Assembly (NCBI GenBank): GCA_947168585.1
Contig: CAMVMK010000017.1
Location: 1 to 39,427 of the forward strand
From: an uncultured Fretibacterium sp.
GTDB taxonomy: Bacteria; Synergistota; Synergistia; Synergistales; Aminobacteriaceae
DNA: 39,427 nucleotides
Direction: 5' to 3'
The translations under genes were made by a program, and so were the position numbers. Numbering within the stretch: the stretch's first letter is position 1; every line of letters starts with the position of its first letter. The notes beneath the pieces were generated by a model, which was not told where the DNA came from, searched no databases, and saw nothing but the letters and a program-made list of their open reading frames with translations. This document shows positions 1 through 39,427 of this stretch, piece after piece.

Positions 1-312
1 TATGCCATAAATTTATTTTATCATATTTACTGTTTTTTAGATGGGCTTGCTATACGCGGCAATTTTTATAAATGTCGTGTGCGTCTTCATATGTTATAAT
101 CTATAATTATTAAAAAAGCTATACTGAATACTTATAATATTTTTGCCACAACTTTTGCCACAACAAAAATACTAAAATTTTTTAGTAATCATAATCTCTT
201 TCAGATATAAATTTCAAAATAAAAGTCGCAGATAAAAATTTCCCTTATTACTTTTTTACTTTTATGAAATATCATTCAGCCCCGATTTTAATTCAGAGCT
301 GTTTTTAATTTT
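1..312. other. Intergenic region at window edge, no gene seen
   Basis: AT-rich, with no credible coding sequence on either strand. It lies downstream of the DtxR-like gene, whose stop is at 313. The one notable structure is a doubled 12-mer at 141-164 (TTTTGCCACAAC twice) followed by an AAAATTTTTT-rich tail. A similar arrangement occurs upstream of leuS. A weak GC stem (CAGCTC with GGGCTG on the minus strand, near 278-302) follows the regulator gene but has no U-run, so I do not call it a terminator. Confidence 0.5.
141..184. repeat. Doubled 12-mer motif followed by A/T palindrome
   Basis: TTTTGCCACAAC occurs twice in tandem, followed by AAAAATACTAAAATTTTTT. The same layout, with a different core (TTTTCAACTAC twice, then AAAAATCTCAAAATTTTT), is at 31163-31205. 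The shared design suggests a short repeat type, or paired protein-binding sites such as recombinase arm sites. No recombinase gene is visible here. Confidence 0.4.
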
Positions 313-984
313 CTAACTGTTTTTAGGCGGCTGCTGAATCCAAATTGCTGCGGCTTCGTTCAATGGAAGTTCTATTGTTTTCTTGCCGATTTTGCAGGTA
401 AAAATTTCGTTCTCGCTATTAATAAATTTGACATGAGCACCGGCAGTGAAACCTAAATCAATTAATTTTTTCCGTAAAGGATCGTCGGCTGTCAGTCTTA
501 AAATTGCTCCTTCTGAGTTAGGCTCGCAAAGGGTCAGCGGTACAGGCACAAGCAAAATCGGTTTTTCAATCGCAAGAAAAGCCTCATCGACCCAAGGCTG
601 ATGTTCGGCTTTAGCTTTTCTGAAATATTCAAGCAGAGCATATAATCTTTCTTCAGTCGTATTGTCGACATAATGTTCCATTGAGCAGGCCATTTCTGAA
701 GATTTTTCGCGGTCAAGCCCTAAAAGTTCATGGAAGAAAGCCCTGAAACCTTCGTGCCGCCTGAAAGTTATCATACCTTTGAGCCGTCCTGCTTCAGTAA
801 GATGAAGATTGCCGTAGCGCACGTGTTCAACAAGTTCTAAATCGACTAATTTTTGAATAGTTGCCGTTACGGTGCCTTTGGTAATTTTCAAACGTTCGGC
901 AAGTTCAGTAACAGTAACGCTTTTTCCGGTACTTTCGAGCAAAAATAATTCCTCTAAATAATCTTCAATTCTTGCTGTAATCAT
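313..984 (-). CDS. DtxR/MntR-family metal-dependent transcriptional regulator with FeoA-like C-terminal domain
   Basis: 223 residues. The N-terminal winged helix-turn-helix (about 1-70) is followed by the metal-binding/dimerisation domain (about 71-135) and an SH3/FeoA-like tail (about 140-216). Aligned by eye with the family, the metal ligands are D8, E11, H77, C100, E103 and H104. D8 matches the Asp of MntR, where DtxR/IdeR has Met. C100 matches the Cys of DtxR/IdeR, where MntR has Glu. The site is therefore a hybrid, and the sensed metal (Fe or Mn) cannot be told from sequence. The gene is last in the iron-uptake operon, so it probably represses that operon when metal is plentiful. The start has a good ribosome-binding site (GAGGTG) 9 bases upstream, and a possible separate promoter lies at 1020-1025. 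Confidence 0.88.
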   Translation of the reverse strand: MITARIEDYLEELFLLESTGKSVTVTELAERLKITKGTVTATIQKLVDLELVEHVRYGNLHLTEAGRLKGMITFRRHEGFRAFFHELLGLDREKSSEMACSMEHYVDNTTEERLYALLEYFRKAKAEHQPWVDEAFLAIEKPILLVPVPLTLCEPNSEGAILRLTADDPLRKKLIDLGFTAGAHVKFINSENEIFTCKIGKKTIELPLNEAAAIWIQQPPKNS

Positions 985-1019
985 AAAAATTTTTCACCTC
1001 AAAATTTTATTTGCCTAAC

Positions 1020-1025
1020 ATTATA
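1020..1025 (-). promoter_or_regulatory. Possible -10 box of a separate promoter for the DtxR-like gene
   Basis: TATAAT on the minus strand, 36 bases upstream of the DtxR-like start codon, followed by GTTAGGCAAATAAAA, which contains a TTAGGC half-site resembling DtxR-type operators. There is no convincing -35. It could allow autoregulated expression of the regulator independent of the long operon. This is weak evidence from a single hexamer in AT-rich DNA. Confidence 0.3.
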
Positions 1026-1033
1026 CATATAAA

Positions 1034-1090
1034 TTAGGAGTTAGGAAGTAAAAAAAAATTCCTAACCCCTCACACCTCACCACTAACCTT
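1034..1090. repeat. Heptamer repeat, inverted pair, between ABC ATPase and regulator genes
   Basis: The left arm has two 7-bp units (TTAGGAG, TTAGGAA). An A-rich spacer follows, then a right arm of four units in the opposite sense (on the minus strand GGTTAGT, GGTGAGG, TGTGAGG, GGTTAGG). The arms pair over about 12 bp (AGGAGTTAGGAA against TTCCTAACCCCT, one G-T mismatch), so the transcript can fold between the two genes. It is one of at least eight related copies in the window. Confidence 0.75.
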
Positions 1091-1132
1091 AAAATAAATT
1101 TAATTAGAAAGTGTGTTTGCTATACAAAAAAA

Positions 1133-1837
1133 TTATTTACTTTTTAATTTCAGGGCCTCGCCGAAAGTTGCGGACTGGTCAATATCGTCAATTAATCTGC
1201 CGTGTTCGAGAATAATTTTCCGCCTTGCAACATCGCCGACTTCGGGGTCGTGAGTTACTATAATAATCGTAACGCCCTCATCATGCAAACGCCTGAAAAT
1301 ATCAACGACAATTCCTTCATTTTCTTCGTCTAAATTTCCTGTAGGTTCGTCGCCTAATAAAATTTGAGGCGAATTAATTAATGCGCGCGCTATGCAAACT
1401 CTTTGCTGTTCGCCTCCGGATAATTGAGCCGGTAAATGATGAGCGCGGTCTTTTAAGCCGACTTTTGCGAGGGCTTCCATAGCTTCCTGTTCGTCCGGCA
1501 TACTGTGATAATATTGAGCAAGCATTACGTTCTCAACGGCAGTTAAGTAGCTTATTAAATGAAACTGCTGAAAGATTAAACCAATTTTGTCGCGTCTAAT
1601 CCGTGTCAAACTTGCGGAATTTTCTTTGCTGATGTCGACACCATCTAAAATTACGCTGCCTGTTGAAGGCGTATCCATACAGCCTATAATATTAATCATT
1701 GTAGTTTTTCCTGAACCTGACGGCCCCATGATTGAAAGCCAGTCGCCTTTATTAACACTTAAATTTATGTCCGCAAGAGCCTTTAATGATCCGTAAATTT
1801 TGGATATATTTTTTAACTCAAGAATTTTATCTGCCAT
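1133..1837 (-). CDS. ABC transporter ATP-binding protein, MacB/LolD type, of the iron-uptake operon
   Basis: 234 residues, full length for the family. Visible motifs in order are Walker A GPSGSGKT (near 39-46), the Q-loop region IFQQFH, the signature LSGGEQQRV, Walker B ILLGDEPTGNLD, and the H-loop VTHDPEV. This family powers FtsX-type permeases at the inner membrane, either for export or for mechanical work on periplasmic partners. It lies 9 bases after the second FtsX-type permease gene, with AAAGGAGA as ribosome-binding site. The arrangement FTR1, P19, DUF2318 protein, two FtsX permeases, ATPase matches the Campylobacter jejuni p19 locus as I remember it, where the cluster aids iron acquisition. 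Confidence 0.92.
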   Translation of the reverse strand: MADKILELKNISKIYGSLKALADINLSVNKGDWLSIMGPSGSGKTTMINIIGCMDTPSTGSVILDGVDISKENSASLTRIRRDKIGLIFQQFHLISYLTAVENVMLAQYYHSMPDEQEAMEALAKVGLKDRAHHLPAQLSGGEQQRVCIARALINSPQILLGDEPTGNLDEENEGIVVDIFRRLHDEGVTIIIVTHDPEVGDVARRKIILEHGRLIDDIDQSATFGEALKLKSK

Positions 1838-1846
1838 TTTGTAAAT

Positions 1847-3070
1847 TTATTCTCCTTTCAGGACTAAAGCAGGGTGAATGTCCATAACTTTTCTAACAGG
1901 TATAATGGACGCTGCCACAGTTATTGCAACGAAAACTAAAATAGTAATTGGTATTAAAGGCCATTGGAAATTAATTCCGCGCCCGAAGACGTTAAGACTT
2001 ACCCGTAAAGCGAACTCAAAGCCTAAGAAAACTCCGACAGCACCGCCGATAATGCCTAACAAAACGCCTTCGCCTAATAGTTCGCTCATTACTAATTTAT
2101 TTTCAGCACCGAGTGCTTTTTTAAGAGCAATTTCGCGCCTGCGTTCAGCAACCATCGCCATCATCGTAGTATAAACTGAAATCATAGTTATAATTAATAC
2201 AACGACAGTAACGAGCAGAACTAAAGCCTGCAATTTACCTAAAACTATATCCTGCGACTGCGTTAAACGTCTGACAGCACGCGGTTGTAATTCGGGAATT
2301 TCTGTTTCAATTTTTTGAGAAATATTTGCAAGTTCGTTAGCGTCCGCAACAACACTGCACTCTATGACATCAGCCCTGAATTTATCACCGATTAAATCAT
2401 CAAGCAGGTCTATATCAGCAAAAATAAAGCCTTCTTCGGCTCCTCCTGTTGATACAATTCCGCAGACTTTCAAATTTTTATGGAAATTCTGGCGTGCTAA
2501 GTCGCGTTTTTGGTTTTCAGCTGCTGAAAGATTTTGCCCGGAGGCTTCAGCTTGATGACCGTATTTAACGCCTTGAATCATGAAAGTACCGCCGATTTTC
2601 AAATTCAAAGTCTCTGCTATTTCGTTACCGACCATTACTAAATCTTTGTTAGAAGAATTGCCCCATTCGCCCTCGATATACCAAAAAGGACTGTTTTTTT
2701 GAGCCTGAGCTAAATCAGTTCCGGCTACTATATAGGGCTGTTCGTTAATTTTTACGGTCTGATAGCGGTAAGGAGCCATGCCTACAATTTTATTAACGCC
2801 GATTAAATTTTCTAATTTACTAATAATTTCGCGTGTGATTTTAGATTCTCCGCGCGGTAATACAATTAAATTAGCACCGTAAGACCTAAACTCGCGCCCT
2901 AACTGTTCCGGAATGTCATAGTAAATCGTAACAAGACCGGATAAAATTGTCGCGCCTATTGCAATAGCTAAAACTGCAATTATTAAACGTGAAGCGCGCC
3001 TGATTAAAGAGCCGGACACCATTTTTATATAAAAGGCTTTTCGGCTTCCTTTGCGTTGTTTATTTGCCAT
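1847..3070 (-). CDS. FtsX/MacB-type ABC permease, second of a pair
   Basis: 407 residues. The topology is typical of FtsX/MacB permeases: one N-terminal membrane helix (about 24-48), a large periplasmic domain (about 50-280), and three C-terminal helices (about 283-310, 330-360, 370-395) with the conserved segment ERRREIALKKALGA just before the third membrane span. Its start overlaps the end of the upstream permease gene by 11 bases, and its ribosome-binding site (GGAGGT) lies inside that gene, so the two are very probably translationally coupled and form a heterodimer. It should work with the ATPase encoded just downstream. The transported or acted-on substrate is not known from sequence. 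Confidence 0.88.
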   Translation of the reverse strand: MANKQRKGSRKAFYIKMVSGSLIRRASRLIIAVLAIAIGATILSGLVTIYYDIPEQLGREFRSYGANLIVLPRGESKITREIISKLENLIGVNKIVGMAPYRYQTVKINEQPYIVAGTDLAQAQKNSPFWYIEGEWGNSSNKDLVMVGNEIAETLNLKIGGTFMIQGVKYGHQAEASGQNLSAAENQKRDLARQNFHKNLKVCGIVSTGGAEEGFIFADIDLLDDLIGDKFRADVIECSVVADANELANISQKIETEIPELQPRAVRRLTQSQDIVLGKLQALVLLVTVVVLIITMISVYTTMMAMVAERRREIALKKALGAENKLVMSELLGEGVLLGIIGGAVGVFLGFEFALRVSLNVFGRGINFQWPLIPITILVFVAITVAASIIPVRKVMDIHPALVLKGE

Positions 3071-4358
3071 GTAATACCTCCGTAGGCTTCAAAGCCGTTA
3101 AGTAACGAATTGCAGGGACGCTTCCGAGCAGCGTTACAAAGAATAAAATTACAGCTACGATTAAAATTACCATTTTTGCAATTTCAATATAAGAACCAAA
3201 AACAGTTTGGCCGATTATTTGAGCAAATCCGATGCCTAAGAAATAACCGATAACGCCGCCGAATAAGCCCGTAATCATAACTTCAAGCAATACTAATAAA
3301 ACAATCTGCCAATTATACGCGCCGAGTGCTTTTAACAGGCCGAGTTCCTGACTTCTTTCGATGACGCTTGCAGTGATTAAATTTGAAATTGCAAGGGCTG
3401 AGCCTATTGAACTTAAAATTGTAATTAAAATCATTAACAAAGTTGTTTTATTTAAGATTGTGCCTTCAGATTCAGCAACCTGACGGACAGGTTTAGCGAC
3501 ACCGTCCCTTATGACTTCTTGGATTTGATGACATATCGCACTGACGTAAGCAGTACAATACCAAGTTTCATATTCATCGGGCGATAAACTTTTAGGGTCT
3601 TGGGCAGCTTTTCTTGCTAAATCGTTATCAGGAGTAGTCAAAGCTGATACTTCTATGCTTGAAATTTTGCCGGATAAATTCATTAATTTTTGGACTTCTG
3701 ATAAATTCATTAGTATTTTCTCGTCAGAATTTCCGCCGTCATTGAAAATTCCCTTGACGATATAATTTTTAACAATTCCGTTGTTGCTTAATGTTATAGC
3801 GTCTCCAACGTGAATTTTATTTTTTGAAGCTAAGATTTTACCAATCATAACAGAATTATTATCGTCCTCGCCGATCCAATCTCCTTCAACTTCCCACCAT
3901 GTCCGCAAAGATTTAAGTCCTGTAGCTAATTCTTCGCCTGTCGATAAAACTGCATGTTTTTCTGTCCATGTACCAAAAAGAGAAACATCTCCGGCAGCTC
4001 CTGGACGGCCTTTAACACTTAAAATTGCGTGTCCGTCTAACATCGGGACGAAATCTAAAATATTAAAGCCCCAAAATATTGTCTTTAACTTAAAAATATC
4101 TTCTTCATACAAAAATTTGTCATTAACTCCGAGCCCTTCAGTTAAGCCGTATAAATCGCTCATCAATGCTGCGTCTTTGTGCCTTACTGTGATATTTGCG
4201 CCGTAAACTTTGAGCTCTCTGTTTACTTTGTCGCCGACACCTAACATAACATTCATCATTGCAGTTGAGAGCGACACGCCTAAAATTACAGTGAAAGCTA
4301 TCATCAGCATTTTACTTTTCTGACGGGCGAGAGTTTTGAATATCATTCGCCAAAACAA
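3060..4358 (-). CDS. FtsX-type ABC permease, first of a pair
   Basis: 432 residues. One N-terminal membrane helix (about 15-38) precedes a periplasmic domain of roughly 260 residues, followed by three membrane helices at the C-terminus. The family signature RSQELGLLKALGA is near residue 335. It is a paralogue of the next gene (1847-3070) with a different periplasmic domain, as expected for heterodimeric FtsX systems linked to FTR1/P19 iron uptake. It follows the DUF2318 gene after only 3 bases. The first residues of each permease (MFWRMIFKTLARQKSK here) are basic, consistent with an inside-facing N-terminus. Confidence 0.87.
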   Translation of the reverse strand: MFWRMIFKTLARQKSKMLMIAFTVILGVSLSTAMMNVMLGVGDKVNRELKVYGANITVRHKDAALMSDLYGLTEGLGVNDKFLYEEDIFKLKTIFWGFNILDFVPMLDGHAILSVKGRPGAAGDVSLFGTWTEKHAVLSTGEELATGLKSLRTWWEVEGDWIGEDDNNSVMIGKILASKNKIHVGDAITLSNNGIVKNYIVKGIFNDGGNSDEKILMNLSEVQKLMNLSGKISSIEVSALTTPDNDLARKAAQDPKSLSPDEYETWYCTAYVSAICHQIQEVIRDGVAKPVRQVAESEGTILNKTTLLMILITILSSIGSALAISNLITASVIERSQELGLLKALGAYNWQIVLLVLLEVMITGLFGGVIGYFLGIGFAQIIGQTVFGSYIEIAKMVILIVAVILFFVTLLGSVPAIRYLTALKPTEVLHGK

Positions 4359-4361
4359 TTT

Positions 4362-5612
4362 TTATTTGAACCTCGTTTCGTGTTTTTCTAATTCTTTAAC
4401 TTCAATAAAAATTTTCCCGTCTTTAATTTCATATTCAAACGGAATAGGATTACAACCGCCTTTGAAGCCTATAGTATTTTTATTCATTACAACATCACAG
4501 CGCCGGCAAACAACTTCATCATTTCCGCGCTCGTAGTAACCTGCAATTCCGCAAATTTCGCAAGCGTCAAGGCCGACTCCGTAAGCAGTTCCGGCAGGTT
4601 TTTTGACAACTAAAAATCTAACATCAAATTTGTTAGGTGTAGAGTATAAAAATTTATGTAAATGTCCGTCTGAAACTTTTGTGAGTTCTATCGAGATTAT
4701 TCCGTTATTGATTTCATAAGGCTCAGGCTGAACTTCTGCGGGCGGTTTAGTGTCGTAATAATGTAAAACTACAACTATAAAAACTGCAATTAATCCGAAA
4801 ACACACAAACTCCATGACCACCGTCGGCAGTCTCTCAAGCGCGCTTTCTCTTTTCGTAACAAGGCACGGTTAGCAAACCCGCCTAAAGGTTTTAAGTGAG
4901 TTTTTATCACAAATACCAACATTATTAACGCTAAAATTAACTGTGCATATAAAAATGCGTTCGGATTAGCTCCGCGCCAAATCATTACATCAAAAACCGA
5001 AATATTAAAAACTGCGTCCGAAGTTTTAAGGATTTTCAAGCGTTGAAGAGCCGTTACAGCATTTACTCCGTACTCAAAAAACAAAATTAAAATCGAGGCA
5101 GATAAAAAACAATATTTTTCTTTATCATTGCGCAAAGATTTATGAACTTCATACGAACTTAAAATTAATAACAAACAAATTATAATTCCAAGCGTGAAGC
5201 CTAATGCCCTTAGCATTGCGTTCGTGCTTATTCCTGCCTCGCCGAAATATACAAATTCGCGCGTATACTGCAAGACCGGAGGCAATAAATAAGAAAATAC
5301 TGCAATAATTAAAATTCCAAGCGTAAAAATATTAACAAATCTAAAAAATTTATTATTTATAAGCCACGCTATTAACGTAAAAATCAGCGATAATAATGCA
5401 AAAGCGGCGATAGTTACGGCTAATTTTCTATTTAATGCAATCAAAAATAAATTCATGCCTTTGGGCTCATAAACTCTAAGACCGAAAAGCAGAAAGCCGC
5501 CTAATATTCCTAAAATAGAAAATATAAACGCGCTCTTTTTTATTTTGTGTGAAAAACTGAAAATCATTCCTAAAATTAAAGCAAAGGCCGCAAACTGATC
5601 CGTTACAGCCAC
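4362..5612 (-). CDS. DUF2318-type Fe-S-containing membrane protein of the P19 iron-uptake operon
   Basis: 416 residues. The N-terminal two thirds carry about eight or nine hydrophobic membrane segments. The C-terminal domain (about 300-416) has the DUF2318 cysteine pattern: CEIC near 349-352, CRRC near 367-370, and a further Cys in FKGGCNPIPF near 386. The family is annotated as Fe-S-containing membrane proteins and sits beside FTR1 and P19 in many genomes. A role in electron transfer, for example reducing Fe(III) delivered by P19, is an inference. It has the expected place in the operon between P19 and the FtsX permeases. A 141-bp gap containing a heptamer repeat separates it from the P19 gene. 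Confidence 0.85.
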   Translation of the reverse strand: MAVTDQFAAFALILGMIFSFSHKIKKSAFIFSILGILGGFLLFGLRVYEPKGMNLFLIALNRKLAVTIAAFALLSLIFTLIAWLINNKFFRFVNIFTLGILIIAVFSYLLPPVLQYTREFVYFGEAGISTNAMLRALGFTLGIIICLLLILSSYEVHKSLRNDKEKYCFLSASILILFFEYGVNAVTALQRLKILKTSDAVFNISVFDVMIWRGANPNAFLYAQLILALIMLVFVIKTHLKPLGGFANRALLRKEKARLRDCRRWSWSLCVFGLIAVFIVVVLHYYDTKPPAEVQPEPYEINNGIISIELTKVSDGHLHKFLYSTPNKFDVRFLVVKKPAGTAYGVGLDACEICGIAGYYERGNDEVVCRRCDVVMNKNTIGFKGGCNPIPFEYEIKDGKIFIEVKELEKHETRFK

Positions 5613-5695
5613 AAGATATTTAAGAATTTTTCATTCCTCCTTTATAACAAAAAACGGAAGGCAATGCACAACGCAAAGCCCCCGCAAAATTTTCA

Positions 5696-5750
5696 TTTAG
5701 AAATTAGAAAGTTTTTTAATTCCTGCTTCCTAACTCCTACTTTCTACTTG
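5696..5750. repeat. Heptamer repeat, inverted pair, after the P19 gene
   Basis: Plus-strand 7-bp units TTCCTGC, TTCCTAA, CTCCTAC, TTTCTAC at about 5720-5748, preceded by an opposite-sense arm (TTTAGAAATTAGAAAG at 5697-5712). CTTTCTA pairs with TAGAAAG. The element abuts the P19 stop codon at 5754 and lies in the 141-bp spacer before the DUF2318 gene, so it would be transcribed and could fold between the two genes. Confidence 0.65.
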
Positions 5751-5753
5751 CTT

Positions 5754-6344
5754 TTAGTCGTTCTGAAGCTGTTCGCCGGTGTAATTCCAATCAAACTCTA
5801 CTGTGTGAGTCTGGAAGAAATCTTTTGCGCCTTCTTTTGCAGGTACGCCGGTTTCAGGGTCTATGTGAAGCAAATAATCAGTGGGCGGCTCAATGATGAA
5901 GCGGAGTTTGTAAGGTCCGACAGGAAGTCCTTTTTTAATGTTTGCACCGTAGTGAGGACCGTCATCAGCGTTCATGGGCATGAATGAACCTTCCATAGCA
6001 ACTTTGCCGTCGATTTTTACGATTTCATACTTAACTGTGAGATAAGCAGGCCAAATATCTTCACCGTTGCCGAATCCGTAAGCGATTGCCGCTTCAGGCT
6101 TAAGGTGAATATCCGCCTCAAGGTGCATATCTGACTCTTCGCGTGAAAGTCCTCTGCCCGCAGGATACATATCAACAGCCTGGAAATAAACCGCCGCGAC
6201 ATTGTAAGGGCCTACTTGAGTCTCGCCGATCGGAATTTCTTCAAAACCGGCTTCACCGGGCTTCATTGAAACGGGCGCAGGAACTGCAAATGCCGCGCTG
6301 GCCGCAAGTGCTAAAACTAATGTTGCCAATACTAATTTTTTCAT
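5754..6344 (-). CDS. P19/Tp34-type periplasmic iron-binding protein
   Basis: 196 residues with a clear signal peptide (about 1-20, ending AASAAFA). The mature part matches the iron transport-associated P19/Tp34 family. MHLEADIH (73-80) carries H74 and E76, FMPM (121-124) supplies a Met ligand, H131 follows, and H160 is the likely last His. The spacings H74-E76 and M124-H131 agree with the metal site described for Campylobacter P19. The protein binds Fe and Cu in the periplasm and feeds the FTR1 permease whose gene is immediately upstream. A ribosome-binding site (GGAGG) precedes the start. A hairpin at 6382-6409 in the spacer between the two genes may help give this soluble protein a higher yield than the permease. 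Confidence 0.92.
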   Translation of the reverse strand: MKKLVLATLVLALAASAAFAVPAPVSMKPGEAGFEEIPIGETQVGPYNVAAVYFQAVDMYPAGRGLSREESDMHLEADIHLKPEAAIAYGFGNGEDIWPAYLTVKYEIVKIDGKVAMEGSFMPMNADDGPHYGANIKKGLPVGPYKLRFIIEPPTDYLLHIDPETGVPAKEGAKDFFQTHTVEFDWNYTGEQLQND

Positions 6345-6381
6345 AGTAAAATAACCTCCGAATAATTATTTTTTATTTAAT

Positions 6382-6409
6382 AAATGCCCTGTTGCGAGCG
6401 GGGCTATTT
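6382..6409 (-). promoter_or_regulatory. Intercistronic hairpin between FTR1 and P19 genes
   Basis: On the minus strand AAAT-a-GCCC pairs with GGGC-ATTT around an 11-base loop. It lies in the 76-bp spacer and is followed by an A/T-rich stretch, not a pure U-run. It could stabilise or partly terminate the message, giving different levels of permease and binding protein. The structure is directly visible; the function is inferred. Confidence 0.45.
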
Positions 6410-6420
6410 ATTTCTGAATT

Positions 6421-7806
6421 TTATTTATCTTTCTTTTTTCTGAAGATATGAGGGATCATTATCCATAATGCCGCAATTACAAGCATTATTTGAGGAATTA
6501 AAGTTTCCGCTCTGTCGTAAATGCTCAAAATTTCAATCGAAAATCCGTTCATTGCCGGAATTACTGTGCGGCCTGTGATAACATCGGCTTCTGTGAGCTC
6601 TACAACTCCCTTGCCCATGAACGAAATGCACATCAAGAATAATAAAATGCTCGTGAACATGAAAAACGCTCTTAAAGGCAATTTGACGCTGAAATATCTA
6701 AACGCTATCCAGACAATAACAAGAACTAAAATTCCTGCGCCTATTCCGTAAGCTATGTAAGCCGGGTTGCTCATTCCGCCGGTGAAAGCCGCCGAGTAAA
6801 ACAAAATTAATTCCGCGCCCTCACGCATTACAGCAATAAACGCCGCAAAAATTAAAGTCCATTGGCTTTTTGAATCGATTGACTGCTGAACTTTTCCGCT
6901 TATGTAATTTTCCCAAGCTATCGTGTCGGCTTTTGAAAGCATCCAGTTGCTGACATAAAACAAAACTGCAACAGCTAAAAACATCGTCCAGCCCTCTAAA
7001 AGTTCACGGGCAACTCCGCTCTGTTCTCCCATTAAAGTTTCAAGAGCCCAAGCTAAAATTATGCTTGCGATTATTGCCGCGAATGAGCCTAAATAAACGC
7101 CTTTTAACATACTTTTGTTGCCGGTCTTGATTAAATATGCAACGATAGCAACGATTACTAAAATTGCTTCAAGACCTTCGCGGACTAAAAGACCGAACGC
7201 CGTTATAAACGTCAGCCAGTCTCTATTAACGGGGGCTTTGCTTTCTTTTGTTTCTGTTTTGGCTTCCGCAACAGTTTCACTCGAACTTGAAGCGACTAAC
7301 GCGGGCTTAGGGACTTTAGTTTCAGAGTAAATTGCTTGGCCTGCGCTGTCAGGGTCTGAAACGTCTGCTTTACCGTCAAGCACCATTGAATCTTTATAAA
7401 TTTTTATTTTTAAGTCTTCAATTTGTTGGAGCAGAGAATTTTTTTCTTTTTCCTGATTGCCTAATAAAACATGTTTTATATCTCTAAATTGAGCCTCGAT
7501 ATGATTAACTCGAGCCGCTGAGATTGCATACATTACAGTTCGTTCGACACCTTGAACTTCATAATATTTGAAATAAGCGTCATTGACGTGGTTATAAGCG
7601 TCTTTATATTTGTCATTGATTACATCATCAATAGCAGCGTTAAATTCAAGAGCCATATCTGCCGCGACAGCACGCCAGTCATCATAATGTTTTTTCTTCC
7701 TTGCGGCTTCGGCATTGTCTGCACTCGTAAACAAAAACGCCGACAAAATCATAATGAGCAATGCTATTTTTGTAAAGCCCTTTTTAGCTTTCAACAAGCG
7801 ATTCAT
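6421..7806 (-). CDS. FTR1-family high-affinity iron permease with N-terminal periplasmic domain
   Basis: 461 residues. A signal peptide (about 1-34) leads into a helical, charged extracytoplasmic domain (about 35-190), then seven or so membrane helices. The two REXXE motifs that define FTR1/EfeU iron permeases are present: REGLE near residue 208 and REGAE near 327. The N-terminal extension is the usual form of bacterial FTR1 proteins that work with P19. This is the first gene of the operon, 115 bp after coaE, with a strong promoter (7852-7880) and a ribosome-binding site GAAAGGGA. It probably moves ferric iron across the inner membrane. Confidence 0.93.
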   Translation of the reverse strand: MNRLLKAKKGFTKIALLIMILSAFLFTSADNAEAARKKKHYDDWRAVAADMALEFNAAIDDVINDKYKDAYNHVNDAYFKYYEVQGVERTVMYAISAARVNHIEAQFRDIKHVLLGNQEKEKNSLLQQIEDLKIKIYKDSMVLDGKADVSDPDSAGQAIYSETKVPKPALVASSSSETVAEAKTETKESKAPVNRDWLTFITAFGLLVREGLEAILVIVAIVAYLIKTGNKSMLKGVYLGSFAAIIASIILAWALETLMGEQSGVARELLEGWTMFLAVAVLFYVSNWMLSKADTIAWENYISGKVQQSIDSKSQWTLIFAAFIAVMREGAELILFYSAAFTGGMSNPAYIAYGIGAGILVLVIVWIAFRYFSVKLPLRAFFMFTSILLFLMCISFMGKGVVELTEADVITGRTVIPAMNGFSIEILSIYDRAETLIPQIMLVIAALWIMIPHIFRKKKDK

Positions 7807-7851
7807 TCCCTTTCAAAAATTATATTAATCAAACTTATTTTTTCAGGGAGC

Positions 7852-7880
7852 ATTATATAAGCAAAAATTTTTTCGGTCAA
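7852..7880 (-). promoter_or_regulatory. Sigma70-type promoter of the iron-uptake operon
   Basis: On the minus strand TTGACC (7875-7880), a 17-base spacer and TATAAT (7852-7857). This is the best promoter match in the window and is ideally placed about 45 bases upstream of the FTR1 start. No clear palindromic metal-regulator operator could be picked out by eye, although A/T-rich half-repeats lie on both sides. Confidence 0.72.
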
Positions 7881-7921
7881 GATTAAAGTTAATTAAAACA
7901 AACAATTTTTTACTTGAAAAA

Positions 7922-8500
7922 TTAAAAATTTAAGCTGAAAATTTTTTGTTTTAATTCTTCTAAAGTTCCATCGTTATGAATTACAAAATCGCTCATTGAA
8001 ATTTTTTTCTCGCGGGGCATTAAAAAACTTTCCCGGCGTTTTAATTCGTCTATGCTCCAGCCGCGCTGTTCAAAACATCTTAGTGAACGGGTCTCAAAGT
8101 TTGCCGCAACAAAAATAACGCAAGCAGGAAGTAAATTAGCTTGGGCTTCAAATAATAAAGGAATTTCGATAACTAAATTTTTACTTTTAGCTCCTAATTT
8201 CTCACTTCTAACTCCTAACTCTTTCATGACTAATGGGTGAAGAATTGAATTGCAAAATTTATATTCCTCTATATTAAAGAAAATCCGCCGGGAAATTTCA
8301 GTTTTTATGATTTCTCCCGACGAATCTAAAATCTCACTGCCCCAGCGTGAGACAAAAATTTTTTTTACTTCATCGTCATGCCAAAGTTCAGCCGCGATTT
8401 TATCAGCGTCAAGCAACGGACAAGATAATTTTTCAGCTAATAATTTCGCGGCAGTTGACTTACCAGCCCCTATATCGCCCGTAACCACCGCTGTTGTCAT
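7922..8500 (-). CDS. coaE: Dephospho-CoA kinase
   Basis: 192 residues. It phosphorylates dephospho-CoA in the last step of coenzyme A synthesis. The P-loop GDIGAGKST (8-16) is clear, with the DADKIAAELW segment and the IPLLFE motif (near 108-113) of the family. The start overlaps the end of the helicase gene by 41 bases, so this is the last gene of the housekeeping run. Between HPLVMK and IPLLFE the protein reads ELGVRSEKLGAKSK, which is an in-frame translation of a heptamer DNA repeat found elsewhere in the window. The local length is still normal for the family, so the repeat occupies a variable stretch and the enzyme is probably active. Confidence 0.93.
   Translation of the reverse strand: MTTAVVTGDIGAGKSTAAKLLAEKLSCPLLDADKIAAELWHDDEVKKIFVSRWGSEILDSSGEIIKTEISRRIFFNIEEYKFCNSILHPLVMKELGVRSEKLGAKSKNLVIEIPLLFEAQANLLPACVIFVAANFETRSLRCFEQRGWSIDELKRRESFLMPREKKISMSDFVIHNDGTLEELKQKIFSLNF
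8185..8225 (-). repeat. Heptamer repeat inside coaE
   Basis: On the coding (minus) strand the units TTAGGAG, TTAGAAG, TGAGAAA, TTAGGAG, CTAAAAG follow one another with a 7-bp period. They match the intergenic family at 1034, 12337, 13081 and other sites. Here they are read as codons (peptide LGVRSEKLGAKS) without breaking the frame. Confidence 0.8.
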
Positions 8501-10520
8501 AACTTTTTCTGCCTCTGCCCGATGAAACGGCTTTAATTTTATTCATGTTGTCATCGTTCCTGAAATCCGAAAATAAAATCGTGTTGCGGCGCGAGCCTCT
8601 ATCTTCCGTCTTTTTACATTCGTCAGGAATTTCATATAAAAATCTCGAACGGTCATGTTCAAATATTCCGCCGAATAATCTCCTTGTTGAAGCCGCCGTT
8701 AAATATAATCTCTCTTCAGCACGGGTCATTCCGACGTAACATAATCTGCGTTCTTCTTCGAGTTCGTCCTCATCGTCTTTAGCTCTGACGTGAGGAAAAA
8801 TATCTTCTTCCATTCCTACTATAAAAACTACAGGGAATTCAAGACCTTTTGAGGCATGAAGCGTTAAAAGCCCTACTCTGTCATCGTCAACATCTCCGCC
8901 GGTATCCGCGTCAGTATATAATGCGGCTTCAGCTAAACTCTCGCTTAAATCGCCGTTCGGAACGACTGATTTTAATTCTTTGACGTTCTCGACACGTTCT
9001 CTATAATTTTCAGGGTCATGTTCTTTCAAGAAATTTTCGTAGTTCATATCGGTCAAAACGTAATCAATAGCGGGTTTAATTCCCTCGTCAGCAATTTCTA
9101 AAATCGAACACATATGAGACGCAAAACTCCTCAAAGCCTCACCGAAATTTCCCCGCGCTACCCATGCTCCGCCGGCTATTAACGACCAAATTTTTGAAGG
9201 GTCAGGCTCGTTCTGCGAAGCTATCCATTCTTCAAGTTCAGCGCGTTTTTTAGGCCCAAGACCTTTTATAGCAAAACTTGCAACTCTTTCAAAAGCAGCT
9301 TTATCAAGCGGATTAATTGCTGTTCTCAAAATTGAAAGAACATCGCGGACTTCAAGACGGTCATAGAATGATAAACCTCGAATAATTCTGTACGGGATTT
9401 TTTCGGATAAAAATTTTTGCTCATAAACACGGCTCATAGCGTTTTGACGATATAAAACGGCAATGTCTTTATAGCTGTAATTATAAATTTTCTGGAGTTT
9501 TTCAATTTCGGAAATTATAAAGTCAGCCTCTTGAAAATCGCTTTGAGCGAGATAAACGTAAATTTTTTCGCCTGCACCGCGTGATGTGTGAAGATTTTTT
9601 TTCAGTCTGTTTGAATTATTGCGGATTAAAGCGTTAGAGGCAGCTAAAATATTTCCTGTAGACCTGTAATTTTCGTCTAAGACAATTTTTTTAGCACCGG
9701 CAAAATCGTGCTCAAAGTTCAAAATCATTTTTATTTCAGCTCCGCGCCATCCGTAAATAGACTGGTCAGGGTCGCCGACGACGTTAATAATAGTATCAGG
9801 GCCGACAAGATAACGCAGCAATAAATACTGCGGCATATTAACGTCTTGATACTCGTCAACTAAGAGCCATTTAATTTTCTGCTGTTCATATTCGCGGATG
9901 TTTATTTCTTTTTTAAGAATTTCGAGCGGCAAAATCATTAAATCGTCAAAATCTGCGGCGTTAAGTTCGCGGAGTTTTGCCCGGTAATCTTTAGCTAATT
10001 TGAAATAAAGTTCGTCAGTTATTAAAGAGTCATGGCCGTTCGGAGTCCAAGCCATATAATCACGCGAAATTATATCCATAGCTTGAGCCGGAGAGTTATC
10101 TTTGTCGGGAAAATTCATTTCTTTCATTAACTGTTTTAATAACGCCTGGCTGTCGGAGCGGCTGAAAATTGAAAATCCTTGATGAAGTCCGGCAATTTCT
10201 TCGGCGGCCTGCGAATATCTGAATAAAAATTTCAGCCCGTAAGAGTGAAAAGTCCCGGCCTGAATTTTTGAGTCTTCTCCCGGAACGAGCGAATTAATGC
10301 GGCTTTTCATTTCACCTGCTGCTTTATTCGTGAAAGTTACGGCTAAAATATTTTGAGGCTCTGAAATATTTTCCTCAACGAGCCACGCTATTTTATGAGT
10401 TAAAACGCGGGTCTTTCCGCTCCCTGCGCCCGCAAGAACAAGTAAAGGCCCGTTGATGTAAGTTACAGCTTGCTGCTGGATTTCTGATAATGATTTTAAT
10501 ATATCTTTAGTTTCATTCAT
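8460..10520 (-). CDS. pcrA: UvrD/PcrA-family superfamily 1 DNA helicase
   Basis: 686 residues. This is a 3-prime to 5-prime helicase for repair and replication restart. Motifs run in order: GAGSGKT (motif I, near 32), VTFTNKAAGEMK (Ia), DEYQDVN (II), GDPDQSIYGWRGA (III), ENYRST (IV), LTLHASKGLEFPVVF (V), and GMTRAEERLYL (VI). The length is slightly below typical PcrA, and the C-terminal tail is short and Gly/Arg/Tyr-rich (SGGYGRYRGW). Its end overlaps coaE by 41 bases, unusually long for neighbours in an operon. Whether uvrD or pcrA is the better name cannot be decided from sequence alone. Confidence 0.93.
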   Translation of the reverse strand: MNETKDILKSLSEIQQQAVTYINGPLLVLAGAGSGKTRVLTHKIAWLVEENISEPQNILAVTFTNKAAGEMKSRINSLVPGEDSKIQAGTFHSYGLKFLFRYSQAAEEIAGLHQGFSIFSRSDSQALLKQLMKEMNFPDKDNSPAQAMDIISRDYMAWTPNGHDSLITDELYFKLAKDYRAKLRELNAADFDDLMILPLEILKKEINIREYEQQKIKWLLVDEYQDVNMPQYLLLRYLVGPDTIINVVGDPDQSIYGWRGAEIKMILNFEHDFAGAKKIVLDENYRSTGNILAASNALIRNNSNRLKKNLHTSRGAGEKIYVYLAQSDFQEADFIISEIEKLQKIYNYSYKDIAVLYRQNAMSRVYEQKFLSEKIPYRIIRGLSFYDRLEVRDVLSILRTAINPLDKAAFERVASFAIKGLGPKKRAELEEWIASQNEPDPSKIWSLIAGGAWVARGNFGEALRSFASHMCSILEIADEGIKPAIDYVLTDMNYENFLKEHDPENYRERVENVKELKSVVPNGDLSESLAEAALYTDADTGGDVDDDRVGLLTLHASKGLEFPVVFIVGMEEDIFPHVRAKDDEDELEEERRLCYVGMTRAEERLYLTAASTRRLFGGIFEHDRSRFLYEIPDECKKTEDRGSRRNTILFSDFRNDDNMNKIKAVSSGRGRKSYDNSGGYGRYRGW

Positions 10521-10547
10521 TTCTCATAAATAATTTCTTAAAAATTT

Positions 10548-10901
10548 TTATTGTTCATTTGCTTCGACTTCCAAGACCTCGATATTAAATTCGAGCCCCG
10601 AAAGTAACTGCACATTTCTGCTTCCGCAAGACGGACATAAAAATTGAGTATCTTCGCGGGTGTTCGTCCGTCCGCAGTCGTAGCAGTAAAAAGTTACAGG
10701 GATCATTAACACCGACAGCACCGCGCCTTCTGCCGGAGTCCCTTTGGACATTGCCGTAAAAATAAAAGACATTAATTCGGGGTTGATCCGTCTCAAGGCT
10801 CCGACTTTCACCATAATGCGCCGGACTTTTTTCCAGCCTGAATCCTGACAGAGTTTTAAGACAGTTCGAGCCACCGAATTAGTCAGCGAAAATTCATACA
10901 C
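10548..10901 (-). CDS. HypA/HybF-like zinc protein lacking the nickel-binding His2
   Basis: 117 residues. It matches HypA, the nickel chaperone for NiFe-hydrogenase (and urease) maturation. The rubredoxin-like zinc site is intact (CYDC near 73-76, CPSC near 89-92), and the N-terminal helix-strand pattern is recognisable. However, the protein begins MYEFS instead of the nearly invariant MHE, so the nickel-ligating His2 is replaced by Tyr. No hydrogenase, urease or other hyp gene is in the window; the gene sits 11 bases after cheR in a translation/repair operon. It may be a HypA that lost nickel delivery, a divergent relative with another role, or a HypA using another ligand. Confidence 0.75.
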   Translation of the reverse strand: MYEFSLTNSVARTVLKLCQDSGWKKVRRIMVKVGALRRINPELMSFIFTAMSKGTPAEGAVLSVLMIPVTFYCYDCGRTNTREDTQFLCPSCGSRNVQLLSGLEFNIEVLEVEANEQ

Positions 10902-10912
10902 GTTTAATTTTA

Positions 10913-11716
10913 TTATTTTTTCGTGTAAAGGAACGGCCCTGCAGATTCAAAGCCTATCTGCTGATAGCCGAAAATCTGTTCTGTCGAACCTACTAAGAAA
11001 TAACCGCCCGGCGCAAGAGCGTCAAAAAATTTCTTATATAATTTCGCTTTTGTCTCGGCTGTGAAATAAATTACAACGTTACGGCAGAGAATTAAATCAA
11101 AGCCGCTTCCGAAACTGTCTTCGATCATGTTCATGCGCTTGAAAGTAACGCGGCGTTTAATTTCAGGATTGACTGAATAAGTGTTGCCGCCGTCAGTCGT
11201 CGTAAAATATTTCGCTAAATATTCTTTAGGAGCGTTAATAAGCTGAGTTTTTTTATAAATTCCTTTTTGGGCTATCGCGATTGCGCCTTGATCAATGTCA
11301 GCCGCTAAAACGGGATTCATTTGATCAAGTCCGCAGACAGTCGAAAGAATTGCGAGCGAATAAGGCTCTTCACCCGTTGCACAGCCTGCGCTCCAAAGTT
11401 TTAAGCGTTTAGTGCCGCGTTTCTGAATTAACTCGGGAATTAATTTATCGCGCATCTTCCACCATTGAGAGTCATTTCTGAAAAATTCAGAGACGTTAAT
11501 GGTAAGATGATCTAAAAACTCACGGAGTTTATGCTCATCTTTTTGAAGAATATCGTAATAATCGTCGTAGCTTTTACAGCCCCAGCGGTTCATTAACTCA
11601 TGAGTACGGCGGTGAATTTGATCTTTATAAGAACTAAGATCAATGCCGATGAGCTTCTTTAATTTCATTTTGAAGGTTGTGTAACCCGGTGAATTATACT
11701 GGCTGATTTCGTCCAT
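10913..11716 (-). CDS. cheR: CheR-type chemotaxis protein methyltransferase
   Basis: 267 residues. A helical N-terminal CheR domain (about 10-70) precedes the SAM-dependent catalytic domain. TINVSEFFRN (near 93-102), the SAM motif AGCATGEEPYS and the CRNVVIYF segment (near 212-219) are all typical. It would methylate glutamates on chemoreceptors. No other chemotaxis gene is close by; it lies between frr (36 bp upstream) and the HypA-like gene. An orphan cheR in a translation operon may serve a receptor encoded elsewhere. Confidence 0.9.
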   Translation of the reverse strand: MDEISQYNSPGYTTFKMKLKKLIGIDLSSYKDQIHRRTHELMNRWGCKSYDDYYDILQKDEHKLREFLDHLTINVSEFFRNDSQWWKMRDKLIPELIQKRGTKRLKLWSAGCATGEEPYSLAILSTVCGLDQMNPVLAADIDQGAIAIAQKGIYKKTQLINAPKEYLAKYFTTTDGGNTYSVNPEIKRRVTFKRMNMIEDSFGSGFDLILCRNVVIYFTAETKAKLYKKFFDALAPGGYFLVGSTEQIFGYQQIGFESAGPFLYTKK

Positions 11717-11752
11717 GATTTTTCCTCTTTGAAATTGAAATTTTTTGAAATT

Positions 11753-12310
11753 TTAATCTTCTAGAACTTCTTTTTCTTTGACTTTATAGACCTCGTCAAT
11801 TTTTTTTATATATTTGTCCGTAGTGTCCTGAACTTCTTTAGTAAATTTCTTCAAGTCATCTTCGGTGATTTCGGAGGCTTTTTCCTGCTTTTTGAGAGCT
11901 TCGATTGTGTCGCGTCTGTAATTTCTTATGACGACTTTTGACTCTTCGGCCTTGCGTGCAAGAATTTTCGTGAGTTCAACGCGCCTTGCCTTAGTGAGTT
12001 CGGGCAAAGTCATTCGCAAAACAGTCCCGTCATTCTGCGGAGTCATTCCGACATTAGCAGCTAAAATAGCTTTCTCGATTGCTTTCAAACTCGTTTTGTC
12101 GAACGGAGCAACTTGAAGCGAGCGGCTTTCCGGCACAGTAACGTTTGCTAAATTTTTAATCGGTGTCGGCGTTCCGTAATAATCGACTTTAATGTCGCTG
12201 ATAAGACCCGGGTGTGCGCGGCCTGTACGGATTGAAAGATATTCATTTTGCAAAAAGGCTATGGCTTTCTCCATATTTTCTTTGAGTCCTGCAAGTTCAT
12301 CTTTAGGCAT
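11753..12310 (-). CDS. frr: Ribosome recycling factor
   Basis: 185 residues, the usual length. The sequence is typical from the N-terminal helix through SIRTGRAHPGL and DYYGTPTPIKNLA to the C-terminal helical domain. It releases ribosomes from mRNA after termination, together with EF-G. The start has a strong ribosome-binding site (GAGGAGG, 10 bases upstream). It follows pyrH in the conserved order rpsB, tsf, pyrH, frr. The 53-bp gap to pyrH contains a short heptamer repeat. Confidence 0.97.
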   Translation of the reverse strand: MPKDELAGLKENMEKAIAFLQNEYLSIRTGRAHPGLISDIKVDYYGTPTPIKNLANVTVPESRSLQVAPFDKTSLKAIEKAILAANVGMTPQNDGTVLRMTLPELTKARRVELTKILARKAEESKVVIRNYRRDTIEALKKQEKASEITEDDLKKFTKEVQDTTDKYIKKIDEVYKVKEKEVLED

Positions 12311-12336
12311 AGTTATTAATCCTCCTCTTTAATTTA

Positions 12337-12353
12337 ATTAGGAGTTAGGAATT
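12337..12353. repeat. Heptamer repeat between pyrH and frr
   Basis: Plus-strand units TTAGGAG and TTAGGAA preceded by A/T. A short, single-sense copy lying 10 bases downstream of the pyrH stop codon (12364) in the pyrH-frr spacer. Confidence 0.6.
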
Positions 12354-12363
12354 GAAAAAATTT

Positions 12364-13071
12364 TTATTTTACGAGCGTTCCTGTTTCAACACCGTCAACT
12401 ATATTTTTAACCCAGTTTGAATCCTGAATACTCAAGACCCAGATAGGGATTTTATTTTCTCTGCAGATTGCAAAAGCCGCCGTATCTAAAACTTCGATAT
12501 TTAATTTTATAGCGTCATCATATTTTAATTCCGGCAAAAATTTAGCGTCAGGAAATTTATTCGGGTCTTTATCATAAATTCCGTTGACTTTTGTAGCTTT
12601 TACAACGCAGTCAAGGCCAAGTTCAGAAGCTCTTAAAGCCGCCGCCGTATCTGTCGAGAAAAACGGGTGTCCTGTTCCTGCCGCAAATAAAACTACATAA
12701 CCTGAATTTAATAATTCTTTTGCTCTTTCACGGTTATACAAATCTGCGAGCGGAGACATTCCGACAGCCGATAAAACTTGAGCCTTAACGTTAAAATTCG
12801 CAAGAGCAGCTTTAATCGCAAGGGCGTTCATGACGGTGCCTAACATTCCGATAGAATCGACACTTACACGGTCAATTCCGTATTCAAGAGCGTCCCTGCC
12901 TCTGAGCATATTTCCGCCGCCGATTACGATAGATAACTGAATCCCGGCTTTTGCAATTTCGGCTAAATTCTTAGCAAAATCATTCACGGTTTTGAAGTCA
13001 AGCCCGTGCCCCTGTGTCCCGGCTAAGACTTCGCCGGACATTTTTAATAAAATTTTTTTGAATTTCGGCAT
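12364..13071 (-). CDS. pyrH: Uridylate kinase (UMP kinase)
   Basis: 235 residues, full length. It converts UMP to UDP in pyrimidine synthesis. The family features are present: KMSGEVL at the N-terminus, IVIGGGNMLRG (near 49-59), DSIGMLGTVMNALA, and TGHPFFSTDTAAALRA. The gene order fits. The ATG has no recognisable ribosome-binding site within 20 bases. The only GAGGAG-type sequences lie 32 bases or more upstream, inside the heptamer repeat at 13081-13134, which can fold into a perfect 11-bp stem. Translation may therefore depend on coupling to tsf or on that structure. Confidence 0.97.
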   Translation of the reverse strand: MPKFKKILLKMSGEVLAGTQGHGLDFKTVNDFAKNLAEIAKAGIQLSIVIGGGNMLRGRDALEYGIDRVSVDSIGMLGTVMNALAIKAALANFNVKAQVLSAVGMSPLADLYNRERAKELLNSGYVVLFAAGTGHPFFSTDTAAALRASELGLDCVVKATKVNGIYDKDPNKFPDAKFLPELKYDDAIKLNIEVLDTAAFAICRENKIPIWVLSIQDSNWVKNIVDGVETGTLVK

Positions 13072-13080
13072 AACTTAAAA

Positions 13081-13134
13081 ATTAGGAATGAGAAATTTTT
13101 TAACTCCTCACTCCTCATTCCTAACTCCTCACTA
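13081..13134. repeat. Heptamer repeat forming an 11-bp hairpin just upstream of pyrH
   Basis: Plus strand: the arm TTAGGAATGAG (13082-13092), then units AACTCCT, CACTCCT, CATTCCT, AACTCCT, CACT with a 7-bp period. TTAGGAATGAG pairs perfectly with CTCATTCCTAA at 13113-13123. In the minus-strand message the loop displays a GAGGAG sequence, and the stem ends about 10 bases before the pyrH ATG. It fills almost the entire tsf-pyrH spacer. Confidence 0.8.
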
Positions 13135-13139
13135 AAAAA

Positions 13140-13997
13140 TTACTCTCCGATTCCGAAGCGTTCAAAGCGTTTAACTGTAAGTTTCGCGCCTAATTTCTTG
13201 CCGACTTCAGCGACTAAATCTTTGACTTTTTTATCAGTGTCGCGGATATATTCCTGCTCTAATAAGCAAGTAGTGTCGAAATATTTTCTGATTTTGCCGG
13301 GAAGAATTTTCTCGATTTTGTCTGCGGGTTTGCCCTCGTCAAGTAACTGCTGGCGGTAAACGGCTTTTTCACGCTCTAAGACATCTTCGGGAGCGTCTTC
13401 AGGAACGAGATATAACGGGTTTGCTGCGGCTATCTGCATACAAATTTCGTGGCCTAATTCAGCAAATTCGGGAGCGTCAAGGGCTGCTGCTTTGTCTGCT
13501 TCGATTTCAGCAAGAGCACCGACTTTGTAATTGCTGTGAATGTAGCAGAAGGCTTTGCCGTTTACGGAGTCGAATCTTGCAAATCTCTTTAAGACGATAT
13601 TCTCGCCGAGTTTAGCGATAACTGCCGTAAGAGTTTCATTAAGATTGCTTCCCGCAAGCAATGCCGCAGGATCATCATAGGCTTTCTCAAAAAGATGAGC
13701 CGTGATTTTTTTGCCTAAATCGTTAAATTCGTCAGTCTTTGCAACAAAGTCAGTCTCGCTGTTAAGTTCGATCATAACTCCGCGTTTGCCGTCCTCGCTG
13801 ATTGAATAGAAGACTCTTCCGTCGCTTGCTGTGCGTTCGGCTTTCTTAGCGGCTTTAGCTAAACCTTTTTCGCGGAGATAGTCGATAGCTTTTTCCATGT
13901 CGCCGTTAGTTTCGGCAAGGGCTTTTTTGCAGTCCATCATGCCGCTTCCGGTGCGTTCGCGTAATTCTTTAACTTTTGCGGCTGTAATTTCTGCCAT
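13140..13997 (-). CDS. tsf: Elongation factor Ts
   Basis: 285 residues. It is the nucleotide exchange factor for EF-Tu. The N-terminal module KVKELRERTGSGMMDCKKAL (5-24) is diagnostic, followed by SETDFVAKTDEF in the core. It starts 2 bases after rpsB, with GGAGGACAA inside the rpsB 3-prime end as ribosome-binding site. The length agrees with two-subdomain EF-Ts proteins. Confidence 0.97.
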   Translation of the reverse strand: MAEITAAKVKELRERTGSGMMDCKKALAETNGDMEKAIDYLREKGLAKAAKKAERTASDGRVFYSISEDGKRGVMIELNSETDFVAKTDEFNDLGKKITAHLFEKAYDDPAALLAGSNLNETLTAVIAKLGENIVLKRFARFDSVNGKAFCYIHSNYKVGALAEIEADKAAALDAPEFAELGHEICMQIAAANPLYLVPEDAPEDVLEREKAVYRQQLLDEGKPADKIEKILPGKIRKYFDTTCLLEQEYIRDTDKKVKDLVAEVGKKLGAKLTVKRFERFGIGE

Positions 13998-13999
13998 AA

Positions 14000-14818
14000 T
14001 TATTTGTCCTCCATGTCTTCGTCGTCGATACTGCCTTCATAGCTTTCATAAAGGCGTTCTTTAGTTGCGATTAACTCGTCCGCGCTGACAGCGTCCGGAC
14101 CGCTGAGTTCCTGAACAGGAATAATAACGGCGTCTTCACCCTGTCTGCCCTCGATAACGGCGTTGGCCATTAAACCTGTGATTAATTTAATAGCTCTGAT
14201 AGCGTCATCGTTACCGGGTATCGGGTAGTCAATCATTTCGGGGTCGCAGTTAGTGTCGACGATCGAAACGACAGGAATATGAAGTTTTTTAGCTTCGGCG
14301 ATTGCGTTCTCTTCGCGTCTCGGGTCGATTAAGAAAATTGCGTCGGGTACGGCTGTCATGTTAGCGATACCGCCTAAATATTTTTCGAGCTTGAGCTGCT
14401 CTTTTTTAATCATAGCGGCTTCTTTTTTCGTGTATTCTTCCCATCTGCCTTCTTCGTCATATTTGCGGAGTTCAAGCATACGTGAAATTCTTTTGCGGAT
14501 TGTCGGGAAGTTCGTCATAAGGCCGCCGAGCCAGCGTTGATTAATATAATACTGGCCGCATCTTGTTGCTTCGTCGCGGATAGTTTCCTGAGCCTGACGT
14601 TTAGTGCCTACAAAAAGAACATGCCCGCCTGCCGCTGCCGTTTCACGAATGAAATCATAAGCGCGGTCGAGGCCTCTTACTGTCTTCTGAAGGTCGATGA
14701 TGTAAACGCCGTTACGTTCGGTGAAAATGTAGGGCTTCATTTTGGGATTCCAGCGGCGTGTCTGATGTCCAAAGTGGACTCCGCATTCGAGCAACTGTTT
14801 CATACTTGCTACTGCCAT
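14000..14818 (-). CDS. rpsB: 30S ribosomal protein S2
   Basis: 272 residues. The opening [22 protein letters not shown] and the segments [23 protein letters not shown] and [12 protein letters not shown] are hallmarks of S2. The C-terminal tail is acidic and extends a little beyond the core. AGGAGG lies 14 bases upstream of the ATG, a rather long spacing, but the start is fixed by homology. It is the first gene of the housekeeping run and has a structured leader (14839-14900). Confidence 0.97.
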
Positions 14819-14838
14819 AATAAAGAATAATACCTCCT

Positions 14839-14900
14839 AAAGGTTAATTAAATTTAATCCTCCGCCCGTGATTCAATCTGCCAAAGGCAGACACCTTTAA
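14839..14900 (-). promoter_or_regulatory. Structured leader of rpsB with TCTGCC/GGCAGA palindrome
   Basis: In the minus-strand transcript AAAGGT (14893-14898) can pair with ACCTTT (14839-14844) just before the AGGAGG. Between them is a tight hairpin, TCTGCC-ttt-GGCAGA (14877-14891). Such a fold could be an S2 autoregulation site, since S2 controls its own leader in other bacteria, but this is only an inference. The same palindrome core occurs at 21930-21946, which points instead to a dispersed repeat. Confidence 0.35.
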
Positions 14901-15030
14901 TTAAACACGAGCGTGCGAAATTTTTTATAAAACGGCGTTATTTTATCACGTTTTCGCCATTTTTATACGTAATTCGTGCGCAATGCGTAATTATTTTTTT
15001 TTATTTCGCCGCATTGCTTTCTTAAAGAAA

Positions 15031-15057
15031 GTGAGGGGTTAGGGGTTAGGGGTGAGA
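15031..15057. repeat. Heptamer repeat, GTGAGGG/GTTAGGG type
   Basis: A perfect 7-bp period: GTGAGGG, GTTAGGG, GTTAGGG, GTGAG. Together with the opposite-sense run at 15118-15143 it brackets about 60 bp, so the two may form one larger inverted element. Confidence 0.75.
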
Positions 15058-15117
15058 TTTTTTCACGCGCTTAGTTTTCTAATAAAAATAAAATTTTAGG
15101 CACGCGCAGGTTTTTTT

Positions 15118-15143
15118 AACTTCCTACTTCCTAACTCCTAACT
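15118..15143. repeat. Heptamer repeat, opposite sense
   Basis: Units CTTCCTA, CTTCCTA, ACTCCTA, ACTT with a 7-bp period. It lies just beyond the terminator of the Ig-like gene and faces the run at 15031-15057. Confidence 0.7.
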
Positions 15144-15146
15144 TAA

Positions 15147-15182
15147 TAAAAAAATTCCCCCGCCGCTATGGGCAAGGGAACT
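15147..15182 (-). terminator. Rho-independent terminator of the Ig-like protein gene
   Basis: On the minus strand TTCCC-tt-GCC, loop CATAGC, GGC-gg-GGGAA, followed by seven T. It begins about 40 bases after the stop codon. Confidence 0.75.
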
Positions 15183-15218
15183 TTTATGCGCGAGTTTTAA
15201 TAATTTAGATTTGGAGAT

Positions 15219-18200
15219 TTACTCCGCTTCTTTTACTTCTTCGGTTTCGACCGTTTCTTCAGTTTCTACCGGTTTGACTTCGGGGTCAGCTTCTGCTGTT
15301 CCTTCTTCAGCTTTCTCCTCCGCCTTTTCTTCGGCTTTGGCCTTTACGTCTTCTTCGGTTGTCGCTTCCGCTTCACCTGCTGCTGCTTTTACTGCAATTA
15401 CAGGAGCGTACTTCGTTCCAACGTTGAACCAAGGCTCTACGATTAACTTACGGCTTTCAGGAATGACTGTCGTCTCTTTGTCGGTCTCTAAGTCCGCAAA
15501 CGTTACGATTTCGTCATCGTCTGTCGGCTTGTTCGAGAATGCAAAGTATACAAGTTCTGCGCCTGTCGCTGCTTCTTCTTCAAGCTCGTCAATCTCGAGA
15601 GCATACTGGCCGCCCGCTTCAGTTACTTCGATCTCAGGAAGTACCGCCGCGATTACGTAGCCGTTCTCCTCTAAGAACGTACGCTGTGCCGCTGTTAAGC
15701 CTGCCTTCGTTCTTTCTTTGCCGAGATGGACTTCGCCTTCACCGAGTGCTTTCTCTTCAGTCGTTGTCTCTTCAACAGCTTCGCCGTTCTCGCCGGTTTC
15801 CTTCGGAGTGTCTTCTTCCGTAGGCGGTGTGTAAGGAGTGGTTACGGAGATTGAAACCTCTATAGGCTCTGAAGTTTTCTTCGTTACCGAGTCGGTTACC
15901 GTTATAGTTAAGGAGTCAGAATTATCCTCGACTTTAGCTCCGACTTTGACTGTTAATGTCGCTGTCTTCTTGCCGCTGTCGGCTTTGATTGACGCTGTAA
16001 TGCCCTTTGTAGTCGGCTTCGTGGTAATCTTCCATTTAAGTTTGTCGCTGACCTCATCAGCATTAGAGAGGCTGAGCGTTTTTGTTGCATTTCCGCCGGC
16101 TTTTGCAACTGTAATGTCAGCGTTCGGGCTTGCAGGCGTTGCACCGTCAACTACAACATTCAATTTGCCTTTCGTCTCCGTGCCGTAGTTGTTGAACGTT
16201 ATCGGCACTGTTGCTTTCTTGGCTACTATCAATTTCGTTACTGTTGTCGGGTCAAGCTGGGCTGTTACACCGTAAGGAGCGTTATCGCCGGTTATCTCGT
16301 TAGGAGTAATAGTAATACCCTTAATTTCTTTTGAAAGTTTAGCAGTATCTGGATCCCACGAAATGTTGGCTCTATGCTTGTCGCTTGCGGTTAAGTCAGA
16401 CAAGTTCGTCTCGAGCTTCAAGTTTTCAGTTGTATGTAATGCATCTTGAGCATCTGTATCAGCCGTAACAGTTACGGTCTTCGTGGTCAATTTAACTTTC
16501 TCGCCGAGAACCGTGATCTTCGCCGTAAATGGTTCGGACATCTCAAGATCGCCGGAAGCCTTAAACGTGACTATTAACGGATCGCCTTCGCCGGAAGCAT
16601 ATGCCGCCTTGCCGGAAATCGTTCCCTTCTTGGTATCGAACGCTAAACCGTAGGTTTTCGATAACCACTCAATAGCCTTAGTCTGCAATGCTGAGTCAAA
16701 GGGATCAATATTAGAATAATCAGTCTGGTTATCGCCATCGCCTTCTGTATCTGCGCTGATTTTAGTCAGTACCCACGTAAGATTCTTGTTCGTAGCAGCG
16801 AGTTTCGGCGCAACTTTTACGTTCTTGCCCCAGATAACTGCCTTCGGGGTAATCGTAAGAGCCGCTGTGTCAGCCGGTGCCGGTTTCGGAAGGATCGTGA
16901 ATGTTACGTTGGCTTTTGCGCTCTTACCTGTTGAAGCGTTCTTTGCTTCGACTGTGAACTTCGCCGCTGTATCCTTCTTGACTGAGTCAGGCTTTCCGCT
17001 GAACGTTACGATATTGGTTGTATTGCCATCTCCATCTGTATTTGTACCGATAACTGCTTTGATACCGTTCTTCTCTTCCGGTTTGACCGAGAATGCAAGC
17101 GGGCCTGCTCCGGTTGATGTAAGAACGAGATCCGTCATTGCTGCGTTTCCTGCGAGACTAATGTTAAGTTTGTTGTCGAAATTTGAAAGCTTGCTTTCGG
17201 CCTCAGTGTCAGTGTAATCTGTTTCAGGGTCTGTCGCAACAAAATCGCCGATGTTATCAGGTAACTTCCAATCCGGATCATCGCCTTCAATGGTGATAGT
17301 AACTTTGCCCTTTGAAGGTTTATCTTTGTTGACGTTATCGTTCCAAGCCTCGACAGTAACCGGCAGTTTCTTTAACGCTACAGCAACGCCGCCATCATAA
17401 CCGAAAGTACTTGTGAGGCTCGCTTCTCCGGTTCCTGTAGCTGTGAATGACAAGCCCGTGAGCGAGTCTGCTGTGTCGCTTAACTCGATAGCCTTTGAAG
17501 TCTTGTCGCCTTTTAATTTCTGGACTGTCTTCTCATCGATATAGGCTTTCCACTGTACATCAGGAGTACCGTCTTTAAGAGTATATTCCTGTGTTTCCTC
17601 ATCATTTTCTCCGCCGAATGTAAAATCGCCTTTGTCGAATTTCGGAGCAACACCCGTAACGTGAATCTTATATGTTGCGGATTTCGTCTTGCCTGATCCG
17701 GTCTCAACTTCTACAGTAAGCGGAATATCGCTCGCAGGTACACGGTCTAAACTTCCGGTGAAAACAAATGTTGTGTTAGTAGACTTCGTGTCGTCCTTAA
17801 GCATTGTCGCCGTACCGCCGTCAACTGCATAACCAGAATCAGCTGCTATTGGGTCGCCGTCAGCTGCTACTGTCCATTTTTCAACAGGGTTGGCCGTAGC
17901 GATTGAGAATTTGATTCCGTTCTCGCCGGTCTTGACGCTGATAGCCTTATCGGTCTTCGTCTTAAATTCAGGTGCTCCCCAAACTACAACATCGCCCGAT
18001 ACTGTCGCTGATACGTCTTTGAAATCGGAGTTTGTAGCGGTGATTGTCCAAATATTTTTAGGATCATCGAATTTCTTAGTCGGTGTCGTGAGAGATCCCT
18101 CAAGAACAGCCTTCGTTGAGTCTTTCTTGTCCGCCGTGAGCTTCAAGCCCTTCGGTAAGTTCGTGGCTTTCCATGCGATAGGCGCGGGGCCTGCCTCCAA

Positions 18201-19847
18201 AGTATACTTAACTTTGAAGCCTACATCTAAGTCTTTGGATAAATTCTTGTCTTCAGCGTTCTGAAGATTGGCCAAAGCTGTAAGCGACGCCTCAGTGAAT
18301 TCAACTTTATCCGTTGTAACTACGACTTTCGGGCTGATTTTTACAGTCTTGCTGTTTTTCTTTGAATACGGGTTTTCAGCAGTGATTTCAATTTTCGTGC
18401 CCTTTGTTGCGGCTTCCGGCTTTCCGACGAACTTAAAGACCGCTATGGTGTCTGCGGCTACTTCGAGATTAGTTGCGACTGTCGCGATTGTTTCTGTGTC
18501 CGTAACTTGCTCAAACGTTATGCCTTTCGGAAGGCCTGTAGCTTTTGCTGTGAGTGTGCCGGGACCTTCGACAACGACATAGTGGTCTTTACTGTCATTA
18601 TCATAGGCGATTTCAACACCGTACGGGAAGCTGAATTTTGATTCGTCAGCCTGAATGAAGCTCGGCAAAGCGCCTTGGAACGTGAACGTGAAGACCTTCG
18701 GGACTGCAACAACGTTCTCTGTGTTGTAAGTTGTATCACTGCTCTTAGTGCCGGAGGTTTTACCATCGCCGCGTCCTGCAATTACCATAACTTTCTTGGT
18801 AACGTCCGCGCCGGTCCAAGTTGTCGGGAAAATGTCGGTGCTTCCGGTGCCGGGTTTCCAGCTGCTGCCCATGACTGAAAATTCACCGTCATCAAATTCA
18901 AGTCCGATGTTAGCGGAGCCGTCTCCGGTTGTGAAATGACTTGCGTTTAAGTCTGAGCCTGTTACTGTAGAGTCTTTGTCAAGAAGATACCATTTATCAA
19001 CGTTTGTTCCTTCAGGTTCAAATTTCCAGCCTTTTGTGTCGCCCCAAATGATACTCTTGCTGGGCTGTTTTTTCGCGTCAGTCGTGATAGCCGGGTTTGC
19101 AAAAACTGTGAACGTATATGTGCGTGATACGCTGCCGTCCGAGTCCTTTGCGGTAACGGTCATGGTGTACTCAGTATCAACTGTAACGGACGGGACTTTG
19201 CCTCCGAACGTAGCAGTTATACTTCCGTCATCAGCAGCGTCGTCTACATGGAACAAAGACGCCATTGACGGGCCATTCTTGGGGCTCGTTGTGAACGTTG
19301 CCTTGAGTGATAAATTGCTGCCTGTGTCTGATTCAGCCTTAAATTTGAAGGGGTAAGCCTCATCGTTTTCGCCTACAAGATCTTCACCTACGAAAAAGCC
19401 CTTGTTGATGGTATCATACTCCGAGCCGAGATCTTTGCCGTCTGGAACGGTGTTGTTGGTATCGAATTTCGGCTCTTTTTTCTCGGTGCTGGCACTGACT
19501 GTTACTGTGATTTCAGCTGTCTTATTAGAAGAAGCCTTATTATCCGTAACAGTGATTTTTGCTTCACCTGCAGCTACTCCGGTGATTGTAAGCGTATCGC
19601 TTTCTGTAGTGCCTGAAGTCGGTTCAACGGTTGCAACGTTTGCTTTATCAGTCTCTGCCTTCCATGAATACGCCTTGCTTAAGACTGTCATACCGCCAAT
19701 AGTAACAGTAGTAGTTTTATCAACTCCTACCGTAACCGAAGTTTTTCCAACAGTAGGTGTAGCAAACGCTCCCGATACCATAATTCCGACGAGCAAAAAA
19801 GCCGTCAAAATTACGCTGTGTAAGCGTAAATGTTTTCTCATTGTCAT
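15219..19847 (-). CDS. Large secreted Ig-like (BIg2 plus putative-Ig) repeat protein
   Basis: 1542 residues with a signal peptide (about 1-29, ending SGAFA). Residues about 30-118 form a BIg2-type domain. After that come many beta-rich modules resembling the putative-Ig/cadherin-like class (phrases such as LPKGITFE, LPKGLKLT and GLAFDTKKGTISGK). A short motif, I-W-G or V-W-G preceded by two hydrophobic residues, recurs at about 268, 624 and 1006, suggesting a larger repeat of about 370 residues. The tail (about 1340-1542) is Glu-rich with EEKAEEKAEE stretches and includes a compact segment around GLTAAQRTFLEENGY. There is no membrane anchor or LPXTG-like motif. It is more GC-rich than its neighbours. 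It is likely a cell-surface or released adhesin/structural protein; its partner is unknown. Confidence 0.85.
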   Translation of the reverse strand: MTMRKHLRLHSVILTAFLLVGIMVSGAFATPTVGKTSVTVGVDKTTTVTIGGMTVLSKAYSWKAETDKANVATVEPTSGTTESDTLTITGVAAGEAKITVTDNKASSNKTAEITVTVSASTEKKEPKFDTNNTVPDGKDLGSEYDTINKGFFVGEDLVGENDEAYPFKFKAESDTGSNLSLKATFTTSPKNGPSMASLFHVDDAADDGSITATFGGKVPSVTVDTEYTMTVTAKDSDGSVSRTYTFTVFANPAITTDAKKQPSKSIIWGDTKGWKFEPEGTNVDKWYLLDKDSTVTGSDLNASHFTTGDGSANIGLEFDDGEFSVMGSSWKPGTGSTDIFPTTWTGADVTKKVMVIAGRGDGKTSGTKSSDTTYNTENVVAVPKVFTFTFQGALPSFIQADESKFSFPYGVEIAYDNDSKDHYVVVEGPGTLTAKATGLPKGITFEQVTDTETIATVATNLEVAADTIAVFKFVGKPEAATKGTKIEITAENPYSKKNSKTVKISPKVVVTTDKVEFTEASLTALANLQNAEDKNLSKDLDVGFKVKYTLEAGPAPIAWKATNLPKGLKLTADKKDSTKAVLEGSLTTPTKKFDDPKNIWTITATNSDFKDVSATVSGDVVVWGAPEFKTKTDKAISVKTGENGIKFSIATANPVEKWTVAADGDPIAADSGYAVDGGTATMLKDDTKSTNTTFVFTGSLDRVPASDIPLTVEVETGSGKTKSATYKIHVTGVAPKFDKGDFTFGGENDEETQEYTLKDGTPDVQWKAYIDEKTVQKLKGDKTSKAIELSDTADSLTGLSFTATGTGEASLTSTFGYDGGVAVALKKLPVTVEAWNDNVNKDKPSKGKVTITIEGDDPDWKLPDNIGDFVATDPETDYTDTEAESKLSNFDNKLNISLAGNAAMTDLVLTSTGAGPLAFSVKPEEKNGIKAVIGTNTDGDGNTTNIVTFSGKPDSVKKDTAAKFTVEAKNASTGKSAKANVTFTILPKPAPADTAALTITPKAVIWGKNVKVAPKLAATNKNLTWVLTKISADTEGDGDNQTDYSNIDPFDSALQTKAIEWLSKTYGLAFDTKKGTISGKAAYASGEGDPLIVTFKASGDLEMSEPFTAKITVLGEKVKLTTKTVTVTADTDAQDALHTTENLKLETNLSDLTASDKHRANISWDPDTAKLSKEIKGITITPNEITGDNAPYGVTAQLDPTTVTKLIVAKKATVPITFNNYGTETKGKLNVVVDGATPASPNADITVAKAGGNATKTLSLSNADEVSDKLKWKITTKPTTKGITASIKADSGKKTATLTVKVGAKVEDNSDSLTITVTDSVTKKTSEPIEVSISVTTPYTPPTEEDTPKETGENGEAVEETTTEEKALGEGEVHLGKERTKAGLTAAQRTFLEENGYVIAAVLPEIEVTEAGGQYALEIDELEEEAATGAELVYFAFSNKPTDDDEIVTFADLETDKETTVIPESRKLIVEPWFNVGTKYAPVIAVKAAAGEAEATTEEDVKAKAEEKAEEKAEEGTAEADPEVKPVETEETVETEEVKEAE

Positions 19848-20111
19848 TAAACCTCCTTGTAAAAATTTATTTTCCTAATAAAATCCGTAGATACCTCGAA
19901 AAATTCGGAGTATCCAAGTAGTGAGCGCGAAAGAAATTTTGTTGTGATAGCGAACCGCCTCCCCAAAAATAAAAATAAAGTTAAATCTAAACAATAACTG
20001 CCCCGGCTCTCAAAGCGTCCATTCCTCCGTGAATGAAAGAACTTTAAGGTCAACGAGGAGATTGTTTCCTTGTTGCGTTAATTTTTATATCGGCGCGATT
20101 ATGAAACTACT
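19848..20111. other. Long leader of the Ig-like gene, no gene seen
   Basis: 264 bp between the small membrane-protein cluster and the Ig-like gene. It contains the hairpin at 19890-19914 and the ribosome-binding site (AAGGAGG) of the large gene. A reading frame with a TTG start (19847-20053) exists but has no ribosome-binding site or family resemblance, so I do not call it. No clear promoter was found; one is expected because the cluster upstream is not obviously co-transcribed. Confidence 0.5.
19890..19914 (-). promoter_or_regulatory. Strong hairpin in the leader of the Ig-like gene
   Basis: GATACTCCGAA pairs with TTCGAGGTATC around a 3-base loop: 10 of 11 pairs including one G-U. It is about 43 bases upstream of the start codon and has no U-run, so it is more likely an mRNA-stabilising or regulatory element than a terminator. 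Confidence 0.5.
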
Positions 20112-20288
20112 TTAATTTTGAAAAAACAAAAAAAATAAAAAAATAAGAACAACAGCTAAAAAATAACACGAAAAAAAAATATTCCATTTTTTCAAAGAAT
20201 GCTTGAAGCGTTCACGGCTGATATTAATTTTTTCGATAGACTGCAAAAGTATTTCTTCAAAATTATTTTCATTACTTAAAGTTTTCAT
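20112..20288 (-). CDS. 58-residue membrane protein, last member of the coiled-coil/tail-anchor cluster
   Basis: Starts with an ATG overlapping the stop of the 90-residue gene (ATGA), so it is translationally coupled and almost certainly real despite its size. It begins MKTLSNENNFEEILLQSIEK, has a basic stretch ERFKHSLKKW (26-35), then a single long hydrophobic segment (about 36-56) and ends FFQN. The Trp just before the membrane segment matches the other three proteins of the cluster (NMW, NKW, NRW). It has lost the long coiled coil. I do not recognise a function. Confidence 0.7.
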   Translation of the reverse strand: MKTLSNENNFEEILLQSIEKINISRERFKHSLKKWNIFFSCYFLAVVLIFLFFLFFQN

Positions 20289-20557
20289 TTTAAGAACCTC
20301 TCAATCACTAAAACAAGTAAAGGCGCAGATATAGCTACAACTATCGCAGTAAAAGCAAACCAGCGGTTAATGGAGTTATTAGTATCATCAATTCGGCGGT
20401 TTAATCCGTCAACAATGATAGCTAACGCTTCAGATAAATGCTTGAAGTTATTATTATCTTTTTCTTGAAGAGTTTTGAGTTTTTCATTTAGAATATCGAT
20501 ACGCCCGTTAAGTTCTGATTTTATAGTTTCGGTTTCTGCCGTATTATTTTCACTCAT
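20285..20557 (-). CDS. 90-residue coiled-coil protein with C-terminal membrane segment
   Basis: A hydrophilic, heptad-rich region (about 10-62), then NSINRWFAFTAIVV, a single membrane helix to the end (about 66-88) and a basic terminus ERFLK. The layout is coiled coil, Asn-x-Trp box, membrane anchor, as in the two larger neighbours at 20790-21200 and 21226-21774. Ribosome-binding site AAAGGAG at good distance. It resembles general DUF1640/XhlA-like tail-anchored coiled-coil proteins in shape only. A 232-bp gap with a weak terminator separates it from the upstream paralogue. Confidence 0.75.
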   Translation of the reverse strand: MSENNTAETETIKSELNGRIDILNEKLKTLQEKDNNNFKHLSEALAIIVDGLNRRIDDTNNSINRWFAFTAIVVAISAPLLVLVIERFLK

Positions 20558-20701
20558 GAACTCTGCTCCTTTCTTGAGCGATGTGAAAAAAATTATAACA
20601 TAAAACCATATTTTGAAAAGATTCTTTCTTCTCTTAAAGAATGACGGTCTATATCATCAGGAACTTTCCCTTTTAATATTCCCGTTCCCGCAAGTTCAGA
20701 T

Positions 20702-20730
20702 AAAAAAATCCCGTTTATATGGCGGGGAAT
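20702..20730 (-). terminator. Possible weak terminator after the 136-residue gene
   Basis: On the minus strand CCCG, a loop of about 9 bases, CGGG, then ATTTTTTT. The stem is short but sits in the 232-bp gap (20558-20789) between two cluster genes, about 60 bases downstream of the stop. The rest of that gap shows no gene. Confidence 0.4.
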
Positions 20731-20789
20731 CACCTGATTTACTTTTGATAATTATGACATATATAATTTATCATTGCCGGACGAATTTT

Positions 20790-21200
20790 TTAATTAAGAA
20801 AAAACTTTTGAGCCGCGATAGTAATAAACGGAATAGTAATAGTTAAAAAAGTTAAAGCTAAACCGAATATAGCGAACCATTTATTTTGACTTTTATCAAG
20901 CGATTCGATACGTTGATCGAGCCCGTCAATTTTAGCAGTTAATTTTGCGTCAACACCGTCAATTTTTTCGCTTAAGACATTAATCTGTCCTTGAAGTTCA
21001 ATTTTTGTCTTATCGAGTTTCTCATTTAATGTAAGCTCAACTTTATTGATTTTAGAGTCGAGAGCGTCAAATTTTCGTGTAAATTTAGCGTCAAGCGCAT
21101 CAATTCTGCGTTCTAAGTCGCTTTTTTCGGCGATGCTTTGAAGATGAACGTCAAAAACTTCGCGCGGAAGATATTCGATTTCGTGTATAGCAGTGCTCAT
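20790..21200 (-). CDS. 136-residue coiled-coil protein with C-terminal membrane segment
   Basis: The N-terminus IEYLPREVFDVHLQSIAEKS matches IQYVPKDLFDIQLQRIDERS of the next protein, so the two are paralogues. Residues about 28-105 are a long coiled coil with units such as KIDGVDAKLTA. Then SQNKWFA and one membrane helix (about 107-130), ending KFFLN. The 5-prime leader is almost the same as that of the 182-residue gene (CACnAAAGGAGCGGTTTTT), showing duplication of gene plus control region. It follows that gene by 25 bp. The function is unknown; the shape recalls Borrelia Bdr proteins. Confidence 0.8.
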   Translation of the reverse strand: MSTAIHEIEYLPREVFDVHLQSIAEKSDLERRIDALDAKFTRKFDALDSKINKVELTLNEKLDKTKIELQGQINVLSEKIDGVDAKLTAKIDGLDQRIESLDKSQNKWFAIFGLALTFLTITIPFITIAAQKFFLN

Positions 21201-21225
21201 TAAAAACCGCTCCTTTAGTGAAAAA

Positions 21226-21774
21226 TTATTTCAGTAAAGGAATAACGATAGTAGCGACAGTTACAACTAAGGTCAAGACAGCAAGCCACATATTACGGGC
21301 TTTATCTGAAGCATGGATAGATTCCTTAATGCCGTCAATTTTCTGTGTCAACTTTGCCTCAACGCCGTCAATTTTTTCAGTAAGTTTTGTCTCAACGCCG
21401 TCAATTTTCGCTGTAAGTTCGGATTTAACGCCGTCAATTTTTTCAGTAAGTTTTGCCTCAACGCCGTCAATTTTCGCTGTAAGTTCGGATTTAACGCCGT
21501 CAATTTTTTTATCGAGAGTTTTGATTTCGCCTTTGAGTTCGGCTCTGGTCTCTTTAAGTTCAGATTCAATCCTGTCGATTCTTTTTTCGAGGCCTGAAAT
21601 TTTTTTGTCGACACGGTTTTCTAAACTTTCAAATTTTCGTTCCATTGAAGTTTGAAAGCTGTTAAATCTCATTCCCGTGAGTTCTTTTTCTGAAGTTGAA
21701 CGTTCGTCAATTCTTTGAAGCTGAATATCGAATAAATCTTTTGGAACATACTGAATAATTCTTTCTTCTGCCAT
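21226..21774 (-). CDS. 182-residue coiled-coil protein with KIDGV repeats and C-terminal membrane segment
   Basis: After the shared N-terminus (about 5-25) comes a coiled coil with six tandem 11-residue units of the form KIDGVxxxLTx (about 92-155), then NMWLAVLTLV and one membrane helix to the end (about 160-182). At DNA level a 66-bp double unit is repeated almost exactly (from 21365 and 21431, one visible difference). Eleven-residue periodicity is typical of long right-handed coiled coils. The design, KID repeats plus a C-terminal anchor, is much like Bdr proteins of Borrelia, though common descent is not shown. It has a probable extended -10 promoter at 21809-21817 and AAAGGAG as ribosome-binding site. 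Confidence 0.82.
   Translation of the reverse strand: MAEERIIQYVPKDLFDIQLQRIDERSTSEKELTGMRFNSFQTSMERKFESLENRVDKKISGLEKRIDRIESELKETRAELKGEIKTLDKKIDGVKSELTAKIDGVEAKLTEKIDGVKSELTAKIDGVETKLTEKIDGVEAKLTQKIDGIKESIHASDKARNMWLAVLTLVVTVATIVIPLLK
21330..21510. repeat. 33/66-bp tandem repeats inside the 182-residue coiled-coil gene
   Basis: The sequence starting CCGTCAATTTT recurs every 33 bp. Pairs form a 66-bp unit at 21365-21430 and 21431-21496, with a third partial copy from 21497. It is in frame (33 bp = 11 residues), so copy-number change would alter coiled-coil length without breaking the gene. Confidence 0.85.
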
Positions 21775-21808
21775 AAAAACCGCTCCTTTCGTGAAAAATT
21801 GTTAAAAA

Positions 21809-21817
21809 ATTATAGCA
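21809..21817 (-). promoter_or_regulatory. Extended -10 promoter of the coiled-coil cluster
   Basis: TGCTATAAT on the minus strand (TG-n-TATAAT), 35 bases upstream of the 182-residue gene. No good -35. The identical nonamer stands upstream of tctB at 28809-28817. Confidence 0.45.
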
Positions 21818-21901
21818 TAAGTTAAAGTTTTTTCCGTGCGCTGAACTTTTTCTGATGAAAAAAATTTTAAGCTGGAATAAAGACTTTTTTGGGGTGAGGG
21901 G

Positions 21902-21946
21902 ATTAAATGCAGTAATCTGCATTTAATTTGTCTGCCTTAGGCAGAC
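21902..21946. repeat. Two adjacent palindromes
   Basis: ATTAAATGCAG-taat-CTGCATTTAAT (21902-21927), then GTCTGCC-tta-GGCAGAC (21930-21946). Both stems are perfect. The second core is also in the rpsB leader at 14877-14891, which suggests a dispersed palindromic element. They lie just downstream of the four-helix-bundle remnant. Confidence 0.6.
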
Positions 21947-21955
21947 GGAGGGGTC

Positions 21956-22108
21956 TTACCGTAAATAAACTGTGCTTGCTATAACATATTCTGTTTTGAA
22001 AAGCAATTTAAGCCAGTAAAGAGTTTCGTTACATTCTTTGAAGGAAATGTACATTTTCGCTAAAAATCTTTTTTGCTGATAGCTGCCTGTGCTTGTGCCG
22101 GAGCGCAG
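21956..22108 (-). pseudogene. Remnant of a four-helix-bundle (S23/intervening-sequence protein) gene
   Basis: The minus-strand frame reads LRSGTSTGS..., then LAKMYISFKECNETLYWLK and LLFKTEYV before a stop. This matches the C-terminal half of the four-helix-bundle family (PF05635, first known from 23S rRNA intervening sequences), whose members typically read LRSGTSIGANIAEA and later FIAKMYISFKECNETLYWL. The N-terminal half is missing and several residues after GTS-G are deleted. No start codon is present. It is a decayed fragment, about 50 codons. Confidence 0.65.
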
Positions 22109-22190
22109 AATTTGTTTTTAGGGGACGTATTCTTTTTTTTCGCTGCATAAAAATTTATTTTATTTTTTCACCCAATCAAAATTTTTTGCT

Positions 22191-22231
22191 AAAAAATCTC
22201 CCCGCCAGTGAGAGTATAGCAAGGAGATTAT
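22191..22231 (-). terminator. Terminator of the methyltransferase gene
   Basis: On the minus strand AATCTCC, a loop of about 20 bases, GGAGATT, then TTTTAG. It lies about 25 bases beyond the stop codon at 22256. Confidence 0.6.
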
Positions 22232-22255
22232 ATTGAATTATATCGAAAAAATTTT

Positions 22256-23212
22256 TTAGCAGCCAATTAATTTTTTTCTCAATGCCCGAACCGCTCTAAC
22301 AGGCTTGACGATGTACGGGAAATTTCGTTTAAGAACAGTGCGCCAATTTTTATAAACTTCGTTTTTATATCGCGCAAAGACTTTTTGAATTCTTATAGTG
22401 TTCTCAAAAAATTCCGAGCGTTCTGGATAATATTTTTTTATAACTTTTCTGATGTCATTCAAATCTTTTTCTAAAATTTCAAAATAATCCGGAAAAATAT
22501 TTTTATCATAAACAAAAGGGAGAGCCTGCCACTCAATGACTAGACTCTCAAATAAATTGCCGATATATTTCCTTGTGTCGCCAGTAATTTTGAAAGCTCC
22601 GATGTTTGGGAAATATAAATCTATATCAGAAACGGCAGGCGTTAATTTTTCTTCTGAAACAACATTTGAAAATAAATACCGGCACGCTAAATCATTTTCC
22701 CGCGTACTTAAAAGCGGCAGTGAAATATCATGAAGCACGACCCAAGAGTTTTGGTTCATAAAGGGCAGTACACACAAAAAATTCAAAGTTTCCCAAGGGT
22801 GAATATGAGCAGTATCAAGAACGAGAAAATCGAATTTTGTACCCCCCCCAATTTGTTCGATAAATTTTGAAATGTCGCCGCCGAGATAAACTTTCCAGTT
22901 GTCTTTTTTAAGATACGAAAATTTTTCATCAACAATGTAGCCGGAGGGTTTGTCTATATCGCTGCCGTAAAATTTTTCGCAGTAATCGACAGAAGTTAAG
23001 CGCGAGTCTAAATCTTTTATAGCATTTAGAATTATCGCACTTCCGCCGCCGTTAGCTATTCCGACTTCGAGAATATTTTTAGGCTTGAAGTAACGAATTG
23101 CTCCGTTGAGAAAATATTTCTCGTTCGTATCCATCTGCGAGTAAGGCGTTACATCATCAAAAATTTCATCGAGGCGTTCACGTTCAAAATTTTCGAGTTT
23201 AATATCAATCAT
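22256..23212 (-). CDS. Class I SAM-dependent methyltransferase with a G8 tract in the coding strand
   Basis: 318 residues using the ATG at 23212, chosen because AAGGAG lies 10 bases upstream; a start at 23266 would run 40 bases into the upstream gene. The SAM motif I is ILEVGIANGGGSAIIL (near 44-59), followed by an acidic SVDYCE. FDFLVLDTAHIHPWET is the later motif seen in Methyltransf_24-like enzymes often linked to glycan or natural-product genes. The C-terminal third is basic. Residues about 121-124 (IGGG) are encoded by eight consecutive G (22842-22849 on the plus strand as C), a slippage-prone tract. In this sequence the frame is intact. The acceptor is unknown. Confidence 0.8.
   Translation of the reverse strand: MIDIKLENFERERLDEIFDDVTPYSQMDTNEKYFLNGAIRYFKPKNILEVGIANGGGSAIILNAIKDLDSRLTSVDYCEKFYGSDIDKPSGYIVDEKFSYLKKDNWKVYLGGDISKFIEQIGGGTKFDFLVLDTAHIHPWETLNFLCVLPFMNQNSWVVLHDISLPLLSTRENDLACRYLFSNVVSEEKLTPAVSDIDLYFPNIGAFKITGDTRKYIGNLFESLVIEWQALPFVYDKNIFPDYFEILEKDLNDIRKVIKKYYPERSEFFENTIRIQKVFARYKNEVYKNWRTVLKRNFPYIVKPVRAVRALRKKLIGC
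22842..22849. repeat. Homopolymer tract, eight C on the plus strand
   Basis: Lies within the methyltransferase gene, where it is read as GGG GGG GG. Gain or loss of one base would truncate the protein. It is long enough for slipped-strand change in many bacteria. Confidence 0.7.
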
Positions 23213-23226
23213 TTTTATTTTTCTCC

Positions 23227-24582
23227 TTAACGGACGAGGCAGGGTTTTTTGCTGTCGAATTTCCAATTAGGGATTAAAAACTGCATTGCTTCAGCGTCAT
23301 TGCGGTCATGGGTCGGAAGTTTATTATAAAGAGCGTTGGCCTCTTCGAGTTTCTTCATGTTTAATTTAACTCCGAGACCGGGCTCGTCAGGGACTTCAAG
23401 ATAACCGTCAATAATTCGGGGAGCATCATAAAGCAAATTCTGCCCGTCCTGCCAAATCCAATGAGTGTCAAGGGCTGTAGGTCTGCCCGGTGCTGCTGCT
23501 CCGACTTGAGCAAATGCCGCGAGAGTAATATCAAAATGATTATTAGAGTGGCTTCCCCATGTCAAGCCCCAATCGTTTAATAATTGAGCTATCCTGATTG
23601 AGCCTCCGAAGCCCCAAAAATGCGGGTCGGCCAAGACAATATCAACGGATTTTAACGCGGCTGAATGATAAAACTGTCTCCAATCCGTAGCGATCATGTT
23701 AGTAGCGACAGGGAGTTTTACGGCGTTCTTGAACTCGGCCATAATTTCACGGCTCGAATAACCTGCTTCAGGGCCGCAAGGGTCTTCAATGTAAGTCAAA
23801 ACATTTTCAAGAGGCTTGCAAAGTTCAATAGCTTCGGCGAGACTCCAAGCTCCGTTAGGGTCGATATTAATTCTTCCGTTCGTGAACGCTTTTTTGAGTG
23901 CGCAGACGGCTTTCATTTCTTCTTGGCCTGCTAAGACTCCGCCTTTTAATTTGAAATTTTTGAAGCCGTATTTTTCATGAAGACACTGAGCCTGCTCTAC
24001 TATTGCTTCGGGCGTGAGCATTTCTTTGCGTCTCATTTTGAACCATGCGTCAGAACTTGAACTTTCATCAAGATAATTTAATTTTCCGGCTGCTTTGTTT
24101 TTGTCGCTGACGTAAAATAAATATCCTAAAGTTTCAACTTTGTCGCGCTGTTTCCCGTCGCCTAATAAATCGCACATTTGAAGGCCGAGTGCCTGACCTA
24201 ATAAATCAAGCAGAGCACATTCAATCGCCCATTCAGCTTTAACAACGAATTTTAATTTAGAAATGTCGAGAGATTGAATACCCTCGCCGTCATCTTCTTT
24301 AGCGCGTTTAGTGTGCTTGTGGATAGAGTCTAAAATGCTTCTGTATTTCCCGACAGGCTGGCCGACTACAAGACCCTCGCAAGCCCTCAAAGCCTCGCAG
24401 GTATAATCTCCTCCGTGAATTTCGCCGATGCCCTGATGTCCTGCGCTGTCTTCAAGAATTACTATATTGCGGGTAAAAAAAGGCGCGTGAGCCCCTGAAA
24501 GCGTCATTAACATACTGTCATAACCTGCAACGGGTACGACTTTCATAGATTTTACAACAGGTGTTGAGCCGTAATTGCTCAT
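23227..24582 (-). CDS. gudD: Glucarate dehydratase
   Basis: 451 residues, the length of the family. An enolase-superfamily enzyme that converts D-glucarate to 5-keto-4-deoxyglucarate. It shows the KxK catalytic pair in FKLKGG (near 210), metal ligands in NIDPNGAW (near 240) and YIEDPCG (near 266), the Asn of ATNMIATDW, and the catalytic His in WGSHSNNHFD (near 340). These agree with the glucarate-specific branch. Upstream is a short divergent promoter region with twin TTGCAATTA repeats. The TctABC transporter encoded about 1.2 kb away on the same strand is a plausible acid-sugar importer, but this is inference. Confidence 0.93.
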   Translation of the reverse strand: MSNYGSTPVVKSMKVVPVAGYDSMLMTLSGAHAPFFTRNIVILEDSAGHQGIGEIHGGDYTCEALRACEGLVVGQPVGKYRSILDSIHKHTKRAKEDDGEGIQSLDISKLKFVVKAEWAIECALLDLLGQALGLQMCDLLGDGKQRDKVETLGYLFYVSDKNKAAGKLNYLDESSSSDAWFKMRRKEMLTPEAIVEQAQCLHEKYGFKNFKLKGGVLAGQEEMKAVCALKKAFTNGRINIDPNGAWSLAEAIELCKPLENVLTYIEDPCGPEAGYSSREIMAEFKNAVKLPVATNMIATDWRQFYHSAALKSVDIVLADPHFWGFGGSIRIAQLLNDWGLTWGSHSNNHFDITLAAFAQVGAAAPGRPTALDTHWIWQDGQNLLYDAPRIIDGYLEVPDEPGLGVKLNMKKLEEANALYNKLPTHDRNDAEAMQFLIPNWKFDSKKPCLVR

Positions 24583-24679
24583 AAAATTTTCACTCCTTTA
24601 TGAAAAATTATTTAATTATTGCAATTATAATATATAATTCATTTGCAATTACAAGTAATAAAAATTTAGGAGATAATTA
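24583..24679. promoter_or_regulatory. Divergent promoter region between gudD and the HicB-like gene, with TTGCAATTA direct repeats
   Basis: 97 bp serving two divergent genes. TTGCAATTA occurs at 24619-24627 and 24643-24651, 24 bp apart, flanking overlapping TATAAT boxes at 24626-24631 and 24633-24638. The repeats could be an operator for a regulator of glucarate use, or of the HicB-like gene itself. Confidence 0.45.
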
Positions 24680-24982
24680 ATGGCATTAGCACTTCAAAAA
24701 GATTTTTCATTTTTATCTGAAATAATAAATTGGCTTAAAGGACTTTCATTTACTGTCGAATACGATAAAGAGGCTGACGGTTCGATCACCGGTGAAGTAA
24801 TTGAATTTCATGCTCTTGAAAACGCTCCTACTTTGAAAGAATGTGAAGCTAAATTAATTTCGAGCATGAGAGAATGGGCGATAGGACGCTTAAACGAAGT
24901 TCCTTATCTTTTGAAAATTCTTTTAAGCTCTGACGAAGAAATAAAATCATGCCTAATAAAAAATCAGGAGCAAGGCTTTTAA
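24680..24982 (+). CDS. HicB-like small protein, no toxin partner
   Basis: 100 residues. The central part, FTVEYDKEADGSITGEVIEFHALENAPTLKECE split over about 24-56, follows the HicB pattern: a beta hairpin with xVxxDxDGSxxAxVxE, then TLxEAxxxxxxxxxxW. A C-terminal helical part ends KNQEQGF. HicB proteins are antitoxins with a partial RNase H fold, normally encoded beside a small HicA toxin, but no HicA is found on either side. It may be an orphan antitoxin, a regulator of the divergent gudD gene, or a HicB-fold protein of other use. Ribosome-binding site TTAGGAGA. A heptamer repeat begins right at its stop codon. Confidence 0.6.
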   Translation: MALALQKDFSFLSEIINWLKGLSFTVEYDKEADGSITGEVIEFHALENAPTLKECEAKLISSMREWAIGRLNEVPYLLKILLSSDEEIKSCLIKNQEQGF

Positions 24983-25005
24983 TTCCTCACTCCTAATTCC
25001 TAACT
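24983..25005. repeat. Heptamer repeat directly after the HicB-like gene
   Basis: Units TTCCTCA, CTCCTAA, TTCCTAA, CTT with a 7-bp period, beginning at the stop codon of the preceding gene. Single sense, no paired arm seen. Confidence 0.7.
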
Positions 25006-25033
25006 TATTTTAATTATTTGCTTGCTAATTATT

Positions 25034-25680
25034 TTACTTTATACGCCGTGCTGGTGCTCCTGCCCAAATTTCTCCATCGCCGATTTTTTCGCCGGCGACA
25101 ACAGAACCTGCTCCGATTATCGCTCCCGATCCGATCCATGAGCCTTTTAATATAATTGCTCTTGCACCGATGAATACTCTTTCGCCTATGTGTATAGGGG
25201 AAGTTTTTATGCTGCTTTCTGGTAAATTTTTAGAAAATTTTTCTGGGGGGGGGTAAACCAATTATCTATTTCTGCTTTTCGAGCGGTTTCATCGACGGAA
25301 TGAAAATCAGTGTCTGCTATCATACAATTTGAACCTATCATTGTATAATCGCCGATTTCGATTAGTTCAGAAGCTGTTAAATACAAATTCGATATGCCGA
25401 CGTGATGACCGATTATTAAACGGCCATTAGCACCTACAGCGATATAAGATTCTCCGCCGCCTGACGTGGCATTATATTTTAGTCCGGAGTTCGCCATAAA
25501 ATAATCGCCGATTTCTATTCCGCTGCCTGCATGAATGTGAAGTTTTCCGTTTATTTGCATATGTTTGCCGTGTTTTACGCCTGCCCGCCGTAACTGAAAA
25601 TCGTTATATAAATAATTATAAATTTTTGCCGGTTTGTGTATAAAAAAACTTATTCCGCTTATTATCTGTCTTAATATCAT
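25034..25680 (-). CDS. Hexapeptide-repeat (LbetaH) acetyltransferase, frame broken at a C9 tract; probably phase-variable and OFF here
   Basis: Two minus-strand frames together make one acyltransferase of the left-handed beta-helix, WbbJ/LacA-like class. The N-terminal frame (from 25680) has hexapeptide strands and the active-site His in ADTDFHS (near 117). It then reads ...[11 protein letters not shown] and stops after 157 residues. The C-terminal frame (to 25034) continues the fold: [28 protein letters not shown], and the family ending GAPARRIK. The switch is exactly at nine consecutive C of the coding strand (25245-25253). Ten C would restore a 215-residue protein reading [11 protein letters not shown]. 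Such enzymes add acetyl groups to sugars of surface glycans. The start lies only about 10 bases after the tctC terminator and has a poor ribosome-binding site. Confidence 0.82.
25245..25253. repeat. Homopolymer tract, nine G on the plus strand, at the acetyltransferase frameshift
   Basis: Nine G (C on the coding strand) exactly where the acetyltransferase frame is lost. One added base, or two lost, restores the full reading frame. It is the longest G/C run in the window. Confidence 0.85.
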
Positions 25681-25687
25681 GGCTTTC

Positions 25688-25730
25688 TTAAAAATAAATC
25701 CCCCCTGCGCTTAAATCAGGAGGGATTGAA
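25688..25730 (-). terminator. Rho-independent terminator of the tct operon
   Basis: On the minus strand AATCCCTCCTG pairs with CAGGGGGGATT (one T-G pair) around a 9-base loop, followed by TATTTTT. It lies just after the tctC stop (25739) and immediately before the acetyltransferase start, so it may limit read-through into that gene. Confidence 0.75.
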
Positions 25731-25738
25731 AAATTTTC

Positions 25739-26683
25739 TTACTTGCTTGCTAATTCGTCAGCGATTGACTTAAATGTATTGAAATATTCTGCGTCATGTT
25801 TCTCGCTGTCTGCGCCTGAAAGATAATAAGGCATCATTTCAACTTTGCGGATAGCTTCAAGGCATTCGGGCTTTTTGTGCATTTCCTGAACGATTTTTTC
25901 ATACCAAGCTATAACTTCGTCCGGAGTTTCTTTCGGGAAATAGAATGAAAAATCGCAGTCCGGGTAAACTAAATCAATTCCCTGCTCTTTGAATGTAGGA
26001 ATGTCTTTGATTAAATCGTAGCGTTCTGCGCTGGGAACTCCGAGTGCTGCGAACTGGCCGCTTGCGAGATAATCTTTGCAGTTAATATAAGCACCTGGCA
26101 TCATGTCGACTTGGCCTGATAACATTCCTACGATTTTGTCAGCGTTTGAACCGTAGTCAACGAGGTCAAGTTCAATTCCTGCCAAATCCTGAAATTTAAG
26201 AATTTCGTAGTAAGTATATGCTCCGACTTCCGTGCAGGCTACAAGTTCGCCGGGTTTTTCTTTTGCGGCTTTGATGAACTCTTCAAGATTTTTATATTTT
26301 TTCGGGTTTACATAAAACTGTTGTGCGGGGTCTTTTGCGAATGTCGGACCGAGTTTGAAAGCTGAATAATTATAATCTGTAATTCCGGCAACGTTAGCAA
26401 CGTTTACAAGATTATGGCCGTAAAGGAATGTATGTCCGTCAGGGGCTGCGCTGCGTACCTGGTCGGCGGCGATTGAACCTGCTGCACCGTTAGCGTTTAC
26501 AACGATAAAATCAACGCCGGAAAGTTCTTTAGCATACTGAGCAAAAACTCTCGCGCTTAAATCCGTGTTTCCGCCTGCTCCGGCAGGGACGATAATTGAA
26601 ACTGTTGTTGTCGGCTTCCATTCGGCGAATGCTCCTGATACTGCTACAAGAACAACAAGTAAAGCTAATAATACTTTTTTCAT
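25739..26683 (-). CDS. tctC: TctC-family substrate-binding protein of a tripartite tricarboxylate-type transporter
   Basis: 314 residues with a signal peptide (about 1-20, ending SGAFAEW). Family features include VSIIVPAGAGGNTDLSARVFA near the N-terminus, the VVNANGAAGSIAADQVRSAAPDGHT segment (about 60-85), and later LVDYGSNADKIVGMLSGQVDM. It captures a small carboxylate in the periplasm for TctA/TctB. Gene order on the strand is tctB, tctA, tctC. The ligand is not readable from sequence; nearby gudD makes glucarate or a related sugar acid a reasonable guess. A hairpin overlapping the tctA stop codon may raise its yield. Confidence 0.92.
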   Translation of the reverse strand: MKKVLLALLVVLVAVSGAFAEWKPTTTVSIIVPAGAGGNTDLSARVFAQYAKELSGVDFIVVNANGAAGSIAADQVRSAAPDGHTFLYGHNLVNVANVAGITDYNYSAFKLGPTFAKDPAQQFYVNPKKYKNLEEFIKAAKEKPGELVACTEVGAYTYYEILKFQDLAGIELDLVDYGSNADKIVGMLSGQVDMMPGAYINCKDYLASGQFAALGVPSAERYDLIKDIPTFKEQGIDLVYPDCDFSFYFPKETPDEVIAWYEKIVQEMHKKPECLEAIRKVEMMPYYLSGADSEKHDAEYFNTFKSIADELASK

Positions 26684-26737
26684 ATTAAAGTTACTCCTTT
26701 ATAAAAAATTTTTTTGAGGAATTAGAAATATTAAAAC

Positions 26738-26757
26738 GTTAGAAACTCTCTTCTAAC
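26738..26757 (-). promoter_or_regulatory. Hairpin overlapping the tctA stop codon
   Basis: GTTAGAA-actctc-TTCTAAC on the plus strand; on the message the stem includes the tctA stop codon (26753-26755). Flanking units such as GAGGAATTAGAAA suggest a degenerate member of the heptamer family. It may act as a stabiliser or processing point between tctA and the more abundant tctC product. Confidence 0.45.
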
Positions 26758-28243
26758 TGTTTTTTTTCGCTTTAATTTCTTTATACAATGACCACAAAAT
26801 TACTCCCACTGCAATCGCAAAGAATACGCAGAAAATAGGCCGCGTGAAAAATGCTCCGAATGTCTTAAATCTCATAAGACCGCGACGCAAATATTCTTCC
26901 GTCATTCGTCCGATTAAGAAACATAATACAAAAGGCGTTGTCGGAAGTTTGAATTTATGATAAAGATAACCTATAACTCCGAATACTACGATTGATTGAA
27001 CGTCAAAAATTCTGTTGTTAGTTGCGTATGCTCCGACAGCACATAAAACTAAAATTAACGGCAGTAAAACATGCTTCGGCACTTTCAAAACCTGCACAAA
27101 TGCTTTTATACAAGTCCATTCAACTATAAGCATTATTAACGCGCAGACCATGCAGGCCGCAAAAATTCCGTAAACAACATCAGCGTTTTTGACGAAAAGC
27201 AAAGGCCCTGCCGAAAGTCCGTGAATTAAAAATCCGCCGAGCATCATAGCCGTAACTCCGTCGCCGGGAATACCCAAAACTAAAAGCGGTATTAATGCTC
27301 CGCCGATCGTTGCGTTGTTGGCCGTTTCTGTTGCTACAATACCTTCAGGATCGCCCTGTCCGAAAGTTTCAGGGTGTTTGCTCATGTTCTTGGCCGTTAC
27401 GTAAGCTAACATTCCAGAAGTTGAACCGCCTATGCCGGGCAAAATTCCTATTCCTGTGCCGATTAATGCCGCTCTAACTGCTCCGGGAATCCATTTGAAA
27501 AATTCTGCGATTGAAAAGCCGAAGCCGCGTACTTTTTTAACTGGAATTGTTTTAACTCCTGAGCCTATTGTCTCAGCACTTACTAAAATATCTGCAACTG
27601 CAAAAATTCCTATTAATGTCGTTAAGGTATTAAATCCTCCGCGCATTTCTGCAACTCCGAAAGTAAATCTCGCTGTGCCGTCTATCGGTGCAAGTCCTAC
27701 GAGAGCAAAGACAAGCCCTAACATTCCGGCTAAAAGCCCTTTTACCATGTTGCCGGACGATAATACAGCTACCATAGTTAAGGCAAAGAAACAAATTCCA
27801 AAGTTATCAGGCGCGGCAAATTTCAAAGCTACGTCAGCAAGCCACGGAGCAAAAAATGTCAAAATTACGAAAGAAAACACCGAGCCCAAGAACGAGAAAA
27901 CTATTCCGACTCCGAGTGCCTTCATAGCTTCGCCCTTTTGAGCCATAGGGTAACCGTCAAAAGTCGTTGCGATTGATGACGCTGTGCCCGGCATATTTAA
28001 TAAAATCGCTGAAATTAATCCGCCCGAAATTCCGCCGATATAAACCGCTACTAAAACGTTCATTCCGAGCGATGAGCCCATACTGAAAGTTAAAGGCAGC
28101 ATCAAAGCTACGGCCATTGACGCGCTTAAACCGGGGATTGAACCGAAAATAATTCCAATAGTTACGCCCGCTATCATTAATAATAATGAAGTCGGCTCGC
28201 AAACTCTAAGAACTGCTGAACCTAATTGTCCTAAAGCTCCCAT
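26753..28243 (-). CDS. tctA: TctA-family large membrane subunit of a tripartite tricarboxylate-type transporter
   Basis: 496 residues, about 11-12 membrane segments. The N-terminal motif GSIPGLSASMAVALMLPLTF (about 33-52) is the TctA signature, and a second related segment, GTGIGILPGIGGSTSG, is near 260-276, reflecting the internal duplication of the family. It forms the translocation channel with TctB. It starts 18 bases after tctB with AAAGGAGA as ribosome-binding site. Confidence 0.95.
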   Translation of the reverse strand: MGALGQLGSAVLRVCEPTSLLLMIAGVTIGIIFGSIPGLSASMAVALMLPLTFSMGSSLGMNVLVAVYIGGISGGLISAILLNMPGTASSIATTFDGYPMAQKGEAMKALGVGIVFSFLGSVFSFVILTFFAPWLADVALKFAAPDNFGICFFALTMVAVLSSGNMVKGLLAGMLGLVFALVGLAPIDGTARFTFGVAEMRGGFNTLTTLIGIFAVADILVSAETIGSGVKTIPVKKVRGFGFSIAEFFKWIPGAVRAALIGTGIGILPGIGGSTSGMLAYVTAKNMSKHPETFGQGDPEGIVATETANNATIGGALIPLLVLGIPGDGVTAMMLGGFLIHGLSAGPLLFVKNADVVYGIFAACMVCALIMLIVEWTCIKAFVQVLKVPKHVLLPLILVLCAVGAYATNNRIFDVQSIVVFGVIGYLYHKFKLPTTPFVLCFLIGRMTEEYLRRGLMRFKTFGAFFTRPIFCVFFAIAVGVILWSLYKEIKAKKNS

Positions 28244-28261
28244 TGTTCAATCTCCTTTCTT

Positions 28262-28753
28262 TTATAACGTAAAAATTCCGGCAGGAAGAACGATCTTGAA
28301 GCCGTATCTGAATAAAAAGAAAACTACGAAAACAAAAATTACATCAATAACAGCGTAAGTTAAAATATTTTTCGCAGTTCTTCTATCGTTAGGGGCAAGC
28401 ACTACTATCTGCAAAAATAAATATCCGAGTGTCGATAAAATAAATCCCACCGGCGCAAGAATATTCACGTAAATAACAACTAAAACTAATGACGCAAGAA
28501 CACGCTTATAATCCGACGTATCTGCGGGCATTGCTTCAGCTTTTGCGGCGTTGGCTTTGAAATTTTTTACCGCGCTGAATAAAAGCATGAGTGCTAAAAA
28601 TACGATAAGAACGCCTATAACCATAGGCATAAAGTCGGGACCGATTTTCATAACTCTCGACTTCGGGAGCTGCCGGGCGAGCCATATCGTTACAGCACCG
28701 AGAGCAGTGTAGAAAATTCCGATGATTATGTCCCCGTATTTTCTAAAGAACAA
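28262..28753 (-). CDS. tctB: TctB-family small membrane subunit of a tripartite tricarboxylate-type transporter
   Basis: 163 residues with four membrane segments (about 7-25, 38-60, 82-125 as two, 128-158), the normal size and topology for TctB. It is the first gene of the tct operon. The start is a TTG preceded by GGAAGGAAG at 9-12 bases; no in-frame ATG or GTG is available nearby. An extended -10 box lies at 28809-28817. Confidence 0.88.
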   Translation of the reverse strand: MFFRKYGDIIIGIFYTALGAVTIWLARQLPKSRVMKIGPDFMPMVIGVLIVFLALMLLFSAVKNFKANAAKAEAMPADTSDYKRVLASLVLVVIYVNILAPVGFILSTLGYLFLQIVVLAPNDRRTAKNILTYAVIDVIFVFVVFFLFRYGFKIVLPAGIFTL

Positions 28754-28808
28754 GACCGTGCACTTCCTTCCAGAAATTTTGAATTTTTTGGGAAATTAAA
28801 TTAAATTT

Positions 28809-28817
28809 ATTATAGCA
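28809..28817 (-). promoter_or_regulatory. Extended -10 promoter of the tctBAC operon
   Basis: TGCTATAAT on the minus strand, about 56 bases upstream of the tctB start. It is the same nonamer as upstream of the coiled-coil cluster (21809-21817). No clear -35 was found. Confidence 0.45.
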
Positions 28818-28846
28818 AAATCCCTCAAAATCCGCTGAAATTTTTT

Positions 28847-29158
28847 TTAGTCCGCGAACTTAAACGCCGTACCGTAAATTATAATTTCTGCAGCTCCCCC
28901 CGAAATTTGAGGCGTAGCAATACTCACGGCGTAAATTCCGTCTGCTTTTAGGGCTTCGGCGTTTTCGATCATTCGGCTTTTAGCGGCCTCGATACTTTTA
29001 TTCATCATTTCGGTGTAAGATTTTAATTCGCCGCCGGTGAGATTTCGTAAAGTTTCTCTCGTATCCTTTACAATATTTACAGAAAGACAGCTTGCTCCGT
29101 AGACAAGCCCTAAATCTTGAGTTCCTGAAACAGGAAAAGCCCTCGTTGATATAATCAT
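28847..29158 (-). CDS. YbjQ/UPF0145-family protein (putative heavy-metal-binding domain)
   Basis: 103 residues, complete. The family pattern is clear: an N-terminal strand, GLVYGASCLSVNIVKDTRETLRNLTGG split over about 17-43, ELKSYTEMMNKSIEAA (44-59), and the C-terminal IIIYGTAFKF. The fold is a pentameric beta-barrel-like assembly; the physiological role is not established. It starts 6 bases after the large secreted-protein gene and is probably co-transcribed with it. Confidence 0.88.
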   Translation of the reverse strand: MIISTRAFPVSGTQDLGLVYGASCLSVNIVKDTRETLRNLTGGELKSYTEMMNKSIEAAKSRMIENAEALKADGIYAVSIATPQISGGAAEIIIYGTAFKFAD

Positions 29159-29164
29159 AAAAAA

Positions 29165-31084
29165 TCACATTCCTAACATAAATTTTAATTCTTCAGGCTG
29201 TAAAACTTCGACACAATTTTTATTTTCAATGAACCACCGCGCAATATCGTCAAGGCTTTCAAGTTCAACGGATAAAATTCTGTCTTTGCTTCCGTCTCCT
29301 ACAGGAAGAATTTGCTGTGAAATATCCCAAGTTATAGTTCGGAGTTCCTCGACTAAACCCGCTGAAATTTTAGCTTTAACTTTATATTTTTTGCTTTCTT
29401 TTTGTCCCGGAATATTTATTATTACAGGCCTCTCGTTTTGAAGCGGAGAATTGTTTTCTGCTTTTTTTCGTCTCTTAATGACGTAAGCAAGACGAGCAGC
29501 GAAAAGCATGAACAATAAAAGAAATACAGCCTTGACGTAAATTCCGTATAAAATCCACCAGTAAGAAATTGCACTTAGATAGGGTCTGCGGGATTCTTTA
29601 TCAGAAATTTTCGAGAGCCTTATAATTTCGTTGTGAATTTCTTCAGGTTCGTTTCCTATAGATTTTGGAGGCGTAAATAAATTAGAAAAATAACGTTCCG
29701 GAAGTTCCTCCATTATCCATTTAATATCTAAAATATCGAGTTTAACGGCAATGTTTCGGGATTTCGGAGGGAGTTTCATGCACCACGATAAAATTTCGAG
29801 AGATTCTTTATTCGGCGGAAATTCTGTCCAAGTGTCGGGAGGAAATGAGCCGTAAAGTTCAAAATATTTAGAGCCCGCAATATTGAGCCATTCTTTAACT
29901 TGAATTTTATTGCCCTGCTGAAGCATTGAAGCTAAAGTTTCAAAATCTCTACGCGAAGAATCTCTGATTAATTCTCCGAAATCTTTTAATAAATCTTCGT
30001 AGCCTGTTCTGCCTAAAATATGATATAAAGCCAAAATTCTTTCATAAAACTGCGCTGCTTCCTCATCGCTGAGATTTTTAGAAAGTTCCGAAACTTTAGG
30101 ATTAGACGCTAAAAAAGAAACTTCGCTTTTTATTTTTTGTAATTTCCCGAACTCTTCAACAAAAGTATCCATGACGTAAGGCGACATAGCGTCCCAATAT
30201 ACTTCGGGAATTTCCTCGTAATAAAGAGCCTGATTAGAATCTTGAAGCATTTTTTTAACATCGTCCGGGACGTTCCAGACCGTAACGGCAACATCAGCAA
30301 ACCCCCACGCGGCCATGACCCAGCCTGCTACAGGTATAGCCATTCCGGCAACTTTTGAAACTCCTGCGGTTGCGACTTTTCTTAAAGCAGTTCTGCCCAA
30401 CTGCTGGGCTATAATTTTTTGAATTTGACGGCGCAGAAGCACAGCTAAAACTCCGCCCGCAATTTTAGTCCCCGACACTGAAAGTTCAGGATATTGTTTT
30501 TGCAGAGAGAGTTTAATTCTTTCCATAACGTCAATATTTTTATCTTGAGCCGCTGAACTGTTGCGGATATATGCCTGGATCATAGGATTTCTGTCCGAAG
30601 CTAAAATTGAAACGCTCGTGCGGCGGTAAAAATCGGCTACATCTTTCTGTAAAGTTTCGCCCCATTTGACTTCTAAATCGCGGAGAAAATCATCAAAAGC
30701 GTCTGAAAATTTGAAAGCTACTCCATCTTGAATTTTATTGACAATATCGTCAAATAATACCATTTGAATTCCGGCAGTTCCCCAAGCTAAATCTTTCGTA
30801 TTTTCCTCAAAAGAAGCGTTGATAGCTTTTTCTAATTTTTCATTCATTCCTAAGGCTTTCCATTGAGAATGATAGAGCCTCGTGAAATTATTTTTAGAAC
30901 GTTTTAAGCCGTCTTGAAAAGCTAATTTATCAAATTCCGTTACGTCCGCAGAAATTCCTGATAAAGCTGTATTAAATTCAGCGTTCCGTTCATCGTCAGA
31001 TTTTCTTAATGTTTCAGCCGCCGTTATTACATCAGGAAACAGCAGCGACATAACTAAGATTAACGCGGTTAATTTTCGTTTCAT
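29165..31084 (-). CDS. Large secreted/membrane protein of unknown function
   Basis: 639 residues. A signal peptide (about 1-22) precedes a mostly helical, charged region. Around 215-265 is a Gly/Ala-rich amphipathic-to-hydrophobic stretch (TAGVSKVAGMAIPVAGWVM) that could insert in a membrane. Near the C-terminus is a clear membrane helix (about 520-545, KAVFLLLFMLFAARLAYVIKRRKK) with basic residues after it, then a cytoplasmic-side tail of about 90 residues. It therefore looks like a protein with a large extracytoplasmic part anchored near its C-terminus. I do not recognise the family. Ribosome-binding site AGGAGG 12 bases before the ATG. It is the first of a two-gene unit with the YbjQ-type gene. 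Confidence 0.7.
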   Translation of the reverse strand: MKRKLTALILVMSLLFPDVITAAETLRKSDDERNAEFNTALSGISADVTEFDKLAFQDGLKRSKNNFTRLYHSQWKALGMNEKLEKAINASFEENTKDLAWGTAGIQMVLFDDIVNKIQDGVAFKFSDAFDDFLRDLEVKWGETLQKDVADFYRRTSVSILASDRNPMIQAYIRNSSAAQDKNIDVMERIKLSLQKQYPELSVSGTKIAGGVLAVLLRRQIQKIIAQQLGRTALRKVATAGVSKVAGMAIPVAGWVMAAWGFADVAVTVWNVPDDVKKMLQDSNQALYYEEIPEVYWDAMSPYVMDTFVEEFGKLQKIKSEVSFLASNPKVSELSKNLSDEEAAQFYERILALYHILGRTGYEDLLKDFGELIRDSSRRDFETLASMLQQGNKIQVKEWLNIAGSKYFELYGSFPPDTWTEFPPNKESLEILSWCMKLPPKSRNIAVKLDILDIKWIMEELPERYFSNLFTPPKSIGNEPEEIHNEIIRLSKISDKESRRPYLSAISYWWILYGIYVKAVFLLLFMLFAARLAYVIKRRKKAENNSPLQNERPVIINIPGQKESKKYKVKAKISAGLVEELRTITWDISQQILPVGDGSKDRILSVELESLDDIARWFIENKNCVEVLQPEELKFMLGM

Positions 31085-31162
31085 TTTTATATTTCAGCCT
31101 CCTATTTAATGATATAATAACAAAAAATAAATTCTCTCGAAATTATCGGGGGAATTTTTATT

Positions 31163-31205
31163 TTTTCAACTACATTTTCAACTACAAAAATCTCAAAATT
31201 TTTAT
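31163..31205. repeat. Doubled motif with A/T palindrome, second copy of the 141-184 design
   Basis: TTTTCAACTACA then TTTTCAACTAC, followed by AAAAATCTCAAAATTTTT. It lies between the divergent 639-residue gene and leuS. Same layout as the element at 141-184 but with a different core word. Confidence 0.4.
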
Positions 31206-31272
31206 CTTGTCATCGAGCTCCGCGCGGAAAAAATTTTTTTTAATTTTCTGCTTTCTAATTTTTAATTGCGTG

Positions 31273-31278
31273 TATAAT
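31273..31278 (+). promoter_or_regulatory. Probable -10 box of leuS
   Basis: TATAAT directly preceded by TG, 44 bases upstream of the leuS ATG. No good -35. No T-box features were found in this short leader. Confidence 0.45.
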
Positions 31279-31322
31279 TTCACGGAAAAATATTTAAGAT
31301 TAAACGGAGGATTGAAAATTTT

Positions 31323-33815
31323 ATGCCTTATGATTTTGCTGAAATAGAAAAGAAATGGCAGCAGCGTTGGAACGAATCTCACTGTTTCGAGTCTCACACC
31401 GATACTTCAAAAGAAAAATTTTTCTGTCTCGAAATGTTCCCGTACCCGAGCGGCGCGCTTCATATGGGACATATTAGAAATTACTCGATCGGCGACGTTT
31501 TAGCGAGATTTTTAAGAAAGAAAGGCAAAAACGTTTTATATACAATCGGCTTTGACTCTTTCGGTATGCCTGCAGAAAATGCCGCGATTAAATTTAAGAC
31601 ACGCCCTCACGATTGGACTCTCTCTAATATTGCCTACATGACTGAACAGTTAAAACGAATGGGCTACAGCTACGACTGGCGGCGCGAAGCTATTACCTGT
31701 CTCCCGGAGTATTATAAATGGAATCAATGGATTTTCCTTCAAATGTATAAACGCGGGATTGTCTTTCAAAAAGAAGCTCCTGTGAACTGGTGCGAGTCTT
31801 GCGGAACAGTTTTAGCTAATGAACAGGTCGAAGACGGACGCTGCTGGCGCTGTAAAAATCCCGTTACGAAAAAAAATCTCAAACAATGGTTCATAAAAAT
31901 AACGGATTATGCTCAGGAATTATTAGACGACATTGAAAAAGATTTAGGCGGCTGGCCTAACAGAGTCCGAATTATGCAGACTAACTGGATCGGACGCAGC
32001 GAGGGAGCTAAATTAACTTTCAAAATCCCCGAACTTGATTACACTCTTGAGGCTTTCACGACCCGATTCGATACGATTTACGGAGTTACTTTTATTGCTC
32101 TTGCGCCTGAACATGAACTCGTTAAGAAAATGCTCGAAACTCTGCCCAAAGATGACGCTGAAAAACTGCAGGAGTTTGTGAAAAAAGTTACGTCTCAAAG
32201 TTCAATCGAACGCAGCGATGCTAAGGCCGAAAAATTAGGGTTCAAAACTCCTTTCTTTGGAATTAACCCCGTGAACGGCAAAAAAATTTCTATCTGGATA
32301 GCGAATTATATTTTAATTGACTACGGCACCGGCGCAATTATGGGCGTTCCTGCTCACGACAGCCGCGACTTTGATTTTGCCCGAAAATATAATATTGATA
32401 TTATTCCTGTAATTAATCCCGAAGACGGAACAAAACTTGACGGCGCGACAATGAAAGAGGCTTTCACGGAGGACGGAATTTCCTGCAACTCCGGCGAATT
32501 TAACGGTCTCAAAACTTCCGAAGCTATTAAAAAAATGATTGACTGGGGCGAAAAAGAAGGGATCTGCAAACGCGAAGTTAATTTCAAATTGCGCGACTGG
32601 TTAATCTCGCGTCAAAGATATTGGGGAACTCCTATTCCTTTTGTTTATTGCGATAAATGCGGAGTTGTTCCAGTTCCTGAAGAAGATTTGCCCGTAAGGC
32701 TTCCCGAAGATGTTGAAGTTAAAGAGGTCGGACATTCACCGCTCCTTGACCGCCCGGACTTTTTGAATACTACATGCCCTCATTGCGGCGGCCCTGCAAG
32801 ACGCGAAGCCGATACTATGGACACATTTTTCTGCTCATCGTGGTATTTCGACAGATACTGCTCGCCCGGCGATGATAAAAGACCTTTTGAAAAATCCGAC
32901 GTAGATTACTGGATGCCCGTTGATCAATATATCGGAGGAATTGAACACGCATGCCTGCATTTAATTTACGCTAGATTTTTTGCGAAATTCCTTAACGACA
33001 TCGGCATGACTGACTACCGCGAACCTTTCACGAATTTACTAACACAGGGAATGGTTTTGAAAGACGGCGCGAAAATGTCAAAATCACTCGGCAACACTGT
33101 AGACCCGACCGAAATCGTTAAAAAATTCGGAGCTGATACAGTCAGATTATTTATTTTATTTGCTGCACCGCCGAATAATGATTTAGAGTGGTCAGACAGG
33201 AACGTTGAAGGGGCTCACAGATTTTTGAACAGAGTCTGGCGTTACGTTGAAGAAAATTGCGGAAATCTCAAAACTTACGGCAATAAAATTATCGCAATGA
33301 ACGAAATTAAATCGTCGGCGTTAAGAGAATTAAAACGCAAAATTCACACAACGATCGACAACGTTACTCACGATATTTTTGACGAAAAGCAGTTTAACAC
33401 GGCAATAGCGCGCTTAATGGAACTTACGAATGCAATTTATTCATTAAGCGATACAAGTCCTGAAGCATGGGAATTAAAACGCGAAGCTGTAGACACGTTA
33501 TTAAATTGTTTGTCGCCGTTCTGCCCGCATATTACTGAAGAACTTTGGGAGATGTTAGGGCATGAAAAAATGCTTTGCCTCGAAGCGTGGCCAAGTGCTG
33601 ATAAGGCTTCAATGGTGCAGGATTCTGTTACGGTCGTAGGGCAGATAAACGGGAAAGTTCGCGGAAAATTCGAGCGTCCTGCAGGAATGTCAAAAGAGGA
33701 ACTCGAGAAAAGTATTCTTTCAGATCCGTTTATGATTGAAAAAATCGGCGGAAAAGAAATCGTGAAAGTTATCGCAGTGCCTGACAAACTCGTAAATATT
33801 GTAGTTAAAGGGTAA
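31323..33815 (+). CDS. leuS: Leucyl-tRNA synthetase
   Basis: 830 residues, full length. A class I aminoacyl-tRNA synthetase that charges tRNA-Leu. The HIGH motif is HMGH in [18 protein letters not shown] (about 38-55) and the KMSKS motif is in [10 protein letters not shown] (near 583-592). Zinc-type cysteines are in CESCGTVL and CWRCKNPV, and the editing domain (about 220-420) includes the threonine-rich [11 protein letters not shown] segment. Ribosome-binding site GGAGG 12 bases upstream. It is read from its own promoter and ends in a strong terminator. Confidence 0.98.
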
Positions 33816-33825
33816 AAATTTTTAG

Positions 33826-33878
33826 AAAATCGCGTCCTCGTTCCCCACCCGCCCGCCCGAACTTCGGACGCGATTTTT
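33826..33878 (+). terminator. Rho-independent terminator of leuS
   Basis: AAAATCGCGTCC pairs perfectly with GGACGCGATTTT around a long C-rich loop (about 28 bases) and is followed by T residues. It starts 11 bases after the leuS stop. Confidence 0.8.
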
Positions 33879-33900
33879 ATAGCAAAGAAGGTAATTTATT

Positions 33901-34503
33901 TTGAAGTCTAAAAAAGGATTTACACTCGTTGAGTTATTAATTGTAATTGTTGTAATTGGTATTTTGAGCGCGATGATGATGCTTTCAAGCACGGAAGCAG
34001 TGAGTTCAGCTAAGGCGGCAAAAATAATTAATAATCTTCGTCAATGGAAGACAGCGGCTCTTGCATGGTATGTTGATAATATTGACAGAGTTACAGATAC
34101 AGGGCAGATTAAAAACGCTACACATATTGCTACAGGACAGAATTTTACAGGTTATGGCAATTTTTGTGAAAATGTTGATATTTTAGACATTGCAAAATAT
34201 TTTAACGGCGAATTTACAAAGGACGGAGCAAGCAGGGGAACTGCTAAATATGGCGGTACCCCAGTTAGAGACGGTGCAGGATTGAGTTATTTTCTGGAGC
34301 ATTTAGGCAAAGATAATAAATTCAAATGGTATATAGGCTGCAACTTCGGCAATGATACTAAAGTCAAAGAAAAATTAGAAGCAAGAGCAGCAACTGCGAA
34401 TTTAGTGCAGAGAAATTTTGAAAAAACTCTTTATAAAGCTAATGGTGAAGACGAAACTTCCGGTGGCGTAGTTTATATCGAAATTATGGATTTTTCAAGA
34501 TAA
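33901..34503 (+). CDS. Type IV prepilin-like protein
   Basis: 200 residues from a TTG start (AAGG 10 bases upstream; no nearby ATG). A short basic leader, MKSKKG, is cut before FTLVELLIVIVVIGILSA, the classic N-methylation signal and pilin helix with Glu5 present. The remainder is a soluble head domain with no recognised type and only two cysteines. It is a lone gene: no pilus assembly genes are in the window. It could be a minor pilin or a pseudopilin of a secretion or competence system encoded elsewhere. Confidence 0.85.
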   Translation: MKSKKGFTLVELLIVIVVIGILSAMMMLSSTEAVSSAKAAKIINNLRQWKTAALAWYVDNIDRVTDTGQIKNATHIATGQNFTGYGNFCENVDILDIAKYFNGEFTKDGASRGTAKYGGTPVRDGAGLSYFLEHLGKDNKFKWYIGCNFGNDTKVKEKLEARAATANLVQRNFEKTLYKANGEDETSGGVVYIEIMDFSR

Positions 34504-34518
34504 AAGGGGGCGGATAAA

Positions 34519-34968
34519 ATGCAGTTCAGGCGTTTTAATAATAAATATTTTGTAAGAATTGACAAAGGCGAAGAGATTATATCAACGCTCAAAAATTTCT
34601 GTACAGCTGAAAAAATTACTCTCGCTGAAGTCAAAGCACTCGGCGCAGTCGATGATTTTGAGGTCGGATTATTTGACGTTGCAGTAAAAAAATTTCACGG
34701 AAATCATTTTCAATTTCCTGCAGAAATCACAAGCCTTTGGGGAACAGTTACGACTAAAGACGGAGAAATTTATTTGCATATTCACATGAGTGCGGCAAAT
34801 TCCGAAGGTCAAGTTTTCGGCGGGCATTTGAACAGTGCAACCGTCAGCGCAACTTGCGAAATGATGGTTGAAGATTTATCCGACAGAAATTCCAACGGCT
34901 TTATCGTTGAACGAAAATTTAATGATGAAGTCGGCTTAAATTTATTTGAATTTATGAAAAATTTTTAG
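34519..34968 (+). CDS. PPC/DUF296 domain protein
   Basis: 149 residues, a single PPC (plants and prokaryotes conserved) domain. The pattern ALGAVDDFEVGLFD, then LHIHMSAANSEGQVFGGHL with the characteristic GGHL near 113, is diagnostic. Bacterial members form trimers; the His residues may bind metal. The physiological role is not known, though DNA binding has been proposed for the family. It lies 15 bases after the prepilin gene with AAGGGGG as ribosome-binding site. Confidence 0.88.
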   Translation: MQFRRFNNKYFVRIDKGEEIISTLKNFCTAEKITLAEVKALGAVDDFEVGLFDVAVKKFHGNHFQFPAEITSLWGTVTTKDGEIYLHIHMSAANSEGQVFGGHLNSATVSATCEMMVEDLSDRNSNGFIVERKFNDEVGLNLFEFMKNF

Positions 34969-34984
34969 AAAGAATAAATTTCCC

Positions 34985-35779
34985 ATGAAATTGAAAATGA
35001 AAATGAAAATATTTTTGTTTACGTTAATCGCGTTGTTGAGTTCAAATTGCGTTGCATTTTCGGCTATTTCGTTTACAGGCTCGCCTGTCGCAGGTCAGAA
35101 AGATTACGAATTCGGCATGTATAACAATCAGCCGTTAAAATGGCGCGTCCTTGAAGTTGATACGGATAATAAAAGGGCTTTGCTTGTTACGGAAAAAGCT
35201 GTTATAAAAAAAGCGTATGATGATTCAAGTAATGCTTGGTTAAGCAGCGCGGTTAGAACTTGGCTTAACGGTGATTTTCTTAACGGTTTGGGTGATGATA
35301 AGGAGAAAATCATTAAAGTTAAACTTCAAAATGAAACTTATGACGGCACTTTTACTACTTATAATTATTATAAGAGTTCTGAAGTTGAATGGAATGCTGC
35401 AGGTGATGACGCGGACTCAGTTTTCCTTTTGAGTGCGGCTGATGCTGATTATTATTTTACTGATAGTAATGACCGTGTATGTTATTTATTGACCGATCCT
35501 AATCAAAATGCTTGTTTTTGGTGGCTTCGGTCGCCCGGTTTCGGTGATTACTGCGCCGCGTATGTCATCGCAATCGGCGAGGTCGGTTATAGCGGCTGGG
35601 ACGTAGACGATAATAAGTATATCGCTGTTCGTCCCGCTGTGTGGATTAACCTGTCATCTGAAGAAACGCAGAAAAATAATGATATTTCAGGAGGCAGCGG
35701 CGGCTGCTATTTGTTTGGAAAATTTTTTATCCTTTCATTGCCGGGATTTTTCATATTGCGGATTAAAAAAATAAATTAA
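34985..35779 (+). CDS. DUF6273-like exported protein with a Synerg-CTERM-like tail
   Basis: 264 residues with a signal peptide (about 1-28). The domain (about 35-225) has the repeated gut-bacterial pattern PLKWRVLEV, WLSSAVRTWLNGDFLN, FWWLRSPG, VRPAVWINL, matching DUF6273. The C-terminus reads GGSGGCYLFGK, then a hydrophobic stretch FFILSLPGFFIL and basic RIKK. This is the layout of CTERM sorting signals, in particular the Gly-Gly-Cys form I associate with Synerg-CTERM. It is therefore probably cell-surface attached. It follows the PPC gene by 16 bases. Confidence 0.75.
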   Translation: MKLKMKMKIFLFTLIALLSSNCVAFSAISFTGSPVAGQKDYEFGMYNNQPLKWRVLEVDTDNKRALLVTEKAVIKKAYDDSSNAWLSSAVRTWLNGDFLNGLGDDKEKIIKVKLQNETYDGTFTTYNYYKSSEVEWNAAGDDADSVFLLSAADADYYFTDSNDRVCYLLTDPNQNACFWWLRSPGFGDYCAAYVIAIGEVGYSGWDVDDNKYIAVRPAVWINLSSEETQKNNDISGGSGGCYLFGKFFILSLPGFFILRIKKIN

Positions 35780-35882
35780 AATTTTTATTTTAATTCTGTT
35801 ATTTGCAGTATGAAATTTATAGAACTTCGTTTAGATTTTTTTTAATGTAATGTTTTTTTTAATAGAAAGGATTGATACGGTT

Positions 35883-36095
35883 ATGACGCTTGTACAAGAA
35901 ACTGCAGAAATCATGAATAAAATGCCGAGACATAGCCAAGCACTTGTTCTTGATTTATTGCGGGTGATGAATTATAGCGCAATGCCTTTTAAGAGAACGG
36001 GTAAATCAAAATTTAATCTTCCGCCGGATTTTGATGAACATTTTGATGACTCTAATGAAGAAATAGCTTCGATGTTTTGCGGAGAATTTTTTTAG
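35883..36095 (+). CDS. Small antitoxin-like protein preceding a PIN-domain toxin
   Basis: 70 residues from the ATG at 35883, chosen because AGAAAGGA lies 11 bases upstream; an in-frame ATG at 35850 lacks a ribosome-binding site. The protein is acidic at its C-terminus (DFDEHFDDSNEEI), as is common for antitoxin toxin-binding tails, with a helical N-terminus. Its stop is directly followed by the toxin ATG with no gap. The antitoxin call rests mainly on this position and size. Confidence 0.6.
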   Translation: MTLVQETAEIMNKMPRHSQALVLDLLRVMNYSAMPFKRTGKSKFNLPPDFDEHFDDSNEEIASMFCGEFF

Positions 36096-36496
36096 ATGAA
36101 ATATTTGCTTGACACTCACATTATTTTCTGGGCAGTGTGTAACGAGGACAGATTACCTGCTGAAATTCTAAACATCATCAATTCTCAAGAAAATGATATT
36201 TATTTCAGCAGCGCATCTGTGTGGGAAGTCGTAATGAAGCATAGAAAAAATCCTAAAAATATGCCTGTTGACGGACAGATTTTTCTTGACGCCTGCTTAA
36301 AAGCAAGTTTTATTCCGGTTCCTATCGAGAATGCTCATGTATTAGCGGTGGACGAACTTCAGAGAAGTACAGAGAAAATTCATAATGATCCTTTTGATAG
36401 GATTTTAATTGCTCAAGCAAAACAGAGAATATGATATTTATTACTCATGACAGTTTATTAACTGGATATGATGAAAGATGTATAATGAAAATTTGA
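36096..36496 (+). pseudogene. PIN-domain (VapC-like) toxin, frameshifted near the C-terminus
   Basis: The open frame gives 112 residues: LLDTHIIFW with Asp6, SASVWEVVMK with Glu44, and NDPFDRILIAQAKQ with Asp101, three of the four acidic PIN residues. It stops at 36432-36434. In another frame starting at 36431 the sequence continues MIFITHDSLLTGYDERCI before a stop at 36496, which is the normal PIN C-terminus with the fourth acidic residue in THD. Adding one base near 36428 joins the two. The toxin has therefore probably been inactivated by a single-base loss. Confidence 0.75.
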
Positions 36497-36553
36497 TAAA
36501 AAATATAAAATCAGATAAAATTTTGTTAAATTTATTTTAAGGAGAAATTTTTA

Positions 36554-36790
36554 ATGCCGTCGGCTCAAAAATCAAAAATTTTTGTTAATAATTTGAATAT
36601 ACCTCAAGAATTGAATTTTGACGCTGAGAAAGTTTATATCAATAAAATCGGAGATGTTTTAATCATGACTCCTGTAAACCGTCTTGCTGAAACTTTGGAA
36701 CGCGGCGCAGCTATTATCGCCGAGTTTGCAGATGATTTCATGAAAGACGCTATGCCGGAGGAAATTCCTGCGGTACGTGAAAAATTATAA
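36554..36790 (+). CDS. VapB-type antitoxin (AbrB-like)
   Basis: 78 residues. Residues about 8-40 (KIFVNNLNIPQELNF, EKVYINKIGDVLIMTP) match the swapped-hairpin AbrB-like DNA-binding domain of VapB antitoxins, and the C-terminal helix (LAETLERGAAIIAEFADDFM) is the toxin-binding part. Strong ribosome-binding site AAGGAGA. The gene itself looks intact, but its toxin gene just downstream is broken. Confidence 0.8.
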   Translation: MPSAQKSKIFVNNLNIPQELNFDAEKVYINKIGDVLIMTPVNRLAETLERGAAIIAEFADDFMKDAMPEEIPAVREKL

Positions 36791-36793
36791 AAA

Positions 36794-37081
36794 ATGTATA
36801 TGCTCGATACTAACGCCGTAATAATGGCAATAAGAAAAGTTCACGGCCTGAAGTAACGAGAGTCGGCGTATATACGTTTTTAGCAGGTGTTCCTGTGATT
36901 GATTTTGACGCAGAAGCAGCTAAACATTTTGGTCGGCGATCTTGAATTAAAACGCATGAGAATAAGCGACAGAGATACAATGATAGCGGCTCATGCCCGT
37001 TCATTGGGATATATTCTCGTTACAAACAATACACGCGAATTTTCGAGAGTTGAAGGCTTAAAAATTGAAGATTGGAAATAA
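36794..37081 (+). pseudogene. VapC toxin remnant
   Basis: Starts 4 bases after vapB with MYMLDTNAVIMAIRK, the VapC N-terminus with its first catalytic Asp, then hits a stop after 20 codons. Other frames carry later pieces: VPVIDFDAEAAKHF (around 36890), then GDLELKRMRISDRDTMIAA and YILVTNNTREFSRV, up to a stop at 37081. About a quarter of the normal length is missing and at least two frame changes are needed. The toxin is dead. Confidence 0.75.
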
Positions 37082-37132
37082 AAATCAAAATAAAAAAATC
37101 GTTAGAAAGGACGTTGACAAAATAAAAATTAT

Positions 37133-38098
37133 GTGCATAATATTCACAGCACAGCACAGCACAGCACAGCACAGCACAGCACAGCACAGCACAGCACCTA
37201 TAGTTGTCTTTTTTTTTCTTTCAAAAATAAATTTTGTGTATTTATCACAGCTTTAACTTTCCTTTTTAGTTCGATTTCTTCAGCATATGCGGACTATACT
37301 ATCACAATTCCTGACTCTTTGACCGTAAATAATTCAGGTTATAACGCTTCCGGAAATATTACTGTAACCGGTTTAGACAGCAAACAAAAACTAACTTTAA
37401 CAGCTTCTTCTGCTAATAATTGGAAACTCAAATCCGATGAAAATTCAATCGGTTACAATCTTGTAAATCAGAATACACAAGAAAATTATAAAAGTTCTGC
37501 AACCGCTGCAACTTGGAAATTCGATAACGATACTACATCATTAAGCGCAGGAATTATCGTTGAAGATTACAGCACCAAACCTGCAGGAACTTATAATGAT
37601 ACAGTAACTTTCACAGCAAATATAAAAGATGTTGCAGAAACACCCGCCATTGCGCAGGCAGATTGCACATTCAGTCCGAAAAACGGAACGAGCACACTCT
37701 CTCACGCCAATATTACAACTTCAATGGAATATTCCACCGACAGCGGCACGACTTGGACTGACGTTACCACAGCTGGCTCCATAGCTTCGCTCGCTGCAGG
37801 TGCGGTACAGATTCGTGTCAAGGAGACCGACGACAAGCTGGCCAGCGAAGCTGTTTCAATTACCGTACCGCAAGTGCTGAAGATAAACGAACTCGTAGGC
37901 CCGTATACTGGTGATAAACTCACCTGCGAATACTACGCCGGAGAAACTTGGCAGGCTTTGGTTGACAGGTATGATTTAATTAAAGTTTACAGCGGCCGCG
38001 CGGCTTTCGGCAGCGATGGATTTATCTATGACGAAAGCGGCTCCGCTGTTAGTGTCACAGCTCTCATAGATAACACAAAGACATATGAAGTTCAATAA
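37133..38098 (+). CDS. Secreted pilin-like surface protein with a (CACAG)10 tract after the start; probably phase-variable
   Basis: 321 residues as read from the GTG at 37133. Residues about 5-27 are STAQH repeats encoded by the pentanucleotide tract. A hydrophobic signal core follows (about 30-55, FCVFITALTFLFSSISSAYA). The mature protein has a beta-rich domain (about 56-170, ending in GTYNDTVTFTANI), a second domain with MEYSTDSGTTWTDVT (about 200-250), and a C-terminal domain to TYEVQ. Such modules are seen in surface/fimbria-like proteins of Firmicutes and relatives. An ATG at 37131 is in a different frame from the GTG. No in-frame start exists after the tract, so expression depends on repeat number. 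First of a three-gene unit. Confidence 0.75.
   Translation: MHNIHSTAQHSTAQHSTAQHSTYSCLFFSFKNKFCVFITALTFLFSSISSAYADYTITIPDSLTVNNSGYNASGNITVTGLDSKQKLTLTASSANNWKLKSDENSIGYNLVNQNTQENYKSSATAATWKFDNDTTSLSAGIIVEDYSTKPAGTYNDTVTFTANIKDVAETPAIAQADCTFSPKNGTSTLSHANITTSMEYSTDSGTTWTDVTTAGSIASLAAGAVQIRVKETDDKLASEAVSITVPQVLKINELVGPYTGDKLTCEYYAGETWQALVDRYDLIKVYSGRAAFGSDGFIYDESGSAVSVTALIDNTKTYEVQ
37145..37197. repeat. Pentanucleotide simple-sequence repeat (CACAG)10
   Basis: Ten perfect copies of CACAG plus three bases. Five is not a multiple of three, so each change in copy number shifts the frame. It sits between the start codons and the signal-peptide core, the same position as the CTCTT repeats of Neisseria opa genes. 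Confidence 0.93.
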
Positions 38099-38119
38099 GC
38101 AGCGAAAGTTCGTGAGCCT

Positions 38120-38509
38120 ATGAACCGAAAACCGAATATCATTTTCATAATAATTTTTGCGTTTCTGTTCGCGTGTAAATCATATGCGGGCGGAATTGCA
38201 ATTCCCGGTTATGAAAAATTGATTTTTAATGCGGACGAAAAAAATCAGAGTGTGAAATTTTATAACCCTGCCTCTAATTCGTGTTATTTAAGATTAAGTT
38301 TAATTCTTGACGGCGGCAAAGAATTATGGCGTTCTGATTTTGTAGAACCGGGCGAAGAAATTAAAGAAATTTTGCTTTCAGAATCGCTTAAAGCCGGGAC
38401 TTACGGCGCACTTTTGAAATATGAATGTTTTTCGCTGAATGACAAAACGCAGTTAAACGGCCTAAATATAAAATTAAAAATTATAAGCGAGGTATCAAAG
38501 AATTTATGA
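38120..38509 (+). CDS. Small secreted protein, second in the surface-protein unit
   Basis: 129 residues with a signal peptide (about 1-23, ending CKSYAGG). The mature part reads IAIPGYEKLIF, NQSVKFYNPASNSCYLRLSLIL, then VEPGEEIKEI and LKAGTYGALLKYECFS, a small beta-sandwich pattern with two Cys. I have seen similar small proteins beside fimbria-like genes in Gram-positive-type genomes but cannot name the family. It starts 21 bases after the phase-variable gene and its stop overlaps the next start (ATGA). The Shine-Dalgarno is weak, so it may depend on translation of the gene before it. Confidence 0.7.
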   Translation: MNRKPNIIFIIIFAFLFACKSYAGGIAIPGYEKLIFNADEKNQSVKFYNPASNSCYLRLSLILDGGKELWRSDFVEPGEEIKEILLSESLKAGTYGALLKYECFSLNDKTQLNGLNIKLKIISEVSKNL

Positions 38510-39427
38510 AAAAAAATATTATGTTATTACTTGCGGCTTTGTTATTATCATTCTTTTCAATAACAGCTGAAGCAGATAATACCGCAGGAACAATGATAAT
38601 TACTTTGACTATAACAGCAGCACCAGCCCAGCCTCCAGCTGATAATACAGGCGGCGGAAGCTCAGGCGGCTCTTCAGGACAGAGTACTACGGGTTATGAA
38701 GCCGTTGACACTAACACCGGCGGCAGCACCGGCACTACTACTACGGACGTAACCGTAAAGGGCGATCTTACGGGCAAAGATATTACCGAAGTAATTCAGG
38801 AAATCGAAACAAAAACCGAAGTAAAAACTTTGGATTTATCGAACGTTACGGGCGTTACGGAGGTAAAACTTCCCGAAAATACAAAAATAGAAACTCTGAC
38901 TATCACCGAAAATACTTCGATAAAAAAAGTTGAAGTTTCTCAAAATGATTCGTTGAAATCCATAAATCTTTCAGGAAGTAAAATTGAAGAGGTCAACGCG
39001 AGCGAGTGCAGCGGCTTAGAGAAAGTCGAAGTTGAAAATAATTCTTCACTCGTAGTTCTTAACGTCAGCTATTCGTCCGTTACGACATTGAACGCTAAAA
39101 ATTGCGCTAATCTCGAAAATCTCAACTGCGAACGCTGCGAGATAACCGAGTTAAATCTCGAAGGCTGTGAAAAACTTTCAGCTTTAGACTGCTCCTATAA
39201 CAGTTTAACGAGGCTTGACGTTTCAGCGTTTTCAAATTTAGCAAGTCTTGCCTCGCAAGGTCAGCGTGTTACGAACGTTAAGCGCGTCAGAAGTTTTAAT
39301 TTGATTGACTTTTTATTCAGAAGGATAGCGGATTTCTTCCTCGCGGATTACAGTGAAGAAGAGTTAAAAGAACTTGAGAAAGTTCAAAATCTCCAAGCCT
39401 TTGACGAGTACGGCAATGAAATTCAAG
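38506..39427 (+). CDS. Secreted leucine-rich-repeat protein, cut by the window end
   Basis: 307 codons are visible before the window ends. A signal peptide (about 1-24) leads into a short hydrophobic ITLTITAAPAQPPA segment, then a Gly/Ser/Thr-rich linker (about 48-88), then leucine-rich-type repeats of about 21-23 residues (LKSINLSGSKIEEVNASEC, LVVLNVSYSSVTTLNAKNC, LENLNCERCEITELNLEGC, LSALDCSYNSLTRLDVSAF). Cysteines recur at fixed positions. The ATG overlaps the stop of the previous gene, so the two are coupled. It is a likely surface protein of the same unit. Confidence 0.8.
   Translation, partial: MKKNIMLLLAALLLSFFSITAEADNTAGTMIITLTITAAPAQPPADNTGGGSSGGSSGQSTTGYEAVDTNTGGSTGTTTTDVTVKGDLTGKDITEVIQEIETKTEVKTLDLSNVTGVTEVKLPENTKIETLTITENTSIKKVEVSQNDSLKSINLSGSKIEEVNASECSGLEKVEVENNSSLVVLNVSYSSVTTLNAKNCANLENLNCERCEITELNLEGCEKLSALDCSYNSLTRLDVSAFSNLASLASQGQRVTNVKRVRSFNLIDFLFRRIADFFLADYSEEELKELEKVQNLQAFDEYGNEIQ

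Follow-up and report, generated by a model that had tools for sequence, protein, structure and literature searches.

A pentamer repeat before a secreted-protein gene in an uncultured Synergistaceae genus: a probable phase-variation switch within a recurrent cassette

Pentamer-driven switching is familiar from the opa genes of Neisseria, where CTCTT repeats near the beginning of the gene for a secreted or surface protein encode the core of its signal peptide and set expression through the reading frame. Repeat-driven phase variation is also already known in a leader-peptide version, that of pil1 and pil3 in Streptococcus gallolyticus, where the action of repeats within a leader ORF has been shown experimentally (Danne et al. 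2014, PMC3894217). The pil1 leader is a short ORF that contains GCAGA pentamers and is provided with an ATG and a ribosome-binding site of its own; out-of-frame gain or loss of copies shifts the site at which ribosomes stop, and the output is realized via a premature terminator (PMC3894217). For Synergistota, a literature search of open-licence papers found no report of repeat-driven phase variation.

The stretch of DNA analysed here (39,427 nucleotides from an uncultured Fretibacterium sp., referred to as the window) carries on its + strand a (CACAG)10.6 tract at positions 37145–37197. It consists of 53 nt of perfect copies and is the longest period-5 match, as compared to a maximum of 15 nt in 60 shuffles of the window. 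Two potential start codons precede it, ATG at 37131–37133 and GTG at 37133–37135 (both +), which overlap and open different frames. As assembled, the frame of ATG yields 41 aa and stops at 37254–37256, and the frame of GTG, which is that of a secreted protein, extends for 321 aa through the signal peptide to position 38098. With one copy fewer or two more the ATG would come into frame, with an unchanged number or a change by three GTG stays in frame, and with one more or two fewer neither is in frame. A previous model reading of the letters alone (the sequence-only reading) had described ten perfect 5-bp repeats between the start and the signal-peptide core, two starts in different frames, the full protein attainable at ten copies from GTG only, and an off state for the copy-number class served by neither start; in all these points the frame analysis agrees with it. 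The repeats encode HSTAQ, N-terminal of the signal-peptide core, and from the tract to position 37319, that is past the signal peptide, the frame of the secreted protein contains no ATG, GTG or TTG. The arrangement expected of a contingency gene, with a repeat unit not divisible by 3 between the start codon and the gene body, is thus present. A run of nine T residues (37209–37217, +) between the tract and the signal peptide may be a second slippage site acting on the same frame; the run is shorter in the homologue from genome G007 considered below.

The window ends with a set of three genes, all on the + strand. Gene 1 (37133–38098), the 321-aa ORF counted from GTG and fused to the tract, has a weak match to SCPU (Pfam, E 0.0055, below the cut-off) and ends 21 nt before gene 2 (38120–38509, 129 aa), which has a signal-peptide-like start and a weak FimC-chaperone match, far below the cut-off (NCBIfam, E 0.0012). 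Gene 3 (38506–39427) encodes an LRR protein (LRR_4, E 1.2e-09) and runs off the contig. Since genes 2 and 3 overlap by ATGA (38506–38509), all three genes may plausibly be coupled as one unit, judging by the layout. For the window protein no Opa-type match was found in Pfam or NCBIfam, PDB sequence searches gave nothing useful, and a single-sequence structure prediction for gene 1 was of low quality (mean pLDDT 38) and was left out of the analysis. Just upstream of the cassette described below, at 36797–37081, an apparent remnant of a PIN-type toxin gene, broken by stops, can be recognized by eye. Elsewhere in the window there are short 7-nt tandem arrays (8191–8221, 13103–13133, 15034–15053, 15117–15143 and 24980–25003) and, at 21324–21507, an in-gene 33/66-nt repeat within a coiled-coil-like ORF.

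Both start codons are overlapped by a near-consensus promoter. Its −35-like box TTGACA (37114–37119, +) and −10-like box CATAAT (37136–37141, +) are separated by 16 nt, and with 11 of 12 matches it was the best promoter in the scanned stretch. The tract begins 3 nt after CATAAT, which would put the start of transcription inside the tract, and the nested promoter predicts a transcript beginning after the start codon. The repeat lies neither between the two boxes nor upstream of them, where promoter-spacing phase variation would require it. An SD-like block, AGAAAGGA (37104–37111, +; GAAAGGA in the cassette), sits 19 nt before ATG 37131, which is a long spacing for SD; across the genus modules it is found directly 5′ of TTGACA, and its distance to TTGACA, unlike that to the start codon, is kept. 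An Rfam search of 36500–39427 gave 0 matches at E up to 5, and a search of 15 loci found nothing beyond RNase P and one Clostridiales-1 RNA.

On comparison with other genomes, the window tract belongs to one of many copies of a conserved cassette preceding surface genes in its Synergistaceae genus. The order of elements, to which the window conforms, is SD-like block, TTGACA, start codon, −10 box and a repeat of 5, 7 or 8 nt. A search pattern that itself contains no repeat (AAAGG-N1..4-TTGACA-N17..19-ANANT) had matches in 39 of 43 genus genomes, with up to 23 sites per genome, and the reversed pattern, used as a control, gave 0–4 matches per genome. We inspected 79 sites, comprising 76 of the 82 distinct ones listed for five genomes and three of the genome studied here, G000; the remaining 6 of the 82 had already been collected via their repeats. 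A tandem repeat was registered directly after the −10 box in 64 of the 79, with units of 7 nt in 43, 5 nt in 19 and 8 nt in two cases, and with lengths of 2–15 nt allowed none of these units was a multiple of 3 (no 3, 6 or 9). Of the 15 sites without a repeat several are unlikely to be cassettes, and in one the sequence breaks off 7 nt past the box. Looser repeat thresholds brought in two 4-nt and two 6-nt units; another listing had five such matches, none of them with the cassette block. For 13 of the 79 sites the contig ends no more than 60 nt away, which is to be expected if assemblies break at tracts. Over all modules collected about 40 different unit sequences were found. The module counts given below leave out four antisense artefacts, and the count of open start-to-tract frames one more; since there are several sites per genome, the counts are not independent.

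In G000 (2.35 Mb, 110 contigs) CACAG tracts are present at two further loci, and other sites bear in the same position units of CGCCGTT, CACGAGC and GGAGTCA running to contig ends, and also CGCTCAA. At least four perfect CACAG copies were found in 15 of 61 genomes, this one included, which are 15 of 37 genus members and 0 of 24 genomes from elsewhere in the order. Tracts of GACAC were found in 13 of 43 genus genomes, and at the sites inspected they again follow the upstream block of the cassette. The 20 downstream proteins scanned are mostly glycan enzymes, five having no match at E 1e-5. Their families are pyruvyl transferases, GT2 and GT4 glycosyltransferases, DUF4422, acyltransferases, a UDP-sugar dehydrogenase, LicD, a sugar-transfer ATP-grasp protein, an initiating sugar transferase and one nitroreductase-family protein.

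Reading frames were then scored through the tract. With ATG or TTG between TTGACA and the tract taken by rule as the start, one could be assigned in 116 of 122 genus modules, and stops between this start and the tract occur in its own frame in 4 of 116 modules (112 open) versus 75 and 78 in the other two frames; part of this excess is made by the box sequences, although a randomly placed start would meet those stops equally often. For 102 modules the downstream sequence is at least 300 nt long; they comprise 51 fused ones, in which the gene ORF leaves the tract, and 51 separate ones. Of the latter 45 could be scored, and in 36 of them the stop of the long frame falls no more than 25 nt from the start of the gene, mostly as ATGA, versus a mean of 16.8 and a maximum of 28 in 2000 shuffles (6 of the 51 had no scorable SD-start and were left out; the 36 of 45 includes L031 minus, which was dropped from the frame count). 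The other two frames stop there after a median of 12 and 26 nt. In L013, L022, L024, L036 and L038 one leader frame was seen by eye to end with Pro-Pro-stop (KPP or RPP before the stop), a possible ribosome-stalling end. By the start rule, which does not prove use of the chosen start, ON is predicted for 29 of 91 modules, namely 14 of the 49 fused and 15 of the 42 separate ones, with one third expected for random phase; L337, counted among the 14, has a stop in its start frame ahead of the tract, and its removal leaves 28 of 91. The supposition that decayed modules are locked ON was rejected, as 2 of 11 are in frame by this rule, which is not preferential.

Gene 1 homologues are present in 11 of 43 genus genomes, this one included. 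The closest of them, in G007 (58% identity over residues 17–168), follows about 3 (3.0) copies of the repeat versus 10.6 in the window, with a downstream flank 89% identical, and is in frame with an ATG. Other homologues stand behind cassettes with CGGCTGT, TTACGGGC or TACGGGC units, and in 5 of 13 gene 1 homologue stretches no cassette was found within the 330 nt inspected. Near-identical flanks with differing copy numbers were also registered for 5.6 versus 7.6 copies (95% identity, same genome), 7.7 versus 12.7 (93%, same genome) and 7.2 versus 5.2 (92%), and one pair, L019 and L036, with 94% flank identity, has the same number. The count in relatives, proposed as a check in the sequence-only reading, favors a copy-number switch: at the species level copy number varies among related genomes as is characteristic of contingency genes, and it also differs between near-identical paralogues.

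We consider it likely that the window locus is a phase-variation switch and one instance of a frame-gating cassette spread over the genus. Slipped-strand gain or loss of CACAG units would alter the frame in which ribosomes, having started just upstream of the tract, most likely at ATG 37131, leave it; one frame in three would enter the signal peptide and give the secreted protein, and the others would give short repeat peptides. The cassette may gate genes in two ways, by direct fusion, as in the window, or by means of a short leader in which the long frame terminates at the start codon that follows. Copy-number frame switching appears well supported by what sequence comparison provides, namely the tract, the cassette, the unit lengths, the open start-to-tract frame, the stop-start overlap and the differences in copy number, and we infer that slippage goes on within the population and changes expression. 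Points against this reading are that decayed modules show no preference for being in frame, that the pair L019 and L036 has equal copy numbers, that the start frame of L337 is interrupted, that the SD-like block is far from ATG 37131 and that the nested promoter would begin its transcript past the start codon. Of the frame switch originally proposed for this locus, the copy-number switch before a secreted protein is retained, in agreement with the 5-, 7- and 8-nt repeats of the genus, the open frame, the ON share of about one third and the copy differences. Its two-start, three-state design is not.

This design, with ATG as a strong start, GTG as a weak one and the third copy-number class off, is the least improbable of the alternatives, yet we regard it as unlikely. 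Its arithmetic is correct and the frame of GTG is open to the full protein, but 21 of 123 modules have a GTG immediately preceding the −10 box, at offsets +13 and +14, irrespective of frame, and in a relative with the same ATGTG (L037) a stop interrupts the GTG frame ahead of the tract. The recurrent GTG may be a part of the promoter, and weak GTG starts in the window are possible. ATG is found between TTGACA and the tract in 95 of 123 modules, with offsets after TTGACA peaking at +2 and +8; the one at 37131 belongs to the class with offset +11, common to 7 of 123. By the start rule, this ATG is the predicted start of the switching frame, probably used in preference to GTG, so that the assembled window copy would be out of frame with the secreted protein.

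Constancy of the promoter in the vicinity of the repeat admits one more explanation, according to which transcription starts inside the tract and its length alters promoter escape or properties of the 5′-UTR, not the frame. Of 41 tracts found by their repeat alone, 39 are preceded by a TTGACA-like box 16–18 nt before a TATAAT-like one, as compared to a mean of 1.2 and a maximum of 5 on resampling, and in 37 the −10 box ends 0–4 nt before the tract. Nevertheless, such promoter-level tuning is improbable, since units of 5, 7 and 8 nt, open frames from start to tract and long-frame stops at gene starts would be unexpected if the tract was untranslated; a pure 5′-UTR or promoter reading was dropped on these grounds. 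A TATAAT-like box 26–55 nt 5′ of TTGACA was found in 101 of 123 genus modules versus 46 of 123 in a wider control stretch, which suggests an upstream promoter, and transcription of the frame-gated genes would then begin upstream of the start codon; such a box was not evident in the window promoter scan. Even less probable is a neutral or decaying repeat, or an assembly artefact, with no switching at all: the sequence does come from a single metagenome-type assembly of 110 contigs and decayed modules do exist, but some 40 different units at one fixed position and a conserved reading frame argue against it.

A genome scan with TTGAC-N22..30-(CACAG) gave 105 stretches, of which 80 were listed; TTGAC was the search condition here, so its presence is not evidence. 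Among the matches listed there are in-gene tracts of DNA methyltransferases, as well as modules of Lachnospiraceae, Ruminococcus, Butyrivibrio and other bacteria with SD, TTGACA, ATG, −10 box, tract and a TAACTGCGCTCTTT-like motif, which often carry a strong terminator before a large secreted protein. In all, 71 loci were scored, some Synergistaceae loci being also included, and 38 of the 50 without a long fused ORF have a predicted terminator, which is reached by the long frame in 34 loci, by the middle frame in 15 and by the short one in 2. An attenuator of the S. gallolyticus pil1 type, where translation of the leader controls a terminator before the gene, fits many loci of this kind outside the genus, but for the window it is barely credible, as no + strand terminator is predicted between the tract (37198) and gene 2 (38120) and the ORF is fused. 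The short 3′ motif after the tract has its main phase in common in the genus (54 of 101) and in other loci (20 of 30), above the shuffled information content. In nine Lachnospiraceae-type loci (L050, L052, L072, L075, L079, L083, L087, L093 and L112) a strong terminator has at its base, by eye, the TAA, TAG or TGA with which the long leader frame ends. Two Streptococcus loci (L046 and L076) have an AGCAC tract, with SD and start, again by eye, likewise between TTGACT and TACAAT, and Treponema loci L045, L047, L048, L060 and L061 keep TTGACA, a −10-like box and the tract, SD and ATG being mostly missing.

Tentatively, one may think of a contingency cassette that is portable and common to unrelated gut bacteria, in which a ribosome-binding site and a start codon are nested in a sigma-70 promoter and followed by an interchangeable repeat of 5, 7 or 8 nt and a short constant 3′ motif, with fusion, stop-start coupling and attenuation as outputs; the nested promoter, melting and transcribing the tract from its first unit, may set the rate of slippage. 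If the frame-gating reading is right, this uncultured ruminant Synergistaceae genus has a large repertoire of independently switching surface genes, which spans pyruvyl, acyl and glycosyl transferases, LicD and secreted proteins under one sequence rule for all. Phase states could then be scored directly from metagenomic reads, repeat-driven switching would extend to the phylum Synergistota, and the reason for nesting a promoter at the repeat would become a testable matter.

The opa parallel drawn in the sequence-only reading holds for the switching logic. The window protein, however, has no Opa porin-like homology, its repeats encode HSTAQ ahead of the signal-peptide core and not the core itself, and the upstream cassette is shared and reused before unrelated genes; the nearest worked-out relative is the pil1 leader switch of S. 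gallolyticus. The likeness consists in pentamer repeats within an ORF that begins upstream of the tract, in the dependence of the ribosomes' stopping site on out-of-frame copy changes and in the control of surface structures. The intrinsic terminator that separates leader and gene in pil1 has no predicted counterpart in the window, where the ORF is fused, and this genus employs fusion or stop-start coupling whereas pil1 employs attenuation; pil1 and pil3 represent one unit at two loci, whereas in the genus the units are many and a genome has up to about 20 cassette sites. Phase-variable DNA methyltransferase genes (Streptococcus, Bergeriella, Lonepinella and Acinetobacter loci) likewise have a CACAG-type tract at the ORF start, and 5 of 6 scanned contain an N6_N4_Mtase domain, the sixth having a type I specificity domain, but these are single in-gene tracts behind an ordinary start, and they concern DNA methylation, not surface genes. 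Gut and rumen loci of Lachnospiraceae, Ruminococcus and Treponema share with the window the order of TTGACA, −10 box and CACAG tract, as well as a similar post-tract motif in the same phase, with large secreted proteins downstream; they differ in that a separate leader usually ends at or past a predicted terminator. Relative to known repeat-driven phase variation, what looks new in this genus is a multi-unit cassette with stop-start coupling.
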